A stretch of DNA of 64,000 bases from positions 124,001-188,000 of the forward strand of contig JAKAGZ010000001.1 in the NCBI GenBank assembly GCA_021815365.1. Reading direction: 5' to 3'. The translations under genes and the position numbers were made by a program. The DNA comes from Bacteroidota bacterium (GTDB lineage Bacteria; Bacteroidota; Ignavibacteria; Ignavibacteriales; Ignavibacteriaceae). Of the stretch, positions 1 through 64,000 are shown in pieces (within the stretch, counting starts at the first letter, position 1; each line of letters begins with the position of its first letter). The notes under the pieces are model-generated. The model ran no database searches, was not told where the DNA came from, and was given only the letters and a program-made list of their open reading frames with translations.

Positions 1-1
1 G

Positions 2-622
2 AATAAACTAAAACCCGAAGAGCTTGCAAACTTTGATGCTTTTTTAAATAACCCGCAGATGGTGTGGGAATGGTACAAGCACAGGAAAGAAATTGTTCAC
101 AACTCACAACCAAACCCAGCACATAAAACAATTTCTGACTTCCAGCTTTTTTTTCCCGAAGTTAAGGTAATAACACAAAACATTGACAACCTTCATAGAA
201 GAGCAGGAAGCAAAATCGTGTTTGAGCTTCACGGAAATATTGAAAGAAATTATTGTGTGAAGTGTAAAACCTTTTATAATGATGAGATCATTTTTAATTA
301 TGAAGTTCCGAAGTGTAAATGCGGCGGGCTGATCAGACCCGATGTTGTCTGGTTTGGAGAGTATCTTCCGCAGGATGAGTTTGATCGGGCTGAAGAAGCA
401 GCGAAAAATTCTGATGTATTTTTTATTGTTGGTACATCTGCTGTCGTTTATCCTGCAGCTTCAATTATCTTTGTTGCAAAAGAAAACGGAGCCTATATAA
501 TTGAAATTAATCTTGAAAGGACGGAAGCATCATCTGTCGCTGACAAATCATTTTTTGGTGAGGCAGGAAAAATTCTGCCTCTTATTTTTCAAGAATTGAA
601 AGATCATTTTTTCACATTGTGA
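2..622 (+). CDS. cobB: NAD-dependent protein deacylase (sirtuin), 5' end outside window
   Basis: Sir2-family enzyme that removes acyl groups from lysine using NAD+, in the cytoplasm. The frame is open from base 2, so the true start lies before the window; 206 residues are visible. Seen: QNIDNLHRRAG, ELHGN with the catalytic His, two zinc-ligand Cys pairs (CVKC, CKC), RPDVVWFGE and GTSAVVYPAA. A Tyr-x-x-Arg pair in WYKHR (bases 71-85) matches the acyl pocket of class III sirtuins such as SIRT5 and E. coli CobB, so desuccinylase-type activity is likely (inference). The stop codon lies inside a dispersed repeat (613-632). The next gene is convergent. Confidence 0.93.
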   Translation, partial: NKLKPEELANFDAFLNNPQMVWEWYKHRKEIVHNSQPNPAHKTISDFQLFFPEVKVITQNIDNLHRRAGSKIVFELHGNIERNYCVKCKTFYNDEIIFNYEVPKCKCGGLIRPDVVWFGEYLPQDEFDRAEEAAKNSDVFFIVGTSAVVYPAASIIFVAKENGAYIIEINLERTEASSVADKSFFGEAGKILPLIFQELKDHFFTL

Positions 623-632
623 CCAATTCTGG
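613..632 (-). repeat. Dispersed repeat copy 1 (CCAGAATTGGTCAC type)
   Basis: Read on the minus strand this is CCAGAATTGGTCACAATGTG. Closely matching copies lie at 37357-37380 and 51990-52010. The core contains the short palindrome CCAGAATTGG. This copy covers the sirtuin stop codon. Confidence 0.55.
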
Positions 633-643
633 CAAAACACTAA

Positions 644-1090
644 CTATTTTTTTGTCCCGATCTTCTTACATAACCTTTGTAAAATTTCCGATTCTTCTTC
701 ACTGATCAGACCCATTTCAGTTTTAATTATGCTTACCTGATTAGGGAGGACTTTTTCAATCAGCTTCTCCCCTTTTTTAGTCAGATGAATTTCAAAGTTT
801 CTTCTGTCACTTTTTCCTCTTTGTCTTTTAACTAAATTTCTTTTTTCCAGGTTATCCACAACATGAGTGATGTTTCCCCCGCTTTTAGAGATCTTTTTGC
901 CGAGAGATTTCTGAGTCAGTGGACCGAGATGGTAAACAGCGTCAAGTATTCCGAATTGGCTTAAGGTAATCTTATATTTTATCAGGTTAAAACTTAATTT
1001 CGATGTCAGAGTTTCAGCTGCTCTTACCAGTTTAATTGCAGCATCGAGTGCGGTAATTTCTTCTTTGGTTCCTTTATACTTTGTTCCCAT
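644..1090 (-). CDS. MarR family transcriptional regulator
   Basis: Winged-helix repressor of the MarR family, 148 residues, the usual size. The recognition helix region (SLGKKISKSGGNITHVVDNLEKRNLVKR) is followed by the wing motif SDRRNFEIHLTKKG, the family's DxR...LT signature. MarR proteins bind DNA as dimers and are often released by phenolic ligands or oxidants. It is convergent with the sirtuin and divergent from rpiB, so its target may be in the 1091-1259 gap, but no clear operator was seen. No cysteine is present in the protein, which argues against thiol-based redox sensing. Effector unknown. Confidence 0.9.
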   Translation of the reverse strand: MGTKYKGTKEEITALDAAIKLVRAAETLTSKLSFNLIKYKITLSQFGILDAVYHLGPLTQKSLGKKISKSGGNITHVVDNLEKRNLVKRQRGKSDRRNFEIHLTKKGEKLIEKVLPNQVSIIKTEMGLISEEESEILQRLCKKIGTKK

Positions 1091-1259
1091 ACGTTTAAGA
1101 TTTACAGGTTATAAAATAAGTTTGAGAAAAATTTTTACGGTCATCCCTGCCCAGGCAATAAAAAAATGAAATACTTTCATTATATTTTGTAGCAGCAAAA
1201 TGTCAATTATTATCCTGCTTGGAAATATAATCTTAATTTTTTATTAAAGGCAAAAACGG

Positions 1260-1706
1260 ATGAATGTTGCTTTAGGCGCAGACCACGGTGGCTTTGAACT
1301 CAAACAATACCTGTCAACGCTGCTGAAAAAAAATCATTATGAAATTATAGATGAAGGTAACTTTACTTTTGATCCACAGGATGATTATCCAGATTTTGCT
1401 AAAAAAGTAGCTGAAACAGTTGCCGCCGGAAAAGCCGAAAGAGGAATAATAATCTGCGGCAGCGGGGTTGGTGCCTGCATCACCGCAAATAAAATTAAAG
1501 GCATAAGAGCTTGCCTGTGTCACGATACTTATTCCGCTCACCAGGGGGTCGAGCACGATGCTATGAATATTTTGTGCCTTGGTGCGAGAATAATCGGGAC
1601 GGAACTCGCGAAAGAACTTGTTTTTTCTTTTTTAAATGCTAAGTTTATAAATGAAGAAAGATTTGTGAGAAGACTGGAAAAAATAAATTCAATTGACAAA
1701 CAATGA
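1260..1706 (+). CDS. rpiB: Ribose 5-phosphate isomerase B
   Basis: Interconverts ribose 5-phosphate and ribulose 5-phosphate in the non-oxidative pentose phosphate pathway. RpiB/LacAB fold, 148 residues, normal length. The N-terminus MNVALGADHGGFELK carries the phosphate-binding ADHGG motif. CGSGVGACITANK holds the active-site Cys and anion hole, and EHDAMN holds the catalytic His region. It lies 15 bp ahead of the transaldolase gene on the same strand, so the two pathway enzymes are probably co-transcribed. Confidence 0.95.
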   Translation: MNVALGADHGGFELKQYLSTLLKKNHYEIIDEGNFTFDPQDDYPDFAKKVAETVAAGKAERGIIICGSGVGACITANKIKGIRACLCHDTYSAHQGVEHDAMNILCLGARIIGTELAKELVFSFLNAKFINEERFVRRLEKINSIDKQ

Positions 1707-1721
1707 TTCAAGGAGTTAACT

Positions 1722-2840
1722 ATGAATAATACTTTAAGAGAATTAGAAAAATTAGGACAGAGTATCTGGATAGATAATATAAGCCGCAGGATGCTGAAGA
1801 GCGGAGAATTGAAAAGGTTGATTGAGGAAGATGGGATAAGTGGTGTTACATCGAATCCGACAATTTTTCAGAAAGCGATCGGCAAAGGGAACGATTACGA
1901 TGAGCAGATAAAATCTCTTTTATCTGTAAACCCCGAATTATCTGCTGCTGATTTGTTTGAAACTCTTTCTGTTAAAGATATTCAGGACGGGACGGATATG
2001 CTTTCTCATATCTATGATTCTACAGATGGCAACGATGGTTTTGTAAGCCTCGAAGTTCCTCCTGACCTCGCTTACAATACGCAGCGTACAATCGAAGAAG
2101 CGAGAAGATTATTTAAAGCTGTGAACAGGAAAAATGTAATGATAAAAATTCCTGCAACACAGGAAGGAATACCGGCAATACGCCAGATGATCTCAGAAGG
2201 AGTGAATATTAATATTACGCTCATCTTCGCCCAATCAGTTTATGAACAAGTTGTTGACGCTTACTTAAGCGGTCTTGAAGACAGGGCAAAGGAAGGAAAA
2301 GATATTAAGAACATAACTTCGGTTGCGAGCTTTTTTATAAGCAGGATTGATACAGCGGTTGACGAAGCATTGTCAAAAGTTAATAACGAAGACCTCAAAG
2401 GCAAAATAGCCATTGCCAATGCAAAACTCGTTTACCAGAAATTTGAAGAAATATTTTCAGGACAAAGGTTTAGGAGACTTCAGGAGAAAGGTGCGAAAAA
2501 GCAAAAAGTTCTTTGGGCAAGTACAAGTACAAAGAACCCTGCTTATCCCGACATCATTTATATTGAAGAATTAATAGGGCGTCACACAATAAATACAGTA
2601 CCTCCGGCGACAATAGAGGCTTATAAAGATCACGGTAATCCTAAAGTAACAATAACACAAAATGTTGATGCTGCGGCAGCGCAGATGAAAAAGCTTGCTG
2701 AATTAAAAATAGATTTTTCCAAAATCACTAAAAAACTAACCGACGACGGCGTAATTCTGTTTTCGAATTCTTTTAAGGAAATGTTAAACGAAATCGAAAA
2801 AAAGAAGAGCGATATATTAGCCCAGGTTTTGTCTTCATAA
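1722..2840 (+). CDS. tal: Transaldolase
   Basis: Transfers a three-carbon dihydroxyacetone unit between sugar phosphates in the pentose phosphate pathway. 372 residues, the long Tal form found in actinobacteria and many Bacteroidota relatives. Seen: GVTSNPTIFQKAI near the N-terminus, the Schiff-base lysine in KNVMIKIPAT, NINITLIF, and VASFFISRIDTAVD. A good ribosome site (AGGAG, 1711-1715) precedes the ATG. It follows rpiB by 15 bp, giving a two-gene pentose phosphate operon. Confidence 0.95.
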   Translation: MNNTLRELEKLGQSIWIDNISRRMLKSGELKRLIEEDGISGVTSNPTIFQKAIGKGNDYDEQIKSLLSVNPELSAADLFETLSVKDIQDGTDMLSHIYDSTDGNDGFVSLEVPPDLAYNTQRTIEEARRLFKAVNRKNVMIKIPATQEGIPAIRQMISEGVNINITLIFAQSVYEQVVDAYLSGLEDRAKEGKDIKNITSVASFFISRIDTAVDEALSKVNNEDLKGKIAIANAKLVYQKFEEIFSGQRFRRLQEKGAKKQKVLWASTSTKNPAYPDIIYIEELIGRHTINTVPPATIEAYKDHGNPKVTITQNVDAAAAQMKKLAELKIDFSKITKKLTDDGVILFSNSFKEMLNEIEKKKSDILAQVLSS

Positions 2841-2874
2841 GATTTACCGCTCGTCCGGCGGGAAAATGACCAGG

Positions 2875-2897
2875 AAAATAAAGCACGGGTTTATTTT
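2875..2897. terminator. Weak AT-rich hairpin between convergent tal and arsM
   Basis: AAAATAAA (2875-2882) pairs perfectly with TTTATTTT (2890-2897) around a 7-base loop, and T residues follow on the plus strand. It overlaps the arsM stop codon. The stem is all A-T, so terminator activity is uncertain. Confidence 0.35.
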
Positions 2898-3721
2898 TTA
2901 AAACCAACAACTGTTATACTAAATACACCGATCTCATCATTTCTGAATCGTGATAATTCTTCTCCGGTGAGGTATTCTTTTAATATTTCATCCGGCAGGT
3001 TATTTTTTTTTGATTTTTTGATTTCTATTTTTTCAAAGCCAGTTCGCTCTATAATGTTTAAATATTCTTCCTGCTGAAGAGCACCTGAGACACAGCCGGC
3101 ATACATTTCAGCCGATCTTCTTAGCGCTTCGGGCAGTTCTCCTTTAAGCACAATATCCGAAACACAAAAATGGGCTTTGGGTTTTAGTATTCTCCAAATC
3201 TCACTAAATGCCTTTTCTTTTTCGGGGGATAAATTTAAAACGCAGTTGCTCACAACAACATCTGCAATGTTATCTTCAAGCGGAGTTGATTCAATTTCAG
3301 CGAGATAAAACTCAACATTTTTGTAACCTAATTTCTCTTTGTTCTTGTTTGCTTTTTCGATCATTTCCGGGGTCATATCTATTCCGATTATTCTTCCCTT
3401 TTCTCCAACAATTGATCTTGCAACAAAAGCATCATTACCGGCTCCGGAGCCGAGATCAACAACTGTGTCACCTGGTTTTATATCTGCAAAGTCTGTCGGC
3501 AGACCGCAGCCCAAACCAAGGTCGGCATCAGCAACATAACCTTCTTTTTTGGAATAATCGTCTGAGAAAATGGAGTAGTCAATTTTACTATCTCCGCAGC
3601 ACGAAGAAATAACCGAGGGACCACTTCCGCAGCATGAATCTTTATTTTCTTCAGTACCCTGCTTTGCGATCTTTCCATATTTTTCTTTTACCATCTCTTT
3701 AATTTCTTTTGAAGTACTCAT
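2891..3721 (-). CDS. arsM: Arsenite S-adenosylmethionine methyltransferase
   Basis: Methylates As(III) with SAM, turning it into volatile or less retained species. 276 residues. The SAM-binding motif DLGSGAGNDAF is at residues 89-98, followed by IIGIDMTPEMIEKA. The arsenic-binding cysteines of the family are present: C72 (LGCGLP), C160 (SNCVLNL), C210 (YAGCVSGAL). Two extra Cys pairs at 30-31 and 41-42 form the Cys-rich N-terminal stretch common in bacterial ArsM. An AAGGAG site supports the ATG at 3721. It lies 14 bp downstream of arsR, and their co-transcription makes this a minimal arsenic detoxification operon without a visible efflux pump. Confidence 0.94.
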   Translation of the reverse strand: MSTSKEIKEMVKEKYGKIAKQGTEENKDSCCGSGPSVISSCCGDSKIDYSIFSDDYSKKEGYVADADLGLGCGLPTDFADIKPGDTVVDLGSGAGNDAFVARSIVGEKGRIIGIDMTPEMIEKANKNKEKLGYKNVEFYLAEIESTPLEDNIADVVVSNCVLNLSPEKEKAFSEIWRILKPKAHFCVSDIVLKGELPEALRRSAEMYAGCVSGALQQEEYLNIIERTGFEKIEIKKSKKNNLPDEILKEYLTGEELSRFRNDEIGVFSITVVGFKK

Positions 3722-3735
3722 TGTAAAGCTCCTTT

Positions 3736-4053
3736 TTAAGATTTACAAACATTGTTTAAAAATTTTGTTAACTGTGAAGCAGCTTTCTCAAGCAGATCTT
3801 TATTCAGGCAATAGCATGTCTTTGGTCCCTCAATTTCACCTTTTATTAATCCAACACGTTTAAGCTCGCGAAGGTGCTGCGAAACAGTTGCCTGCGAAAG
3901 CGGGAGAAGGTCGACAATCTCTCCGCAAAAGCATGCATTATATTCCGAAAGTATTTGCAGAATTTTGATCCTTGCCGGGTGTGAAAGCGCTTTTGATACA
4001 TCAGCAAGTATTATTTCATCGGACTTAAAATTTTCTTTTTTAGACTTCGCCAT
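3736..4053 (-). CDS. arsR: ArsR-type arsenic-responsive repressor
   Basis: Winged-helix SmtB/ArsR repressor, 105 residues. The helix-turn-helix spans about residues 45-70 (LSQATVSQHLRELKRVGLI). A CxC pair at C41/C43, just before the DNA-binding helices, resembles the As(III) site of classical ArsR. C80, C82 and C103 could add ligands. It heads the arsR-arsM operon, and its own operator is a perfect palindrome at 4070-4087. The genomic partner makes As(III) the likely inducer. Confidence 0.93.
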   Translation of the reverse strand: MAKSKKENFKSDEIILADVSKALSHPARIKILQILSEYNACFCGEIVDLLPLSQATVSQHLRELKRVGLIKGEIEGPKTCYCLNKDLLEKAASQLTKFLNNVCKS

Positions 4054-4069
4054 AAAATTTTGTATTGTA

Positions 4070-4087
4070 TATCGTAAATATACGATA
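4070..4087. promoter_or_regulatory. ArsR operator
   Basis: TATCGTA-AATA-TACGATA is a perfect 7-bp inverted repeat with a 4-bp spacer, 16 bp upstream of the arsR ATG. Position and symmetry are those expected for autoregulation by ArsR. Confidence 0.8.
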
Positions 4088-4204
4088 AAAGATAATTATG
4101 TCAAGCCGCCTTGAAAATAAATTTTATGATTTGTGAAATAAATCCGTTGGAATTATGCTTTGGAAGAAGATAGTGCTGCTGAAAAATTCAGATCAAACGT
4201 GGTG

Positions 4205-4315
4205 TTATAGATTTTTAAATATCTTGTCGCGTGTTATTGTGAACAACGCAACAACAAGAGTTACCACCAGCAAAATGCTTATCGCTATAGTTAATGTTTG
4301 TGAAATTACAACCAT
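4205..4315 (-). CDS. Small single-span membrane protein (36 aa)
   Basis: An ATG ORF of 36 residues. Residues 3-27 are almost entirely hydrophobic (ISQTLTIAISILLVVTLVVALF), then a basic tail TRDKIFKNL, so one membrane helix with a cytoplasmic positive C-terminus is likely. A GGTGG-like ribosome site lies about 10 bases upstream. No family recognised. A second mini-gene of the same kind starts just upstream (4354-4449), which makes chance less likely. The opposite strand carries a 54-codon ORF that looks like a shadow. Confidence 0.5.
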   Translation of the reverse strand: MVVISQTLTIAISILLVVTLVVALFTITRDKIFKNL

Positions 4316-4353
4316 TTAATTTTCCACCCCGAAAATATTTATTATAAATTATT

Positions 4354-4449
4354 TCAATCCATTAAGACGTAAGCTAATGCAGCGCCGATAACAAACAATG
4401 CAGCAGTAGCTAAAACGACTAAAACAACAGAGCCAGAGAGAACTTCCAT
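4354..4449 (-). CDS. Small single-span membrane protein (31 aa)
   Basis: An ATG ORF of 31 residues beginning MEVLSGSVVL, with one continuous hydrophobic helix over about residues 5-29 and a final Asp. A strong ribosome site (GGAGGG, four bases before the ATG) supports translation. It ends 38 bp before the second small membrane ORF on the same strand. Size and shape resemble accessory subunits of membrane complexes such as KdpF or CcoQ, but neither partner complex is nearby, so the role is unknown. Confidence 0.6.
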   Translation of the reverse strand: MEVLSGSVVLVVLATAALFVIGAALAYVLMD

Positions 4450-4663
4450 TATACCCTCCATTAAAAATTATCAAACCTTCATCTCCGATAAGAAAAAACG
4501 TGCCAGAAAAATATCCTGAACAAATTAGAGTTTATTGATGAATTCGCATTCTTGAAGAAAGCAGGTAGTGTACAAAATAGTCTAAACGTCTCAGTTTAAG
4601 AAGAGCTGAAGTTATGAAAACGAACGATAAATACGGTTTAGAACAGTAATTTGTACTGTTTCA
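4450..4663. other. Non-coding gap upstream of the small membrane genes
   Basis: No supportable gene. It should hold the promoter of the two small minus-strand membrane ORFs and the end of the ychF transcript; no clear terminator was seen. Confidence 0.4.
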
Positions 4664-5764
4664 TTACACGTTGAAAAGGAAGTGCATTACATCGCCATCC
4701 TGCACTGTGTAGTCTTTCCCTTCTACCCGCATAACACCTGCGCTTTTGCAGGCAGCCTCTGAACCGTATCTGATATAGTCTTCATAGCTGATCACCTCTG
4801 CCCTGATAAAACCTTTTTCGAAATCTGTATGTATTACTCCTGCAGCCTGTGGAGCTTTCCAGCCCTTGTGGATTGTCCAGGCACGCACTTCCTTTGGCCC
4901 TGCGGTAAAATAACTTGCAAGCCCAAGTGTATGAAATCCTGTGCGAATAATTTTTTCCAGCCCGCTTTCTTTTACACCATAAGAAGAAAGAAATTCGGAT
5001 CTTTCGTTTTCTTCCAGGCTGATTAACTCTTCCTCAACTTTTGCAGAAATTTTTACTGAGTCAGCCCCCCGTTTTTCAGCAAAAGAAAATACCTCTTTTA
5101 CATAATTATTTTCTTCGGTCAGACCAGCTTCGTCAACATTAGCGCAGTAAATTATTTTTTTCGAAGTCATCAGCCTCAGTTCGTTGAATAATTGTTTTAC
5201 TGATTCTTTTTCCGAGCCAGGAAATAGTATGGCTGCATTTCCTTCATTCATAAATTTTAAAAGCAATTCAGCATCTTCAAGCAGCGCTTTCGCTGATTTA
5301 TCTCCTTTTGCCATCTTCTGAAGTTTTTCAATTTTCTTTTCGAGTGTTTGAACATCAGCAAGAAGCAGCTCTGTTTCGATCACTTCAATATCTCTCAGCG
5401 GGTCTACGCTGCCGTCAACGTGAACAATATCATCATTGTCGAAACATCTTATAACCTGGAGGATTGCCTCAGTTTCTCTTATGTTCGTTAAAAACTGGTT
5501 GCCGAGTCCTTCTCCTTTGCTTGCGCCTTTGACTAACCCCGCTATATCTACAAATTCAACAGTTGAATTTACAAGCCTTGCAGGGTTGACCAGCTTTGCA
5601 AGCTTCTCAATTCTTTCATCCGGTACAGGAACAATTGCTTTGTTAGGTTCGATAGTGCAGAAGGGGTAATTTGCAGCCTCTGCATTTTGTGCTTTTGTTA
5701 GCGCGTTAAATAATGTTGATTTGCCAACGTTCGGCAAGCCAACTATACCGATGCTTAAACCCAT
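4664..5764 (-). CDS. ychF: Ribosome-binding ATPase YchF (Obg-like)
   Basis: Cytoplasmic P-loop ATPase of the Obg/OLA1 group that binds ribosomes and takes part in stress responses. 366 residues, full length. The Walker A motif is GLPNVGKST at residues 9-17. The switch II region is VDIAGLVKGASKGEGLGNQFL, and a C-terminal TGS domain ends with GKDYTVQDGDVMHFLFNV. No neighbour suggests a special role. Transcription is separated from the propeller genes by the terminator at 5907-5942. Confidence 0.96.
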   Translation of the reverse strand: MGLSIGIVGLPNVGKSTLFNALTKAQNAEAANYPFCTIEPNKAIVPVPDERIEKLAKLVNPARLVNSTVEFVDIAGLVKGASKGEGLGNQFLTNIRETEAILQVIRCFDNDDIVHVDGSVDPLRDIEVIETELLLADVQTLEKKIEKLQKMAKGDKSAKALLEDAELLLKFMNEGNAAILFPGSEKESVKQLFNELRLMTSKKIIYCANVDEAGLTEENNYVKEVFSFAEKRGADSVKISAKVEEELISLEENERSEFLSSYGVKESGLEKIIRTGFHTLGLASYFTAGPKEVRAWTIHKGWKAPQAAGVIHTDFEKGFIRAEVISYEDYIRYGSEAACKSAGVMRVEGKDYTVQDGDVMHFLFNV

Positions 5765-5906
5765 TAAAAAATACTCCTGTTGAAAAATTCTGAAGTCTGA
5801 ATTGGAAATATAATAATAAAGGTGAGTATTTATTTAGAAGGAGGGCCTTGTTTTTGGGGAATCCATCCCTTTGTGAGAAAATTGTTTTGACTATTGCTGG
5901 TTAATG

Positions 5907-5942
5907 AAAAGATGACATCTCTCAAAGAGATGTCATCTTTTT
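5907..5942. terminator. Strong hairpin terminator after the propeller gene
   Basis: AAAAGATGACATCTCT (5907-5922), loop CAA, AGAGATGTCATCTTTT, with flanking A and T runs on both sides. It lies 11 bp past the stop of the minus-strand propeller gene (5953-8097). The stem core AGATGACATCT recurs at 33811-33846 and 48876-48972. Confidence 0.85.
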
Positions 5943-5952
5943 CAGAAAAGCT

Positions 5953-8097
5953 TTAGCGGAGGAGGATCATTTTTTTCGTTTCAACAAAGTTATTAGTTTG
6001 CAACCGGTAGAAATAAACGCCGCTAGATAGCTTAGAAGCATCAAAATTATAGTTATAAATTCCTGCTTTCAGATTTTCATTAACAAGGGTAGCAACTTCT
6101 CTTCCCAATATATCGTATACTTTTAATGAAACAAATCCTCCGCCAGAGGCGGAAGCAATCCGCCCGCTTTTAGCGAGGTCTCGTCCCGAAGGGACGGAAA
6201 ATCCGATATTAGTAGAGGGGTTAAAAGGATTGGGGTAATTTTGCTGCAATGTAAATGACTGAGGAATTTCTGAAGAAACCAGGTCGATTGATGTTAGTGG
6301 TTGACTGCTTTTGTAAATTGCTGCAGACGTAGCTGCCCACAATGTTCCATCGCCTGCAAAAGAAAATGCATTTACAGAAACGTGTGTTTTTGTAGTCCCG
6401 GGCCATACATTTGTTGCAACCTGTGACCACGAGTCGCCATTAGTTGACGATTTGTAGACACCCGTTTTACTTGCAAGAATAATTGTTCCGGCAGAATTTG
6501 ATATTATTTGTTGAATACTGCTGTCGGGTGTTGTAATATGCTGCCATGAATCGCCGTTATCAGTGGAGCGCCACACACCGTAATCGGTTTTTAAAGGCGA
6601 ATATCCGACTGAAGTGAAAAGCATTCCGTTTGGTACTTCAGCAACTATAGCTGTAAGAAAGAATGATCCGCTTCCGAGAACGCGCGTCCACATCGTTTCT
6701 GCTGATTTCCAGCGATAGAGTCCTTGATTTCCTGCAATGTAACGGCTGCCGTTTTTAGCAGCAATCATTGTATAGTTGTATTTTGCCCCTAACCCCGCCG
6801 TATCCAGCGTCCACGTTGTGCCATTGTCTGTAGATTTGTATGCACCCTGATCGTTAGCATGATACAGTGTTCCATTTCCATCTTTCACCAAACCTTCAAC
6901 ACGTAATCCTTTTTGTGAAAGAAGCGTCCAAGTATCACCGCCGTCGGAAGAAGAGTACAACCCGCCGTAATATGTTCCGGCAAGTAAAACATTCCCCGGC
7001 ATTTCTAACCACGAAACGACTATGTTATGAGGCAATCCTTTCTGTATTTGTGTCCATGTTGTTCCATTGTCTGTTGATCGGAATTGCCCTGCAAAAGTTC
7101 CGGCATATATCGCCCCGCTGCTATGCATATAAATTCCTCTTGCACCAAGCGGTGGAAATTTTGAAGTAATTGATGTCCAGGTTGCACCGCCATCGGTTGA
7201 ACGGTTCAGTGCCGCACGTGTGGAAACAAACAGCTTTCCGTTTGGAGCTGCGGCTATGTAATCGGCAAAAGGATATGAAAGACCTGATGAGATCAATGTC
7301 CATGCATCACCGTTATTTGTTGATTTGTAAATTCCGGTTCCTAGTGTTCCTGCATAAACATTCCCTAAAGAATCTGTGTCGAGAGCATAAACATTGCTGT
7401 CTGCTAATCCGGCTGAAACATCCATCCAGTTTGCACCATTATCAGTTGAACGGAAAAGCCCTTTATCTGATCCGGCAAACATTACGCCGCTTATTGTAAC
7501 GCTGATTTTCTTAAATGAATTTGCTGTAATTGTTATTGTAGACCAATTAACACCGTTATTGGTGGAACGAAAGAGACCGCTGTATGTTCCGGCAATTACA
7601 ATATTGTTCGAACCAAAACCAAATGCGTATACATTATTCTGTGTCAGCCCTGAGGAATAACGATTCCATGATGTGCCGTTGTCGGTTGAACGAAACACAT
7701 GGTTATTTGTACCGACAAAAAAATCACCTGTCTGACTTTTTGCAATTGTGTAAACACTAATTGGCGAAATGCCAAGGTTTACCGCCGACCAATTTTCACC
7801 ATTATTTGCAGACACAAATAGTCCTTTAAAATCTCCCCCGTACAATTTTGCATCATCGTTTTGAAAAAATGTGACGAAAAAAAATGTGCTGTCTTTAATA
7901 CCGGTCCACGTGTCCCCGTCATCGGTTGACTTCATTACTGAGTCACCGTACATATACACCGTTCCGTTCGAAGAAATAAATAGCCCGTCACTTTCATTTG
8001 GTCCGAACGGTCCGTTTGGCTGAGTCCAAAAATTCTGTGCGTTCAGAAGCTGCATGGCATTGATTATAAATAAAGCAATGTAAAACAACTTTTTCAT
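5953..8097 (-). CDS. Secreted beta-propeller (sortilin/BNR-like) protein with T9SS tail
   Basis: 714 residues. A signal peptide (MKKLFYIALFIINAMQLLNA) is followed by about a dozen repeats of the form STDNG.(T/S)W....GL with a GT..G(L/I)(Y/F)RS step, the BNR/Ycf48-type propeller pattern. The last ~85 residues are a type IX secretion type A sorting domain (NYPNPFNPST, LKVYDILGREVATLVNE, SGVYFYRL, KKMILLR). It is therefore probably exported across the outer membrane and anchored or released. A 20-residue segment encoded by palindromic DNA (6139-6198) interrupts the tail domain. It is a paralogue of 8383-9663 with an identical 101-bp upstream block. Ligand unknown. Confidence 0.9.
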   Translation of the reverse strand: MKKLFYIALFIINAMQLLNAQNFWTQPNGPFGPNESDGLFISSNGTVYMYGDSVMKSTDDGDTWTGIKDSTFFFVTFFQNDDAKLYGGDFKGLFVSANNGENWSAVNLGISPISVYTIAKSQTGDFFVGTNNHVFRSTDNGTSWNRYSSGLTQNNVYAFGFGSNNIVIAGTYSGLFRSTNNGVNWSTITITANSFKKISVTISGVMFAGSDKGLFRSTDNGANWMDVSAGLADSNVYALDTDSLGNVYAGTLGTGIYKSTNNGDAWTLISSGLSYPFADYIAAAPNGKLFVSTRAALNRSTDGGATWTSITSKFPPLGARGIYMHSSGAIYAGTFAGQFRSTDNGTTWTQIQKGLPHNIVVSWLEMPGNVLLAGTYYGGLYSSSDGGDTWTLLSQKGLRVEGLVKDGNGTLYHANDQGAYKSTDNGTTWTLDTAGLGAKYNYTMIAAKNGSRYIAGNQGLYRWKSAETMWTRVLGSGSFFLTAIVAEVPNGMLFTSVGYSPLKTDYGVWRSTDNGDSWQHITTPDSSIQQIISNSAGTIILASKTGVYKSSTNGDSWSQVATNVWPGTTKTHVSVNAFSFAGDGTLWAATSAAIYKSSQPLTSIDLVSSEIPQSFTLQQNYPNPFNPSTNIGFSVPSGRDLAKSGRIASASGGGFVSLKVYDILGREVATLVNENLKAGIYNYNFDASKLSSGVYFYRLQTNNFVETKKMILLR
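6139..6198. repeat. Composite palindromic insert inside the T9SS tail
   Basis: 60 bp, exactly 20 codons, made of three small palindromes: TCCGCC-AGA-GGCGGA (6139-6153), CGCTTTTAGCG, and GTCCC-GAA-GGGAC (6183-6195). It encodes SVPSGRDLAKSGRIASASGG, most of it absent from ordinary T9SS tails, between the first and second strands of the domain. Confidence 0.7.
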
Positions 8098-8114
8098 AAT
8101 AACCTCCGGCTGGT

Positions 8115-8215
8115 TTTATTGTTGAAAAATTTTTATTTCTTAGGTTAAGAGGAATTTTCTATTGAAACATGATTCTGTTATTAAGCATTATCAATACCCC
8201 ACTCGGGGCATTTTT
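8115..8215 (-). repeat. 101-bp direct repeat upstream of propeller gene, copy 1
   Basis: Identical base for base to 9681-9781 as far as read. It contains the leader and the 7-2-7 operator of the propeller gene, showing that the two genes were duplicated together with their control region. Confidence 0.85.
8195..8210. promoter_or_regulatory. Putative NarL-type 7-2-7 operator, copy 1
   Basis: TACCCCA-CT-CGGGGCA: two inverted heptamers with a 2-bp spacer, 98 bp upstream of the propeller start at 8097. Related sites lie at 9761, 10524 and 13766. The heptamer is close to the NarL consensus TACYYMT. Confidence 0.6.
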
Positions 8216-8234
8216 GAACAGGAAAACATTATTA

Positions 8235-8270
8235 TAAAAAAAGAGCGTTCCGTTTTTTAGAAACGCTCTA
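8235..8270 (-). terminator. Terminator of the second propeller gene
   Basis: AGAGCGTT (8242-8249) pairs perfectly with AACGCTCT (8262-8269). On the minus strand the stem is followed by a run of seven T. It lies about 110 bp past the stop of the gene at 8383-9663. Confidence 0.8.
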
Positions 8271-8305
8271 CAGAAAAATTTACCTCACAAGCACTGAGTC
8301 CTCCG

Positions 8306-8345
8306 TCCGGCAACCGCCGGATTAGCGAAGGAGGACCTGTCCTCC
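8306..8345. repeat. Pair of GC-rich palindromes between terminator and gene
   Basis: TCCGGC-AACC-GCCGGA (8306-8321) and GGAGGAC-CT-GTCCTCC (8330-8345), both perfect. They are intergenic members of the palindrome class also found inside genes. Confidence 0.6.
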
Positions 8346-8382
8346 GAAGCAATTCTATGCTTAGTCTCGTAATATTTGTCCT

Positions 8383-9663
8383 TCAGCGAAGGAGGATCAT
8401 CTTTTTTGTTTCGATAAAGTTATCACTTTTTAATTGGTAGAAATAAACACCGCTAGATAGCTTAGAAGCATCAAAATTGTAGTTATAAGTTCCTGCTTTC
8501 AGATTTTCATTAACAAGGGTCGCAACTTCTCTTCCCAATATATCGTATACTTTTAATGAAACAAATCCGAAATCAGCAATCCGCCCGCTTTTAGCGAGGT
8601 CTCGTCCCGAAGGGACGGAAAATTCGATATTTGTAGAGGGATTGAATGGATTGGGGTAATTTTGTTCTAATATAAATGATGAAGGTATTTCTTTATTGAT
8701 TTCTTCAACTGAAGTAACTGTTGATGCAACACTACGAAATACACCACCGCCCATAGTTCCAGCAAAAATATATCCGCTTGAATTTATGGCTAAAGGTAAA
8801 ATGTCCGCATTTGTTAATCCACTATTGAGTAGAGTCCAGCTTGAGCCATTATCTGTTGAGCGATAAACCCCGTCGCCAAAAGTTCCGGCAAAGATATGTC
8901 CGCTTGAATTTATAGCAAGTGAACTAACAGTGATATTTGCTAAACCTACTTGTGTCCAACTATCACCATTATCTGTTGAACGATGTAATCCTCCCCTATT
9001 GGCTCCAACCAAAATATGATCACTTGAGTTTATAGCAATAAACCGGATTTCAGTTTTTGATAGGTTAGTTTTAGTCCAATTATTCCCGTTGTCTGTTGAA
9101 CGATATACTCCATTACCAAAAGTTCCGGCAAAGATATGTCCACTTGAATTTATAGCAAGCGTGCGGATATCTTTTGATACAGCAATTGATAAACCAGTAT
9201 TAATTTGAGCCCAGTTGTTTCCATTATCTGTTGATAGATAAATTCCATCACCCATACTGCCCGCAAAAACATGCCCGCTTGAGTTTATAGCAAAAGACCC
9301 AATAGAATATGTAGTAGTTAATCCGCTATTAATTTGGGTCCAATTGCTTCCTTTATCTGTTGAGCGAAAAACTTTGCCGTTGCTGGTACCACAGAAAATG
9401 TGCCCGTTTGAATTTATGGCAAAAGATCTAATATTAGTGCTTGTCAATCCGGTATTAACTTTGGACCAGTTATTGCCGTTATTTGTTGAAAGAAAAACCC
9501 CTTCACCGTCACTTCCAGCAAAAACATGCCCGCTTGAATTGATAGCAAGAGAATAAATATAATTATTTGTTATGCCATTATTAATTTGTTCCCAAAAATT
9601 CTGGGCATTCAGAAGCTGCATGGCATTGATTGTAAATAAAGCAATGTAAAACAAATTTTTCAT
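8383..9663 (-). CDS. Secreted beta-propeller protein with T9SS tail (paralogue)
   Basis: 426 residues, a shorter paralogue of the gene at 5953-8097. A nearly identical signal peptide (MKNLFYIALFTINAMQLLNAQ) is followed by about eight repeats of roughly 40 residues: AINSSGHIFAGT.G.GVYRSTDNGNNWT. The C-terminus is a type A T9SS domain with NYPNPFNPST and KKMILLR. The DNA of the tail and of the 101 bp upstream is almost the same in both genes, so duplication or gene conversion is recent. The tail holds a shorter version of the palindromic insert (8578-8619). Likely controlled by the adjacent two-component system. Confidence 0.9.
   Translation of the reverse strand: MKNLFYIALFTINAMQLLNAQNFWEQINNGITNNYIYSLAINSSGHVFAGSDGEGVFLSTNNGNNWSKVNTGLTSTNIRSFAINSNGHIFCGTSNGKVFRSTDKGSNWTQINSGLTTTYSIGSFAINSSGHVFAGSMGDGIYLSTDNGNNWAQINTGLSIAVSKDIRTLAINSSGHIFAGTFGNGVYRSTDNGNNWTKTNLSKTEIRFIAINSSDHILVGANRGGLHRSTDNGDSWTQVGLANITVSSLAINSSGHIFAGTFGDGVYRSTDNGSSWTLLNSGLTNADILPLAINSSGYIFAGTMGGGVFRSVASTVTSVEEINKEIPSSFILEQNYPNPFNPSTNIEFSVPSGRDLAKSGRIADFGFVSLKVYDILGREVATLVNENLKAGTYNYNFDASKLSSGVYFYQLKSDNFIETKKMILLR
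8578..8619. repeat. Palindromic insert in the second T9SS tail
   Basis: Shares CGCTTTTAGCG and GTCCC-GAA-GGGAC (8604-8616) with 6139-6198 but lacks the TCCGCC-AGA-GGCGGA unit, so the two paralogues differ by gain or loss of one palindrome in frame. Confidence 0.65.
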
Positions 9664-9680
9664 AATAACCTCCTGATGGC

Positions 9681-9781
9681 TTTATTGTTGAAAAATTTTT
9701 ATTTCTTAGGTTAAGAGGAATTTTCTATTGAAACATGATTCTGTTATTAAGCATTATCAATACCCCACTCGGGGCATTTTT
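9681..9781 (-). repeat. 101-bp direct repeat upstream of propeller gene, copy 2
   Basis: Second identical copy of 8115-8215, placed at the same distance from the start codon. Confidence 0.85.
9761..9776. promoter_or_regulatory. Putative NarL-type 7-2-7 operator, copy 2
   Basis: TACCCCA-CT-CGGGGCA, 98 bp upstream of the propeller start at 9663, in the duplicated control region. Confidence 0.6.
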
Positions 9782-9810
9782 AAGGAGAGTTCCAGAACTA
9801 AGTTATAAAA

Positions 9811-10488
9811 CTAAAGTTTTCCCAGCCGCGCTCTCACTGCTTCTGCGCGTGTATGTATGTGAAGTTTTTTGTAGATGTTTTTGATATGGGTTTTTACTGT
9901 GTGTGGACTTAAAAACAGATCTTTTGCTATTGAAGTATAACTACCGCCCTTTACCAGCTCGTCAAGAAGCTCAAGCTCGCGCTTTGACAGTATGAATTCA
10001 GGATCTACTGGATTTTTACTTTCTGCAAATTTGGATTTTTCCATTTCCGATTTATTCCCGATCAGTGCTAAAACTTTCCTGGCAATTGACTGTGAAATAG
10101 GTGCGCCGCCGTTATATAATTCCTTTACTGAATCAATTATAACTTCGAAGGGTTCATCTTTTAAAATATATCCCGATGCCCCGGCTTTAATTGATTCAAA
10201 AATTTTTGAATCATCTTCGAATACTGTAAGCATCATTATGTCAATGTCTGGATATTTTTCTTTTATTTCAGCAGTTGTTGCTATGCCGTTTTTTTTGGGC
10301 ATCTCTATATCCATCAGGATAATATCCGGCAGATCATACCTGTTCATTTTGTCCAGCGAGTTTATGATGCTCTCTCCGTTTGAGTATTTGCCGGTCACCT
10401 TAAAAGTCTTATCTATATTAAAGCCCTCAGCAAATCTTTCCTGGAGGATTTTTGAATCTTCTACTATTGCTATTTTTATTTTTTCCAT
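9811..10488 (-). CDS. NarL/FixJ-family response regulator
   Basis: 225 residues: CheY-like receiver (about 1-125) and LuxR-type helix-turn-helix (about 160-225). The receiver has acidic E10/D11, phospho-acceptor D60 in IILMDIEMP, and the switch Lys in YILKDEP. The C-terminal motif SKRELELLDELVKGGSYTSI with HTVKTHIKNIYKKLHIHTRAEA is typical. It is encoded 57 bp downstream of the propeller histidine kinase, its obvious partner, and just upstream of the two propeller genes. A 7-2-7 inverted repeat (10524-10539) lies 36 bp before its start, suggesting autoregulation. Confidence 0.93.
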   Translation of the reverse strand: MEKIKIAIVEDSKILQERFAEGFNIDKTFKVTGKYSNGESIINSLDKMNRYDLPDIILMDIEMPKKNGIATTAEIKEKYPDIDIMMLTVFEDDSKIFESIKAGASGYILKDEPFEVIIDSVKELYNGGAPISQSIARKVLALIGNKSEMEKSKFAESKNPVDPEFILSKRELELLDELVKGGSYTSIAKDLFLSPHTVKTHIKNIYKKLHIHTRAEAVRARLGKL

Positions 10489-10523
10489 TGATGATAAATA
10501 AGACTTATATTCTTTTTTTAATA

Positions 10524-10539
10524 TACCCCAGTTGAGGTA
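10524..10539. promoter_or_regulatory. Putative NarL-type 7-2-7 operator, copy 3
   Basis: TACCCCA-GT-TGAGGTA, between the histidine kinase stop and the response regulator start, 36 bp upstream of the latter. Confidence 0.55.
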
Positions 10540-10545
10540 AAAATG

Positions 10546-13500
10546 TTATTTGTCTTTGAGCCTGAGGACAACAGAAACAGAAACACCGGCATTTTTCCCT
10601 GAGCTTAAATTCAATTCAGCGCCAATTTCATTTGCTCTTCTTTTCATATTTTCTATCCCGTTGCCATTTACCAGGTCAAAATCTTTCTCTTTAATTCCAA
10701 TTCCGTTATCCCTGATTATTACTTTCAGGAATTCACCAGTTGCGGATATTTCAATATTAATTTTGTCCCCGCCTGAATGCTTTGTGCTGTTAGTTACTGC
10801 TTCCTGAATTATTCTTATTAGATAAAGAACCTGGAGCGGCTTTAACATTAAAGGTGGATTGGTATTATTATCAGTCGTTAGTTCAATTTTCCCGGCGAAG
10901 TATTTTGAATATTTTTCAATTATTTTTTTAAGTTCTGAGATAAAACTATCAAAGTTCATTTCGTTGGATTTTAATGCCCAGATGGTTTCTCTGAGCTGCG
11001 TCATTGTTTCTCTTAATTCATCTTTTAGCGAAGCAAGAAGATTATCAGCTTTTGGCTTCTCGGTTCTGTTGTAAATTTCTGCCAGCCCGATGCCAGTAAT
11101 TATGTTCGTAAGTTGAGAGCCGACACTGTCGTGCAGGTCCCGTGAGATCCTTTCTCTTTCTTTCTGAACAGCTTTCTCTTTTTCCAGGTCGTAAATTCTT
11201 TCTTTTAGTTTTTTCGTGGAATAATATCTTACTGTGCCAACCAGCGTTGATAAAGCTGCGAAGCCGCATAATGTTATAAACCACCACGTACGCCAGAAGG
11301 GGGGCGTTACGATAATATTCAGACTAGCGCCGTCGTTATTCCAGGCATCATCATTGTTTGAAGCTTTAACTCTTAAAGTATATTTGCCCGGGTCGAGGTT
11401 CGTATAACTTGCAAAACGTCTGTGACCCGCTTTTATCCACGCATCATCAAAACCTTCCAGCTTATATTCATAATTATTATTAGATGGAAGGGAGTAGTCG
11501 AGCGCTGCAAATTCAACAGAAAAAAATTTGTCGAAATATGAAAGCTCGATGTTCTTCTTAAAAAGAATGGAAGAGTCAGTATTTATTTCTTTATCTAAAA
11601 TTTTAAAAGAGGTGAAATAAACAGGTGGGATATGGTTATTATTTTCCATGTTGCCGGGATAAAACCTGTTAAATCCGTTAACGCCGCCGAAAAACATTTC
11701 ACCATCCTGCGCTTTGTAGAAAGCTCCCGTATTGAATTCGTTGTTTTGCAGTCCATCTTCAACAGTATAAATTTTAAATGAATTATTCTTCCGGTTGTAT
11801 TTTGTTATGCCGTAGTTTGTGCTGATCCATAAATTTTCTTCATCGTCTTCAAGGATCGCATAAGTAAAATTATTGGATAAGCCGTCTTTTTCTTTTAGGG
11901 AGTAAAATTTGCCTGTCTGTCTTTCAAACTTATTAATACCTCCGCCGTAAGTAGCAATCCACATTTCACCGTTTTTAGTTTCTGTTATTTGCCTGATGTC
12001 GTTATAACTTATGCTGAAAGGATCGTGTGGATTATTTTTGTACCTGGTTGTCTTCCCCGATTCAGGATCGAATTTGATAAGTCCATCCCTGTAAGTGCCG
12101 AACCACAAATTATAGTTTTTGTCTTCGTAAATAAATCTTACTAGTATGGGGTTTTCTTGATCAGAAAAATAGCGGGTCCATATTCCCGAGTTTATATCAT
12201 ATTTGCATACGCCCCCGGCTCCACCCTCCACGCCTATCCATACATTTCCTTTGCTGTCTTCGGTTATACATTTTATATCGTTGCTGCTGATTGAATTCTT
12301 GTTCCCGGGATCGTATCTGAAAATCTTGAACTTATTATTTTTAACGTCAAAACGATTTAAGCCATCTGAAGCGATCCATAAATACCCATGCCTGTCTTCA
12401 AAGATTGCGCCGACAGTATTCCCGCTTAAGGAATTTTTGTCTCCTGTTTTTTTCAGATAATGTATGAATTTTTTTTGATCCTTCCCTAATTTGTTCAATC
12501 CGCCGGATGAAGTTCCAACCCAAACGTTTCCGCTCCTGTCTTTCAGTATTGCAAAAACAAAATTACCAGCCAGTGAGTTGTTATCAAAAGGATTATTCGA
12601 GTAGCGGATGAACTTATTAGCTTGCCTGATAATTTTATTAACACCGCCGCCCCACGTACCAACCCAGAAATTATTCTGATCATCCCTGAATATGTCGCTT
12701 ATCTTGTTGCTGCTGACAGAGGAAGTGTTATCAGGATCATTTTCAAAAGAGGAGAAAGATTTCTTCTCTTTGTCGAAAAGAAAAAGCCCTTGCCCGTCTG
12801 ATCCAATTAACAGACTCTTTTTATCGTAAGGGATAATTGTTCCGAAAAAAGGAATTTTTGTATCTCCCTTTTTGTGTTCCTTCGGAAAATATAAATGGAA
12901 CTTGTTGTTCTTCTCATCATACCTGGTCAATCCACCACCCCTTGTTGTTATCCAAAGCATATCATCTTCGTCTTTGTAAATGTACTGCACAAAGTTATCG
13001 TTCAGGCTGTTAGGATTTTTTTTATCGTGGTAAAACCGTTTGAAAATTTTTTTAACAGGATCAAACCGCGTCATCCCGTTTACGGAGGTTATCCAGATTA
13101 CTCCATCTTTATCTTTGAATAAGCCGCTGAGCGCTTTATTGCTCGGGCTGTTAGAATTATTTTGGTCGTATGTGAAATGCTCAAACTTTCCGGTTCGAGG
13201 GTCAAGCAGGTCAAGCCCGTCATCAGTTGTGATCCAGAATTTTCCTGAACTGTCCTCAACTATAGCCGAAACTTTGTCATTACTCAGGCTGTTAGCGTCT
13301 GCAGGGTTGTGTCTGTAGTGAGTAAACGTCTCGGTTTTTTTGTTAAACTTGTTCAGCCCGCCGTCGCGTGTTGTAATCCAGAGCCAGCCTTTTGAATCTT
13401 CGTAAATCTGGTGTACAAAGTTGCTCGAAAGTGATGCCGGGTCATTTTCATTATGCTTAAATATTTTACATGAATAACCATCGAACCTGTTCAGTCCGTC

Positions 13501-13677
13501 AATCGTTCCGAACCATAAAAAGCCTTCCCTGTCCTGCGAGATATCAATTATGCTGTTGTGCGATAAATTCTGTTTTTCGTTTACATGCTCGAATTTGAAA
13601 TTAGCACCCTGGGCAAAACAAAGATGAGACAAAGCCCAGAATAAGATTAAGCTGTTAATTTCCCTCAGACGGCACAT
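10546..13677 (-). CDS. Two-component-propeller sensor histidine kinase
   Basis: About 1043 residues from the chosen ATG. Order: signal peptide (LILFWALSHLCFA), some fourteen regulator-propeller repeats (SSNFVHQIYEDSKGWLWITT type), a Y_Y_Y domain with YKLEGFDDAW, one membrane helix (WWFITLCGFAALSTLVG), HisKA_3 with the phospho-acceptor His in RDLHDSVGSQL near residue 850, and a HATPase with NGIGIKEKD and NGIENMKRRA. It is a periplasmic two-propeller sensor that signals to the adjacent NarL-type regulator. The frame is open up to a GTG at 13773, but that start would cover the operator at 13766-13781 and add a second hydrophobic segment. The ATG at 13677 gives a clean signal peptide. Confidence 0.92.
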   Translation of the reverse strand: MCRLREINSLILFWALSHLCFAQGANFKFEHVNEKQNLSHNSIIDISQDREGFLWFGTIDGLNRFDGYSCKIFKHNENDPASLSSNFVHQIYEDSKGWLWITTRDGGLNKFNKKTETFTHYRHNPADANSLSNDKVSAIVEDSSGKFWITTDDGLDLLDPRTGKFEHFTYDQNNSNSPSNKALSGLFKDKDGVIWITSVNGMTRFDPVKKIFKRFYHDKKNPNSLNDNFVQYIYKDEDDMLWITTRGGGLTRYDEKNNKFHLYFPKEHKKGDTKIPFFGTIIPYDKKSLLIGSDGQGLFLFDKEKKSFSSFENDPDNTSSVSSNKISDIFRDDQNNFWVGTWGGGVNKIIRQANKFIRYSNNPFDNNSLAGNFVFAILKDRSGNVWVGTSSGGLNKLGKDQKKFIHYLKKTGDKNSLSGNTVGAIFEDRHGYLWIASDGLNRFDVKNNKFKIFRYDPGNKNSISSNDIKCITEDSKGNVWIGVEGGAGGVCKYDINSGIWTRYFSDQENPILVRFIYEDKNYNLWFGTYRDGLIKFDPESGKTTRYKNNPHDPFSISYNDIRQITETKNGEMWIATYGGGINKFERQTGKFYSLKEKDGLSNNFTYAILEDDEENLWISTNYGITKYNRKNNSFKIYTVEDGLQNNEFNTGAFYKAQDGEMFFGGVNGFNRFYPGNMENNNHIPPVYFTSFKILDKEINTDSSILFKKNIELSYFDKFFSVEFAALDYSLPSNNNYEYKLEGFDDAWIKAGHRRFASYTNLDPGKYTLRVKASNNDDAWNNDGASLNIIVTPPFWRTWWFITLCGFAALSTLVGTVRYYSTKKLKERIYDLEKEKAVQKERERISRDLHDSVGSQLTNIITGIGLAEIYNRTEKPKADNLLASLKDELRETMTQLRETIWALKSNEMNFDSFISELKKIIEKYSKYFAGKIELTTDNNTNPPLMLKPLQVLYLIRIIQEAVTNSTKHSGGDKINIEISATGEFLKVIIRDNGIGIKEKDFDLVNGNGIENMKRRANEIGAELNLSSGKNAGVSVSVVLRLKDK

Positions 13678-13765
13678 AGGCAAAGTTTGATAAAACGTTA
13701 TAAAGAAAATAATGATTGAGCTTATAACTTTAAAGAACAAAATTATCACGAAATTATTGAGGGTA

Positions 13766-13781
13766 TATCCCACTTCAGGGT
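13766..13781. promoter_or_regulatory. Putative NarL-type 7-2-7 operator, copy 4
   Basis: TATCCCA-CT-TCAGGGT, 89 bp upstream of the kinase ATG at 13677; the weakest match of the four. Confidence 0.45.
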
Positions 13782-13793
13782 TTTTTAGTGTAA

Positions 13794-15767
13794 CTAATTT
13801 TTAACTGGCAGGAAAGAATAATTCTCCGCATAGTAAAGCATCTGTTGTGTGAAGTCTTCGGGATATTCAATTACAACATCTGCGATGTTTCCGTTTTCTA
13901 TAACCGGTTTTAATACCGGGTTGATAAATCCTTTATATGGCGCAATATTTAATTTTGAATATCTCTCTAAAACTTCTTTGTGAAGTTCCTCGTCAACTTT
14001 TACTCCGTAAGTCTCCACAAGATTTTTTGCCGCCACATAATCTCCTTCAGATGTAATGCGCTGTACTTCTTTCAAAAGCTGTCCAAATAACTTTCGTAAT
14101 TTTTCATAATCATTAATTATAAAATATGCTTTGCCGTCCCTGGTTTTCTTTTCAATTGTTCTTTCAGCTTTTCCTTTTTCATAGACCCACCGAGAGATCA
14201 ACTGCCTGCAGCGCATATGTGCTTCCTCAATATTTTCTCCGGGTTTGATCCTGAAGAGCTGAAGCATCAATCCGTTTTTAATGAATTTATTATATTCAGT
14301 TTTGTAGGCTATGTTATTCGGGAAAACACCGATGTCAATTAATTTTTGATCTGGCAGATAGTAAAGCGCTACAAGGTCAGCACGGGTTTCTTCAATTGCA
14401 GACGCATAATTTTTCAATGTTTGCTTCGGTGTTTCGATGCCGGGCATAATTTGTCCCGATGCGTGCCCGATGACTTCATGCATGTCTGTCTCAAGATTAT
14501 CAGCAAGTGTGCCGTATTCATTAGCGAGATCAATTTCTTCCTGTGAGTATGAAAATTCTTTCAACACTTCCTGTGAAGCAGCTTTATCGTAAGCGTAAAC
14601 TATGTTACCAAGGTTTACAGATTTTGATCCGTGTTCTTTTCTAATCCAGTTTGCATTCGGAAGATTGATTCCGATAGGCGTAGAAGGTGAAGCATCTCCA
14701 CACTCAACAACAACAGTGATCACCTTTGCCGAAATTCCGACTACATTTTTCTTTTTAAATTTATCATCAATCGGCGAATTGTCTTCGAACCACTGTGCAT
14801 GTTCGGCGATGGCTTTAATTCTCTTTGTCGCTTCGAGGTCTTTTATCGAAACAATTGATTCATAAGAGCCGCGGTAACCAAGCGGGTCGTTATAAACCTC
14901 GATAAACCCGTTCACGGCATCAACGTGTGAATCTGTATCCTGCACCCAGAGAATATTGTACTCATCCCATTTTTTCAGATCTCCCGTTTTATAAAAATCA
15001 ATTAATTTTTCAAAAGCTTTTTTCTGCTGCTCTGTCTCTGCAGCAGAAGCTGCTTTGCTGAGCCAGTAAATTATTTTTTCAATAGCGGCAGAGTACATTC
15101 CACCGAGCATCCATTTTCTTTCAATAATTTTTCCATCTTCTTTTGTTAACTGAGAATTTAATCCGTAAGAAACAGGGTGAGGCTCTTTATGGTCAATTTT
15201 TTCAGCATAATAATTTTCTGCTTCTTTTTGTGTTAAGCCATTATAAAAATTTGTAGCGGAAAGTTTTATTACATCAGCGTTGTGATCGAGAACTACTTTT
15301 TGCGGGTCAACCGCTGGATCAAATATTACCGGGATTAAAAATTTAACCAGTTCATCTGCTGTTTGCCCTTTCTGAAGCGGAAGTTTGCCCCCGTCAATAT
15401 CTTTTACAAGTTCAGCAAAATACTCTTTTGAAAAACCTGGCATTATTTTTTTTGTCGAATAGTGGTGATGAATTCCATTTGAGAACCAAACTCTTTTTGT
15501 GTAGACCATGAAATTTTTCCAGTCAGCAGAATCTTTATCACCGTTATAATTCCTGATGATTGCTTCGAGAGTTCTTCTTACGAGCAGATTGTTTTTGTAA
15601 TTCTGGTCGTAAAAAATATCTCTGCCGGAGAGCGCAGCCTCGTACAAGTAATAAACCAGTTCCTTCTGTTTTAATGTCAGCTCGTTGAAGCCAGGAACCT
15701 GGTAGCGGAGGATCTGGATGTCTGCAAATTGTTCTGCAATGTAGTTGAATTTTTTACCTTTGTTCAT
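13794..15767 (-). CDS. Dipeptidyl-peptidase III-like metallopeptidase (M49)
   Basis: Zinc peptidase of family M49, which clips dipeptides from peptide N-termini. 657 residues, the family's usual size. The zinc signature HEVIGH is at residues 430-435, and the second motif EETRAD follows at about 459-464. No signal peptide is evident, so a cytoplasmic site is expected. A peptidase annotation rests on the two metal motifs and overall length. The gap of about 24 residues between the motifs is shorter than in the human enzyme, as in many bacterial members. It ends 20 bp before the operator of the kinase gene and is probably a separate unit. Confidence 0.87.
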   Translation of the reverse strand: MNKGKKFNYIAEQFADIQILRYQVPGFNELTLKQKELVYYLYEAALSGRDIFYDQNYKNNLLVRRTLEAIIRNYNGDKDSADWKNFMVYTKRVWFSNGIHHHYSTKKIMPGFSKEYFAELVKDIDGGKLPLQKGQTADELVKFLIPVIFDPAVDPQKVVLDHNADVIKLSATNFYNGLTQKEAENYYAEKIDHKEPHPVSYGLNSQLTKEDGKIIERKWMLGGMYSAAIEKIIYWLSKAASAAETEQQKKAFEKLIDFYKTGDLKKWDEYNILWVQDTDSHVDAVNGFIEVYNDPLGYRGSYESIVSIKDLEATKRIKAIAEHAQWFEDNSPIDDKFKKKNVVGISAKVITVVVECGDASPSTPIGINLPNANWIRKEHGSKSVNLGNIVYAYDKAASQEVLKEFSYSQEEIDLANEYGTLADNLETDMHEVIGHASGQIMPGIETPKQTLKNYASAIEETRADLVALYYLPDQKLIDIGVFPNNIAYKTEYNKFIKNGLMLQLFRIKPGENIEEAHMRCRQLISRWVYEKGKAERTIEKKTRDGKAYFIINDYEKLRKLFGQLLKEVQRITSEGDYVAAKNLVETYGVKVDEELHKEVLERYSKLNIAPYKGFINPVLKPVIENGNIADVVIEYPEDFTQQMLYYAENYSFLPVKN

Positions 15768-15796
15768 AAAGTATATAAACAGAGATGAGGTATTAT

Positions 15797-15988
15797 TTAT
15801 TCTATAGCTCTCAAAACCTGGCTTACAATTTTAGGATGTAGCACTTTTCCCTTGTGGAATGGAATTATAATCCTTTTTGTTCCCATTCCGTAAATTTTAT
15901 GGCTGCCTTTTGTTCTTAGAAGAATGAACCCCTTTTTAAGTAAAAGTCCTTCAGCTTCTGATGCAGTCAGCCTTGGAGACTTAGGCAA
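15797..15988 (-). CDS. hicA: HicA-type mRNA interferase toxin
   Basis: 63 residues, a YcfA/HicA fold toxin that cleaves mRNA. The catalytic His is in RTKGSHKIYG, and the C-terminus PFHKGKVLHPKIVSQVLRAI is typical. The antitoxin gene lies upstream and overlaps by 8 bp, the antitoxin-first order seen in many HicBA pairs. Both genes share one promoter region before 16205. Confidence 0.9.
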   Translation of the reverse strand: MPKSPRLTASEAEGLLLKKGFILLRTKGSHKIYGMGTKRIIIPFHKGKVLHPKIVSQVLRAIE

Positions 15989-16205
15989 GAGGGACCTCGT
16001 AGCTGGTGCTTATGATCTCCTTTGTTTGTATTTGCTTCTTCTCTTCCTCGGATATAGTTTCAAGGTATAATTCTATGGCTTCTTTAATGTTTTCGAGGAC
16101 CTCATCAAGAGAATCGCCCTGAGTGTGACATCCTTCGAGTTCGGGACAATAAGCAAAATATCCGTCATTGTCTCTTTCAACTATTATATTCAGCTTCTTT
16201 GACAT
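15981..16205 (-). CDS. hicB: HicB-type antitoxin
   Basis: 74 residues: a degraded RNase-H-like HicB domain (IIVERDNDGYFAYCPELEGCHTQGDSLDEVLENIKEAIELYLE). It neutralises the HicA toxin encoded next to it. No DNA-binding domain follows, so this is the short HicB form. A GAGG ribosome site precedes the ATG. Confidence 0.9.
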   Translation of the reverse strand: MSKKLNIIVERDNDGYFAYCPELEGCHTQGDSLDEVLENIKEAIELYLETISEEEKKQIQTKEIISTSYEVPLA

Positions 16206-16412
16206 AATTGCCTCTTTATCTTTCGGGCACTAAAATATTAAATCTCCAGCTTAATTTCACTGTTCGAATCATACCTGTCAAAAATAGACAATGCAATAAC
16301 TGTTTTCGTTAGGCTAAGTTTAATGCGGACTATTTAGTGCGGACAGCAGTAATGTTGAAATTAAGGGAGGGATTTTCTAATTTGAATAACCAAATAAGTA
16401 AGAGAATAAAAA

Positions 16413-16985
16413 ATGATAAAGCCCAAATCATACATTGAGGCAGAGGAATATCTTGAAATAGAAAGGAATGCAGAATATAAAAGCGAATATTTTAATGGCG
16501 AAATGTTCGCATTGGCAGGGACAACCAGGGAACATAATATGATATTAGTAAATCTGATTAGTGCCCTTTCCCGGGAGTTGGGGGATAAACCCTGCCAGAT
16601 TTTTGCAAGTGATCTTAGATTAAAAGTAAATCCAACCGGGTTATATACATACCCCGATCTGGTTGTTGTCTGCGGCGAGCAAAAATTTGAGGATGAAAAA
16701 TTTGATACCTTATTGAACCCAACATTGATTATTGAGATTCTTTCCGAATTAACCGAAGCCTATGACAGGGGCAGAAAATTTGAAAGTTACCGCCAGCTTG
16801 AATCTTTAAAGGAGTATATTCTTGTCTCTTCAAAGTATATGAAAATTGAAAAATTTTTAAAACAGATGGATGGAAAATGGCTGCTGACAGAAGAGGGAAA
16901 TATGGAAAAATCTATAGAACTGTCTTCTATAAATTGTGCGGTAAGGCTTTCAGATATATATAGGAATATTCCATTTAAGAATTAA
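16413..16985 (+). CDS. Uma2 family (DUF820) endonuclease-like protein
   Basis: 190 residues of the Uma2/DUF820 family, a PD-(D/E)xK-like fold expanded in cyanobacteria and scattered elsewhere. Seen: SEYFNGEMFALAGTTREHNMI near the N-terminus, IFASDLRLKV, YPDLVVVCG, and NPTLIIEILSELTEAYDRGRKFESYRQL, with the D...E.L acidic core. The cellular role of the family is not settled. It stands alone between HicB and a HAD phosphatase. About 200 bp upstream contain two direct TGCGGAC words and no recognised gene. Confidence 0.88.
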   Translation: MIKPKSYIEAEEYLEIERNAEYKSEYFNGEMFALAGTTREHNMILVNLISALSRELGDKPCQIFASDLRLKVNPTGLYTYPDLVVVCGEQKFEDEKFDTLLNPTLIIEILSELTEAYDRGRKFESYRQLESLKEYILVSSKYMKIEKFLKQMDGKWLLTEEGNMEKSIELSSINCAVRLSDIYRNIPFKN

Positions 16986-17020
16986 GCTTCTGTATTATAT
17001 CTGTATACATTTCAGCGATT

Positions 17021-17632
17021 TCACATAATGTTTCGTTTCTTTAATTCCTTTAGCAGGTTATCATATCCTGTAAACTGAATTGCATCCCACCCCAGCTTTT
17101 TTGCTGCATCTGCATACTCTTTTACATCATCTATAAAAACATGTTCTTCAGGGAGAGCTTTCGTGTAATGCTCTACCGCTTTATATATTTTTTCTTCCGG
17201 CTTTACTGCGCGCACTTCGTGAGACAGGAACAGCTTTTCAAAATTTTTCACGAAGTCAAACTTTATCCAAAACCTGTAATGTATCGGGTTTGTGTTTGAG
17301 AGAAGCATCAGGCGGTATTTCTTTTTTAATTCCGGCAGTAAAGTGGCAACGTTTTCATTCAATGTGAAAATTTCAGAGTAAATTGTTATGAAGGTTTCTT
17401 TATTGACCTTCCCGTCAAATATGTTTAAGGTGTTGTTCAGAAATTCCTCTTCTGAAATATCGCCGCGCTCAAATTGCCGGTGCGTTTCATAATTTGATTT
17501 GAAATGGTTTAAATATCTCGCGCCGAATCCTTTTTCAATTTTTTCGAGTCTCTCTAAAGCGATGTCATAATCGAATGGAAGAATAACCATCCCGAGATCA
17601 AAAACTATTATCTTGTAACTTGTATTAGTCAT
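17021..17632 (-). CDS. HAD-superfamily hydrolase (subfamily IA, YihX-like)
   Basis: 203 residues from the ATG at 17632, chosen because an upstream TTG start adds only a Cys-rich non-family leader. HAD motifs: I FDLGMVILPFD, II LLSNTNP, III the Lys in VKPEEKIYKAV, IV FIDDVKEYADAA. The FDLG form lacks the usual second Asp of motif I, as is normal in the YihX-like group, which dephosphorylates small sugar phosphates such as glucose 1-phosphate. The substrate here is not determined. Confidence 0.88.
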   Translation of the reverse strand: MTNTSYKIIVFDLGMVILPFDYDIALERLEKIEKGFGARYLNHFKSNYETHRQFERGDISEEEFLNNTLNIFDGKVNKETFITIYSEIFTLNENVATLLPELKKKYRLMLLSNTNPIHYRFWIKFDFVKNFEKLFLSHEVRAVKPEEKIYKAVEHYTKALPEEHVFIDDVKEYADAAKKLGWDAIQFTGYDNLLKELKKRNIM

Positions 17633-17675
17633 TATTTTAATTTTGCAGCATCTTTCCTGGAAACAGGGCAATTAT

Positions 17676-17733
17676 AAAAAATCCTCCTGCCGTAATTTAC
17701 CAGTCATAATTGATCGCTTTGCGACAGGAGGAT
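17676..17733 (-). terminator. Terminator after the M16 peptidase operon
   Basis: ATCCTCCTG (17681-17689) pairs with CAGGAGGAT (17725-17733). Read on the minus strand the stem is followed by TTTTTT. A smaller TCGC-TTT-GCGA hairpin sits in the loop. It lies 28 bp past the stop of the gene at 17761. Confidence 0.65.
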
Positions 17734-17760
17734 AAAGATTCTAACCTTCTTAAAAGGAAT

Positions 17761-19827
17761 TTATTTTTTCATTTCGAATTTGTCGTCAGTCAATCCTGTG
17801 TTAACTTTTATTGAGCTGACGTTAAACTCAAATGATTGCGCTCCGACAGATTGCCTGATCTTAAACGGGTACATTACTCCGTCAACGTTCCTGTAATCGG
17901 AATACTCTGTTTCTTTTGTAAATATACCCTGCGGAACTGTAATGGATTTACTGTCTTTTACTTTATACCCTGTTTCGGGGTCAAAATATTCGAACCAGGT
18001 TTTTCCGTCAGGGAGCGAGAGCTCAAGCTTATATGCGTCTTTGCCGTTTACTTTTTCAGTGCCAGCCAGTTTTGCATTTATCTTTAGGGAGTCTACAATA
18101 AACATCGGGTGTATCATTGATTCATATTTCATTGCCTGCAGCGCATCGCCTTGTATCTCCTGAGTATTTCCTGCAACAGACACAACACCTTTCTGACCAT
18201 CAAAGTAGGTTTCCTGCTTCATTACACCGGCATCAAGCTCACTCATCATCTTATTCGGTTCTTTTTGATAAACAACGGTGGTGATATTCATCCCCTGTAC
18301 AGAGCCGCGCATAATTGTAGTTCTGTCTTTTACTTTTTCAAGATTCTCTCTGCCGCCGATTGCTTTAATATATTTATCTATAATATCTTTTGCCGTTACG
18401 CCTTCAGGAGCTTTATTTTTTGTTGTGTCAATTTTATCTCCGTACTTGTCGTAAAGAGTTAGAGGACCAAACTGCTTTAATCCGTTTTCAATCTCTGAAG
18501 CCTTGCCTACTACAATTACGTAAGCATCATCAGGTTTAATATATTTTTCAGCCATTTCCTGTACCTCTTTCGGAGTTACAGCGGCAATATTTTTTAAATA
18601 ATTCTGATAGTAATCCTTTGGCAGATGATATCTTGCAATGTTGATTGCATACGTAGCGATTGTTTGGGGTCGTTCGAGAGCAATTGCAAAATTTCCTGTC
18701 ATATAATTTTTTGCCATCTGAAGCTCGGAGTCCGGCACTGCTTCATTCCTGATCCTGTTCATTTCATAAAGCATCTGGGTGATTGAGCTGTCCGTTACTT
18801 CGTTTCTTACGCTGGCAGAAGCAGAGAAATGTCCGACCAGCCTATCCTGCACTAAAGAAGAATAAGCGCCGTAAGTGTATGAATGTTTCTCGCGCAGGTT
18901 TTCAAACAGCCTGAAAACTCCTCCGCCAAGAATTGTATTTGCAACGCTTGCTTTTATCAGGTCGGGGTCGCCTAATTTTAATTGTACCGGGTATGCAATG
19001 CTTATTACAGACTGAACTGAATTTGGTCTGTCAACCAAAGCAACAACCCTGTTTTTAGGAGCTTCGGGTTTTTTGTATTTGAAAGATGGTACAGTTTTTT
19101 TCTTCCACGCACCGAAATATTTTGTAACAAGAACTTTTGCTTCTTTTACATTTATATCACCGACCACAGCAAGGTAAGAAATGTTCGGAGCGAAAAATTT
19201 CGAATAATATTCTTTACACTTGTTCAGAGTGATATTGTCTACGGTTTGTTCTGTTTCAGTTTCGCCGTAAGGATGATCTTTACCGTAAAGCAAAGCATCT
19301 TCAACAACCGCAGAGATCGCATTCGGGTTGTCTTTCTGTGCAGCAAGCGCAGACTCCATTCTCTTTTTGATTTTATCAAGCTCTGCCTGTTTGAAATCAG
19401 AATTCAAAACTATGTCTGACATAATGCCGAGAAGTTTTTGAATGTGGTCAGTTAACGACATAGCAAACACACCGTCTGAGCTTGTAAACAATGTAGCCCC
19501 GATAAAATCAATTTCCTTGTCAAGCTGATCTTTTGTTTTGGTTTTAGTTCCTGTACGTAAAAGTTCCCCGGCAGCTTCAAGGTATCCCGTCTGATTTCCT
19601 TCCAGTATCGGCTCTCTGTCAATAGTAAGGGAAAAAGCGACGCGGGGTAATTTATGGTTTTCAACAACGAAAACTTTCAAGCCGTTGGGTAAAGTGAATG
19701 ATTCATATTTACCGAGATTTATTTCCGGCGCCGGTCCCGGTGCTGGTTGTTTTGACCTGTCAACCTGTGAAAATGATGGGACGGCAAAAACGATTGCTAA
19801 AACGAGAATTAAAATTTTGTTCCTCAT
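17761..19827 (-). CDS. M16-family non-catalytic subunit with C-terminal LolA-like domain
   Basis: 688 residues. A signal peptide (MRNKILILVLAIVFAVPSFS) is followed by two M16 peptidase lobes. The HxxEH zinc motif is missing: the equivalent segment reads LEAAGELLRTGTKTKTK. In bacterial M16B pairs one subunit keeps the zinc site and the other supplies the R/Y pair for substrate (here YTYGAYSSL), so this is the partner of the preceding gene. From about residue 475 an extra domain follows (IDKYIKAIGGRENLEKVKDRT... TWFEYFDPETGYKV), resembling outer-membrane lipoprotein-sorting or zinc-protease tail domains. Encoded one base after the catalytic subunit. Confidence 0.88.
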   Translation of the reverse strand: MRNKILILVLAIVFAVPSFSQVDRSKQPAPGPAPEINLGKYESFTLPNGLKVFVVENHKLPRVAFSLTIDREPILEGNQTGYLEAAGELLRTGTKTKTKDQLDKEIDFIGATLFTSSDGVFAMSLTDHIQKLLGIMSDIVLNSDFKQAELDKIKKRMESALAAQKDNPNAISAVVEDALLYGKDHPYGETETEQTVDNITLNKCKEYYSKFFAPNISYLAVVGDINVKEAKVLVTKYFGAWKKKTVPSFKYKKPEAPKNRVVALVDRPNSVQSVISIAYPVQLKLGDPDLIKASVANTILGGGVFRLFENLREKHSYTYGAYSSLVQDRLVGHFSASASVRNEVTDSSITQMLYEMNRIRNEAVPDSELQMAKNYMTGNFAIALERPQTIATYAINIARYHLPKDYYQNYLKNIAAVTPKEVQEMAEKYIKPDDAYVIVVGKASEIENGLKQFGPLTLYDKYGDKIDTTKNKAPEGVTAKDIIDKYIKAIGGRENLEKVKDRTTIMRGSVQGMNITTVVYQKEPNKMMSELDAGVMKQETYFDGQKGVVSVAGNTQEIQGDALQAMKYESMIHPMFIVDSLKINAKLAGTEKVNGKDAYKLELSLPDGKTWFEYFDPETGYKVKDSKSITVPQGIFTKETEYSDYRNVDGVMYPFKIRQSVGAQSFEFNVSSIKVNTGLTDDKFEMKK

Positions 19828-19828
19828 T

Positions 19829-21166
19829 TTATTTACCCTCCTTCTTTTCTGCTGATTTCGGCAGATAGTACAGGACGACCCTGTTATCTTTTGTTAAATA
19901 CTTATCTGCAACTCTCCTGATATCTTCTCTTGTTACTTTCATAAATCTTTCAATCTCTGTGTTTATTAAATTTGTATTTCCGAAAAATACGTGATACTCT
20001 GCAAGATTCTCAGCAACCCCTGCATCTGTTGCATTCTGGCTTACAAAATTATTTTTAACCTGGTTCCTGATCTTCTGAAATTCTTCTTCTGTTATCAGAT
20101 CTTTTTTAACTTTATCGAGTTCCTTCTGCATAGATGCTTCAAGATCATTTGCCTGTACACCTGCATTGCAGATTCCATAAGTTATAAAAAGTCCCGGGTC
20201 TTCAAGGGCAAATGGAAATGATCCGACCTGGATAGCCTTTTGTTCTTTATCAACAACCTGCTTGTAAAGCCTTGAACTTTGTCCTGTCGAAAGAATTGTC
20301 GTCAGCATATTAAGTGCATAATAATCCGGCGTGCCCTGTGCTGGAATATGATATGCCTGAAGAACAAGCGGAAGCTGAATGTTATCATAAACCGTATCTC
20401 TTACCTCTGCTTTCTGCGGAGGCTCAACAACATCCGGGCGGTAGATTTTTTTTGTCCCTTTCGGAATGCCGGCAAAGTATTTACTGATTAATTCTTTTGC
20501 CTGGTTTATATCAATGTCACCTGCAATTGACAAAGTAACATTTTGCGGGACATAGAAAGTTTTATAAAAATCCATAAACTCCGGAATGGTTGCCTTGTCA
20601 ATATATTGTGCCGAACCGATCGGCATCCACCTGTACGGATGAACTTTAAATGCGTGGCTGAAAGTTTGTTCTAAAACAGTTCCGTAAGGCTGATTATCCA
20701 GTCTCTGATGCCTTTCCTCGATCACAACTTTTCTTTGTGTTTCGACACCCACGCTGTCTATCTTTAAATGCAAAAGTCTTTCTGATTCGAGCCACAAAGC
20801 AAGTGCAAGCTGGTTCGAAGGCAGAATTTCATAATAAAAAGTTCTGTCAAAGGAAGTGTTCGCATTTAATTGTCCGCCGGCATTCTGAACGATCTTAAAA
20901 TATCCTTCACGTGGAATATTCGGCGAGCCTTCAAACATTAAATGTTCGAAGAAATGAGCAAAACCTGTTCTGTCGGGTCTTTCATTTTTTGAACCGACGT
21001 GGTACATCATAGTAACAGCAACGATCGGCGTTGATTTATCCTGATGCAGAATAACGTGCATTCCGTTATCAAGATCATACTCGGTAAAATCAATTTTGTT
21101 CTGTGAGTAACCCAAGGTTACAAAAGCAAAGAACAAAATAATTGTTACGAATAATTTTTTTCTCAT
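19829..21166 (-). CDS. M16-family zinc peptidase, catalytic subunit
   Basis: 445 residues from the ATG at 21166, which has an AGGGAG ribosome site and directly starts the signal peptide MRKKLFVTIILFFAFVTLGYS. The frame is open to 21217, but that adds a non-family leader. The inverted zinc motif HFFEH is at residues 71-75, with the distal Glu in VVIEERHQR. Two M16 lobes follow. It forms an operon with the non-catalytic partner downstream. Periplasmic peptide degradation is the likely role. Confidence 0.92.
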   Translation of the reverse strand: MRKKLFVTIILFFAFVTLGYSQNKIDFTEYDLDNGMHVILHQDKSTPIVAVTMMYHVGSKNERPDRTGFAHFFEHLMFEGSPNIPREGYFKIVQNAGGQLNANTSFDRTFYYEILPSNQLALALWLESERLLHLKIDSVGVETQRKVVIEERHQRLDNQPYGTVLEQTFSHAFKVHPYRWMPIGSAQYIDKATIPEFMDFYKTFYVPQNVTLSIAGDIDINQAKELISKYFAGIPKGTKKIYRPDVVEPPQKAEVRDTVYDNIQLPLVLQAYHIPAQGTPDYYALNMLTTILSTGQSSRLYKQVVDKEQKAIQVGSFPFALEDPGLFITYGICNAGVQANDLEASMQKELDKVKKDLITEEEFQKIRNQVKNNFVSQNATDAGVAENLAEYHVFFGNTNLINTEIERFMKVTREDIRRVADKYLTKDNRVVLYYLPKSAEKKEGK

Positions 21167-21342
21167 TTTATTCTCCCTGGTTTTTAATGAATGACTTTCA
21201 AAGGTTAAAAATAACAATTATAATTTTATAATTGAAAGGGATGGTGATGTTTAACATTAATTTTTATTAATGTTTGATAATCTATATTTTAGAACCGTAA
21301 ATGAGCGCAAGTTTTACAGAATAAAATTAGGGGGTTATAGCG

Positions 21343-23748
21343 ATGAGAATAGTTCTTCTGTTTTTGATTCTTTCGTCATTTATAAACGCACAAGAGTACT
21401 TCATACGTGGGAAGGTGCTTAGTGCATCTGATAATCAGCCTTTGAGCTTTGCCAATATAAGAGTTGCCGGAACTACGCAGGGAACTTCCGCAAATAAAGA
21501 CGGTGACTACGAACTGAAAACAGGTGGGGGGAAATTTACACTCATTGCCTCATACATCGGCTTTAGATCTGATACCGTTGAAGTAAATGTCACAGGCAAT
21601 ATTTCAAATAAGAATTTTTTTCTTATCCAGACTAACATCACAATGCCCGAAATTACAATTACCCCTGGCGAAGACCCCGCAATAGGGATTATCAGGAATG
21701 CGATCGTCAGGAAAAACGAGCGCAACAAAAAATTACTGAGCTATGAATATGAAGCCTACACAAAAGGTTCGCTTAGAACAAAAAAAGATTTTAATGTTGT
21801 TGAAAGAAGGGGAAGTATCGGCTTAGGGGGCAGCGATACATCTGCATTAAAAATTACAGCAATAATTGAAAATGAGAGCGAGGGATTCTTTAAAAAACCG
21901 GGTAAGTTTAAGGAAATAATTCTTGCAAGAAAGCAAAGCACCAACATACCGGCAAATTTAAATATTTTTGGCGGGGGGAGAATGATTGAGAATTTTTACG
22001 ATGAAGAAATAAATTTTACAGGGGAATATCTTCCCGGACCGCTCGCCGATAATGCCCTGAAATATTATGACTTCACGCTTAAAAATATTTCAGCTATAAA
22101 CGATAAAACTATTTACAAGATTTTTTTAACCCCGCAGAATTCAAGCGACCCCGGCTTTGAAGGTTACATTTATATTTTAGATAAAAGCTACGACTTGCTG
22201 AAGGTTGATCTCTGGCTGAACAAAGCCGCCAACACCGGCGGCATTTTCGATACGATAAATGTTGTGCAGCAATTTTCATCTTTTAAAGATTCTATATTTA
22301 TGCCTGTCGACTATCACTTTATTGCAACTATTAATTATCTCGGACTTGTAAGGTTAGGTTTTGAAGCCAACTCCATTCTTTACAATTATAAAATCAACCA
22401 GCATATACCCGATTCCTTTTTTGACAAAGCTGTAATTACAGTCAAACCCGATGCAGACAAAAAAGATTCCACGTACTGGACGGAAATCCAGACCATTCCT
22501 AACACTAATGAAGAAGCTGCAGCATATAAAAGAATTGACAGCCTGAGCAGCGTTAAGGTCCCGTTCAGCGAGAGGTTTTCTCCCTTTTCAAGCAGGATAA
22601 ATTTTTCAGAAAATTTTTCAACAAGCGGACCGCTGACAATGTATCACTTCAACAGGGTGGAAGGAAGTGCTGCGGATTTTGGGCTATATTTTTTGGACTT
22701 AATGGATAAAAGATTGTATTCGAATGTCCATTTTTCTTATGGCTTTGCTGATAAAAAATACAAATCAAGTTTAAGTGCATATTACCTGTTTGGCGATTAC
22801 AGGACGTACAGTGTTTCGTTCAACGCCTTCGATGATTTGAAAATTCTTTTCGGTGAATCGGATACGTACAGCAAAATATCCTCAACACTGCTCGCACTTT
22901 TATTAAAAGAGGATTTCCGCGATTATTATTATTCCAAAGGGTTTAATTTTGAGTTAGGTGGAGATGTTTTTCCTGTTTTGAACTTAAGCCTGGGATTTTC
23001 AAACAGAACTGATAATAACGCAATTAAAAATACTTCAGTATCAGTTTTTAAGACAAAAAAAACTTACAGAGATAATCCTCCGGTTTATGAAACAAAAATA
23101 AATTCTTTTACAGCCGGGTTCAGGCTTGATTTCAGAGATTTTGTGGAAGATGGATTGTTCAGAAGAAGGACCGCTTTCGGGCGGTCATATATTATTTTTA
23201 ACGGCAGCGTTACATATTCAGACCCTGCCATCTTAAACAGCGGTCTGTTATTTACAAAGTATGAATTATCAGCATGGGGAGGGATAAATTCATTTAAGTC
23301 AACTTTTTTAAATTTTAAAATTTATGGAATGTATAACAACGGCAGGCTGCCTCTTCAGATGATGTATGCACTGCCCGGTGTTATAAATTTAACAGCGCAC
23401 AGTTACACTTTCAGAACACTTAAGTACAACGAAATTACCGGGGACAGGGTAATTACATTAAATCTTGATTACAACTTCAGGTCGGCATTGTTCAGGCTGC
23501 TGAATATTCCCGGTCTTAAAGATTGGGATATACAGCTCAATACATTTTTTAATGCGGCATATTCAGATGTCAGCAGTGATGCAGCATCAATTTTACCAAA
23601 TCCTGTTAAGACATTCAAAAGTCCTTTTTATGAAGTAGGTTTTGGACTTGCTCACGCATTGATCCCCGTAAGAATTGAATTTGGCTGGAAGCTGAATCAC
23701 CGCGGTGAAAATAATTTCAGAGTCGGGATGAATATGTTTTTACTCTGA
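21343..23748 (+). CDS. DUF5686 outer-membrane protein with carboxypeptidase-like regulatory domain
   Basis: 801 residues. A signal peptide (MRIVLLFLILSSFINA) leads to a CarboxypepD_reg-like beta domain (about 17-110: IRGKVLSASDNQPLSFANIRVAGT... YIGFRSDTVEV), then the DUF5686 region with YEYEAYTKGSL. The C-terminal half has alternating short hydrophobic strands ending RVGMNMFLL, fitting an outer-membrane barrel. Such proteins are common in Bacteroidota, but their substrate is unknown. Transcribed alone, divergent from the M16 operon. Confidence 0.85.
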   Translation: MRIVLLFLILSSFINAQEYFIRGKVLSASDNQPLSFANIRVAGTTQGTSANKDGDYELKTGGGKFTLIASYIGFRSDTVEVNVTGNISNKNFFLIQTNITMPEITITPGEDPAIGIIRNAIVRKNERNKKLLSYEYEAYTKGSLRTKKDFNVVERRGSIGLGGSDTSALKITAIIENESEGFFKKPGKFKEIILARKQSTNIPANLNIFGGGRMIENFYDEEINFTGEYLPGPLADNALKYYDFTLKNISAINDKTIYKIFLTPQNSSDPGFEGYIYILDKSYDLLKVDLWLNKAANTGGIFDTINVVQQFSSFKDSIFMPVDYHFIATINYLGLVRLGFEANSILYNYKINQHIPDSFFDKAVITVKPDADKKDSTYWTEIQTIPNTNEEAAAYKRIDSLSSVKVPFSERFSPFSSRINFSENFSTSGPLTMYHFNRVEGSAADFGLYFLDLMDKRLYSNVHFSYGFADKKYKSSLSAYYLFGDYRTYSVSFNAFDDLKILFGESDTYSKISSTLLALLLKEDFRDYYYSKGFNFELGGDVFPVLNLSLGFSNRTDNNAIKNTSVSVFKTKKTYRDNPPVYETKINSFTAGFRLDFRDFVEDGLFRRRTAFGRSYIIFNGSVTYSDPAILNSGLLFTKYELSAWGGINSFKSTFLNFKIYGMYNNGRLPLQMMYALPGVINLTAHSYTFRTLKYNEITGDRVITLNLDYNFRSALFRLLNIPGLKDWDIQLNTFFNAAYSDVSSDAASILPNPVKTFKSPFYEVGFGLAHALIPVRIEFGWKLNHRGENNFRVGMNMFLL

Positions 23749-23840
23749 CATGTTTCTTCTTCCTCTCCCTATTAATCTTGATCTTACTCTTACTCATGAA
23801 CTTACTCTCTTGCTGACCATAAAAGATAAAGATTAAAGAT

Positions 23841-23875
23841 TTAAAAAAGAAAAGCGCCCTTTCAGAGAGCGCTTC
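23841..23875 (-). terminator. Terminator of the RRM gene
   Basis: AAGCGC (23852-23857) pairs with GCGCTT (23869-23874), extended by inner pairs. On the minus strand the stem is followed by TTTTCTTTTTT. It lies about 60 bp past the stop of the gene at 23932. Confidence 0.75.
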
Positions 23876-23931
23876 GAGATCGCAAGCCTGCCCCCGGCAT
23901 CTTGTGTCGGGGTTCACCAAAAATTTATTTT

Positions 23932-24183
23932 TTAACTCTTCGGTTTTGCTTCGCTTACAATAATGTTACGGCCTTTTAGCTCGGTTCCATTAAGAGCTTT
24001 AATAGCTGCACTTGCATCGGATTCGTTTTCCATTTCTACGAAACCAAATCCTCTCGATCTACCGGTCTGGCGATCTGTGATCACCTTAGCAGAGACAACC
24101 TTGCCATGCGGCTCGAAAGCAGACTGTAAAGCCTGGTCGTCAACTGCCCATGGGAGAGATCCCACAAAAAGTTTAGTACTCAC
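23932..24183 (-). CDS. RRM-type RNA-binding protein
   Basis: 83 residues, a single RNA recognition motif. RNP2 is LFVGSL (residues 5-10) and RNP1 is RGFGFVEM (about 44-51), both intact with the aromatic RNA-stacking residues. Similar small proteins in cyanobacteria and Bacteroidota are often cold-induced. The start is GTG (24181-24183), supported by an AGAGG site eight bases upstream and by the fixed distance to RNP2. A 7-bp hairpin in its leader (24219-24235) could matter for temperature or auto-regulation (inference). Confidence 0.92.
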   Translation of the reverse strand: MSTKLFVGSLPWAVDDQALQSAFEPHGKVVSAKVITDRQTGRSRGFGFVEMENESDASAAIKALNGTELKGRNIIVSEAKPKS

Positions 24184-24218
24184 TAACTTACCTCTAAAAA
24201 AATAATGATTAATACACT

Positions 24219-24235
24219 GCGGTTTTTTAAACCGC
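24219..24235. other. Hairpin in the leader of the RRM gene
   Basis: GCGGTTT-TTT-AAACCGC, a perfect 7-bp stem 36 bp before the GTG start and 66 bp after the radA stop. On the minus strand no T run follows, so it is more likely a 5' leader structure than a radA terminator. Confidence 0.45.
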
Positions 24236-24300
24236 CTGTCAAAATAGTACTTTAAACAAAAAAAACAAAATAAATTTCTTTTATAAGAATTGTTTAATAA

Positions 24301-25659
24301 CTATTTGAGTGATTTGGTAATAGCTTCGGAGAGCGTTGCCACAAACTCAATTTTAACAGAACCCTGTTTTTTAACGTTTTTTGCGTTGTTTTGAGGAACA
24401 ATCACTCTACTGAAGCCGAGTTTTTCAGCTTCCTGAATTCGTTTATCTATATTTCCCACGCTTCTAATTTCTCCGCCCAAGCCCACTTCACCGATTACAA
24501 CCGTTTCATTATCCGCAGCTTTGTTAAGCAAACTTGAAGCAATGCTGCAGCAAACAGCAAGGTCAACGGCAGGTTCTGAAATTCTTACACCTCCCGCCAT
24601 ATTCAAAAAAACATTGTTCGCCGATAATCTCATCACGCTGTCCGGGACTCTTTTCTCAAGCACAGCAAGAAGAATTGAAAGCCTTCTTTGATCGAAACCG
24701 GTGGTTACCCTTTGCGGATAACCATAATTAGACGGCGTAACGAGTGCCTGTACTTCAAGAAGAAGCGGACGCGTGCCTTCCATGCTTGCTGTAACAACCG
24801 AGCCGGTAGTTTCCCCGTCACGCTCACTCAAAAATAATTCACTTGGATTTTTTACCTCGCTAAGTCCATCTTCGTGCATTTCAAAAATTCCGATCTCGTT
24901 AGTATTGCCGAACCTGTTTTTCTGTGAGCGGAGTATCCTGAATGAATGGTTTGATTCGCCCTCAAATTGTATTACTGTATCAACTATGTGTTCAAGAATT
25001 TTTGGTCCTGCTATCAATCCTTCTTTAGTAACGTGACCGACGATAATGACGCAAAAATGTTTTTTCTTTGCTTCTTCCATAAGCAGCGAAGTACATTCTC
25101 TTATTTGTGTAATTGTTCCGGGGGAGTTTTCAAGTTCCTCTCGGTAAACAGTCTGGATGGAATCTATAACAACAACTGCGGGAGAAAGTTTATTCAAAGC
25201 AGAAAGTATCGGACCCATATTAGTTTCAGCAAGCACGTAAAAATTTTCTGATTGTACATTTAATCTCACTGCTCTTATTTTGATCTGCTTCTCAGACTCT
25301 TCGCCGGTTACATACAGAACCTTATCATTTATTTTTGAAGCAGCCTGCATAACAAGAGTTGACTTGCCAATTCCCGGGTCGCCGCCAATAAGAGTAACGG
25401 AGCCGGGCATAAGTCCGCCGCCTAACACCCTGTCAAACTCAGTAATTCCGGTTTTAATTCTGTTCTCTTCAGCTGCAGAAATTTCTGTGATTTTATTTAC
25501 AGTGATTTCAACTTTAGAAGTTAACGGCTTTCTCTTGTTCGTTTCTATAATTTCTTCTGTAAATGAATTCCAGCTTTCACATTCAGGGCACTTCCCAAGC
25601 CAGCGGAGGGACTCATATCCGCAGTTCGAACAGATATATTTAATTTTTGTTTTTGACAT
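24301..25659 (-). CDS. radA: DNA repair protein RadA
   Basis: 452 residues. RadA/Sms is a RecA-like ATPase that helps process recombination intermediates and branch migration. The N-terminal zinc finger is CSNCGYESLRWLGKCPECESW. Walker A is GGDPGIGKST, followed by the RadA-specific motif KNRFG in RSQKNRFGNTNEIG, and a C-terminal Lon-like domain (LLLEVQALVTPSNYG... DLAVCCSIASSL). Full length. Confidence 0.96.
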   Translation of the reverse strand: MSKTKIKYICSNCGYESLRWLGKCPECESWNSFTEEIIETNKRKPLTSKVEITVNKITEISAAEENRIKTGITEFDRVLGGGLMPGSVTLIGGDPGIGKSTLVMQAASKINDKVLYVTGEESEKQIKIRAVRLNVQSENFYVLAETNMGPILSALNKLSPAVVVIDSIQTVYREELENSPGTITQIRECTSLLMEEAKKKHFCVIIVGHVTKEGLIAGPKILEHIVDTVIQFEGESNHSFRILRSQKNRFGNTNEIGIFEMHEDGLSEVKNPSELFLSERDGETTGSVVTASMEGTRPLLLEVQALVTPSNYGYPQRVTTGFDQRRLSILLAVLEKRVPDSVMRLSANNVFLNMAGGVRISEPAVDLAVCCSIASSLLNKAADNETVVIGEVGLGGEIRSVGNIDKRIQEAEKLGFSRVIVPQNNAKNVKKQGSVKIEFVATLSEAITKSLK

Positions 25660-25688
25660 AAAGGCAGTAAGCCGTTAATTGACACGAA

Positions 25689-25703
25689 CCTGCCGAAGGC
25701 AGG
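25689..25703. repeat. GC palindrome abutting the alaS stop codon
   Basis: CCTGCC-GAA-GGCAGG, perfect, touching the last base of the alaS stop codon and 45 bp upstream of radA. Same build (6-bp arms, 3-base loop) as the in-gene palindromes. Confidence 0.65.
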
Positions 25704-28307
25704 CTACACTAATAAAAATTCAGAAACTATCTTCTCCACTTCTTTCAAAGCCGAAGGAATTCTTCCGGCATCTTTACCGCCCGCAGTTGCAAGATGCGGT
25801 CTTCCGCCGCCCCCGCCGCCGACAAGCTTTGCAAGTCCGCCAATAATTTTTCCTGCCGAAAGTTTTTTCTCTTTTATAAGATCATCAGAAACGACGCAGA
25901 CAATCCCTGCCTTGCCTTCCACTTCAGAAAATAAAACCCCCACTCCAGTTTTAATTTTATTTCTAAGCTCATCGCCGAAATACTTCAGCTCGTCCAAATT
26001 TGCTGCATCAACTTTTGCTTTGTAAATTTTTATTCCGCTGACTTCAGAAAACGAAGAGATTACCGAATCAACCTGCCCTAGCTTGCCCCGTAACTTTAAT
26101 TCTGCATTTTCCTTTTCGAGCTTTTTTCTTTCTTCGGTCAGCTCAGCTAATTTTTCCTCGTTCTGTTTCAGGAGTTCAAGCTGGTGCACAATATATTTTT
26201 CCACACCCGAACCCGTAACGGCTTCAATCCTTCTCACACCGCTTGCGATTGAATTTTCGCTGATGATTTTGAACAATCCTATCTCAGAAGAATTTTTAAC
26301 GTGTGTGCCGCCGCAGAATTCCATAGTGAAATCCCCAAACTGCACCACATTGACTTTATCCCCGTACTTATCGCCGAAGAACATCAGCGCACCCATTTTT
26401 TTTGCTTCATCAAAAGGAATGTTTCTGTGGTGCCGGAGCGGAATGTTTCTTCGGAGCTGCTCGTTCACCAATGTTTCAATTTCTTTTATTTCTGCATCAC
26501 TGAGTTTTGAAAAATGTGTAAAGTCAAAACGAAGCCTGTCGGGACCGACATACGAACCTGCTTGATGAACGTGTGTTCCTAAAATTTTTCTGAGCGCTGC
26601 GTGAAGGAAATGTGTCGCTGAATGATTGCGCATAATATCCCAGCGGCGTGTTTCATCAACGCTGGCGATTACATTCGTGCCCGGTAGAACGAGAACGCCC
26701 TGTTCGTTTTCTATGATATGAACTGTTTTGTTATCAACTTTAGTTACATCAATAACTTTTAATTTTGATTTATCAGTTACTATTTCGCCGAGGTCGTCAA
26801 TTTGTCCGCCTGCCTCAACATAAAAAGGAGTTTTATTGAGCAAGACAAGATCATTCCCGTTTTCTTTTTTGTGACCAGTAATTTTAGCTTCTGATTTTAG
26901 TTCATCATAGCCTGTAAACTCAGTATCCTTTTCCTCGGCAATTTCAAATCCTTTTAAATCGCTGATCGCAATATTGACTGACGCAAATTTTTCTTTTGAT
27001 GCCTCTCTGCCTTTTTGCTTTTGTTCTTCCATTAATTTATTGAAGCCTGCTTCGTCAATAGTAAATCCCTTTTCTTTTGCCATTATGTTTGTCAGGTCGA
27101 CAGGGAAGCCGTAAGTATCATATAGCTTAAAAATATCTTCCCCTGGAATTGTTCTTTGTCCGGCAGCTGCCGGATTCGTTTCCAGCTTATTTACTACTTC
27201 CTCGAAGAGATCAATTCCCCTGTCTAAAGTTGCGTTAAAATTTTCTTCTTCAGCTTTAATAATTTTTTTAACATAATCTTTCTTTTGTTTTATTTCAGGG
27301 AAAACATTTCCCATTGTATCAGCAAGTACGTCAACGAGTTCAGAAAGAAAAGGTTTTTTTAGGTTTAGTTTTCTGCCATATCGTGCAGCTCTTCTTAAAA
27401 TTCTGCGAAGTACATACCCACGTCCTTCATTTCCCGGAACAGCTCCATCTGTAATTGCAAAAGTTAGAGTACGGACGTGATCGGCAATTACGCGCATCGG
27501 GATTTTGTTTTCCTCAGATTTATATTTTACTCCCGACATAGCTGAGACAGCATCAATCAACGGAGTAAAAATATCGGTATCGTAATTTGAATTTTTCTTT
27601 TGAAGCACAGCGCAAATTCTCTCGAAGCCCATTCCGGTGTCTACATGCTTTGCAGGAAGCTCGTGCAGAGTTCCTTTTTCGTCCCGGTTGTACTGGATGA
27701 AAACGAGATTCCAGAGTTCAATACATTCCTGTTTACCGGCGTTCACCCATTCAGGATTTTCATAATCATCACAGAGGTTGATGTGTATTTCAGAACACGG
27801 ACCGCAGGGGCCCGTCTCACCCATTTCCCAGAAATTATCTTTCTCATCAAATCTTAAAATGTGTTTTGGATTTATATCTGTTTCGTTTTTCCAGAAACTA
27901 AACGCTTCATCATCAGTTCTGTAAACTGTTGCCCATAATCTTTCTTTTGGCAGCTTCCAGACTTTTGTTAGTAATTCCCATCCCCATTTAATGGCTTCCT
28001 TTTTATAATAATCTCCAAACGACCAGTTGCCGAGCATTTCAAAAAAAGTGTGGTGATAAGTGTCGTAGCCGACTTCTTCAAGATCATTATGCTTTCCGCT
28101 TACGCGGATACATTTTTGGGTATCGGCAGCGCGCTTGTATTCACGTGTTCCTGTTCCAAGAAATACATCTTTAAATTGGTTCATCCCCGCATTAGTGAAA
28201 AGCAAGGTGGGATCATCAAATGGAACAACAGGAGAACTTTGCACGATCCTGTGTCCTTTGTTCTTAAAAAAATCCAGAAACTGTTGTCTTATCTCGGCTG
28301 AAGTCAT
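25704..28307 (-). CDS. alaS: Alanyl-tRNA synthetase
   Basis: 867 residues, charges tRNA-Ala. N-terminal class II core begins MTSAEIRQQFLDFFKNKGH with PTLLFTNAGMNQFKDVFLG. The editing domain has the zinc-binding HSATHFLHAALR and CGGTHVKN. The C-terminal DHHA1-type domain ends GGGGGRPHLATAGGKDAGRIPSAL. Full length and apparently intact. The stop codon sits against a GC palindrome (25689-25703). Confidence 0.97.
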   Translation of the reverse strand: MTSAEIRQQFLDFFKNKGHRIVQSSPVVPFDDPTLLFTNAGMNQFKDVFLGTGTREYKRAADTQKCIRVSGKHNDLEEVGYDTYHHTFFEMLGNWSFGDYYKKEAIKWGWELLTKVWKLPKERLWATVYRTDDEAFSFWKNETDINPKHILRFDEKDNFWEMGETGPCGPCSEIHINLCDDYENPEWVNAGKQECIELWNLVFIQYNRDEKGTLHELPAKHVDTGMGFERICAVLQKKNSNYDTDIFTPLIDAVSAMSGVKYKSEENKIPMRVIADHVRTLTFAITDGAVPGNEGRGYVLRRILRRAARYGRKLNLKKPFLSELVDVLADTMGNVFPEIKQKKDYVKKIIKAEEENFNATLDRGIDLFEEVVNKLETNPAAAGQRTIPGEDIFKLYDTYGFPVDLTNIMAKEKGFTIDEAGFNKLMEEQKQKGREASKEKFASVNIAISDLKGFEIAEEKDTEFTGYDELKSEAKITGHKKENGNDLVLLNKTPFYVEAGGQIDDLGEIVTDKSKLKVIDVTKVDNKTVHIIENEQGVLVLPGTNVIASVDETRRWDIMRNHSATHFLHAALRKILGTHVHQAGSYVGPDRLRFDFTHFSKLSDAEIKEIETLVNEQLRRNIPLRHHRNIPFDEAKKMGALMFFGDKYGDKVNVVQFGDFTMEFCGGTHVKNSSEIGLFKIISENSIASGVRRIEAVTGSGVEKYIVHQLELLKQNEEKLAELTEERKKLEKENAELKLRGKLGQVDSVISSFSEVSGIKIYKAKVDAANLDELKYFGDELRNKIKTGVGVLFSEVEGKAGIVCVVSDDLIKEKKLSAGKIIGGLAKLVGGGGGGRPHLATAGGKDAGRIPSALKEVEKIVSEFLLV

Positions 28308-28861
28308 TTTCTTTATCTTATTAAATTCTCTTTTATAAAGATAATAAATTCGTAATTCAGATTAATGGTTTGATTAGGTATTGATTCCTGATACCGGATA
28401 CCAGATGAAAAAAGTTTTATATTTGCCCGCTGCTGTGCGTGTATAAAATTTGAGATAAGAAGCTTGTTCTCCTTCGCTGAAGCTCATACGAAATCAGAAA
28501 TTTCTTTTGGAATTTTCGGGATAACTTGCTAAGTTACTGACAGAATATCAGAATTGATAGCTATACGAAGGGACGCACCTTCATATTTTGCCTTTCCAGA
28601 GACGGGGTGCCTGCAGAAGCCCGCCAGGTCTCGGCGACCTGCCGAGGTTGACGGATGATGAGGATAAATAAATGATAACAGACTAAAGAAGAAGAGAGGG
28701 TTTGTACTTACGTTTTAAAGAAAGCATTAGGCGATAGAAGCCTTTTAGACTGAAATATATAAAGATAATATATATGAAACTGCAAGCATATATACTCACC
28801 TTAGCTAATAATCCTGTGCAGTATAATTAATAGTTCGCTGTATTAATAAAGGGAGTAGTAA
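28308..28861. other. Non-coding stretch before the accessory island
   Basis: 554 bp without a supportable gene. A GC-rich patch near 28608-28655 (gcccgccagg, ggcgacctgccgagg) is made of imperfect palindromes like those elsewhere. The sequence becomes AT-rich from about 28700, marking the edge of the accessory island. No terminator or tRNA-like structure was recognised. Confidence 0.5.
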
Positions 28862-29566
28862 ATGAAAAAAATAATCTGTCTATTTTTATTTTCAGTAATA
28901 CTTGTTGGTTGTGCTGGTAGCCTTTCCGTAATTCCTTCAGTAAAACAACAATATAAAAATTATAGACTAAATGATTCATTAAAAGCATCAATTGGGGATC
29001 CTATTATTGAAGTCGAAAAAGCATATGTAAAAGATGCTTATGTTGTTTTGTTTGATTACCAAACTCCTACTCTTGGGTTATTCGGTTCGCAACAAATGTT
29101 TTTAAAAAAGGGAGATCGATTTACAGCCGTAGCTTTTGTTCCAAGTAATCCGGACGCAGTTTTAGTGCGTGAAGAAGGCCCTGAAAAGAAATCAGTTTTT
29201 ATTCACATCTATCCAAATGGCAAAATCAATCGTGGTTGGTGTCTTGGAGATGGAACAGTTCCCGTTCAAGGTTCCTGGACAAAAGAACAACTTTTTGCTA
29301 AATCAGATAATCCAAGTAGAACAGAAAATTCTTTCCGAGCTCAAATTATATATTCTGGAATCAGTGGCAATACTATTAAAGCTGTTTATCGAGAATATTC
29401 AGATAATTATGCACGTCCGGCATTTACGCAAGAACTTCAATATAATCTTGACGAAAGCAATATAATTTCTTACAAGAGTATAAAGATCAAAATTATTAAA
29501 GCAACTAATTCAGAAATAGAATTTATAGTTTTAGAAGACGGCGGATTACCTTGGTTAGCTAAATAA
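28862..29566 (+). CDS. Putative lipoprotein of unknown function
   Basis: 234 residues. The N-terminus MKKIICLFLFSVILVGCAGS is a lipoprotein signal peptide with the lipobox LVGC, so the protein is probably lipid-anchored in the envelope. The remainder shows no motif I recognise; it has scattered hydrophobic strands (DAYVVLFDYQTPTLGLFG) and a WCLGDGTVPVQGSW segment. An AGGGAG-like site precedes the ATG. It is the first gene of an AT-rich island with toxin-antitoxin genes, so horizontal acquisition is plausible. Confidence 0.7.
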   Translation: MKKIICLFLFSVILVGCAGSLSVIPSVKQQYKNYRLNDSLKASIGDPIIEVEKAYVKDAYVVLFDYQTPTLGLFGSQQMFLKKGDRFTAVAFVPSNPDAVLVREEGPEKKSVFIHIYPNGKINRGWCLGDGTVPVQGSWTKEQLFAKSDNPSRTENSFRAQIIYSGISGNTIKAVYREYSDNYARPAFTQELQYNLDESNIISYKSIKIKIIKATNSEIEFIVLEDGGLPWLAK

Positions 29567-29885
29567 TTAATCCAAAATTTTGCAATAGGAAAATTTGCGC
29601 TGCGGGCCGACAAGCCATAAGTCATTTTGACAAAAAGAATTTGTAAGACAGTTATTCTTCAAAACCAAACATCAAAATTATTCAGGGCTTGTCGGGGTTA
29701 ACCCCGATAAAACGGACGCTGTTTTGCATTTGGCGTTTTTCTAATTAGTAGTGTTATTATTCTGTGTAATGTTATTATGTAAAGTAGTTCTGTTAAATAA
29801 ATGTTTTTAAGATTATTGACGGTTGTTTAATGGGTGGTATCAATGTTATGTGGTGACTGCTTATTAGCGATGTCGTTATACGCAG
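29567..29885. other. Structured non-coding segment with possible attC end
   Basis: 319 bp without a gene. CCGACAAGCC near 29610 pairs with GGCTTGTCGG near 29690, and TCGGGGTTAACCCCGA (29692-29707) is a perfect palindrome. The segment ends in GTTATAC (29875-29881), five bases before the next start codon, like the right-hand core of an integron attC site. A matching left-hand core was not found. Confidence 0.45.
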
Positions 29886-30461
29886 ATGAATACTGATGAT
29901 AAATATAAAAGAGATTCTATAGAATTATTTCTTCTTAAAACAGATGAAATAAGAAATTCTAATTATTTTGATTTCGTTTCAAAAAATGAGATTAGCTATT
30001 CTATTAAGGGAAGTATTGATAATGAAACAAGTATGGAAACAAATCATCCAGATTTAGAATCCATTAAGAGTGTTGTTTTAACAATTAGATTATTCATTCA
30101 AGACAATGATAGAATATCAATAAGAAAAATTGCATCACTTATGCGAGAACTAAATTTTAACAATGAATTTGTTGAAAGATATAATCGTGGAAGAAATAAT
30201 TTAAATGAATTTCTGGATTCAGTAGCTGTAAATTATAACGGTGAAGATTTATCTTTTCGAAAAATTATTGATGTTTTTTTCTATGGTTATTTTACACATC
30301 TTGAAGAAAAGCAGTATGATATTTATAGAAAATGGAAAAATGATAAATATTTTTATAAATCCAAATTAAATGATTTGCTATGCGCTTTAAACACTATTAT
30401 AAGGTTTTTGCTGTTTTTTGAAAAACAAATACGCATTGAGTTTGAGAAAAACTGCGTATAA
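29886..30461 (+). CDS. Hypothetical protein, possible integron cassette gene
   Basis: 191 residues, no family recognised. The composition is rich in Asn, Lys, Ile and Phe, and a largely helical fold is suggested by stretches such as SIKSVVLTIRLFIQDNDRISIRKIASLMREL and FYKSKLNDLLCALNTIIRFLLFF. The start codon lies five bases after a GTTATAC core, and the stop codon is embedded in the GTATAAC core of the next attC-like site. This is the tight packing usual for integron cassettes. Lower GC than the flanking housekeeping genes. Confidence 0.65.
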   Translation: MNTDDKYKRDSIELFLLKTDEIRNSNYFDFVSKNEISYSIKGSIDNETSMETNHPDLESIKSVVLTIRLFIQDNDRISIRKIASLMRELNFNNEFVERYNRGRNNLNEFLDSVAVNYNGEDLSFRKIIDVFFYGYFTHLEEKQYDIYRKWKNDKYFYKSKLNDLLCALNTIIRFLLFFEKQIRIEFEKNCV

Positions 30462-30560
30462 CCTTAATCAACCGGGCGCCGTTTTCAAAGCGAGATAGCT
30501 GTTCCCGTCTTCATTTCACTTCACCGGGCAGAGGGGTGAAAAGCCACACCGTTATACCGC
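30454..30560. other. Putative attC-like site 1 (107 bp)
   Basis: Bounded by GCGTATAAC (30454-30462) and GTTATACCGC (30551-30560), which are inverted complements apart from one base. Inside, CTTCACC and GGGTGAA form a hairpin. A 29-bp stretch (30501-30529) recurs exactly at 31356-31384 in the next site. Size and end structure fit an attC site; the L boxes pair imperfectly, so the call is tentative. Confidence 0.5.
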
Positions 30561-30652
30561 AATAATATTATTATGGGCTGACTTGACATATTCCTGATGC
30601 TTTTTTACTTTTAAAGCGTGTCTATAAGGCACACATAAAGATAAATTGATAA

Positions 30653-30931
30653 ATGAAGTATTTTGCTTGGGACGAAGATAAAAATAATCTCTTAAAAGAA
30701 ACAAGAAATATATCTTTTGAAGAGATTGTATTATCACTTTCAAATAACAAATTATTAGAAATAGTTGAACATCCCAATAAACAGAAATATCCAAATCAAA
30801 AAATGTTTATTGTTGAAGTTAGAAATTATGCATATATAGTTCCGTTTGTTGAAGATGAAAAAAAATATTATCTGAAGACAATATATCCAAGTAGAGAAGC
30901 AACTAAAAAATATTTAAGCAAAGAGGAATAG
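30653..30931 (+). CDS. BrnT-like toxin
   Basis: 92 residues. The start MKYFAWDEDKNNLL matches the BrnT-type opening (aromatic-x-WDxxKN), followed by ISFEEIVLSL, and the C-terminus TIYPSREATKKYL echoes the family's ISARxATKxE motif. BrnT-like proteins are small RNase toxins. The gene is followed after 2 bp by a ribbon-helix-helix antitoxin, the normal order. A TTGACA box near 30582 and an imperfect GTGT..ACAC repeat (30618-30634) suggest its own promoter and autoregulation. Intact. Confidence 0.8.
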   Translation: MKYFAWDEDKNNLLKETRNISFEEIVLSLSNNKLLEIVEHPNKQKYPNQKMFIVEVRNYAYIVPFVEDEKKYYLKTIYPSREATKKYLSKEE

Positions 30932-30933
30932 CA

Positions 30934-31203
30934 ATGAAGTATTTAGATAAAGAAGAAAAGGAATTAATAGAATCTTACAATAGAGATGAATGGAAACCTA
31001 TTAAAAAGAAAGACCAAAAAACCTATGTTAAAGCAGCAAAAGAAAGTATAGCTAAAAGCAAAAGGATTAATATTCGTTTAACTCCAAAAGATTATCACGA
31101 TATACAAGTAAAAGCAGTAGAAGAAGGAATTCCCTACCAAACATTAATTTCCAGTATAATTCATAAATATAACAAAGGGAAGTTAAAGTCTACACAAACA
31201 TAG
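30934..31203 (+). CDS. BrnA/CopG-like ribbon-helix-helix antitoxin
   Basis: 89 residues. The C-terminal half has the ribbon-helix-helix pattern SKRINIRLTPKDYHDIQVKAVEEGIPYQTLISSIIHKY typical of antitoxins of BrnT-like toxins. The N-terminal half (YLDKEEKELIESYNRDEWKPI) probably binds the toxin. It begins 2 bp after the toxin stop, and an attC-like core begins 5 bp after its own stop. Confidence 0.82.
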   Translation: MKYLDKEEKELIESYNRDEWKPIKKKDQKTYVKAAKESIAKSKRINIRLTPKDYHDIQVKAVEEGIPYQTLISSIIHKYNKGKLKSTQT

Positions 31204-31208
31204 AGCAT

Positions 31209-31412
31209 CGGTATAACCTCAACCGGACGGCGTATTCGCACTCAGCATTTTGTAATTTTTGGCTTTGATGTTCCGAGTCGGCAGTCTTGCTCAAGGTAGT
31301 TCGTTCTAAGAAACATTTTTAGTAATTAAAAGTAGTCTCTCTATTCGGTGTAGTTGTTCCCGTCTTCATTTCACTTCACCGGGCGGACGGGCGAAAAGCC
31401 AAGCCGCTAAGC
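31209..31412. other. Putative attC-like site 2 (204 bp, enlarged)
   Basis: Starts CGGTATAAC (31209-31217), the exact complement of the right core of site 1, then CTCAACCGGACGGCG, similar to site 1. It ends with the 29-bp shared block (31356-31384), GCGAAAAGCC and GCTAAGC (31406-31412), a one-base variant of a GTTAAGC core. About 100 bp of extra sequence lies in the middle, so it may be two sites or a site with an insertion. Confidence 0.42.
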
Positions 31413-31416
31413 ACAA

Positions 31417-31629
31417 TTACTTTTGCCAGTGAATATTTGGTTTAAAATTGTTTTGTGCACATTCCCTTAAATACATATTCATTAAATTCTGATAAGGGAT
31501 GTCAATTTCAGCAGCTAGCTTTTTGAAATATTCAACAGTATCTTTTTCGATACGGATTGAAATCTGTTTTTTAAGTTTTTTTATGTAAGGATTTTTAATG
31601 GAATCACTGAAGTCATATTCTTTTTTCAT
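31417..31629 (-). CDS. BrnA-like antitoxin (partner toxin broken)
   Basis: 70 residues: an N-terminal MKKEYDFSDSIKNPYIKKLKK, then a ribbon-helix-helix QISIRIEKDTVEYFKKLAAEIDIPYQNLMNMYLRECA. Same family as 30934-31203 but distinct in sequence. It lies 1 bp after the stop of the disrupted BrnT gene. The orientation is opposite to the other cassette-like genes. The stop codon is 4 bp from the attC-like core at 31406. Confidence 0.8.
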   Translation of the reverse strand: MKKEYDFSDSIKNPYIKKLKKQISIRIEKDTVEYFKKLAAEIDIPYQNLMNMYLRECAQNNFKPNIHWQK

Positions 31630-31630
31630 T

Positions 31631-32118
<488 letters not shown>

Positions 32119-32363
32119 ATGGCAGCAACGATGAAAATTGCAATTTCGATTGATAAACGAGTTTTAAATAGAATTGATAAATTAGTTAAGAACAAAATCT
32201 TCGCTAACCGAAGCAGGCTATTCAAACTGCAATCGAAGAAAAAATATCTAAACTTGATAAATCCCCATTAGCTATTGAAAGTGCTAAACTTAATAGAGCC
32301 GAAGAGCAACAACTATCGGAAGAAGGTTCACAAACTGCTTTGAAAGAAAGGTCAGAATATTAA
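32119..32363 (+). pseudogene. Ribbon-helix-helix antitoxin with frameshift
   Basis: A strong GGAGAAGAA site leads to ATG at 32119. The frame MAATMKIAISIDKRVLNRID continues KLVKNKIFANRSR, then must shift at about 32218 to read IQTAIEEKISKLDKSPLAIE and onward to a stop at 32363. The joined product is a typical RHH antitoxin of the MazE/CopG type. The total length of 245 bp is one base short of a whole number of codons, so a single-base deletion in a G/C pair is likely. No toxin gene follows; the next gene is on the other strand. Confidence 0.75.
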
Positions 32364-32380
32364 GAGAGATATTGTTTCGG

Positions 32381-33760
32381 CTAACCTCTTCGTTTTGTAA
32401 ATGGCCAATCGCCTTTTTTGTACGATCTGAAAAGATAAATAATTGTTCCAAGGACCATCATCCCTGTTCCGCCAAGTGCAAAATAAAAGCCCGTTGAAAG
32501 GAACAAACCGATCCAGACTACAATTGCAATTAATGCCGGTATTGGATAAAGGAACATTTTATAAGGAAAAAATTCTTTTGGTTTACTTTTATGAATTATC
32601 ATAATGCCGGCTGCCTGAGCTATGAACTGAACAATTATTCTCATAGCAAGTATTGCACTGATAACATCCTTCAACCTGAACAACAAGCTGAAAATAAAAC
32701 CAAACCCGCCAAGTATTAATAAAGATGCATACGGAAAATGTTTTGTCGGGTGAACTTTTCCGAAAACCCTGAAGAAAGATCCGTCAATTGCTGCAGCGTA
32801 AGGAATACGCGAATATCCAAGCAGCACAGCAAACAAAGAAGAAAATGCTATCCATAAAATTAAAACTGTAACAAAATTTGCGGCGGCGGATCCGTAAATT
32901 TTTTCAATGAATGTGCTCATAATAAATTCTGATCTGGCAGCTTCTCTCCACGGAACGACGCCCAGCACGCTGAGATTCATTAATAAATACAGAACAGCAA
33001 TTCCGCTGATTGAAATAAAAATACTGCGCGGAATGTTTTTACCGGGTTCCTTTATTTCCGAGCCAAGATGACAAACATTATAATAGCCTAAATAAGTATA
33101 TATAGTTTTTACCGAAGCTGTACCAAGCCCGGCAAAAAACAGAAAGGAAAAACTGAAATTATCCCCTGGAAGATCAAAAGCTAAATGCGGATTAAAATGT
33201 GTAACCCCGCCAAAGATTAACCAGAGGATTGTTCCGATCACTCCTATCCAAAGCAGGATAGTAATTTTTCCTATCGTTTGAATTTTACGATAAAGAAGAA
33301 TTACAAGAATAATAACGACAGTTCCTGAGACAATTTTTTGCCCCACAGGACTTAAAGGAACGAGATAAGTTAAATACTGAGAGAAGCCGATAGAGCCTGA
33401 AGCAACAACAAGCGGTGCCTGGATGATCGTCTGCCATATAAAAAGAAAAGAAAATAATCTTCCCCAGCTTTTTGGTCCGTAAATTTCGCGGAGGAAAACA
33501 TAGCTGCCGCCGGCTTCCGGCATTGCGGCACCAAGCTCAGCCCAGATAAATCCGTCTGCAAATGCAAGCATAGCGCCGAGAATCCAGGCAAACAATGCCT
33601 GCGGCCCGTTCATATCCTGTATCACAAGCGGGATAACAATGAACGGTCCGATACCGACCATATCGATCATATTAATTGCAGCAGCTTCTTTTAACCCAAG
33701 CCCGCGTTCAAGCTTAGTTTGCCCGATGATGTTAACCTCTAAAGAAAAATTTGTAGGCAA
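32381..33760 (-). CDS. APC-superfamily amino acid permease
   Basis: 459 residues, about 12 membrane helices, a secondary amino acid/polyamine transporter of the inner membrane. The N-terminal signature LGLKEAAAINMIDMVGIGPFI is the APC helix 1 motif with its unwound Gly segment. ELGAAMPEAGGSYVFLREIYG in helix 2-3 is also typical. No ATG is available before this motif; the likely start is the TTG at 33760. It follows a second permease gene on the same strand, but a terminator (33811-33846) separates them. Substrate unknown. Confidence 0.9.
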   Translation of the reverse strand: MPTNFSLEVNIIGQTKLERGLGLKEAAAINMIDMVGIGPFIVIPLVIQDMNGPQALFAWILGAMLAFADGFIWAELGAAMPEAGGSYVFLREIYGPKSWGRLFSFLFIWQTIIQAPLVVASGSIGFSQYLTYLVPLSPVGQKIVSGTVVIILVILLYRKIQTIGKITILLWIGVIGTILWLIFGGVTHFNPHLAFDLPGDNFSFSFLFFAGLGTASVKTIYTYLGYYNVCHLGSEIKEPGKNIPRSIFISISGIAVLYLLMNLSVLGVVPWREAARSEFIMSTFIEKIYGSAAANFVTVLILWIAFSSLFAVLLGYSRIPYAAAIDGSFFRVFGKVHPTKHFPYASLLILGGFGFIFSLLFRLKDVISAILAMRIIVQFIAQAAGIMIIHKSKPKEFFPYKMFLYPIPALIAIVVWIGLFLSTGFYFALGGTGMMVLGTIIYLFRSYKKGDWPFTKRRG

Positions 33761-33810
33761 AATAGTTCAACAATTATTAAAATAAAAATTCTGGTGTAGG
33801 TTAGGAAAGC

Positions 33811-33846
33811 AAAAGGTGACATCTTTTTAAAAAGATGTCACCTTTC
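33811..33846 (-). terminator. Terminator after the second permease gene
   Basis: AAAGGTGACATCTTTTT pairs with AAAAAGATGTCACCTTT with almost no loop, flanked by A and T runs. It lies 52 bp past the stop of the gene at 33898. The stem core is shared with the hairpins at 5907 and 48876. Confidence 0.8.
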
Positions 33847-33897
33847 TCCTATTTCGAAACTTGTTCTTCTCTATAAACAAAAATATTGTTCATTATT

Positions 33898-35388
33898 CTA
33901 AATAATACTTTTCAATTTGCTGTGTTTAAATCCGTAACTCCGGTAAACCAACATACCAAGTATCAGCCAGCCGGCAAATCTTACCCAGGTGATCCATGGA
34001 AGACCTAACATTAAATAAAAACAGGCGGCTATTCCCATCAACGGAAGAAAAGGAACGAAAGGAACTTTAAATGCTCTCGGTCTGTCCGGTTCTCTTTTAC
34101 GGAGAATTAAAATCCCGATGCAAACAAGAATAAATGCGAACAATGTCCCGATGTTTGTAAGGTCCACCATTTCATCAATGCTTGTGAACATTGCAGTGAC
34201 GCCAACCGCTGTACCTGTCAGAATAGTGGCGAAGTATGGTGTTCTGAATTTTGGATGCACTTCTGCAAATTTTGGGGGAAGCAGACCATCGCGCGCCATC
34301 GAAAAAAATATTCTCGGCTGACCAAGCTGAAAAACCAGAAGCACAGCCGTATGAGCAATTACAGAACCGAAAGCAATTATTCCCACAAAAAGATTTCCAT
34401 ACTTTTCGATATTCGCATAATGAATTGCCATAGTCAGTGGTTCAGCCTGCTGTGTTGCAAGCATCTTTACTAATGCCTTGTAGGGGATTATTCCTGTAAA
34501 GACTGCCGCAACTGTTATATAAAGAATAGTGCAGATAATCAGCGAGCCTATTATTCCCACAGGCAGATCTCTTTTGGGATTTTTGACTTCCTCAGCAACG
34601 GTTGACACTGCATCAAAACCTATATATGCAAAAAATACAACTGCTGCACCAGCCTGAATCCCCGACCAGCCATTAGGTGCAAACGGCGACCAGTTTTCCG
34701 GTTTTACATATTGCACACCGATGAAAATAAAAAATCCGAGGATGATTATTTTGATTATCACCATTACTGCATTCATCCTCGAGCTTTCTTTAATACCGAT
34801 CACCAAGACAGTAGTTATCAGTGCAACAATACCTATCGCAGGAATATTACAAACTATCGGGACTCCTAAAATATGCGGCGCACTTTCAAATAGCCCGGGA
34901 ATTTTTGCAGCCGTTCTGTAATCTGTCGACATCCAGCCGGGGATATGGATTCCGAATCCAGCGACAAAAGTTTTAAAATAATTTGCCCAGCTTACTGCAA
35001 CAGCAACGTTGCCGACTGCATATTCGATTATTAAATCCCAGCCGATTATCCATGCAACGAGTTCACCGAGCGTTCCGTATGAATAGGTATAAGCGCTTCC
35101 TGAGATCGGAACCATTGCAGCAAACTCCGCATAACAGAGAGCAGCAAATCCGCAGGCAACAGCAGTGATGACAAACGAAAGCATTAATGCAGGTCCTGCG
35201 CCGGGGCGTGCAAGATCACCTGCAGCCGCTGTTCCAATGGTTGCAAAAATTCCGGCACCAACAATTGCACCTATTCCGAGCAGAACAACATCAAATGCAC
35301 CAAGCGAACGTTTGAGCTGCTTATTAGGATCTTCGCTCTCGTGCATTATTGCATTTATACTTTTGGTTTTGAAAAGTTGTTTAAACAA
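33898..35388 (-). CDS. APC-superfamily cationic amino acid transporter-like permease
   Basis: 496 residues with about 12-14 membrane helices. The N-terminus ([33 protein letters not shown]) and [29 protein letters not shown]-type helix 3 match the CAT group of APC transporters (YfnA-like). [27 protein letters not shown] is the helix 6 signature. Inner-membrane amino acid uptake is the expected role. Transcribed as its own unit with its own terminator. Confidence 0.92.
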   Translation of the reverse strand: [496 protein letters not shown]

Positions 35389-35665
35389 TATAACTCCGAT
35401 TTAAAATTATTTGATAAGTTTCAATGTTGAAGATCGAAATAATTTGAGAGAAATAAAAATTCAAAATAAAAATATTCTAACCTTTGCTGTCCGGAAATAA
35501 TCTAATAAGGTTCATACTGTTATCGTGATCATTAATGCTAAGTACATGAGTTCCTGATTATGATTATGTATCTTACTTTTACTCTTTTGGAGGGGTTAAG
35601 AGTAAGATTAAGAACATCCCAAAGGGAATCCTTGGGAAGAATACGTCACTGTATTTATAAGGAGA

Positions 35666-35683
35666 GGCAGAACCTCTTCTGCC
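35666..35683. other. Short hairpin past the M28 peptidase stop
   Basis: GGCAGAA-CCTC-TTCTGCC, a perfect 7-bp stem 10 bp past the stop of the minus-strand M28 gene. The T run on that strand is poor, so it is at best a weak terminator. Confidence 0.4.
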
Positions 35684-35693
35684 CCTTTTAGAA

Positions 35694-37277
35694 TTAAAAC
35701 GGCGATACTTGTTTCACCAAAGCCTTTCTTGGGATCATTTCATCACGCATCGCTGCATTATAAATAAAAAATGCCATAATTGCAGAAGCTTGCATCAGAT
35801 CGCTTTTACTGGCGTGATCATAATTATCCATGTTAGAGTGATGCGTTCTTGTAGAATAATCCAGCGGGTCCTGAATAAACTGAAACCCCGGTATGCCGAC
35901 TCCGTCAAACGAAAGATGATCTGTTCCGCCGGTCGTTCTTATTGTTAAAGTTGAAGCGCCCAAATCGTTAAATGGTTTCAGCCATTCTTCAAATATCGGG
36001 CGGACCGCATCGTTACCCTGCAAATATACACCGCGTATTTTCCCGGAACCATTATCAAGATTAAAATAAGCTGAAACTTTTTTCTGTTCAGGTTTTAACT
36101 CAAGAGTTTTTGGATCGCCGAAATGCTTCAGCACGTACCCGCGTGAACCGAGCAGCCCTTGTTCTTCCCCGCTCCATAAAACTATCCTGATGGTTCTTCT
36201 TGGTTTAACATCGAGTTCTTTTAAAATTCTCACAGCCTCCATCACAACACTGCAGCCTGCAGCGTTATCAGTCGCTCCGGTAGATGCCTGCCACGAATCA
36301 AGATGTCCGCCAAGCATTACGAGTTGATCTTTCAGCTTGGGATCTGTTCCGGGAATTTCAGCAACCACATTATATCCAAGCGAATCTTTATCGTAAAACG
36401 TTGTGCTTAAGCCGGCTTCAATCTTTACGGAAATATTTTCTTTGATAAGCCTTACGATCCTGTTATAATATTCTATCGCAACCTGGAAAGAAGGGATACC
36501 CGCCTCGCCGTTCATCTGATAAGAACCCCCTGACTGGGAGAAAAGAGTTCCATCCTGACCACGGCTTGGTTTCAAAATAACAGCAGCGCCTTCTTCTTTG
36601 AGAAACTTTTCAATTTTATTATTCAGCTCTCTCATCCTTCTGAACTCTGCGAACCTTGCAAAGAAAGGCGATCTCGCTCCGGGATCCGGGGCTTTTGAGA
36701 GATCAATTAATTCCTGGTCGGTATATCTTTTTGCATCTGCTTCAAATCTTTTTTCAACATCACGTTCGCCGCCGAGCATTACAATCATACCTTTCAATTT
36801 TCCTTTATATTGATCGAAATCCTTCTCGTCTTTAATTTCGAGAAGAACGGGCGAGCCGGAAACAACTCCGTTCGTGCCTGAAGTCCAGGCTTCGGGATAA
36901 GCAACAAGCGGTTCATACTGCGGCTCTATCATTTCAAGACTGAATTTATTAACGCTCCATCCTTTGCCGAAAGTTCCCCACGGTTCGAGGTTTGCTTTTA
37001 CAAGCCCCCATTTTGTTAACTGATCTTTCGCGCAGTTCGCAGCTTTGAACCAGTTGGGAGAATTTGTTAATCGCGGTCCGTAGACATCAGTAAGATAACT
37101 TAAAGTTTCCATTACTTTTGAGTTATTAAATTCTTCACTCCTGATCTTCTGCACCATTTGAAGATCAACTCTCTCCTGAGCAAAAAGTGTAAAAGCAAAG
37201 AAAAGCACCAATGCTATAGCGGCTCGTCCCCGCAGGATTTTTCGCATAGTGATCAATTCTGGTAATCTAAATTTCAT
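35694..37277 (-). CDS. Secreted M28-family aminopeptidase
   Basis: 527 residues. A signal peptide spans about 11-33 (MRKILRGRAAIALVLFFAFT, then LFA). The ATG at 37277 is preferred over the one ten codons later because AGGAGG lies eight bases before it. A PA-type domain occupies the middle (TNGVVSGSPVLLEIKDEKDFDQYKGKLKGMIV). The M28 zinc ligands are visible: GGHLDSW, TGATDNAAG, WSGEEQGLLGS (Glu pair), FNLDNG, and TGGTDHLSF. Likely a periplasmic or exported aminopeptidase or carboxypeptidase. Confidence 0.93.
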   Translation of the reverse strand: MKFRLPELITMRKILRGRAAIALVLFFAFTLFAQERVDLQMVQKIRSEEFNNSKVMETLSYLTDVYGPRLTNSPNWFKAANCAKDQLTKWGLVKANLEPWGTFGKGWSVNKFSLEMIEPQYEPLVAYPEAWTSGTNGVVSGSPVLLEIKDEKDFDQYKGKLKGMIVMLGGERDVEKRFEADAKRYTDQELIDLSKAPDPGARSPFFARFAEFRRMRELNNKIEKFLKEEGAAVILKPSRGQDGTLFSQSGGSYQMNGEAGIPSFQVAIEYYNRIVRLIKENISVKIEAGLSTTFYDKDSLGYNVVAEIPGTDPKLKDQLVMLGGHLDSWQASTGATDNAAGCSVVMEAVRILKELDVKPRRTIRIVLWSGEEQGLLGSRGYVLKHFGDPKTLELKPEQKKVSAYFNLDNGSGKIRGVYLQGNDAVRPIFEEWLKPFNDLGASTLTIRTTGGTDHLSFDGVGIPGFQFIQDPLDYSTRTHHSNMDNYDHASKSDLMQASAIMAFFIYNAAMRDEMIPRKALVKQVSPF

Positions 37278-37356
37278 CTCTGAGCCTCCTGTAATTTTGT
37301 TTTTGAAAATAGTTTTTACAGATCAATTCCGCTCCGATCAAACAGTGACAAATTCT

Positions 37357-37380
37357 GACCAGAATTGGTCACTTTGTGAC
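37357..37380 (+). repeat. Dispersed repeat copy 2 (CCAGAATTGGTCAC type)
   Basis: GACCAGAATTGGTC followed by ACTTTGTGAC; the first half is a perfect palindrome. Matches copies at 613-632 and 51990-52010. Confidence 0.55.
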
Positions 37381-37494
37381 GAGTCGGCACGGTTGTTTTA
37401 TAACGATAATGAAAATAAGAGATAGTTTTATTTTTTCAAAAAGAAATGTGATGGGAGAATGCCAATTAGAATTAGCGTAATCCCGAGATTAGAT

Positions 37495-37800
37495 TCAAAA
37501 TGATTTTAACTTCTTTTCCATCTTCTCATAATCCACAAGATAAGCCCTCATCAGACTTTTCCAGAGCTTACCGTGATTGGGATAATGGAAGTGTAATAGT
37601 TCATGAACAATGACATACCTACCGAGCTTCTTATCCATTTCAATCAATTCATCGTTAAAGTTTAGGTTACCAGCTGTTGAGCAGGATGCCCATTTACGCT
37701 TCATAGGTCGCACATAAATGCCGCTCACTTTTATATCAAGTTTTTCAGAGTATTTTTCCACCTCTTTCTTGAACTCAGCTTTATCTTTCCACTTACTCAT
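37495..37800 (-). CDS. YgjP-like (DUF45) metallopeptidase domain protein
   Basis: 101 residues. The zinc motif HELLH with a third His in HYPNHGKLW matches the YgjP/DUF45 group, and the N-terminal VRPMKRKWASCSTAGNLNFND is the family's RxxxxWGSC-like motif. It is about half the length of full YgjP, as in many copies that sit beside type I restriction genes. It overlaps the end of hsdR by 8 bp, so translation is coupled. Its role in restriction is not known; protease turnover of HsdR is only a guess. Confidence 0.85.
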   Translation of the reverse strand: MSKWKDKAEFKKEVEKYSEKLDIKVSGIYVRPMKRKWASCSTAGNLNFNDELIEMDKKLGRYVIVHELLHFHYPNHGKLWKSLMRAYLVDYEKMEKKLKSF

Positions 37801-40756
37801 TGGCTTTTAAGATAATGTTGAAAAGGTCATCAATAATTTGTTTTGCTTTTTCTATATCGTCCACTTGAGACATAAGTGCTAAATACATTTCCTGTCGGAG
37901 TTCTCTTGTCTCTGCTTCGCTTTGCTGCCAGTGAGGATATTTCTTAAAGCTTGCTGTAAAACTGTTAGCAATGTTATTACTGTTGCTCAATCCATACTCT
38001 GTAAGCTTTGTAGAAAAGAAAAATGTCAAATCATCAAATCCTTTAGCTTTCTTTTCTTCCTCCTGACCAAGTGCTGCTTTTAATAAAGCTTCAAGCTGTT
38101 CTAATGCTGCTTTTGTAGTGATAATTCTGTCTTCGTAGTTTTCCTGAATCTCCTGAGCTTTCTCTTTTAGTGAGATTAGTACTAAATCACCGCTATGTTT
38201 TTCTGCATATCTACCGAGAGTTTTAACAAGGTTTATCACTTTAACATTATCCGGTTTCTGTCCTTTCTTGATAAGCTCAACTGTATTTGCATCAAGTTCG
38301 TAAGCATCGGTAGTCATTTCAAGATTTTCTATATCAACATTCTCTTTTACAAGATCAATCGTCTTCCTCTGGAATTCTTTATCAACGTAAATCTTTTTAG
38401 CATAAGCATTGCGAACTATGTAATAGATTTGAGTGAGAGCTTTGTAATTATCAATGTATGGTCTTAGAACTGCATCCGGTGAAATAATTTCATAAAGCAT
38501 TTCGACTTCTTTATAGAACTTAAAAAATTCTTTACGCTTGGATTTAGATTTGAAATGCTCAATCAGCTTATCAACTTCTTTATCATTATATGGCGGCTTT
38601 ATCAATCCCAAATATTTAGGTGCGATGCTTTCTAAATTCTTTTTGAATAAATCTTTGAGAAGTGCTAAATCCTTAATAACACTCTTTATATCATCAGAAT
38701 CGAAAGCCAATGCTTTTTCAAGCTTATCAAATATTCCAATAAAATCTATTACCAACCCAAATGGTTTTTTCTTCCCTTCTTCATCTTCATAGGGACGATT
38801 AACTCTTGCAATTGCCTGAAGCAATGTATGGTCTCTCATTGGCTTATCTAAATACATTGCATAAAGTATTGGTGCATCATAACCAGTTAAGAGCTTTTCT
38901 GTAACGATAAGAATCTTTGGCAGGACTTCATTTTTAGCAAAGTTCTTACGAATTGTTTTTTCTTCTTCTTTGTCAATCTGATATTCTTTCAATTGCTCGG
39001 TATCGTTATAAGCACTTGTATAAACAACCCGAGAGTATTCCGGGGGTAAGTATTTGTCCAATGCTTTTTTGTATAGAGCACAAGCTTCTCTGTCGACTCC
39101 AACTAAAAATGCTTTGTAACCAAGATTCTCTACATAAGTTTGGTAATGCTCTGCAACAAATTTTGCAATTTTATTTATTCTTCTTTTGCCTTTCAAGAAA
39201 TGCCTTGTCTGAACTGCCTTTTCTAAAATTTTATTGAGTTCTTCAATGTCACTAACTCCTTCGGCTTCAGCAAGCTTAAGGAATTCTTTTTCCAAAACTT
39301 CTTCAGGGACTAACAATTCGTTTGGTGCGAGAGAATAATAAAGCGGTAGTGTTGTTCCATCTTCAATTGAATCTGAGATCGAATATTTATCCAGATAACC
39401 TTTTGGATCATCAACTCCGAAAGTTTTAAATGTTCCCCTGCCGTAAGCTGTTTTATCTATCGGTGTGCCCGTAAATCCAATCATAGTTGCGTTAGGAATT
39501 GCAGCCATTAAATAGTTTCCCAAATCACCGGAAGTTGTTCTGTGTGCTTCATCAACCAAGACATAAATATTTTTTCTTTTGTTGATGTTTGGTGGCATTT
39601 CATTGAACTTGTGAATCATACTAACTATCAGACCGCGATAATCATTTTTTAATAAATCTCTCATTGTGGCAATGCTGTCTGCGTGAGCTACATTCTGAAT
39701 TCCTAATGATACAAGATTACGAATCATCTGATCTTCGAGTTCGTTCCTGTCTATCAACAAAATAATTGTCGGCTTATCAGCTTCTGATTTTTTGAAAAGA
39801 ATTTCCGCAGCTTTAATAATTGTATATGTCTTACCCGAACCCTGAGTATGCCAGACCAATCCCCTTTTCTTTTCTGTGTCCAAAGCTCTGTTTACAACCT
39901 TCTCAACTGCTTCTACCTGGTGCTGACGTAAAATATATTTGTTTAACTCCTCATCCTTCTCAACAAAAACGATGTACTTTTTCAGGTAAGCTAAAATTCT
40001 ATCTATATCAAAAAATGTTTTTACTTTCGATTCAAGATTTCCAATTTCTTCTCCGCCTTCGGCGGATTTCCAGTTGAAAAGATTTTTACGGTTTGTATTC
40101 CAGGTAACGCCGTACAAAAATCCAAGTGCTTCTGTTACTGTGTAGATTTGCTGAGGAATCAACATTTCGGGAGTTTCTTTGTGGTATCGTCTTATCTGAT
40201 CTATTCCTATTGCAAGTGCCTCATCCTTGGTTGCGTTTTTGCACTCGATAACAATTACAGGTATTCCGTTAATAAAGAATACAATATCTTCCCTGTTGCC
40301 ATACCTGCCGTTGTTAAAATAATATTCTTCCGAAACGTGATAGGTGTTATTGGTGTGATCATCTCCGCCAGAGGCGGATCCGCCTATGGCGGAAAAGTCT
40401 ATGAGCTTTAGGTTATACTCGCGGTTATCTTCTGCGCAAAAGAATGTTTTCTCCCCCCTGATGTATTGCAGAAAATCTTTGTTGCCCTGAATGTCTATCC
40501 GAAGATTTTTAAGTTTTGAAAACAGATCATTATCCTTTTCGGAGTATTTAGGATTAAACTCAATGACTTTTCTAATTAATATATCTTTTAGAAATGGATA
40601 AGAGCTTTTAGTCCTCTCTGATGGTAATGTTGCTGAAGTATCGAAGTGTCTTAGTTTTTCAGCTTCCGATTGTGTTAATAGCTGCCAGCCAATCTGGTTT
40701 GCATACTCTAAAATTCTTTTTTGAACTGTTGAATGTTCTGTAAATGATTTACTCAT
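37793..40756 (-). CDS. hsdR: Type I restriction enzyme, motor/nuclease subunit HsdR
   Basis: 987 residues. N-terminal nuclease domain: FINGIPVIVIECKNATKDEAL carries the ExK active site. Walker A is HTQGSGKT, the DEAH box is VLVDEAHRTTSGDLG, then GFTGTPI and TGYDAPILYAMYLDKPM of the translocase. It cleaves unmodified DNA far from the recognition site with HsdM and HsdS. Residues 122-131 (SAIGGSASGG) are encoded by two adjacent palindromes and look inserted. A third palindrome encodes SAEGG near residue 231. Reading frame intact. Confidence 0.96.
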   Translation of the reverse strand: MSKSFTEHSTVQKRILEYANQIGWQLLTQSEAEKLRHFDTSATLPSERTKSSYPFLKDILIRKVIEFNPKYSEKDNDLFSKLKNLRIDIQGNKDFLQYIRGEKTFFCAEDNREYNLKLIDFSAIGGSASGGDDHTNNTYHVSEEYYFNNGRYGNREDIVFFINGIPVIVIECKNATKDEALAIGIDQIRRYHKETPEMLIPQQIYTVTEALGFLYGVTWNTNRKNLFNWKSAEGGEEIGNLESKVKTFFDIDRILAYLKKYIVFVEKDEELNKYILRQHQVEAVEKVVNRALDTEKKRGLVWHTQGSGKTYTIIKAAEILFKKSEADKPTIILLIDRNELEDQMIRNLVSLGIQNVAHADSIATMRDLLKNDYRGLIVSMIHKFNEMPPNINKRKNIYVLVDEAHRTTSGDLGNYLMAAIPNATMIGFTGTPIDKTAYGRGTFKTFGVDDPKGYLDKYSISDSIEDGTTLPLYYSLAPNELLVPEEVLEKEFLKLAEAEGVSDIEELNKILEKAVQTRHFLKGKRRINKIAKFVAEHYQTYVENLGYKAFLVGVDREACALYKKALDKYLPPEYSRVVYTSAYNDTEQLKEYQIDKEEEKTIRKNFAKNEVLPKILIVTEKLLTGYDAPILYAMYLDKPMRDHTLLQAIARVNRPYEDEEGKKKPFGLVIDFIGIFDKLEKALAFDSDDIKSVIKDLALLKDLFKKNLESIAPKYLGLIKPPYNDKEVDKLIEHFKSKSKRKEFFKFYKEVEMLYEIISPDAVLRPYIDNYKALTQIYYIVRNAYAKKIYVDKEFQRKTIDLVKENVDIENLEMTTDAYELDANTVELIKKGQKPDNVKVINLVKTLGRYAEKHSGDLVLISLKEKAQEIQENYEDRIITTKAALEQLEALLKAALGQEEEKKAKGFDDLTFFFSTKLTEYGLSNSNNIANSFTASFKKYPHWQQSEAETRELRQEMYLALMSQVDDIEKAKQIIDDLFNIILKANE
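40052..40066. repeat. In-frame palindrome in hsdR (second site)
   Basis: TCCGCC-TTC-GGCGGA, perfect, 15 bp, 5 codons (SAEGG). Same structure as the pair at 40364-40393. Confidence 0.55.
40364..40393. repeat. Tandem palindromes inserted in frame in hsdR
   Basis: TCCGCC-AGA-GGCGGA (40364-40378) directly followed by TCCGCC-TAT-GGCGGA (40379-40393): 30 bp, 10 codons. The first unit is identical to 6139-6153 in the propeller gene. Confidence 0.75.
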
Positions 40757-40815
40757 TTCATTAAAAGGCTATTGATACTCTGTGACACCAAATATATCTT
40801 TGAATCAGAAATTAT

Positions 40816-40875
40816 AACCCGGTTTGTTCGAAGGATGACGTTTTGCGTCAAGTAGTAAGTAGGACAAACGGGGTT
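40816..40875. other. Long stem-loop between AlbA_2 gene and hsdR
   Basis: AACCCGGTTTGTTC (40816-40829) pairs with GGACAAACGGGGTT (40862-40875) with two mismatches, enclosing a smaller perfect hairpin TGACG-TTTTG-CGTCA. It lies in the 282-bp gap of the restriction locus and may terminate or attenuate transcription into hsdR, though no T run follows. Confidence 0.5.
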
Positions 40876-41038
40876 TTCATTAAAAACCGATTTTAATTTC
40901 TTTATGGCATTTGTGAGCTATTAAGTTTTTTAATTGACGTAAAAACGTTGCAATCTCAGGCAGTATTTCAACTTTTTAGATGCCTCTGCGTTTTTTTCTG
41001 CGTCACTTCTGCGTTAATTTTTTACATAACGCCAAAGT

Positions 41039-42652
41039 TTATTGCAACAGCCATATACCTTTTTTTGAACTACCTTTGAATCTTACTTTGTTTTCTTGCT
41101 TAAGTTGTCTCAATAAATTAAAAATTTGATGTCTGGAAAGGGAAGGAAATATTTGTTCAAATTCTTTCATCGTACCCGAATTATGATTTTCTAAATGTTT
41201 AAGAATCAAAGCTTTTTTCTCTTCTTTATCTAATCCTTTTTTGCGCGTATATACTCCCTTCTCACCTAAAAATGTATAAAATCGTTTTGATAAAATATAT
41301 TTGACTCCTCTGCCTCTTCCAAATTTCTCAACAATACCCTGTTCCATCATTCTGTACAAACAATCCTGATATTCAGGTAAAGAAATTTTTCCCGCCCTGA
41401 TATCATCCAGCAAAATTAAATCCCGAGTTGTCCAGCTAATCTTTTTCTCTGAGTACACCTTTTCAAAAAACTTCAGGAATTGAATATCCTGGATTTCGCC
41501 TCTCATTCTAAGTATGACCGAAAATGCATCAGACTTTGAATAATCAGGGCGCGGCTTTGCCTCCTCAATCGAAAGCCGGAACATTTTATCTGCCCCCTGC
41601 CCGCTTCTTTCAACCAAACCACACTTCTGAAAAACTTCTGCAATTCTTCTGTTCCTTGGGTATTGCTTGTAGATAATATTCTCTGGCGTTATGCCTGGAG
41701 GGAAACCGCCCGGACTTTCAATTTCCAAAAGTTTAGGATATTGCCGGATAAAAACCGAATTCTGCAAATTATAGTCACGATGGCATACTGCATTCAGTAA
41801 CGCTTCACGAATTACTTCTTCATTAAAATTTGGTATGTCTCTTATGAATAATCCTTCCTGTATATGCTCGACATCATTCCGGAGATTAATCTGATCCCAC
41901 AGTTTATTGTGAATAGCCAAGAAACCAATCCTGTAGTCGTGCCGTTGTTGTGTTTGTATTAAAGCCTCACTGCTTCTGTACTCAAAAATTATTTCGGAAT
42001 TAGGAAGAAGCTTTCCGAGAGATTCTTTTTTCCCCAACAGAATTATTGCAGCATAATTTAATTTGCCGTCAATCAGAAATTCTGAATCTGATAATAGCTG
42101 CTCAACAGCTATTGTCAGTATATCCGTGTTTTGAGATTTCTTTGACCAGAGACTTCTAAGTTCAGCAATTGCGACTTCATCTAAATCTGAAATGTTTGCA
42201 TTATCACAAATTTCGGAAGAGAAGTCCGGCTGCGCTTCATCAAATATTCTTTTTAACTGCTCAGGGGTCATAGGTTCTAATGATTCACCAACTCTCATAT
42301 ATGAAGCACCTTTGTACTGTAAAGGCATTCCAATCGGGCGCGATGGTATTTCAAATATTAAAACTCTCTTGCCAATATAAATTAATTCTTCAATTTCAAT
42401 TCTTAGCTTTAATGAATCCAGCAGCTCCTTTTTGAGAGAATCCGGATTTTGAAATGCATTAGTTCCCACAACTTTGTGAGGAAAATTGTCATCAACACCA
42501 AGTATTAAATGACCACCGCATTCGTTAGCAATTGCATTGCAGTATTTCTTCAATCGTTCAAGGTCAAACTGCTGCCTGGCTTCTTTAAATTCAAGACGCT
42601 CCTTTTCTTTTGACCGAAGCCATTGTTCAAATTGTTGAATTGAAACAGGCAT
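41039..42652 (-). CDS. AlbA_2/Schlafen-type ATP-binding protein in restriction locus
   Basis: 537 residues. N-terminal AlbA_2 (Schlafen-like) domain: EKERLEFKEARQQFDLERLKKYCNAIANECGGHLILGVDD. The middle matches a HATPase_c_4-type region (REALLNAVCHRDYNLQNSVFIRQYPKLLEIESPGGFPPGI, RNRRIAEVFQKCGLVERSGQGADKMF). The C-terminus is winged-helix-like (LKHLENHNSGTMKEFEQIFPSLSRHQIFNLLRQL). Such proteins are often annotated as regulators and recur in defence loci. It starts immediately after the hsdS stop (TAA then ATG), so it is co-translated with the restriction genes. Confidence 0.87.
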   Translation of the reverse strand: MPVSIQQFEQWLRSKEKERLEFKEARQQFDLERLKKYCNAIANECGGHLILGVDDNFPHKVVGTNAFQNPDSLKKELLDSLKLRIEIEELIYIGKRVLIFEIPSRPIGMPLQYKGASYMRVGESLEPMTPEQLKRIFDEAQPDFSSEICDNANISDLDEVAIAELRSLWSKKSQNTDILTIAVEQLLSDSEFLIDGKLNYAAIILLGKKESLGKLLPNSEIIFEYRSSEALIQTQQRHDYRIGFLAIHNKLWDQINLRNDVEHIQEGLFIRDIPNFNEEVIREALLNAVCHRDYNLQNSVFIRQYPKLLEIESPGGFPPGITPENIIYKQYPRNRRIAEVFQKCGLVERSGQGADKMFRLSIEEAKPRPDYSKSDAFSVILRMRGEIQDIQFLKFFEKVYSEKKISWTTRDLILLDDIRAGKISLPEYQDCLYRMMEQGIVEKFGRGRGVKYILSKRFYTFLGEKGVYTRKKGLDKEEKKALILKHLENHNSGTMKEFEQIFPSLSRHQIFNLLRQLKQENKVRFKGSSKKGIWLLQ

Positions 42653-43882
42653 TTAACTTACCTTCTCTTTGTCTATTTTGAATTCAATATCTTTAACTCG
42701 GATTTGACCAGTCATAAGTTTATTAAGAGAACCTTCAAATAAATCTTTCAAGGCATTTAACCGATTAATATAGATGGAGATTTTACTATCAATATTTTTT
42801 AATAGAACAGCAATTTCCTTTTGTTCAGTAATGTCAGGTTTGATGAATAATAGATTAGTAAGTAATCCAAGTGTTAAATATTTGGTTGACGTTCCTATTG
42901 ATATTATTCTTAATCTTTCAAGATTGAATTCAAGAGCGAATTTCAAAAAGAAATAATCATATTCAGCTAAATTCTTTATTGTAATTATATAGGTTCTCTG
43001 ATATGCATTAAATTTGCCATTATAATATTTGACTGAATAAATTGCTCTTGCATTATTTCCTGAAAGTAATATTGCTTCTTCATCATATTTATAATCATCA
43101 ATCCAAAAATCTCCCTGTGAACAAGTAAAGAAGGGGTACTTACCTCCATCTACTGCAGCATTTGAATTAAGTTTACCTGTTTTAAAATTGACAATTGATC
43201 CAAGATTTGTTATTTCCCAGCTTTCCGGTATCAACCCAATCTCTGTTTGTTTTTGTCCGGTAGTTGCCGGATTAAGCCCTTCTGTAAAGAGTTTTTGCAT
43301 TAAAGCTTTTTTAAGCTCCTGTGTGGTTTTAATTATTTGTTTCTGTGTCTCAATTGCCCGCTGTATTTTGGAAAGTACGTGAGCAATTTTTTTTTGCTCG
43401 GGGAGAGGAGGAAGAGGGATTTTTATATTGTATAACTGACTTTTATTTATTGCTTTAAAGGTACTGCCGGTTCCGAGCTTCTCAATTTCCTTTTCAATTT
43501 TCTTTAAATAATAATAAATGTAAAGATAGTGATTCTCTCTTGCTCGGATAGCTGATAAACCACGGCCAACTCCACTTTTTTCAAATGACAAATTAGTTGG
43601 GCCAACAGGTGCTCTAACAGAAATCAATATATCATTTTTTTCAGCGATCTTTGAAGGTGAAGTACACCAAATTCTTGGAGTAGGATACACATTCCCAAAA
43701 TCAGTCTTCCCTTGATAAAAAGGTAATCCATTACCATTAGAACTATATGTGCTGGAAGGTGGAGATTGCCCCATTATAATCTCAGAAGCTTCACTTAATT
43801 TTTTCAAATCCCACTCCTCAGGTATTAAACCAATATCAGTTTGTTTGAAGCCCTGTGGTATTTGTTTGAAAGTATTGCTCAT
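42653..43882 (-). CDS. hsdS: Type I restriction specificity subunit HsdS
   Basis: 409 residues with two target-recognition domains, each opening with IGLIPEEW or IGLIPESW, and two conserved helical spacers (PPLPEQKKIAHVLSKIQRAIETQKQII... LFTEGL and EQKEIAVLLKNIDSKISIYINRLNALKDLFEGSLNKLMTGQI). It selects the bipartite DNA target for HsdM methylation and HsdR cleavage. It is separated from hsdM by five reading frames or remnants, an unusual distance. Confidence 0.95.
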   Translation of the reverse strand: MSNTFKQIPQGFKQTDIGLIPEEWDLKKLSEASEIIMGQSPPSSTYSSNGNGLPFYQGKTDFGNVYPTPRIWCTSPSKIAEKNDILISVRAPVGPTNLSFEKSGVGRGLSAIRARENHYLYIYYYLKKIEKEIEKLGTGSTFKAINKSQLYNIKIPLPPLPEQKKIAHVLSKIQRAIETQKQIIKTTQELKKALMQKLFTEGLNPATTGQKQTEIGLIPESWEITNLGSIVNFKTGKLNSNAAVDGGKYPFFTCSQGDFWIDDYKYDEEAILLSGNNARAIYSVKYYNGKFNAYQRTYIITIKNLAEYDYFFLKFALEFNLERLRIISIGTSTKYLTLGLLTNLLFIKPDITEQKEIAVLLKNIDSKISIYINRLNALKDLFEGSLNKLMTGQIRVKDIEFKIDKEKVS

Positions 43883-43986
43883 GTTTCGTAACTATATCGC
43901 AGAAATTAACAGAGCTTAGGATAGTATCCTAAGTTTAGCATCCCTCTTCGGAGAGACGTTTCTTTTAATCAATATCATATAAAAAT

Positions 43987-44781
43987 CTATGATGTACCAT
44001 TACTATGGAGCTTATGAAGATTAGAAGCTGAGAATCTATCTGTCCAAAGGATATAGTCTGCCCCTTTACTTTTAAGTGCTTCCAAGTATTCAGATTTTAC
44101 CTCTTTATCCTCATCATTAACAATGGCGAGTCCTAAAACCTCTTTTTTTGTAATAGATTCTCTTACAGCTTTAATATCACCCCAGCTGAATAAGAATGAA
44201 GAAAGATTCAACTTATTGATATTGTTGTACGCCTTAATTACAATTTCCCTCTTTTTATAGGCAATTTGAAAATCAAATGTGAATTCAAGCCCAGTACTGC
44301 CTTTTGAAATGAATTGAGGGGTATAAACTATTTCTTGGCTGTCAAGATAACCTTTAACATCTTCTTTAAAGATTGAGGCTATGGTATGTTTTGCCAAAGT
44401 ATAAAGATCATTTATCTCGATGATCGCAGAAAGTATATTATATTTTTTCTGAGGAAAATCTCTTTCATTTGCTTCAATTACTATCTCATCATCCTTTAAA
44501 TTTACACCATAATTATAAAAAATCTTCTCAAGTATTTCCTTTCTTTTTGGCGAGCGAAAAATATTCACCCCGACAAGCTCTAAATTATGAATTGTTTGGC
44601 CATCATCCGAAAGCAGTATAGTTCCATTATTTTTCTTGACATAGAGTTCTATAGCATCATTAAAAATTCCGAAAAAGGGAGTACTGATTACTGACCATCC
44701 AGTAACATCATCGGTGTGAATTGAAGTTTTGCTTTTAAGGAATTCAAAATATTTACTGATGAGCTCATCAACCCAAGTCAT
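43987..44781 (-). CDS. DUF1828/DUF1829 domain protein
   Basis: 264 residues. The N-terminal ~90 residues match the DUF1828 pattern (TDDVTGWSVISTPFFGIFNDAIELYVKKNNGTILLSDDGQTI). The C-terminal half matches DUF1829 (FDFQIAYKKREIVIKAYNNINKLNLSSFLFSWGDIK... LEALKSKGADYILW). Function unknown. Its start overlaps the DUF6978-like gene by 4 bp (ATGA), so the two act as a coupled pair, like a toxin-antitoxin or two-part defence module (inference). Inserted between the hsdM-side and hsdS-side genes of a type I locus. Confidence 0.75.
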   Translation of the reverse strand: MTWVDELISKYFEFLKSKTSIHTDDVTGWSVISTPFFGIFNDAIELYVKKNNGTILLSDDGQTIHNLELVGVNIFRSPKRKEILEKIFYNYGVNLKDDEIVIEANERDFPQKKYNILSAIIEINDLYTLAKHTIASIFKEDVKGYLDSQEIVYTPQFISKGSTGLEFTFDFQIAYKKREIVIKAYNNINKLNLSSFLFSWGDIKAVRESITKKEVLGLAIVNDEDKEVKSEYLEALKSKGADYILWTDRFSASNLHKLHSNGTS

Positions 44782-45296
44782 AGTAAACTTTCCTCAAGAT
44801 TAATTTTGGTTATTAAATTTATTCTTTTGCAAAAATGTATAAATGCATCGACAATATTACTATTATTTTTGATTTCTTTTATGGGAAAAGGATCGTCAAT
44901 TAAAGGCATAGCCCAATCTAATAATCTATAACCTTCGACATATATGTGTATATGATGCTCATCATAATCAAACCATTTTCCAGCATACTTATGTAATACT
45001 GCTGGAACTTTGTCATTAGCGATCTCTGGGTTTTTATGTTTACCAAAATAGTTTATTCTTATCAGTCCAATTTTAGTTTGATCCTCTTGGTTGTGTAAAT
45101 CAAATTTGAGACTAAATTTTGAACTTTGCTTTACCTCCACCATAAAAAGAAATTCATTATCTGCTTCTGAACCAAGAAGATATCTTAGGTTAAATGGAAA
45201 CTGTTGTCGAATTGTAACAGTATCTGTTAGCTGATCATTCAATAATATTTTCTTTGGCAGTTGTAACAAATGGTTTGCTTCTTCATTAGTAAACAT
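44778..45296 (-). CDS. DUF6978-like protein paired with DUF1828 protein
   Basis: 172 residues with no catalytic motif I can assign. Features: TVTIRQQFPFNLRYLLGSE, KFDLHNQEDQTKIGLIRINYFGKHKNPE, YDEHHIHIYVEGYRLLDWAMPL. The layout matches what is called DUF6978, usually encoded just ahead of a DUF1828 protein, as here. It starts 2 bp after the stop of a 35-codon ORF copied from the end of hsdM and ends overlapping the DUF1828 start by 4 bp. Confidence 0.65.
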   Translation of the reverse strand: MFTNEEANHLLQLPKKILLNDQLTDTVTIRQQFPFNLRYLLGSEADNEFLFMVEVKQSSKFSLKFDLHNQEDQTKIGLIRINYFGKHKNPEIANDKVPAVLHKYAGKWFDYDEHHIHIYVEGYRLLDWAMPLIDDPFPIKEIKNNSNIVDAFIHFCKRINLITKINLEESLL

Positions 45297-45298
45297 AT

Positions 45299-45406
45299 TC
45301 AGTGTCCCAATTTTTGAAAAATCCCTTTTAATTCTTTATCAATTTCTTTTTGTTCCTGCTCAAGCTCTTTTAAGTCTTCGAGTATTTCGCCTTTCGTTCG
45401 GTTCAT
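45299..45406 (-). pseudogene. Duplicated 3' end of hsdM (35-codon ORF)
   Basis: Reads MNRTKGEILEDLKELEQEQK, then EIDKELKGIFQKLGH, almost the same as the last 32 residues of HsdM (GEILEDLKELEQEQKEIDKE and LKDIFQKLGY). It opens with ATG overlapping the DUF1016 gene's stop (ATGA) and ends 2 bp before the DUF6978-like start. It is a remnant showing that the DUF1016 gene lies between two copies of the hsdM tail; it might still be translated as a coupling peptide. Confidence 0.85.
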
Positions 45407-46491
45407 TTTTTTCTTGTTGTTTTAAGAACAGTCGTAAGTTCAGCTTCTAATTCTTCAACAGAAGGCAGAGCAGATTTGAACTTTGACGGAAGTTTTTTAA
45501 CCAGCTTATACTTTGCAACTCCGATTGGTTTGGATAAACTACGCAAAGAATACTCAGCAATAATCCTGTTTTTGGATTTACATAGAATCAACCCGATAGA
45601 TGGATTATCTTTCTCAGATTTCAGAGTTGAGTCAATACCAGATAAGTAAAAATTCATTTTACCGGCATATTCGGGTAAGAACTCACCTGTTTTCAAATCA
45701 ACCACAACAAAACAATGAAGCTTATAGTTGTAGAATAGCAAATCTAATGCATAATCTTTATCACCTATTTTAATTCGATATTGATTACCAATAAATGCAA
45801 ACCCTTTACCAAGTTCCAGCATTAACTTTGAGATATTTTTTATAAGAAAATTTTCAAGTTCAACTTCTTTTAATTGTTCATCCAATCCCCAGATGTCAAT
45901 TATATAAGGGTCTTTCAATGTCTGGTTAGCAAGTTCGGAAACAGGGGAAGGCAAGGATTGTTTAAAATTGGTTACTGCTTTGCCGCTGCGGTTATAAAGA
46001 TCCGATTCAATCTGATTCAGCAGGACATTACGCGACCATCCGTTCTCGATCGTTTTAAGTACATACCATTCTCTCTCAGTTTTATTCTTTACTTTTTCCA
46101 ATAATGTGATATGATGATACCAGGGAATTTGTGCAAGTGGTTCTTGCACAATTATATCTTTCAGATGACTTCCTTTTGTTTGTGCAAGCGGTTCTTGCAC
46201 AAATTCAGGGTAGGATTCAGCAAATTTCCTCATATATAGCAGATTTCTCCGCGATAGTCCTTTTACTTCCGGGAATTCATAAGATAAATCCTTTGCCAGT
46301 TTGGAGATTACTTTACTGCCCCATCCCAGCAATTTTTGTTTCTTAAGAATTGTTCTCCCAATATCCCAATAAAGAATAAGCAGCGTTTTGTTTGCAGAGA
46401 GAGCAACAGCGTACCGTGCCTGCATAATTTTTTTCTTTATTTCATCCAGAAATAAAGTGTATTCCTTCAAAGTTAAATTTTCTTTCTTCAT
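45403..46491 (-). CDS. DUF1016 / YhcG-like PD-(D/E)xK nuclease
   Basis: 362 residues from the ATG at 46491; a TTG five codons earlier is also open. The N-terminal DUF1016_N domain (YAVALSANKTLLILYWDIGRTI... GLSRRNLLYMRKFAESYPE) is followed by a PD-(D/E)xK domain with YALDLLFYNYKLHCFVVVDLKTGEF (D...D.K). YhcG-like proteins are predicted nucleases often found inside restriction loci. A VQEPLAQ motif occurs twice, 17 residues apart, each encoded by a 23-bp hairpin. The gene is bracketed by two copies of the hsdM tail. Confidence 0.92.
   Translation of the reverse strand: MKKENLTLKEYTLFLDEIKKKIMQARYAVALSANKTLLILYWDIGRTILKKQKLLGWGSKVISKLAKDLSYEFPEVKGLSRRNLLYMRKFAESYPEFVQEPLAQTKGSHLKDIIVQEPLAQIPWYHHITLLEKVKNKTEREWYVLKTIENGWSRNVLLNQIESDLYNRSGKAVTNFKQSLPSPVSELANQTLKDPYIIDIWGLDEQLKEVELENFLIKNISKLMLELGKGFAFIGNQYRIKIGDKDYALDLLFYNYKLHCFVVVDLKTGEFLPEYAGKMNFYLSGIDSTLKSEKDNPSIGLILCKSKNRIIAEYSLRSLSKPIGVAKYKLVKKLPSKFKSALPSVEELEAELTTVLKTTRKK
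46129..46203. repeat. Two hairpin-forming repeats inside the DUF1016 gene
   Basis: TTGTGCAAG-TGGTT-CTTGCACAA (46129-46151) and TTGTGCAAG-CGGTT-CTTGCACAA (46180-46202), both with perfect 9-bp arms, 51 bp apart and in frame. Each encodes VQEPLAQ. One copy looks like a tandem duplication. Confidence 0.75.
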
Positions 46492-46509
46492 CTTAAATTC
46501 AATCAATAA

Positions 46510-48078
46510 CTAATAACCCAGCTTTTGAAAAATATCTTTCAGTTCTTTATCAATTTCCTTCTGTTCCTGTTCAAGTTCTTTTAAGTCTTCGAGTATTTCG
46601 CCGATAGGTCTGTATGTTTCTTCTTCTGCTGTATGTATGTAACGGGTTGGAGATAAGTTGTAATCATTCTTAACTATCTCATCCTTGTCAATTATCTTGC
46701 TAAACCTTTCTGTTTCTTTCCAGTTGAGATAAGCATCAACAATCTTATTCTGGTTTTCATCAGGAATAAAATTTTTCGGCTGCCCTTTCTGGAATTCTTT
46801 AGAAGCGTTAACCAGCAAAACTTTATTCTTTTTAGCTTTATCTTTTTTTTTGTTAAGAAACAAAACAATCCCCGGCGCTGAAGTATTGTAGAAAAGATTT
46901 TCAGGTAAGTATAGTGCGCCTTCGATTAAATCCTGTTCAACAAACCACTTTCTGATTTCTTTTTCCCTGTTAGTCATCTGGTTGCCGGAACCTCGTGAGA
47001 CTGCACCAGTATCGAGAACAATTCCTGCTCTTCCATTATCGTTTAAAGATGCAAGAATATGTTGTGCCCATCCCCAGTCCGCTGTCCCGTTTGGCGGAAA
47101 GCCCGCCGGAAATCTTTCAAGCTCGTCATTCTCATAAGTTGATTGATTAAAATTGCTTTGATTCCACATTGGATTAGCCGTAACAAGATCAAATTTTCTT
47201 AGTCTGTTTCTTTCCTTTCCTGAAGTTACGGATTCCCGAAACTTCGGTGAGTTCATAGTATCACCAATTTCGATTTGTCCTTCCATATCGTGAATAACTG
47301 TATTCATATTAGCCATAGCCCAGGTAGTTGCAATATACTCCTGCCCGTATAATTTTAAAGGTGCATACTTTTGTTTTGATCTTAGGTACATTTTTTCCTG
47401 AAGAACTAACTGACATTTGATAAGCAGTCCAGCCGAGCCGCAGCAAGGATCGTAAACTTGCATTCCGGGTTCAGGATCGAGAATACGGGCAATTATCATT
47501 CCGACTTCTTTGGGAGTATAAAATTCACCAGCGCTTTGTCCTCCGCCTTCGGCAAATTTTCTTATAAGATATTCATAGCTTCTTCCAATGATATCAGGTT
47601 CAACATCTTTAAGACCTAAACGCTTTTTACTAATTTCTTCAATCAGGTTGCTAAGCTTATCATCATCAATATCTCTTTGCCCGTGTGTAGTAGCGTTAAA
47701 ATCAACTCTGTCAATTATCCCCTGTAAGCGGGGGTTTTCTCTTGCAATCTCTCTGAGTTTATTAGTTAATTCCTCCCCAATTTTCGTTGAGAGTTTTCGA
47801 ATTACTGACCAGGTGGAATCTTCGATCTTATCGGGTCTAAATGGAATATAAAAGCGAATGAGCTTTCTGTCTTTCCCAATCAGCCTGTATGCTTTTTCTT
47901 TTGAGCCGATCTTATCTGCAATTCGCTGGACTTCATCATCGAATACATCGCAGAGTCGTTTTGTAAAAATTAAGGGGAGAATAAAGTCTTTGTACTTAGC
48001 CGCATCTTGCGCTCCCCTGATAGCACAAGCCGCATCCCATATCCAGGACTCGAGAGATTTGGAATTGTTAATACTCAT
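46510..48078 (-). CDS. hsdM: Type I restriction-modification methyltransferase HsdM
   Basis: 522 residues. N-terminal helical domain ending FAEGGGQSAGEFYTPKEVGMII. SAM motif I is VYDPCCGSAGLL, and motif IV is ANPMWNQSNF instead of the common NPPF/NPPY; the NPMW form occurs in a normal HsdM subgroup and need not mean loss of activity. The C-terminal coiled coil (EDLKELEQEQKEIDKELKDIFQKLGY) contacts HsdS. First gene of the locus in transcription order; its last ~100 bp are duplicated at 45303-45400. Confidence 0.95.
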   Translation of the reverse strand: MSINNSKSLESWIWDAACAIRGAQDAAKYKDFILPLIFTKRLCDVFDDEVQRIADKIGSKEKAYRLIGKDRKLIRFYIPFRPDKIEDSTWSVIRKLSTKIGEELTNKLREIARENPRLQGIIDRVDFNATTHGQRDIDDDKLSNLIEEISKKRLGLKDVEPDIIGRSYEYLIRKFAEGGGQSAGEFYTPKEVGMIIARILDPEPGMQVYDPCCGSAGLLIKCQLVLQEKMYLRSKQKYAPLKLYGQEYIATTWAMANMNTVIHDMEGQIEIGDTMNSPKFRESVTSGKERNRLRKFDLVTANPMWNQSNFNQSTYENDELERFPAGFPPNGTADWGWAQHILASLNDNGRAGIVLDTGAVSRGSGNQMTNREKEIRKWFVEQDLIEGALYLPENLFYNTSAPGIVLFLNKKKDKAKKNKVLLVNASKEFQKGQPKNFIPDENQNKIVDAYLNWKETERFSKIIDKDEIVKNDYNLSPTRYIHTAEEETYRPIGEILEDLKELEQEQKEIDKELKDIFQKLGY

Positions 48079-48456
48079 AAAATATTATTGGAAAATAAAA
48101 ATTTCTGAATCAGAAAATATCTTTTGTGTTTTACGCCAACTCATCACCCCCGCCAAGAAATGAAAAATGGATGGGAGTGTAATTTAATCTGAATTAATAA
48201 TAATCCACGAACACCCTGCCAGATTAAGTTAAAATGATTATCAAAACTACGTTTCAAAATAAGGAAATTGATTAACTAAATCTAACATTTTTAATTAGTA
48301 AAGGACCCTCGCATTGTGTGTTATTGCAATTTAATACTAAAGAATTTAGTTTGCTGAGAAACAAGTGCGTGAATTAGCAGCCTTTCCCTTGATCTGCTGC
48401 ATAAGCATTTGTTTTGTCAAAAAGCGATGTTGAAAATAGCTTAAGGAAAATGAACT
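48079..48456. other. Non-coding divergent gap upstream of hsdM
   Basis: 378 bp without a gene. It must hold the promoters of hsdM (minus) and of the membrane protein at 48457 (plus). No operator-like palindrome or recognised regulatory RNA was seen. Confidence 0.45.
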
Positions 48457-48840
48457 ATGGGCTACCCGGTAAAAACTTCTTCTGATAACTGGCTTAATAA
48501 AGCCATCGAATTATATTATAGAAGAGTAAGCATCAGCATTATTGACGATGATAATTATGGGGTTAAAGATTCAAAAGACATAAGAAAAATTTTCAGTACG
48601 TCTACAATGCAGCAGACCGAATTATTAATAATGTACGGTTTTTATGTGCTGGCAATTGTCTGCGTTGTATTGCTGGTGATGAGTTTCTCTCTTGCTTATT
48701 CTTATGCGAAAGTTTTGGGAATTGTATTATCGTCTGTTGGAATTATTGTTTGTCTATTTATCCCGCGTTACTACCTGAAAAAGAATAAAGCAGCTAAAAT
48801 TATTTTGCGTGAAGACGGAATTGATGTTAAGTTTAATTAA
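48457..48840 (+). CDS. Small membrane protein of unknown family
   Basis: 127 residues. The N-terminal ~60 residues are soluble and charged (NKAIELYYRRVSISIIDDDNYGVKDSKDIRKIFSTS). Two membrane helices follow (LLIMYGFYVLAIVCVVLLVMSF and VLGIVLSSVGIIVCLFI), then a basic loop YYLKKNKAAKI and a short tail. No family recognised. Convergent with the AI-2E transporter gene and divergent from hsdM, so a link to restriction is possible but unsupported. Confidence 0.65.
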   Translation: MGYPVKTSSDNWLNKAIELYYRRVSISIIDDDNYGVKDSKDIRKIFSTSTMQQTELLIMYGFYVLAIVCVVLLVMSFSLAYSYAKVLGIVLSSVGIIVCLFIPRYYLKKNKAAKIILREDGIDVKFN

Positions 48841-48875
48841 CGACCTTAACTTACTAACTGAACTTACGCAGATAG

Positions 48876-48972
48876 AGAGATGACATCTTTTGCATTTAAA
48901 AAAATTACCGATAAAAACAGTATTACTTCCGAAAAAATAAATATCTGCTTTCCTACAAAAGATGTCATCTCT
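48876..48972. repeat. 97-bp element with 17-bp perfect terminal inverted repeats
   Basis: AGAGATGACATCTTTTG (48876-48892) and CAAAAGATGTCATCTCT (48956-48972) are exact inverted copies around a 63-bp AT-rich centre. It lies between two convergent genes. The arm core is the same as in the hairpins at 5907 and 33811, so it may be a terminator whose loop was enlarged or a tiny inverted-repeat element. Confidence 0.7.
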
Positions 48973-49031
48973 TACTTCGCTATTATTTCCTCGTCTACCT
49001 GTGCGCTTCCTGCTTCGCAAGGCGAGCCGAC

Positions 49032-50189
49032 TCAGGTGCGAGGTGAGCCCATCAGGTCGCTGATGAATTTCAGATTTTTAGATTCTGAATTTGAAATAAT
49101 GATTTTAATAATTGCCGTCAACGGAACCGAAAGAAGCATACCTGCAACTCCCCATATGTATCCCCACACGAGGACTGAAAGCAGTATCAGCATCGGGTTC
49201 AGGTTCAGTCTTTTTCCAATAACCGCCGGTTCTGCTACATTGAAGAACAGCGTTTGAATACCTGCCATAACAAGTGCAATCAGCAAAGCATAACCAACGG
49301 AACCGGATTGGATCAGAACTATAACAGCAGGCAAAATTAATGCTATTGCAGAACCTATTGATGGTATAAAGTTTAACAGGAAGGTAAATATTCCCCAGAT
49401 CACCGGGAAGTCAACTCCGAAAGCAGCCAGCAGTAATGCGACAATAATCCCCGCTGACAAATTAATTGCTATCTTTGCTATTATATATTTCTTTATCTGG
49501 TCATTGATCTCCCTGAAAGTATTGGAAAGCCGTTCTTCCTTTTCATGCTTTTCGATATTGTATTTATTTCCCATCCATTGGTCAATTTCGGATGCTGCTT
49601 CGGGCACACTTCCATATTTCTTTTTTATTTCCTTTAGCTCTGGCTTTACTTTTTTGTAGACATACCTTTTCCTTATGGCTTCATAAATTGTTGTATGCCC
49701 GGTGACTACAAAAATGAAAAACAGCAGGATGAAAAAAATGTTTTGAAGGAAAGAAAAAGTTGAATTAAAAACACTTCCGGCGAGAAGTTTATAGTCTATC
49801 TCGGCAGCCAGGTTTTGAATTGAAAAATTTTTGAAAAACTGATCTTGTATTCCGAGCGAAGCGGCGGTCGAGATGACGATCTTATTAAGCTTATCGGCAT
49901 AAACCGGGAGCTGTGCACCAAACCTGCTGAAGGTGTCAATTACAAAGTAGGAAATTCCCCAGGCAAAAAATGCTATGATTATAACATCTGCAATTATAGA
50001 AATGAACTGCGGGATCTTTTTCTTCTCCAAAAAATTATTCAGCGGGTTGAAAAGGAAAAAAAGGAAGTAAGCAATTACAAAGGGAATAAATATATTCTGC
50101 AGCTCCTTTAAAATGAAGGCTATAAAAACAAGCCCGATCACAACTACAAAAAATTTTACTGTTTTGTCCAGAATTATTTTTTTTGCCAT
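49032..50189 (-). CDS. AI-2E family transporter (PerM-like)
   Basis: 385 residues with about eight membrane helices and the large soluble loop between helices 3 and 4 typical of the family (VFVVTGHTTIYEAIRKRYVYKKVKPELKEIKKK...). The C-terminal signature is FPVIWGIFTFLLNFIPSIGSAIALILPAVIVL with EPAVIGKRLNLNPMLILLSVLVWGYIWGVAGMLLSVPLTAI. Family members export varied small molecules; a role with autoinducer-2 is proven only for a few. The C-terminus ends in GC-rich palindromic DNA near 49000-49050. Confidence 0.92.
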   Translation of the reverse strand: MAKKIILDKTVKFFVVVIGLVFIAFILKELQNIFIPFVIAYFLFFLFNPLNNFLEKKKIPQFISIIADVIIIAFFAWGISYFVIDTFSRFGAQLPVYADKLNKIVISTAASLGIQDQFFKNFSIQNLAAEIDYKLLAGSVFNSTFSFLQNIFFILLFFIFVVTGHTTIYEAIRKRYVYKKVKPELKEIKKKYGSVPEAASEIDQWMGNKYNIEKHEKEERLSNTFREINDQIKKYIIAKIAINLSAGIIVALLLAAFGVDFPVIWGIFTFLLNFIPSIGSAIALILPAVIVLIQSGSVGYALLIALVMAGIQTLFFNVAEPAVIGKRLNLNPMLILLSVLVWGYIWGVAGMLLSVPLTAIIKIIISNSESKNLKFISDLMGSPRT

Positions 50190-50285
50190 ATCACTTTTTT
50201 AGTTATTTTTATTGATAAATAACTTAAGTTAGAAATACATAGAACGCAATAGTAGGTTTCTTTATTTAACAAAACAGGATTGTAT

Positions 50286-51284
50286 ATGAAAACAAAATCT
50301 ATTCTCATCTTTTTGCTTCTTACAACTATTTTTGCAGGAGGGACAAACGCACAGCTTTATTTCAGCAAAGAACCTCTTGCTCATACTTTTTCAATTGTGG
50401 CGAGGGATCCTGAGACAGGGGAAATGGGAGTTGCGGTTCAGTCACACTGGTTTTCGGTTGGTTCGCTTGTAACCTGGGGCGAAGCGGGGGTAGGAGTTGT
50501 TGCAACTCAGTCTTTTGTTAATCCTTCTTTCGGTCCGCGCGGGCTTGCGTTATTAAAGAACGGCTTAACAGCAAAGCAGGCTGTTGATATGCTGATCGCA
50601 AATGACGAAGGAAGGGATCTCCGTCAGCTTGCAATTCTTGACAGCAAAGGAAATGTCGCAGCATACACCGGTAAAAATTGTATTCCCCCTGCAGGAGATA
50701 TACAGGGAGATAATTTTTCCTGCCAGGCAAACCTGATGCTGAATGATAAAGTATGGCCTGCTATGGCAAAAGCATTTGAGGATTCAAAAGGTCAGCCGCT
50801 TGCGGAAAGATTGATAGCAGCACTCGAAGCGGGGCAGTCAGTCGGCGGAGATATCCGCGGTAAACAATCTGCGGCTATTTTAGTTGTGAGAGGAAAATCA
50901 ACCGGGAAAATCTGGGAGGACAGGCTAATTGATCTTCGTGTTGAAGACAGCAATCACCCGATAAGTGAACTGAAAAGATTATTAAAAGTTCACCGCGCTT
51001 ACGATCATATGAATGCAGGCGACCTTGCGGTTGAGCATAATGATATGAAGCTTGCTATGAAAGAATATTCAACTGCTGAAGAAATGTTCCCGGACAATGC
51101 AGAAATGAAATTCTGGCATGCGGTAACTTTAACAAACACCGGCAAGCTCGATGAAGCGCTCCCGATCTTTAAAAAAGTTTTTGCGATGGATAAAAACTGG
51201 GCAATACTTACACCGAGATTAATTAAAATCGGACAGCTAAAAACAGATGAAACAGGACTGAAAAAAATTTTAGCACAGCAGTAA
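50286..51284 (+). CDS. Secreted DUF1028 (Ntn-hydrolase-like) protein with TPR tail
   Basis: 332 residues from the ATG at 50286; a TTG two codons earlier is unlikely. A signal peptide (MKTKSILIFLLLTTIFAGGTNA) is followed by DUF1028 (TFSIVARDPETGEMGVAVQSHWFSVGSLVTWGEAGVGVVATQS), a family with an Ntn-hydrolase-like fold. The C-terminal ~90 residues form TPR-like helices (AVEHNDMKLAMKEYSTAEEMFPDNAEMKFWHAVTL). It probably works in the periplasm; the substrate is not known. Confidence 0.9.
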   Translation: MKTKSILIFLLLTTIFAGGTNAQLYFSKEPLAHTFSIVARDPETGEMGVAVQSHWFSVGSLVTWGEAGVGVVATQSFVNPSFGPRGLALLKNGLTAKQAVDMLIANDEGRDLRQLAILDSKGNVAAYTGKNCIPPAGDIQGDNFSCQANLMLNDKVWPAMAKAFEDSKGQPLAERLIAALEAGQSVGGDIRGKQSAAILVVRGKSTGKIWEDRLIDLRVEDSNHPISELKRLLKVHRAYDHMNAGDLAVEHNDMKLAMKEYSTAEEMFPDNAEMKFWHAVTLTNTGKLDEALPIFKKVFAMDKNWAILTPRLIKIGQLKTDETGLKKILAQQ

Positions 51285-51330
51285 ATTTTTCAAGTCCATA
51301 AGCTTGCTGAAAGATATTAGATGTTTCTTT

Positions 51331-51418
51331 CAAAGTCACTAAGGCACGAAGAAATTTTGAGAAACTGGATAAACACACTTAGTGTCTTGGTGCCTTCTGC
51401 CGAAGGCATCACTTTGTG
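51331..51418. repeat. Inverted repeat with a palindrome inserted in one arm
   Basis: Left arm 51331-51351, right arm 51378-51392 plus 51411-51416. The right arm matches the left except that an 18-bp palindromic piece, CCTTCTGCCGAAGGCATC (51393-51410), splits it. Without that piece the two arms pair along about 21 bp with three mismatches. Confidence 0.65.
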
Positions 51419-51451
51419 AGTGGCAAAAAAGAGTCACTTGCGTAATATCAG

Positions 51452-51697
51452 TTAACTAAACAAAATTTCTATCAATTCTTCCTTTTTAACTTTTGATTGT
51501 AGCGAGATGTCGTTAAGAATATTATTTAAAGTTCCTATTTTTATAGGATTGTGGTTAGGAATAGTAATATGATGTTCGCCATCAAAATACTTTTTTTTAA
51601 GTCTTATATGACTTCCCTTTTGTCGTGTAATTTCATAACCCAATTTTAATAATTGTTTAATAATAAAATCAGCAGAAACATTTCGTGGGATTTTCAC
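51452..51697 (-). CDS. HicA-like (YcfA) toxin
   Basis: 81 residues of the HicA/YcfA family: DFIIKQLLKLGYEITRQKGSHIRLKKKYFDGEHHITIPNHNPIKIGTLNNIL. The catalytic His lies in QKGSH. Longer at the C-terminus (QSKVKKEELIEILFS) than the copy at 15797. The antitoxin gene lies upstream with a 4-bp overlap. Second HicAB-type system in the window and not closely similar to the first. Confidence 0.88.
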   Translation of the reverse strand: MKIPRNVSADFIIKQLLKLGYEITRQKGSHIRLKKKYFDGEHHITIPNHNPIKIGTLNNILNDISLQSKVKKEELIEILFS

Positions 51698-51903
51698 GCA
51701 GCAATAATTTCTTCTTTTACATAATGTATTCTTATAATCTTGGGCATGTTTTCAGCCTCAAAATGACAGGCAACTGCCTCCCTGATATTTTCTTTCAAAT
51801 CTTCTAATGATTCACCTTCAGTAAAAATAGATTCCCCCAGCGCTTTAGCTTCGTAACCACCCTCAGGCGAATCTTGCACTACAAAAAGAATCTCATTATT
51901 CAT
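51694..51903 (-). CDS. HicB-like antitoxin (short form)
   Basis: 69 residues: EILFVVQDSPEGGYEAKALGESIFTEGESLEDLKENIREAVACHFE, the HicB-like partial RNase H fold with the typical EGxSLEDLKENIREA helix. Pairs with the HicA-like toxin whose start it overlaps by 4 bp (ATGA-type). No separate DNA-binding domain. Confidence 0.87.
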   Translation of the reverse strand: MNNEILFVVQDSPEGGYEAKALGESIFTEGESLEDLKENIREAVACHFEAENMPKIIRIHYVKEEIIAA

Positions 51904-51989
51904 ATACTAATTCCTTTAACGTGAATTAAAATAAAAAAAAGTGTTTTGAAAGTAAACCTGTCAATTGCCAACAGGGAAAGCCGGTCCCC

Positions 51990-52010
51990 CCAGAATTGGT
52001 CACTCTGTGA
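51990..52010 (+). repeat. Dispersed repeat copy 3 (CCAGAATTGGTCAC type)
   Basis: CCAGAATTGGTCACTCTGTG plus one A, in the gap between the HicB-like gene and the TauE/SafE gene. Matches 613-632 and 37357-37380. Confidence 0.55.
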
Positions 52011-52015
52011 AAAAA

Positions 52016-52765
52016 TTAAAACACTCCGAGCAATTTCAAAGACATAGTCAAAACGGCGACGATCAAAACAATCTTAATTACCTTTTCACCTTTCTTTACA
52101 GAAAATTTTACTGCCCACCATGCGCCTGCAGCATTGCCCGCCGCAAGTACCAGGCTTAGCAGCCAGTTCACATTTTTGGTAAAAATAAATATGAGCATTG
52201 CAGGGATCGTATAAATGAATACGATAAAAACCTTGTGCATGTTTACGTAAATGAGATTCAGCTTCATCAGCCTCTGAAGCGCTGCCATTAAAATAAATCC
52301 TACGCCGACCTGGATAAATCCACCGTAAAACCCGATACCGAACATGGCAAAGTATGCACTCAATGGAATTTTTTTGTTGTTGTGCTGTGAATCAAGTATT
52401 TTCTTCTGCGGGATTATCATCGAAATAATTATGCCGATCATTATCACTCCAAGAATTTTCTGAAAGATCGCATCACTTAGCTTTACAGCAAGCAGTGCGC
52501 CAATGACAGCGCCCGGCAGAGTTAGCAGCGAAAGCTTCAGGCTAATATTGAACTGCTCATATTTTTCTTTCTTAAATGAGTAGACTGCCGAAATATTCTG
52601 AATAAAAATTGCTACACGGTTTGTGCCGTTGGCAAGCGCAGAATCTAATCCGAGAAAGATCAATGTGGGCAACGTAAGCGTTGAACCACCGCCGGCATTC
52701 ACATTTATAAATCCTGCCAGCAGTCCTACGCCAAAAAGAATTAATAGAGAAAGATAATCGGGCAA
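52016..52765 (-). CDS. TauE/SafE (TSUP) family membrane transporter
   Basis: 249 residues, about eight membrane helices in two related halves. The first-half signature GLLAGFINVNAGGGSTLTLPTLIFLGLDSALANGTNR and second-half FYGGFIQVGVGFILMAALQRLMKLNLIYVNMHKVF are typical of TSUP transporters, which move sulfur-containing or organic anions such as sulfite or sulfoacetate. The substrate cannot be told from context. Confidence 0.92.
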   Translation of the reverse strand: MPDYLSLLILFGVGLLAGFINVNAGGGSTLTLPTLIFLGLDSALANGTNRVAIFIQNISAVYSFKKEKYEQFNISLKLSLLTLPGAVIGALLAVKLSDAIFQKILGVIMIGIIISMIIPQKKILDSQHNNKKIPLSAYFAMFGIGFYGGFIQVGVGFILMAALQRLMKLNLIYVNMHKVFIVFIYTIPAMLIFIFTKNVNWLLSLVLAAGNAAGAWWAVKFSVKKGEKVIKIVLIVAVLTMSLKLLGVF

Positions 52766-53315
52766 AAAAATACTCCGTAATATTCGGTGAATAAGTTATA
52801 ACCTTATTTTGATGAATGCAATTTAAGTGTTTCTTCAGAATCACATCAGAATGTGGGTACACTACAGTCCAGAATATTTTTTCAGAACAATAAAGAAGTA
52901 AATAACAATTTCAGATTAATTACAGTTTTTATTGAACTCCTACGGAGTTCAGGCTCTTGTTTGTTTTTTTTCTACAGATATATCGCTCCTACGGAGCGAA
53001 AACACGCATTGAGCTAACTCCGTAGGAGTTAAATATTTGTAGAACGAAGACCATCCCAAATATCCTAACCCCGTAGGGGTTCAACAAATAATTGAATATT
53101 TATTTATTAAACTTGAATTTTCAATCAGTCTCTAGCCAAAAAAAGGGAGAGAAGGAAATGAGTTACACTAATCAAATACAAGCAACAAAGTTAATTAGTA
53201 AATTTTTATTATAAGAAAATTTTTGAGATAAATATGTGAGCAATAGAAAATTAAATGATCTGCAACAAATATTTTGGAGTTTATAATCGTACAAAAAAAT
53301 CATTAATTTGTAGTA
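52766..53315. other. Non-coding gap with repeated CTCCTACGGAG palindromes
   Basis: 550 bp without a gene. The middle (52934-53081) holds four palindromes of one design; the rest is AT-rich. It should contain the Crp/Fnr gene promoter; no FNR-type box was seen upstream of that gene. Confidence 0.5.
52934..53081. repeat. Cluster of four related palindromes
   Basis: GAACTCCTACGGAGTTC (52934-52950), CGCTCCTACGGAGCG (52984-52998), AACTCCGTAGGAGTT (53016-53030) and AACCCCGTAGGGGTT (53067-53081). All are perfect; the flanking bases change in a paired way, which shows the hairpin itself is conserved. Confidence 0.75.
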
Positions 53316-54014
53316 ATGAAACCCGAAGAAAATCTTAAAAAAGAAATTCTGCGGAATGTACCGCTGTTTTCTGAAATGGATGTTTCGCACCTTAATGAAA
53401 TATCAGAGATCGGCAGGATTGAGCAGTTCAAAAAAAATCAGCACATCTTTCTTGAAAACGACTACTACCGCGGATTTTATATCGTGCTTAAAGGCAATAT
53501 AAAAGTTTACAGGATTTCTGCCGAAGGCAAAGAATATATTCTTCACCTGAGAAAACCGCCGCAGCTATTTGCTGATGTTCCCCTTTTTGAAGAAGGGGGA
53601 AATTATCCCGCCAATGCACAGGCACTCGAAGATAGTCTTTTGCTTTTCATTTCCAAAGAAGAGTTCGCCGGTCTGATAAGGAAAAACCCTTCGATCGCTT
53701 TTAAGATGCTTGCAGGGTTTGCAAAGCGAATGCGACAGATGACAAAAAAGATGGAAGAAATTTCAACTAAGGAGGTTTCAAACCGCCTGGCAGGATTTAT
53801 CATTGAAGAAATCGAAAAGAATGGTTCGATAAAACTAAAAGAGCCTTTTTTGTGCCTGACAATTTCAAAAGCAACCGTTGCTGCATACCTCGGCACAATT
53901 ACAGAAACCCTTTCACGCGCGTTTAAAAAATTGCAGGAAGAAAATATTATCGTTGTAAACGGCAAAAAAATATTTGTGAAAGATCTTAAAAAATTAAAAC
54001 AATTAGCTGGTTGA
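53316..54014 (+). CDS. Crp/Fnr-family transcriptional regulator
   Basis: 232 residues: N-terminal cyclic-nucleotide-type sensor domain (about 15-130, with GFYIVLKGNIKVYRISAEGKEYILHL), a long dimer helix, and a C-terminal helix-turn-helix (about 165-225: KEPFLCLTISKATVAAYLGTITETLSRAFKKLQEE). The recognition helix E-T-x-S-R matches Crp/Fnr proteins that bind TTGAC/T...A/GTCAA boxes. No N-terminal Cys cluster of classical FNR is present, so the DNR/NnrR type (heme, NO) is more likely. A matching box lies at 54070-54083 before the next operon. Confidence 0.9.
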   Translation: MKPEENLKKEILRNVPLFSEMDVSHLNEISEIGRIEQFKKNQHIFLENDYYRGFYIVLKGNIKVYRISAEGKEYILHLRKPPQLFADVPLFEEGGNYPANAQALEDSLLLFISKEEFAGLIRKNPSIAFKMLAGFAKRMRQMTKKMEEISTKEVSNRLAGFIIEEIEKNGSIKLKEPFLCLTISKATVAAYLGTITETLSRAFKKLQEENIIVVNGKKIFVKDLKKLKQLAG

Positions 54015-54069
54015 TTTTACACCTCTGATTTTACAACAAAAAATCTGCACTGAATTAAAACCTGGTTTT

Positions 54070-54083
54070 CTGACTTAAGTCAA
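54070..54083. promoter_or_regulatory. FNR/DNR-type box
   Basis: CTGAC-TTAA-GTCAA, one mismatch from TTGAC-N4-GTCAA, with the inner 12 bp a perfect palindrome. It lies 69 bp upstream of the DUF2249 start, compatible with activation near -41. Confidence 0.65.
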
Positions 54084-54151
54084 AGTAATTTTTCCCTCAC
54101 CTTTTTAAATTGAAGTATATAAATAAATTTTTTAAATAAAGGAGACGAAAA

Positions 54152-54388
54152 ATGACAGATACAAAAATCAAAACACTCGATGTACGCCCGATAGTTCCGA
54201 GGGAGAAACACCCGGCTATTTTTGCAATGTTCGATTCACTTGCAAACGGTGAGGCTTTTCAATTAATAAACGATCACGATCCGAAGCCTCTTTACTACCA
54301 GATGTCTGCAGAGAACCCAAACGAATTTGAGTGGGAGTATATTGAGCAGGGTCCTGAGACCTGGAAAGTAAATATTAAAAAAGTATAA
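54152..54388 (+). CDS. DUF2249 protein
   Basis: 78 residues, a single DUF2249 domain: TLDVRPIVPREKHPAIFAMFDSLANGEAFQLINDHDPKPLYYQMSAE... WEYIEQGPETWKVNIKK. The LDVR start and the NDHDPKPL loop with His are hallmarks. DUF2249 proteins commonly occur with hemerythrins, NO reductases and Fnr-type regulators, but their biochemical role is unknown. A good GGAG ribosome site precedes it. First gene of a closely spaced six-gene run. Confidence 0.88.
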   Translation: MTDTKIKTLDVRPIVPREKHPAIFAMFDSLANGEAFQLINDHDPKPLYYQMSAENPNEFEWEYIEQGPETWKVNIKKV

Positions 54389-54389
54389 A

Positions 54390-55214
54390 ATGATTACGAA
54401 AGACCTGAAAATATCTAAGATGCTCGATCAATATCCCGAAACGCTGGAAGTGCTTCTGAAAGCAAGCCCGCATTTTAAAAAATTAAACAACGCTTTCCTG
54501 AGAAAAACACTTGCGGGCAGGGTAAACGTTGAACAAGCAGCGGCTATTGCCGGTGTTCCGCTGAAAGAGCTTTTGATAGAACTCAACTTTGCAATCGGTA
54601 AAGGCGAAGCGATCCACAAAATAATTGAGAATGACAAAAAAGCAATACAGAACCCGCCGGTAGTTCATCAGGAAAAACCGGAATACCTGAAAAATATCCC
54701 TTCAGAAAAAATAGTTGACCTTGATGTCAGGAATGAAATTGCTTCAGGAACAGACCCGATACATAAAATTAAAAATGCTGTAAACAATCTCAAAGAAAAC
54801 GAAGTCCTTCATCTCATAAATTCTTTCGAACCGGTACCTCTTTACACTGTGCTTGGCAACAAGGGGTTCAAACACTGGACGGAAAAAACCGGCGATGTGT
54901 GGAATGTTTATTTCTTCAAAGACGGAACTCCCGCACAAAACGAAAAAATAAAAAATGAAAATAAAGGGCTTCCTTCACATCCTATAGAAGGAATTATCGA
55001 GCTTGACGTCAGAAATCTTGAGCCGCCGGAACCTATGATAAAAATTTTAGAAATGCTTCCTAAGTTAAGCGGCAACGCTGTCCTTTTGGTTCACCATCAC
55101 CGCGAACCACTGATGCTCTATGATAAACTTGCTGAGCGCGGATTTACCGCTGCTGCAAATAAGATTGAAGAAAATTATTACAGGATAGTTATTACGAAAG
55201 CAAAAGAAGGTTAA
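54390..55214 (+). CDS. DUF1858-DUF2249-DUF2249 fusion protein
   Basis: 274 residues. N-terminal DUF1858 (about 1-65: LKISKMLDQYPETLEVLLKASPHFKKLNNAFLRKTLAGRVNVEQAA), a linker, then two DUF2249 domains (about 110-180, LDVRNEIASG... NSFEPVPLYTVLGNKGF; about 200-270, IIELDVRNLEPPEPMIKI... HHHREPLMLYDKLAERGF). It starts 1 bp after the DUF2249 stop. DUF1858 is related to the helical domain of ScdA/YtfE-type iron-sulfur repair proteins, which supports a nitrosative or oxidative stress role (inference). Confidence 0.87.
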   Translation: MITKDLKISKMLDQYPETLEVLLKASPHFKKLNNAFLRKTLAGRVNVEQAAAIAGVPLKELLIELNFAIGKGEAIHKIIENDKKAIQNPPVVHQEKPEYLKNIPSEKIVDLDVRNEIASGTDPIHKIKNAVNNLKENEVLHLINSFEPVPLYTVLGNKGFKHWTEKTGDVWNVYFFKDGTPAQNEKIKNENKGLPSHPIEGIIELDVRNLEPPEPMIKILEMLPKLSGNAVLLVHHHREPLMLYDKLAERGFTAAANKIEENYYRIVITKAKEG

Positions 55215-55216
55215 CA

Positions 55217-56506
55217 ATGCAGCCAGCCGGAATTGCAAATAAAATGTCACCATCTTATAAAATGGTAAGAAAATACTTCATTGCTTCCATTTGCGGATTT
55301 GCGATGCTGACATTTTTAATGTTCATAAATGCAGACTCAATTACTGGATATCATTTTCAACCAAAACTTTTGGGGCTTACACACATTGCAACACTTGGCT
55401 GGATTACAATGATTATCTTCGGTGCAATGTTTCAGCTTGTGCCGGTGGTGCTTCAGGTAAAGCTTTTCAGCGAAAGACTTGGAGAAATTCAGTTCTGGGT
55501 TTACCTTGCGAGCGTAACAGGAATGGTCTTGTCTTTTTTTAAATTCGATACTTTTTTGCTGGCAGTTTTTGCATCATTGGTCTCACTGGCGATTTTGATT
55601 TTTATTTTTAATATAACTGCTTCATTGATAAGAGTAAAAGAATGGAATATAACCGGCACATATTTAGCTGCTGCATTATTTTATCTTTTTTTTACAGTTG
55701 CCGCCGGAATAATGATGGCGATAAATCTTTATTCACCTTACTTTAAGACAAATCATCTTGAGTACTTAAAGCTTCACGCGCATCTTGCATTCGTCGGCTG
55801 GGTTTCGATGGTGATAATGGGAGTTACTTACAAACTGATCCCGATGTTCTCACTGTCTCATGGATTTTCACTTAAGCCTGCCAAATGGGTTTTTGTTTTC
55901 ATAAATGCCGGGCTTATTTTATTAACAGTTGAGTATCATTTCCCTCGACGAACGATAATGCTGCCAATATCAACTGCCTTAATTGCATGCGGAAATTTAA
56001 CCTTCCTTTACCAGGTTTACCTGATAATGAAAAACAGGGTAAGAAAAAATCTTGATGTTGGTTTGACATATTCAATGGTTTCGTTCGGGATGATGTTTGC
56101 TGCAACTATTGTTGGCGTATTTTTGGTTTTCGAAAAGTTTTTGGATTTTGATGCACTCACAAGAGTTGTACTGATATATGGCTATATGATCTTGTTTGGT
56201 TACTTTTCACTTCTGATAGTAGGACAAATGTATAAGATCGTTCCATTCCTGGTCTGGTTCCATAAATTCAGCAGTAAAGTAGGATTTGAGCCGGTTCCTT
56301 TGTTAAAAGATATGTACAGTGAAAAACTTGCAAGAGCAGAATTCGTCCTGATGATCTTTGCCGTGGCAGTAACAATTACAGCGATGGCATTGGAAAATAA
56401 AATTTTAATGTATGCTTCAACCGGAGTGATGTTTGTAAGCTCGCTTTTATTTTTAAAAAATATGTTTTCAATATTTTTTATACGGAGTGTCAAAAATGAT
56501 AAATGA
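55217..56506 (+). CDS. Polytopic membrane protein resembling heme-copper oxidase subunit I
   Basis: 429 residues with about twelve membrane helices. Two segments repeat the same pattern: THIATLGWITMIIFGAMFQLVP near 57-78 and HAHLAFVGWVSMVIMGVTYKLIP near 190-212. This H-x-x-x-x-G-W...M...G...L-x-P module is that of COX1/NorB-like subunits, in which pairs of His bind heme. The full set of CuB ligands is not visible, so oxygen or NO reduction is doubtful; NnrS-like heme binding is another option. It starts 2 bp after the DUF2249 fusion gene. Confidence 0.75.
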   Translation: MQPAGIANKMSPSYKMVRKYFIASICGFAMLTFLMFINADSITGYHFQPKLLGLTHIATLGWITMIIFGAMFQLVPVVLQVKLFSERLGEIQFWVYLASVTGMVLSFFKFDTFLLAVFASLVSLAILIFIFNITASLIRVKEWNITGTYLAAALFYLFFTVAAGIMMAINLYSPYFKTNHLEYLKLHAHLAFVGWVSMVIMGVTYKLIPMFSLSHGFSLKPAKWVFVFINAGLILLTVEYHFPRRTIMLPISTALIACGNLTFLYQVYLIMKNRVRKNLDVGLTYSMVSFGMMFAATIVGVFLVFEKFLDFDALTRVVLIYGYMILFGYFSLLIVGQMYKIVPFLVWFHKFSSKVGFEPVPLLKDMYSEKLARAEFVLMIFAVAVTITAMALENKILMYASTGVMFVSSLLFLKNMFSIFFIRSVKNDK

Positions 56507-56795
56507 AGAACAGGTGATGAATGCACTAAGGTCCGTGATTGATCCTGAGATCGGCTTAAATATTGTTGACCTCGGACTGATATATGATATTATAATTGAA
56601 GAAGCGATGATAACAGTAACAATGACTCTGACAACGCCGGGCTGCCCGATGCACAGCAGTATCACAAGCTGGGTTGAAAATCAATTGAAGGCGCTTGACC
56701 CCGGCTATGAAGTTTTTGTAAATCTTGTCTGGGAACCAAAATGGACACCGGATAAAATGAGCGATGAGGCAAAAAGACAGTTGGGGCGATTATAG
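56496..56795 (+). CDS. MIP18/DUF59 family protein (PaaD/SufT-like)
   Basis: 99 residues from the ATG at 56496, which has GGAG eight bases upstream; a GTG three codons earlier is also open. DUF59 pattern: MNALRSVIDPEIGLNIVDLGLIYDI with the conserved DPE, and TLTTPGCPMHSSI with the reactive Cys. DUF59 proteins assist iron-sulfur cluster assembly or delivery. The gene overlaps the preceding membrane protein by 11 bp and fits a cluster that matures a metal cofactor. Confidence 0.88.
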   Translation: MINEEQVMNALRSVIDPEIGLNIVDLGLIYDIIIEEAMITVTMTLTTPGCPMHSSITSWVENQLKALDPGYEVFVNLVWEPKWTPDKMSDEAKRQLGRL

Positions 56796-56809
56796 CAAGG
56801 AGATGATTT

Positions 56810-57265
56810 ATGTTTTCTACTGTAAGATACTTTGTAAAAACTAGTGTTGTGTTTTTGCTTGTGGGAATCTTGTCGGGGCTTTATATGTCAGCAGCAAAAA
56901 ATATTTTTCACACACCGTTTGGACCGGAATTAATCTCAGCCCACGCGCACATTATTCTTGTCGGTTCTGTTATGATGATGATAATGGGAGTAGCATTGTG
57001 GTTTTTCCCGCGCGCAGAAAAAGATGATAAAAAATATAACCCCGATTTAATCCTTATCACATACTGGCTGATGACAATTTCAACGGCATCGAGATTTATT
57101 TTCCAGACTGCGGCAGGCTTTGTTTTCATTGACTGGATAAACATTATGATTACAATTACTTCAACGTTACAGGTTATCGCGATAATGTTATTCTTCTACT
57201 CTATGTGGGGACGGATAAGGCCTGTTGGCAGCCAGTACAGGGAAGCAAAAGGAGAAAAATTTTAA
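56810..57265 (+). CDS. Four-helix heme-copper-oxidase-like membrane protein
   Basis: 151 residues with four membrane helices. The second helix reads AHAHIILVGSVMMMIMGVALWFFPR, a single copy of the module seen twice in the 429-residue neighbour. The HAH pair is a candidate heme ligand. Together the two proteins contain three modules, the number in one full oxidase subunit I. It may be a subunit of a complex with that neighbour. A strong AAGGAG site precedes the ATG. Confidence 0.75.
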   Translation: MFSTVRYFVKTSVVFLLVGILSGLYMSAAKNIFHTPFGPELISAHAHIILVGSVMMMIMGVALWFFPRAEKDDKKYNPDLILITYWLMTISTASRFIFQTAAGFVFIDWINIMITITSTLQVIAIMLFFYSMWGRIRPVGSQYREAKGEKF

Positions 57266-57286
57266 CAAATATTCAAAGGATTAAAA

Positions 57287-57610
57287 ATGTCAGAACAAAA
57301 ATTAACCGAAGTAAAAAATTTATCAGCACAACTGAACTACCAGGATGAATCTATAGTAAGTAAAATCTTAATAAAAAAAGAAACGGGTAATGTTACCCTG
57401 TTTGCTTTTGACGCCGGACAGGGATTGACCGAACACACCTCTCCTTACGAGGCATTGGTCTTTATTCCTGAAGGAAAGATGGATATAAAAGTCGGAGGTG
57501 AAAATTATACTGTTTCATCGGGTGAATTGCTGAAACTCCCCGCTGCAATTCCGCATGCCTTAAAAGCAGTTGAGAAAACAAAGATGATGCTGATAATGAT
57601 AAAAGGATAA
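57287..57610 (+). CDS. Small cupin-domain protein
   Basis: 107 residues, one cupin barrel: FDAGQGLTEHTSPYEALVFIPEGKMDIKVGGENYTVSSGELLKLPAAIPHALKAVEKTKMML. Motif 1 has His in TEHTSP and Glu in YEALVFIPEG, and motif 2 ends PAAIPHAL with His, so a metal site is possible. Last gene of the DUF2249 run, followed 20 bp later by a terminator. The ligand or reaction is unknown. Confidence 0.88.
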   Translation: MSEQKLTEVKNLSAQLNYQDESIVSKILIKKETGNVTLFAFDAGQGLTEHTSPYEALVFIPEGKMDIKVGGENYTVSSGELLKLPAAIPHALKAVEKTKMMLIMIKG

Positions 57611-57630
57611 AATTACTTTTCACATTATAA

Positions 57631-57667
57631 AACATCAGGAGTTAAAAAATTCCTGATGTTTGATTTC
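57631..57667 (+). terminator. Terminator of the DUF2249 operon
   Basis: AACATCAGGA (57631-57640) and TCCTGATGTT (57651-57660) form a perfect 10-bp stem around a 10-base loop, followed by TGATTT. It lies 20 bp past the cupin stop. Confidence 0.75.
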
Positions 57668-57751
57668 AATTAGCTTCTGATAATTGCCCCGCCTTCCTGA
57701 TTGAGCTTAACAGCTCGTCTGCATAAAATTTACTAAAAATAAATTTATCCC

Positions 57752-57800
57752 TTGACACGTAACCAGAAAGTTACCTATATTCAGGTAACCAATTAGTTAC
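57752..57800 (+). promoter_or_regulatory. Promoter with two ArsR-type operators
   Basis: TTGACA (57752-57757) and TATATT (57776-57781) with an 18-bp spacer form a good sigma70-like promoter. It is overlapped by GTAACCAGAAAGTTAC (57759-57774) and followed by GTAACCAATTAGTTAC (57785-57800), two copies of one inverted repeat spaced 26 bp start to start, ideal for repression by the adjacent ArsR-type protein. Confidence 0.75.
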
Positions 57801-57817
57801 GTATTTGAGAAAGTTAG

Positions 57818-58135
57818 ATGGCTTATAAAATTGACGATGTTTTTTCTGCTCTTGCAGACCCCAACAGAAGAAAAATATTAATGATGCTGGCTGATAAAGA
57901 ACTCACGGTCAATTCGATTTCGGAAAAATTTAAATTCAGCCGACCCGCTGTTTCAAAACATTTAAAGATACTATTAAAAACCAATCTCGTTGCCCCGCGC
58001 TGGGAAGGAAGAGAAAGATACTACCGCCTTAACGTAGAACCGCTCAACGAAGTGAAAGACTGGCTGCAGTTCTATGATAAATTCTGGAATAAAAAACTAC
58101 AAGCTTTAAAGAACTTAGTGGGAAATAAAGAATGA
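57818..58135 (+). CDS. ArsR/SdpR-like repressor
   Basis: 105 residues, winged helix: IDDVFSALADPNRRKILMMLADKELTVNSISEKFKFSRPAVSKHLKILLKTNLVAPRWEGRERYYRLN. It has no cysteine, so it is not a metal sensor; this is the SdpR-like group that is usually encoded just before SRPBCC (AHSA1) proteins. It overlaps the next gene by 4 bp (ATGA). Two matching operators lie in its promoter (57759-57800). Confidence 0.92.
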   Translation: MAYKIDDVFSALADPNRRKILMMLADKELTVNSISEKFKFSRPAVSKHLKILLKTNLVAPRWEGRERYYRLNVEPLNEVKDWLQFYDKFWNKKLQALKNLVGNKE

Positions 58136-59025
58136 AGAATGAAACAAAGATTCGCAATGCACGGGACACAGAACCAGTGGTGAAAGAGGTAACTCTGAAT
58201 GCACCCGTTTCAAAAGTGTGGAAAGCAATTACGGATAAAAACGAAATGAGAAAATGGTATTTTGATCTTGCCGAATTTAAACCTGAAGTCGGCTTCGAAT
58301 TCAGCTTTTGGGGAGGGACAGAGCAAAAAAAATATCTGCACCTGTGCAAAATTACAGAGGTAGTGACAAACAAAAAGCTAAGCTACAGTTGGAGATATGA
58401 CGGTTACGCAGGTGAATCATTCGTTACATTTGAGATCTTTACAGAAAATAATAAAACAAAAGTCAGGCTGACTCACACAGGACTGGAAAGCTTCCCCGCT
58501 GATAATCCTGATTTCGCAAAAGGAAACTTTGTTGAAGGATGGAATCATATTATTGGTGTTTCACTTAAAGAATTTTTTGAAAAAAAAATAAAAGGAAAAT
58601 TTATGGAAAGGATCGAAAAGAAAGTCCTGTTGAATGCGCCTGTTTCAAAAGTGTGGAATTTTTTGACCGATCAGGAAAAGCTGGCAGAGTGGATGCTGAT
58701 GCCAACCACATTCGAACCGGTTGTTGAAAAAGAGTTTACATTTAAAGCGGAAGCTATGGAAAACTGGGATGGTTATATTTACTGCAAGGTTAAGGAAATT
58801 GAAGTGAACAAAAAAATCGCTTACACCTGGAATGCACAAATAGTGAACGGAGAAACTCTGGTGACTATTTTAATTTCACCAAAAGGCGATACGACCGAGC
58901 TTACGCTTATCCACACCGGCTGGGAAAATGTTCCTGCTGAGACAAGACAGCAAAGGATCGAAGGACACAACAAAGGCTGGCAGTTGAGATTTGCAGAAAA
59001 ACTAAAAGAAGCAGCAGAAAAATAA
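58132..59025 (+). CDS. Tandem SRPBCC (AHSA1-like) protein
   Basis: 297 residues made of two START-like SRPBCC domains: residues about 15-150 (KEVTLNAPVSKVWKAITDKNEMRKWYFD... LTHTGLESFPADNPDF) and about 160-297 (KKVLLNAPVSKVWNFLTDQEKLAEWMLMPTTFEP... LIHTGWENVPAETRQ). Each normally forms a hydrophobic pocket for a small ligand. It is translationally coupled to the ArsR-type repressor, which suggests that repressor and binding protein respond to the same compound or stress (inference). A fusion of two AHSA1 units is less usual than single-domain forms. Confidence 0.9.
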   Translation: MKNETKIRNARDTEPVVKEVTLNAPVSKVWKAITDKNEMRKWYFDLAEFKPEVGFEFSFWGGTEQKKYLHLCKITEVVTNKKLSYSWRYDGYAGESFVTFEIFTENNKTKVRLTHTGLESFPADNPDFAKGNFVEGWNHIIGVSLKEFFEKKIKGKFMERIEKKVLLNAPVSKVWNFLTDQEKLAEWMLMPTTFEPVVEKEFTFKAEAMENWDGYIYCKVKEIEVNKKIAYTWNAQIVNGETLVTILISPKGDTTELTLIHTGWENVPAETRQQRIEGHNKGWQLRFAEKLKEAAEK

Positions 59026-59041
59026 TTTAAAGGAAAATCTT

Positions 59042-59509
59042 ATGACAACAGACACAATGAAACTGAAAGATTATCACAAAAGCATTACTGTAAATATATC
59101 AGCCAGAGAGGCGCTCGATTACATCAACCGGGTTTCAGAATGGCGGGCTACAAATTTTAAAGGAAATTCTGAAAAACTTGATGACATATTTACGGTTCGT
59201 TTTGGTAAAACTTTTGTAACATTCAAAATCATTGAATTCCTCCCTGATAAAAAAGTAGTTTGGCTTGTAACAGACTGTTTCCTGGATTGGTTAAAAAATA
59301 AGAAAGAATGGAAAGACACTAAAATTAATTGGGAAATTTCTACAAATAAATCTGCACAACAAATCAGTATGACGCACATAGGATTAGTTCCCGGGATAGA
59401 GTGCTACAACGATTGCGAAAAAGGCTGGAATTTTTATGTGGGAGAGAGCTTGCTGAAATTAATAACGCAGCAAAAGGGAGTTCCCGATACACCTATAAGA
59501 CAACATTAA
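59042..59509 (+). CDS. SRPBCC-family protein
   Basis: 155 residues, one SRPBCC domain: YHKSITVNISAREALDYINRVSEWRATNFKGNSEKLDDIFTVRFGKTFVTFKIIEFLPDKKVVWLVTDC, and QISMTHIGLVPGIECYNDCEKGWNFYV near the end. Sixteen bp after the tandem SRPBCC gene, so part of the ArsR-controlled operon. The ligand is unknown. Confidence 0.88.
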   Translation: MTTDTMKLKDYHKSITVNISAREALDYINRVSEWRATNFKGNSEKLDDIFTVRFGKTFVTFKIIEFLPDKKVVWLVTDCFLDWLKNKKEWKDTKINWEISTNKSAQQISMTHIGLVPGIECYNDCEKGWNFYVGESLLKLITQQKGVPDTPIRQH

Positions 59510-59529
59510 TTTATAAAAAGGAGAATGCT

Positions 59530-59898
59530 ATGAAAACGAAAGAACTTCTTGAAACATATTATAAAGGATTCGCTCAAAAGTACGGATGGGAATCGGTTAT
59601 CTCCGACGATTTCAAATTTGTGGGCGGAGATATGACGAATACAACACCGGTTGTCGGTAAGCAGGCTTACATAGAAATTATTAATAGATTCTCAAGGCTG
59701 TTCACCACAATGAGGGTAAAAGAGATGTTTGTGGAAGACGATAGCGCTTGTGTTCTTGCAAACTACGACTATGTTTTTCCTAATGGTAAAAATATCAACG
59801 GCGACGTTGCAGAATTCTGGAAAGTAAAAGACGGCAAGCTTAATTCGCTTGCTATATTCTTTGACACACTTACTTTTGATCTGTTTACCAAGAAATAA
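59530..59898 (+). CDS. SnoaL/NTF2-like protein
   Basis: 122 residues from the ATG at 59530, chosen for its AAGGAG site; an earlier in-frame start at 59401 lies inside the preceding gene. NTF2-like pattern: KTKELLETYYKGFAQKYGWESVISDDFKFVGGDMTNTTPVVGKQAY... VFPNGKNINGDVAEFWKVKDGKLNSLAIFFDTLTF. The family comprises pocket proteins or small enzymes without a common reaction. Fourth gene of the ArsR-SRPBCC run. Confidence 0.87.
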   Translation: MKTKELLETYYKGFAQKYGWESVISDDFKFVGGDMTNTTPVVGKQAYIEIINRFSRLFTTMRVKEMFVEDDSACVLANYDYVFPNGKNINGDVAEFWKVKDGKLNSLAIFFDTLTFDLFTKK

Positions 59899-59913
59899 AA
59901 ATCGTTAAGAAAG

Positions 59914-60324
59914 GTGATAAAAGTTATTCTATATTTTGCATTTGGTATTGCGGTTTTACAATACACTGCTCGCACTATTCTTTTCCTGACTTCAAAGCCA
60001 AAGCATGGGCAGGATGAAATTGCATTAATCAATGCAATGAAATCTAATCACTGGAACTTTGGAGGATTTAAACGAAGCTACTGGAATTTTTATTTCGGCG
60101 GTGGTTTGATAGCAATTCTTTTCGGGTTGTTTGAAATAAGCATACTATTGTTGTTGTTGATTATTCCGCCAGGTTCTTTGTACATAATAAAACCCCTAAT
60201 AGCTATCGTGATTGTTTCAAACATCTTGCACGGAATTATATGTATAAGGTATTTCTTTTTGCTGCCGGTGTTATTTGATATAATTATTGCTGTTTTACTT
60301 ATTATTGCTTTTGTACATATTTAA
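59914..60324 (+). CDS. Small four-helix membrane protein
   Basis: 136 residues, about four membrane helices: VILYFAFGIAVLQYTARTILFL, GGGLIAILFGLFEISILLLLLII, KPLIAIVIVSNILHGIICI and FLLPVLFDIIIAVLLIIAFV. A soluble loop (TSKPKHGQDEIALINAMKSNHWNFGGFKRSYW) follows helix 1. The start is GTG (59914), the only one that keeps helix 1. No family name assigned. It lies 15 bp after the NTF2-like gene and is likely the last gene of that operon. Confidence 0.7.
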   Translation: MIKVILYFAFGIAVLQYTARTILFLTSKPKHGQDEIALINAMKSNHWNFGGFKRSYWNFYFGGGLIAILFGLFEISILLLLLIIPPGSLYIIKPLIAIVIVSNILHGIICIRYFFLLPVLFDIIIAVLLIIAFVHI

Positions 60325-60386
60325 AACTGAATAGTTTTATAAATTTCCTAAGGGGATTTGATAATTGAGTCTGATTATTTTTTAAA

Positions 60387-60935
60387 ATGGAAAAACACAG
60401 CAGCAGGACGATCTGGACTATTGGTCATTCGACAAGAATGCTTGAAGACTTTGTTGAAATGTTAAAAGCATTTGGAATTGAAATCCTTGCTGATGTCCGC
60501 GGTTACCCCGGTTCTAAAAAATTTCCACAGTTCAACAAAGAAAATCTTGCTGAATCGCTTCTCACAAATAAAATCGAATATGTGCATATACTTAGGCTTG
60601 GCGGCAGGAGGAAAGTTAAAAAAGATTCTAGAAACACCGGCTGGCGGAACCCCTCGTTCCGCGGCTATGCCGATTATATGGAAACAGAATATTTTCAAAA
60701 AGGTATTGAAGAATTAATTGAGATCGCACAGAAAAGAAGAACAGCAATAATGTGTTCCGAAGCAGTGTGGTGGAAATGTCATCGCTCGATGATAGCCGAC
60801 TATTTGAAATTAAACGGCTGGACTGTTATGCACATAATGGATAAACTTAAAGCAGATGAACATCCTTATACACAGCCCGCCAGAATTGCTGATGGAAAAT
60901 TAAATTATGCAGGCGACGAGTCATCGTTTATTTAA
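60387..60935 (+). CDS. DUF488 protein
   Basis: 182 residues of the DUF488 family: IWTIGHSTRMLEDFVEMLKAFGIEILADVRGYPGSKKFPQFNKENLAESL near the N-terminus, and RRTAIMCSEAVWWKCHRSMIADYL with a conserved Cys-x-E and CHR. The family has a conserved, possibly catalytic pocket but no established function. It stands alone, with no gene in tight linkage. Confidence 0.9.
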   Translation: MEKHSSRTIWTIGHSTRMLEDFVEMLKAFGIEILADVRGYPGSKKFPQFNKENLAESLLTNKIEYVHILRLGGRRKVKKDSRNTGWRNPSFRGYADYMETEYFQKGIEELIEIAQKRRTAIMCSEAVWWKCHRSMIADYLKLNGWTVMHIMDKLKADEHPYTQPARIADGKLNYAGDESSFI

Positions 60936-61019
60936 TTTTTTCCCTTTCTAATTAATTTTTAATTGAATAGATTACTGTTAGTCAGTATTTAAAAGTTATC
61001 AAACAATTACGGGGGTAAT

Positions 61020-61466
61020 ATGAAACCGTTTCAAAAAATAGAATACTGGGCAGATCATCACCATCCCAAATGGCTTGACTTTATCAGAATTTTTCTTGGC
61101 TTGCTTTTGATCACTAAAGGCGTAGCTTTTATTTTCAACCGGCAGGAAGTTATCAGAATGCTGGAGAGCAGCAGTACAGGTATGTCTGAATTCCTCTCAT
61201 TTTATATAGCTCACTATGTCATTGTTGCTTTTATTGTCGGCGGACTCGCAGTTGCCGTAGGATTTATTTCAAGGTGGGCAATTTTATTTCAGATGCCTGC
61301 TGTCATCGGTGCAATTATTATGGTAGATTTTCATAAAGAATTGTTTGCACTCAACTCACAGCTCAGTTACTCAATAATGTTCCTGGTACTGATGCTTTTC
61401 TTTTTATTATATGGCTCAGGTAATTTCTCTCTTGACCATTGGCTGATGAAGTGGAAAGAGGAATAA
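61020..61466 (+). CDS. DoxX-like membrane protein
   Basis: 148 residues with four membrane helices, DoxX/DoxD-like: LDFIRIFLGLLLITKGVAFIFNR, then YIAHYVIVAFIVGGLAVAVGFISRWAILFQMPAVIGAIIMVDFHKELFALNSQLSYSIMFLVLMLFFLLYGSGNFSLD. Members sit in the inner membrane and have been linked to quinone or thiol redox chemistry. A GGGGGT ribosome-site-like sequence precedes the ATG. Confidence 0.85.
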   Translation: MKPFQKIEYWADHHHPKWLDFIRIFLGLLLITKGVAFIFNRQEVIRMLESSSTGMSEFLSFYIAHYVIVAFIVGGLAVAVGFISRWAILFQMPAVIGAIIMVDFHKELFALNSQLSYSIMFLVLMLFFLLYGSGNFSLDHWLMKWKEE

Positions 61467-61588
61467 AATTAATGCAATCAATTAATTATGCAATAAAGTT
61501 ACTGAGACCAAACAATCAGTCAGGTTGAAGAAGTCAATGAGTTTATATAGGTTTATAGTAAAAAAGGTACTCTTTTGTTTGACTAAAT

Positions 61589-61804
61589 ATGGAAGCATTA
61601 AAAATAGAAATACTAAATCCAAAGGCTTTGCGGCTCATTAAAGATATGCAAGGACTAAAGTTAATTAGAATAAGTGATGACCCGCTTTCAATGTTAAAAG
61701 CATATCCAAGAAAAATGAGACTTAATTCTTCTACCGCCCCAAGCTTAGATGAAATCACAAAGATAGTAGAAGATGCAAGAGCTAAGCGATGTGCCCAAAA
61801 GTAA
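61589..61804 (+). CDS. Antitoxin-like small protein, orphan
   Basis: 71 residues: MEALKIEILNPKALRLIKDM, followed by QGLKLIRISDDP and ending in SLDEITKIVEDARAKRCAQK. This shape, with a LKIEILNPKA start and a terminal basic helix, is common in Bacteroidota and cyanobacteria for small antitoxin-like proteins encoded before a PIN-domain toxin. No toxin gene follows; the next gene is on the opposite strand 21 bp away. It may be a remnant of a toxin-antitoxin pair or a stand-alone antitoxin. Confidence 0.6.
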   Translation: MEALKIEILNPKALRLIKDMQGLKLIRISDDPLSMLKAYPRKMRLNSSTAPSLDEITKIVEDARAKRCAQK

Positions 61805-61825
61805 GTCACTCAAACTAATATAAGT

Positions 61826-62878
61826 TTACTCATTCAATCTTCTTTCCAATCCGGATTTCAAAAATTCAAAGGCTTCTTTCCCCAGCGAAACTTCCCTGAA
61901 AATTTTTATCAAATGATCCTTTGTTATCCTATCAAAATGTTCTTTGACCGGCACTACGCACAGACCTGAGAAATCAATTGCCGCCGGGCTGAGCAGGATC
62001 CTTTCTTCCCCCTCAAAATAATAGAACGAAGGACGATGTTTCGAACGCGCGAACAGAAAAATTTTCCAGCCCTTCTTTTCAGTGTACACAGACAGAATGT
62101 TGAACATAGGCTCTTCATCTTCGGCAGAGATCATTTCAAAAACTTTGTAAAACTTTTCAAACGCATATTGAACGTCTCTGTCTTTCTTTCCTTCGATCAG
62201 AATAAATCTGCGCACTGTGTCATCTATGCCTGTAACAGTCAAGTCAAAATCTTCACTCAGCGTTATGCCGTATTCAGACTTTATCATTTTAATATCAGAC
62301 TCAATAGGAAGAGAATTTTTTGTGACAGCCTGGAAATGAAGGTGGTCCGGTGCGGAAGCCCCGCATTTCTGCCCGTTGTAGAAAACATTATAATATTTCG
62401 AAAGATCTTTTGAAACAGATAGGAAAGTATTGAAATGATTCCTGATCCTTTGCGGCTTATGATCTATGCTGGGAATTGTAAAATGTTCGTGAAGGATCGG
62501 GAAAGGATTGCAGATTATTAAAAAATCTTTTTTGTATTGAATTGCCTTTTGTTCCACAGGTCTGTTCTCGCTGCACAAAAAACATTTTCTGCTGTTTAAA
62601 GATTCTTCATCTATCTTTACGAGTGCTGAATGTATCCGCCCGGTATTATACTGAACTTTAATTACGAAGCCGTCAAACTGGAATTCTTTCACCTGTTGAT
62701 TTTCTAATGAAGAATATCCATCCGCCAGCATCTGCCAGTCAAGCCGTTGATTTCTCAAAAGAATTTTTGCGGCTTCAGCAAATTCATCTTTTTCAAGATA
62801 TTTTTTCGCTTCTTTATCTTTGAATAAAATTTTCTGCAGCAAGAGAAGTCCTTTATAATTAAGGTCTAATTTATACAT
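61826..62878 (-). CDS. DUF4922 protein (GalT/HIT-like nucleotidyltransferase)
   Basis: 350 residues. The HIT-type motif APDHLHFQ (H-x-H-x-Q relaxed) near residue 180 and a CFLCSENRP zinc-like Cys pair near residue 100 match the DUF4922 group, related to GDP-galactose phosphorylase and ATP adenylyltransferases. LHEHFTIPSIDHKPQRI is also typical. A nucleotide-sugar or nucleotide phosphorylase activity is likely; the substrate is not known. The glycosyltransferase gene lies 26 bp upstream on the same strand, which could link it to sugar metabolism. Confidence 0.85.
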   Translation of the reverse strand: MYKLDLNYKGLLLLQKILFKDKEAKKYLEKDEFAEAAKILLRNQRLDWQMLADGYSSLENQQVKEFQFDGFVIKVQYNTGRIHSALVKIDEESLNSRKCFLCSENRPVEQKAIQYKKDFLIICNPFPILHEHFTIPSIDHKPQRIRNHFNTFLSVSKDLSKYYNVFYNGQKCGASAPDHLHFQAVTKNSLPIESDIKMIKSEYGITLSEDFDLTVTGIDDTVRRFILIEGKKDRDVQYAFEKFYKVFEMISAEDEEPMFNILSVYTEKKGWKIFLFARSKHRPSFYYFEGEERILLSPAAIDFSGLCVVPVKEHFDRITKDHLIKIFREVSLGKEAFEFLKSGLERRLNE

Positions 62879-62904
62879 TTTTCAGCAATTCTATTATGAC
62901 TTGT

Positions 62905-64000
62905 TTACTGATTTTTTATCAGGGATTCATATATCTCAATAATCTTGTCAGTTTGCTTTTCAATGTTAAAATATTCAATCACTCTCTGCCTTGCTGCTTT
63001 GCCTAACTTTTTTCTCAGTGCCGGTTCAGCAATAAGTTCATAAACTTTTTCCGCAAGGTCCTGCGGGTTTTTGTTTTCAAAGAGTAAACCTGTTTCATTA
63101 TCAATTACTATATCAAGAACACCCCCTGAATCTGAAGAAACTGAAGGAAGCTCCATTGCCATTGCTTCTGCAAGTGCAAGCCCGAATGATTCAGCATGAG
63201 AAGGAAAAATAAAAATATCCATAGCAGATAAAATATCTTTTGTATCACTCCTATAGCCAGTGAATATTATATTTTTCAAACCAAGGTCTTCGGAGATTTT
63301 TCTGACCTGGTTTTCATAATCTTTCTCGCCGTAACTTGCTTCGCCTGTAATAATGAATTTCAGCCGGTTTATATCATTATGCCCGGCGGTCCGGTGCGAA
63401 CGGGCAGTTAAATGTTTTTTTTCATTTAAGGTTTTTGCAGCAGTTAAAAATTCTTCGTGACCCTTGCCCGGGCTGAATCTCCCGACCATCCCGATCAGAA
63501 TTTCATCATCAGCTATTTTAAACTCACCTCTGATTTTCTTTCTGCTGGCTTTAGCCGGATCAAATTTTTCTGTGTCAATTCCATTATAAACAAGCAAAAC
63601 TTTATGTTCAGGCAGTGGTGTTGTCTGAACCAAATTTTTTTTTATCACACTGCTGATCGCAACGGCTTTCGTAACTCTGCCGTACAGCCACCTGTGCAAA
63701 AAATCCTTTTTGACAATGAACGAACCAATGTGTTTTGTTAAAACAAGAGGGATGCTGCTGCGGGAAATTTTTAAGGCGGGTACAAGCAGCCACAGATCTC
63801 TCGTGGAATGTGTATGAACTAATTCAAATTTATTCTTATCTCTACTATCAGTACGATCCCATGTTACCGAAATAATCTTTGCAATACCTGCGGAGTTAAG
63901 ATAAGCTGACGACTTAACCGTATGAGTTATAAATCCTCTCGCCTCAGCTTCGGTATACATTCTTGACCCCTTCAGGCAAAGCAATTCAACAGTAATTTTC
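62905..64000 (-). CDS. Family 4 glycosyltransferase, N-terminus outside window
   Basis: GT-B fold transferase; the frame stays open through the window edge (ITVELLCLKGSRM), so the start is beyond base 64000. Seen: VLTKHIGSFIVKK, LVYNGIDTEKFDP, IGMVGRFSPGKGHEEFL, and the donor-site motif FPSHAESFGLALAEAMAMELPSVSSDSGG (E-x7-E). A segment HLTARSHRTAGHNDINRL between LNEKK and KFIITGEASYGE is out of line with the family and is encoded by GC-rich palindromic DNA (63380-63406). Probably cell-surface glycan synthesis. Confidence 0.92.
   Translation of the reverse strand, partial: KITVELLCLKGSRMYTEAEARGFITHTVKSSAYLNSAGIAKIISVTWDRTDSRDKNKFELVHTHSTRDLWLLVPALKISRSSIPLVLTKHIGSFIVKKDFLHRWLYGRVTKAVAISSVIKKNLVQTTPLPEHKVLLVYNGIDTEKFDPAKASRKKIRGEFKIADDEILIGMVGRFSPGKGHEEFLTAAKTLNEKKHLTARSHRTAGHNDINRLKFIITGEASYGEKDYENQVRKISEDLGLKNIIFTGYRSDTKDILSAMDIFIFPSHAESFGLALAEAMAMELPSVSSDSGGVLDIVIDNETGLLFENKNPQDLAEKVYELIAEPALRKKLGKAARQRVIEYFNIEKQTDKIIEIYESLIKNQ
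63380..63406. repeat. Palindromic insert inside the glycosyltransferase gene
   Basis: TGCCCG (63380-63385) and CGGGCA (63401-63406) bracket a GC-rich loop in otherwise AT-rich coding DNA. It keeps the reading frame. Confidence 0.5.

Follow-up and report, generated by a model that had tools for sequence, protein, structure and literature searches.

Organization of the gene block

The window, by which we mean the whole 64-kb stretch of DNA analyzed, contains a block of four genes arranged on the minus strand in the order kinase, regulator and two propellers.

10546..13679, minus strand: sensor kinase with Reg_prop, Y_Y_Y, HisKA_3 and HATPase_c domains; start probably near 13679
9811..10488, minus strand: NarL-type response regulator, receiver and GerE helix-turn-helix; recognition residues K-T-K
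8383..9663, minus strand: propeller 2, predicted secreted beta-propeller with Por_Secre_tail
8242..8269, minus strand: terminator-like hairpin and T run, between propeller 2 and S1 (below)
5953..8097, minus strand: propeller 1, predicted secreted beta-propeller with Por_Secre_tail

The kinase ORF extends to a GTG at 13773, which is the mechanical ORF start, and the likely ATG lies near 13679. In the regulator, a Response_reg match (1.7e-21) is followed by a GerE match (4e-17), an architecture that agrees with its earlier assignment to the NarL type, and the protein resembles NarL-type regulators of solved structure over its full length (E = 2.5e-23 for VraR, 3.3e-20 for DesR and 2e-17 for NarL). 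Both propellers combine BNR/Sortilin-type repeats with a T9SS sorting tail, and the C-terminal Por_Secre_tail (PF18962) that each carries marks them as predicted T9SS cargo. The sorting tails and promoter boxes of the block are of the Bacteroidota type. Inside the sorting tail of both propellers lies an in-frame insert of approximately SGRDLAKSGRIA (6157-6193 and 8578-8614, minus strand), encoded by a hairpin-like 37-mer of which the genome has a third copy, on contig C107; the insert resembles a palindromic repeat element of the protein-coding kind. Past propeller 2, beside the terminator at 8242-8269, perfect short inverted repeats also occur at 8330-8345 (GGAGGACCTGTCCTCC) and at 8378-8397 (a hairpin with AGCGAAGGAGGA).

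Inverted repeats upstream of the regulator and propeller genes

According to a preliminary description of this DNA, each of the four genes is preceded by an inverted repeat, and the four repeats share one geometry. The four strings are indeed present, and are referred to here as S1 to S4.

8193..8212 (core 8195-8210), minus strand: S1, candidate operator before propeller 1, identical in sequence to S2
9759..9778 (core 9761-9776), minus strand: S2, candidate operator before propeller 2, AATGCCCCGAGTGGGGTATT
10522..10541 (core 10524-10539), minus strand: S3, candidate operator before the regulator, TTTACCTCAACTGGGGTATA
13764..13783 (core 13766-13781), minus strand: S4, unsupported candidate half-site before the kinase

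In the 7-2-7 frame, S3 pairs at 6/7 positions and S1 and S2 at 5/7, so that these three are inverted heptamers, whereas S4 pairs at 2/7 and thus is not an inverted repeat. The shared geometry accordingly holds before both propellers and the regulator and fails before the kinase. Nor are the sites independent of one another: the leader that contains S1 and S2 is near-identical over ~120 bp and continues so into the signal peptide (8100-8215 versus 9665-9782), and the identity of the two sites follows from one leader having been duplicated together with its propeller gene, which makes them one event and one observation. Beyond leader, operator and signal peptide, the remaining sequence of the two propeller genes is divergent, and their 5′ end would represent a recent copy or a gene conversion.

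S3 occupies the gap between the kinase stop and the regulator start, which is where an autoregulated module would carry its operator. It lies a few bases past the kinase stop, S2 lies 35 bp past the regulator stop, and the sites of relatives likewise follow directly on these stops, a placement that would also suit RNA hairpins or terminators at the ends of the kinase and regulator genes. We consider such hairpins highly improbable, as no T run follows the sites, and the letters shared across each locus, the agreement with the recognition helix and the promoter box at a fixed offset (all described below) are not needed by a terminator. A terminator scan that detects 8242-8269 lists none of S1 to S4, and the terminator reading was rejected on that result.

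Genome-wide exclusivity of the candidate operator

Palindromicity by itself is unremarkable, with 1,183 window positions reaching at least 5/7 pairs, and the consensus put forward in the preliminary description finds 12 matches in the window at up to 3 mismatches against 8.4 expected. Relaxed generic consensus scans find no excess of matches in the window or the genome and are not decisive. A search for the specific oriented form gives a clearer answer: TRCCYCNNNTGGGGTAT has only three mismatch-free matches in the 3.09-Mb genome, namely S1, S2 and S3. The pattern derives from S1 and S3 and matches those by construction; the exclusivity is the result. Allowing up to 2 mismatches yields 18 matches genome-wide, against 23 for a reversed control. 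These genome scans are pattern matching only; the remaining near matches are mostly intragenic, and one intergenic palindrome (C38:4006, AACCCCTATTGGGGTA) has neither a propeller nor a regulator nearby. If S1 to S3 are operators, the confinement of the exact sequence to these sites implies that the regulon is the block itself.

Chance palindromes combined with one duplicated leader would offer the plainest account of S1 to S3, given how common weak palindromes are and that S1 and S2 are copies. That account is barely credible in view of the exclusivity of the exact operator, the within-locus agreement across genera and the match at a second K-T-K regulator in another order, the last two of which are presented below.

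The same genome encodes a second NarL-type regulator (L077, G000:C94 near 18684-19187) with a Q-T-K helix and TACCCAGTTCATGGTAT upstream, the outer letters of which resemble S1 to S3. Cross-talk between this regulator and the block is possible.

Conservation of the layout in related loci

We compared the window with 100 related NarL-type regulator loci, taken from genomes within the same family and order. In many of them a kinase is again followed by a regulator and a T9SS-tailed propeller, with inverted repeats of the same geometry in the kinase-regulator gap and again after the regulator, before the next gene, which is often a T9SS-tailed propeller predicted to be secreted. The sensors of these modules vary (TPR, PDZ or Reg_prop) and the output type is the same; the suggestion that the output propellers echo the sensor's own input domain is therefore real for the Reg_prop sensor of the block and not general, TPR and PDZ sensors being found elsewhere. 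The kinase, used as a query in the collection scan, gave no matches.

The letters of the repeats differ among loci (AATACGGCATTTGCCTTATT, AATCACATCTATATGTGATT, AACCGGACAAATGTTCAGTT and others) and agree within a locus. Scored with composition weighting and a palindrome term, a scheme adopted after the first result was seen, upstream and downstream repeats have a mean joint score of 12.05 versus 7.73 (sd 0.64) for permuted pairings; among the first 41 loci, which are not independent of one another, 0 of 20,000 permutations reach the observed score. A second set, mostly of named Bacteroidota and with one locus that repeats a first-set contig, gives 8.25 versus 6.44 (sd 0.39; 0/5,000 permutations). 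A plain upstream/downstream identity score was dropped as too noisy in AT-rich DNA (p = 0.007, the window not outstanding).

Two complete relatives carry the palindrome ATCACGCA-NN-TGCGTGAT, and neither has an exact copy away from the surroundings of the regulator. G025 has two copies, which flank the regulator; G001 has a flanking pair as well, plus two copies immediately upstream of T9SS-tailed genes in that cluster. The latter pair mirrors S1 and S2, where each copy of the secreted gene is likewise preceded by a site of its own.

Related loci also bear on S4, which might be read as a fourth, degenerate operator that brings the kinase under autoregulation too. With S1 to S3 set aside, no oriented match in the window scores higher (12.5, against 11.7 for the next); S4 shares the strand of the other sites, precedes the likely kinase ATG and has a perfect TAATTTTG box downstream. 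Against these points, its score under a symmetric matrix is within the chance range, the TAATTTTG box is 3 bp out of register, the kinase upstream regions of relatives, tested twice, are no better than permuted loci (1,681/5,000), and no operator precedes the kinase in G001 or G025. With its pairing as low as it is, a role for S4 as an operator is doubtful. On the pairing of S4 and the relatives' kinase upstream regions, an operator before the kinase was rejected as a candidate.

A different arrangement is seen with R-H-R and R-H-K regulators, where a single operator after the regulator is followed by a conserved small protein of ~81-92 aa that reads NPLSDLISDEIYEIL...YPYLQFDTIRKIVHNPPK; the one such protein tested has no Pfam match. 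It is found at L064:7056-7328, with equivalents in L060, L068, L069, L078, L079, L074, L113, L117, L118, L134, L144 and L152.

Agreement between recognition helix and operator letters

Regulators were grouped by three recognition-helix residues, at the positions of NarL 188, 189 and 192, and each group was searched for a common palindrome and compared with random groups. Strong, distinct motifs above random groups emerge for R-K-E, R-H-R, R-H-K, H-N-R and R-F-H; the N-T-K motif is also high and is equalled by one random group, and the R-F-R, R-F-K and R-R-K groups show no motif above random groups. On the downstream side, to which this comparison is confined, flanks at 200-800 bp score below the first 200 bp for R-K-E, R-H-R, R-H-K, H-N-R and N-T-K, with no such drop for R-F-H and R-F-R.

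When applied to the window, an N-T-K matrix trained without it places S1/S2 at the top of all positions on both strands of the 64 kb, one of ten matrices tried there. The R-K-E matrix does not rank S1/S2 top, even though the overall nearest regulators are of the R-K-E type (at most 48% identity). Conversely, a matrix built from S1 and S3 and run over the flanks of 176 other regulators has its top match, GATACCTCCATTGGGGTATT, in L189, a locus of a Cytophagales genome with the only other K-T-K regulator found; the match sits between the kinase stop and the regulator start and scores 17.5 versus 10.3 for the next best in that locus. With the same matrix, the 13 regulators with T189/K192, four of which are related N-T-K loci, outscore the other 163 (p = 1.2e-5), and some R-T-K loci have no site visible to it. 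In the second set, the R-K-E matrix reaches at least 13 bits in 13/42 R-K-E loci, 4/35 others and 1/41 control flanks. Operator similarity tracks general relatedness (r 0.55), and the effect of the helix after correction for receiver-domain identity is small but significant (partial r 0.13, 15/5,000). These comparisons suggest that the operator letters go with the regulator, at a resolution short of a precise residue code. In the literature covered, which leaves out most subscription journals, neither these operators nor a NarL recognition code in Bacteroidota was found described.

Promoter geometry

Among 79 called sites, the gene-facing side ends in TTG in 44 and starts with CAA in 1. A TAnnTTTG-like box lies at offset 21-22 past the site, with a mean match of 3.89/6 versus at most 2.43 in shuffles, and boxes with at least 5/6 matches within offsets 18-26 are present at 44/76 sites against 8.8 expected. 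In Flavobacterium, a box of the TAnnTTTG type is located at -12 to -5 (PMC9723704), which, together with the fixed offset, places the operator centre of the relatives at about -43.5, within the range of a class II-type activator site (-41 to -45). In the window, weak boxes are found at the relatives' offset.

10493..10500, minus strand: weak -7 box after S3, TATTTATC (4/6 to TAnnTTTG)
9730..9737, minus strand: weak -7 box after S2, CATGTTTC (4/6)
8164..8171, minus strand: weak -7 box after S1, CATGTTTC (4/6), copy of the box after S2

If the box after S3 is right, the regulator transcript would be leaderless, starting at or next to the ATG (10488-10500).

The geometry also bears on the sign of control. 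A regulator that binds S1 to S3 and represses itself and the propellers, that is, negative autoregulation, would show identical sites and identical sharing, and as the operator edge reaches the -33 region, steric blocking is conceivable. The operator, centred at about -43.5, nevertheless precedes the core promoter and does not cover the -7 box, and the weak -7 boxes of the window would fit activator-dependent promoters. Moreover, a single NarL 7-2-7 site immediately upstream of -35 suffices for activation of E. coli yeaR-yoaG, and a NarL site at -44.5 is functional in derivatives of ogt (PMC7419079). As such, repression is an unlikely reading, and activation the preferred one.

A proposed local circuit

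Computation yields the position of the sites, their sharing within the block, the conservation of the layout, the genome-wide exclusivity and the agreement with the helix; on these grounds, S1 to S3 are very probably operators through which the NarL-type regulator of the block activates its own gene and both propellers. In the circuit that we propose, the sensor kinase would phosphorylate the regulator, a dimer of which would bind the approximately 7-2-7 inverted repeat, with the gene-facing edge of the operator abutting the -33 region (TTG) of a promoter of the Bacteroidota type and its centre at about -43.5. The bound regulator would activate its own gene via S3 and the T9SS-tailed, presumably secreted beta-propellers via S2 and S1, and the kinase would probably have a separate promoter. 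The block is thus probably a compact, local two-component module with positive autoregulation and predicted-secreted propellers as its output. As far as can be judged from sequence, the NarL-type operator geometry, the autoregulation and the secreted propeller outputs proposed in the preliminary description appear to stand, by way of conserved position, within-locus sharing and recognition-helix agreement; its interpretation is largely right because of the comparison with relatives and not because of palindromicity.

More broadly, the chances are about even that many kinase/NarL-regulator pairs of Bacteroidota and relatives are small local switches insulated from one another, in which a few helix residues predict operator letters so well that regulons can be read directly from genomes. 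In each such switch, a dedicated operator would precede both the regulator and the neighbouring T9SS propellers, which are predicted to be secreted. An anonymous block becomes a testable circuit, with the questions of which signal the Reg_prop sensor receives and why the output is a propeller, and the ~56 regulator loci with called operators are raw material for a NarL-type DNA-recognition code. NarL-type regulators form a very large family, and such a code could predict two-component targets in unculturable organisms.

Comparison with known systems

Bacteroides HTCS have Reg_prop and Y_Y_Y input domains and control local targets, and the kinase of the block has the same input domains. An HTCS is a single protein with an AraC-type output, whereas in the block the HisKA_3 kinase and the NarL-type regulator, whose output domain is GerE, are two proteins. 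VraR, DesR and other NarL-type regulators share the receiver and helix-turn-helix over the full length and differ in operators, sensors and targets; autoregulation is known in this family. The NarL consensus, TACYYMT-N2-AKRRGTA, is close to the TACCYCA-N2-TGGGGTA of the block, where the last heptamer base is A, not T. E. coli NarL, at yeaR-yoaG and ogt, likewise binds as a dimer to two inverted heptamers spaced 2 bp apart, as predicted here, and activates from a single site just upstream of -35 (PMC7419079). It differs in governing a global nitrate regulon, whereas the block would have a local regulon of three sites, a Bacteroidota-type promoter and predicted-secreted propellers as output.

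Follow-up and report, generated by a model that had tools for sequence, protein, structure and literature searches.

Integrons are bacterial platforms for the collection of genes. Among the described systems, the closest counterpart of the locus reported here is the CALIN, a cluster of attC sites lacking an integrase (Cury 2016; IntegronFinder 2.0, PMC9024848). A second is the sedentary chromosomal integron of Treponema, whose 'atypical' layout (PMC3607928) has intI transcribed toward attI, in the direction of the cassettes, and whose attI R box is GTTAGGT. A third is the off-target insertion of cassettes at attG sites (Loot et al. 2024, as cited in PMC12901181). The initial annotation of this DNA placed it in a phylum where integrons are little described. 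Complete integrons of Chlorobi and Ignavibacteriae are already on the IntegronFinder 2.0 list (PMC9024848), and intI is present in 26 of the 59 genomes searched, namely that of the window and those of 58 relatives from the same family and order.

The window, by which we mean the whole 64-kb stretch analysed, is C98:124001-188000, inside a 193,626-bp contig, and its array lies away from the assembly edges. We conclude that the region 28690-31412 is very probably a relic chromosomal integron that has lost intI and retained attI and three cassettes. A leader, an intI stub, attI, and the three-cassette array follow one another along the locus. As in CALINs, where two or more consecutive attC sites accompany small accessory genes and toxin-antitoxin genes and no intact intI is nearby, there are three clustered attC sites here (within 1.7 kb, by our own models rather than IntegronFinder's), and the only integrase remnant in cis is a 17-codon stub (28700-28753). 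Unlike a complete integron, the locus has this stub in place of an intI gene beside attI and the cassettes; unlike a CALIN, it keeps a recognisable attI and the stub, so that loss of the integrase can be read from the sequence.

The attC sites of the array

All three attC sites lie on the plus strand. The attC of cassette 1 (29697-29881) has R'' altered to GTTAACC and an intact R', GTTATAC; that of cassette 2 (30456-30557) has both R boxes, GTATAAC and GTTATAC, intact; and in that of cassette 3 (31211-31412) the R' core is mutated to GCTAAGC and does not fit GTTRRRY. With R'' altered in the first site and the core mutated in the last, decay has therefore reached the recombination sites too, and the mutated crossover core of the last site may make the toxin-antitoxin cassette hard to excise.

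The initial annotation had drawn attention to these cores, and most of its details stand. The GTATAAC at 30456-30462 does overlap the TAA stop codon (30459-30461) of the 191-aa reading frame, but the GTTATAC at 29875-29881 ends four, not five, bases before the ATG at 29886. The identical block said to be shared by two sites is 30 bp long rather than 29, and belongs to a 59-nt repeat in two attC 3' halves (30496-30554 and 31351-31409) with 88% identity, the 30 identical bases being consecutive. The span originally given, 29875-31412, is too short at the left: it leaves out the intI stub, attI, the cassette 1 gene, and, from 29697 on, the 5' part of the cassette 1 attC, all of which lie upstream.

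To describe the sites we assembled related ones from C34 and C19, found by a DNA search of the organism's own genome, together with those of the integrase contig, C35, for a total of eight full sites that were aligned by their ends. A leave-window-out HMM, built from attC sites on other contigs only, was scanned over the whole 64 kb with nhmmer. Its sole significant matches were the three window sites (the next match had an E-value of 0.57), and the cores are therefore not a product of chance. The cassette 3 site was matched at full length (31209-31412, E 2.5e-28), the cassette 1 site, also detected by cmsearch, at 29699-29883 (E 2.5e-7), and the cassette 2 site at 30493-30562 (E 6.6e-9) and 30451-30492 (E 8.8e-5), with a figure of 4.9e-13 also obtained for the site. 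A covariance-model search of the array, using our own model in place of IntegronFinder's, likewise matched the window attC, with 63 bits for the cassette 2 site, which is itself included in the model.

The eight-site alignment contains the R''/R' and L''/L' helices and a conserved extrahelical base. As drawn, 82.4% of its cells pair, compared with 30-45% when the partners are slid, and seven pairs are altered on both sides. The fold with an extrahelical base is thus present in the alignment; as a single strand it is clear for the C34 site and weaker for 30456-30557, in which the L''/L' pairing is imperfect and the free minimum-energy structure differs from the classical attC fold. Free folding does not establish every attC site, and an Rfam search at the three sites gave no attC match. 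Judged by sequence, the three window sites are integron attC sites.

We also tested attC models across phyla. When 80 loci surrounding integron integrases from many phyla were searched with the covariance model R1, it gave 23 matches, of which 20-21 were on the minus strand and upstream of intI, the classical divergent layout. A second model, R2, was made solely from attC sites of other phyla found beside IntI. On C34, C35, and C19 its matches span the sites in full (E-values down to 8e-8), and in related species it matches the arrays that follow intI; in the window it gives a single, weak match (30454-30560, 14.3 bits, E 0.45). R2 finds one site only in a whole-genome search and more on short loci, a shortfall probably caused by the loss of long-looped sites at the first filter. 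Short intergenic repeats do occur in this genome, and one could propose that the sites are ordinary dispersed repeats that merely resemble attC. We consider this extremely improbable, as the sites close cassette-like genes, fit attC models across phyla, and coexist with attI and intI.

Cassette contents

Cassette 1 carries a gene for a 234-aa putative lipoprotein (28862-29566, plus strand) and cassette 2 a gene for a 191-aa orphan protein (29886-30461, plus strand), which has homologues in 2 of the 58 related genomes at 24-29% identity. Cassette 3, also on the plus strand, encodes a BrnT-like toxin (30653-30931; Pfam BrnT_toxin, E 1.4e-5, below the curated cut-off) and a CopG/RHH antitoxin-like protein (30934-31203; Pfam CopG_antitoxin, E 6e-4, below the cut-off). 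The orphan gene and this one pair are array contents, but the second toxin-antitoxin pair that had been counted with them is not: the BrnA/CopG antitoxin gene and BrnT-like toxin frame at 31417-31912 (minus strand) lie after the last attC and outside the array, and the BrnT-like frame has an internal stop codon. Cassettes in the other arrays of the genome include a BglII-like restriction-modification pair, a HEPN-type protein, an HNH protein, HigBA, and a ParE-type pair, contents that are typical of sedentary integrons.

An intact integron in the genome and in relatives

It had been noted that no integrase is in the window. This is true of an intact gene, but the genome itself does encode one: a genome search for intI returned one integron integrase above the TIGR02249 family cut-off of 265 bits (C35:1615-2598; 420 bits, E 6.7e-126). 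In an alignment with 14 relatives it shows the residues conserved in tyrosine recombinases as well as the insert specific to IntI. Its integron has its own attI (AATTAATAG/TTAGGT), followed by attC sites, and the first cassette after this intact attI (L011 2799-4265) is a methyltransferase and BglII-like restriction enzyme pair. The nearest named IntI proteins are from a Bacteroidetes MAG (79%) and then Ignavibacteria bacterium RBG_16_34_14 (66%); AlaRS identities to the same two are 78% and 71-84%, respectively, and on these grounds the genome probably belongs to the class Ignavibacteria. The stretch of C35 that leads from a cytochrome c gene to intI also contains (L011 690-1150) a long run of imperfect short repeats that translate as EMPRKDAEM-like units.

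In the relatives, intI, attI, and the attC array follow in that order, all on one strand. The DNA just 3' of intI in most of them ends in a core, (A/T)(G/T)TAATAG/TT, after which come same-strand cassettes. With the attI core directly 3' of intI, the integrase gene is thus directed toward attI, the arrangement seen in Treponema; the intact integrons, here and in the relatives, share this layout and the cassette direction with the Treponema integron (PMC3607928), and the GTTAGGT R box of attI is shared as well. They differ from it in host, which here is Ignavibacteria/Bacteroidota, and in that a single genome contains more than one attI type and numerous loci devoid of intI.

The attI site and the intI stub

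The window attI (28768-28837, plus strand) heads the array and was identified with a profile built from the DNA that follows intI on its 3' side in six related species (nhmmer E 7.2e-9). Profiles of such regions fall into types, of which the window represents type A, and it is 82% identical over 61 nt to locus L014. Its crossover point would lie between 28833 (G) and 28834 (TT).

Upstream of attI, at 28700-28753 on the plus strand, is the decayed 3' end of intI, encoding VCTYVLKKALGDRSLLD and a stop, the last 17 codons of the gene. Translation of 28679-28753 gives QTKEEERVCTYVLKKALGDRSLLD and a stop, an IntI C-terminus with its authentic stop. The stub has a BLOSUM score of 43, against 24 for the next best of 5126 stop-anchored 17-mers from the fetched loci, and an nhmmer profile of the intI 3' end of relatives matches at 28699-28773 (E 5.9e-4); the stub alone is weak in tblastn (E 0.07). 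The strength of this identification is its position together with the exact stop. The intI 3' end and attI stand in the order and on the strand seen in relatives, with about 55 nt of the spacing between them missing. The initial annotation had spoken of an isolated attC cluster without integrase. The attC sites and cassette array are upheld, but the isolation is not supported: the array has an attI at its head and, before that, what remains of intI, and we therefore read it as an integron that has lost its integrase.

Could the cassettes instead have been placed here by the C35 integrase at an attG-type secondary site, at a locus that never had an intI? Off-target insertion is a proposed origin of CALINs (PMC8618304), an intact intI is present in trans, and attG insertions, so far as they are summarised in the article citing them (PMC12901181), put cassettes at chromosomal loci distant from the active intI, as is the case here. 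TAATAG/TT motifs are moreover common in the genome by chance. The left end of the window array, however, departs from such insertions as described there, in that it is a genuine attI adjoining intI remains: about 70 nt of attI homology, with an intI 3' stub and its stop directly upstream, are not expected at attG, and the attI is not of the type of the resident IntI. We regard off-target insertion as very unlikely. The core motif itself was tried as a signature of such insertion and dropped, with fewer exact TAATAG/TT matches genome-wide (30) than for the reversed control (45); the core alone is therefore uninformative, and only the longer attI homology counts.

Orphan attI loci and a shared leader

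Besides the window, model and DNA searches identified about seven further attI loci without intI in this genome. Type B attI is found on C19 (two places), C17, C64, and the end of C98, which overlaps the start of C5; type C is found on C34, with a degenerate copy on C73. None of the type B and type C loci of the genome has an intact intI. The resident C35 IntI has an attI of another type than the window's.

A leader repeat (28492-28690, plus strand) was found by a DNA search of the genome to be common to the window and six other loci (C96, C17, C19, C64, C5, and C73), and all seven copies are beside attI or attC; one additional match of 28 bp occurs elsewhere (C98:99320). In the 58 relatives, the repeat was not found beyond short matches that are probably due to chance. 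We considered whether the leader corresponds to the DNA that precedes intI in relatives and rejected this, there being no homology. On C96 (L046 4300-4430) the leader is joined straight to an attC 3' half with no attI, a truncated array. A distinct repeat of roughly 25 bp (ACCAGAATTGGTCACTATGTGAAA) is scattered genome-wide on many contigs, for example at about 11450-11480 of L013 (minus strand).

The sharing of the leader by seven attI or attC loci suggests another history, in which leader and attI spread around the genome together as one block, by copying or mobilisation, once intI had been lost, and the window locus received a platform that already lacked intI. The C19 locus, which looks chimeric in that its stub starts as the window's does and is followed by a different attI type, is consistent with this. 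Against it, neither a transposase nor a target duplication nor a boundary on the right was identified, and only one type A attI turned up in the loci fetched from the genome. We consider block mobilisation unlikely. We give somewhat less credence still to the idea that the single IntI serves the roughly eight dispersed orphan attI platforms, of three types and several with a shared leader, capturing or shuffling cassettes in trans at many addresses.

Proposed history of the locus

In the reading we prefer, that of a relic integron, an IntI would have captured the lipoprotein gene, the 191-aa orphan gene, and the BrnT-like/CopG-like pair by attI x attC recombination. The order of events would be capture followed by intI loss: intI would later have been deleted and have decayed until a stub of 17 codons was all that remained of it, beside the leader, attI, and three cassettes. 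Cassettes 1 and 2 may still be substrates of the C35-encoded IntI in trans. No strain with an undecayed ancestor of the window locus was found, and comparison of two related genomes at alaS revealed a sigma/anti-sigma pair there rather than a clean empty site.

Integrons in Ignavibacteriae are already known; what is less expected is that a single genome has so many orphan attI sites. The origin of intI-less attC clusters may lie in integrase loss, off-target insertion, or rearrangement, and it is hard to tell because usually only the attC sites remain. At the window locus attI and an intI stub survive, and integrase loss is therefore directly readable. A single genome with several loci at differing stages of decay, alongside one intact integron, forms a natural series that is suited to testing how such clusters originate and whether the surviving IntI acts on the orphan attI sites.
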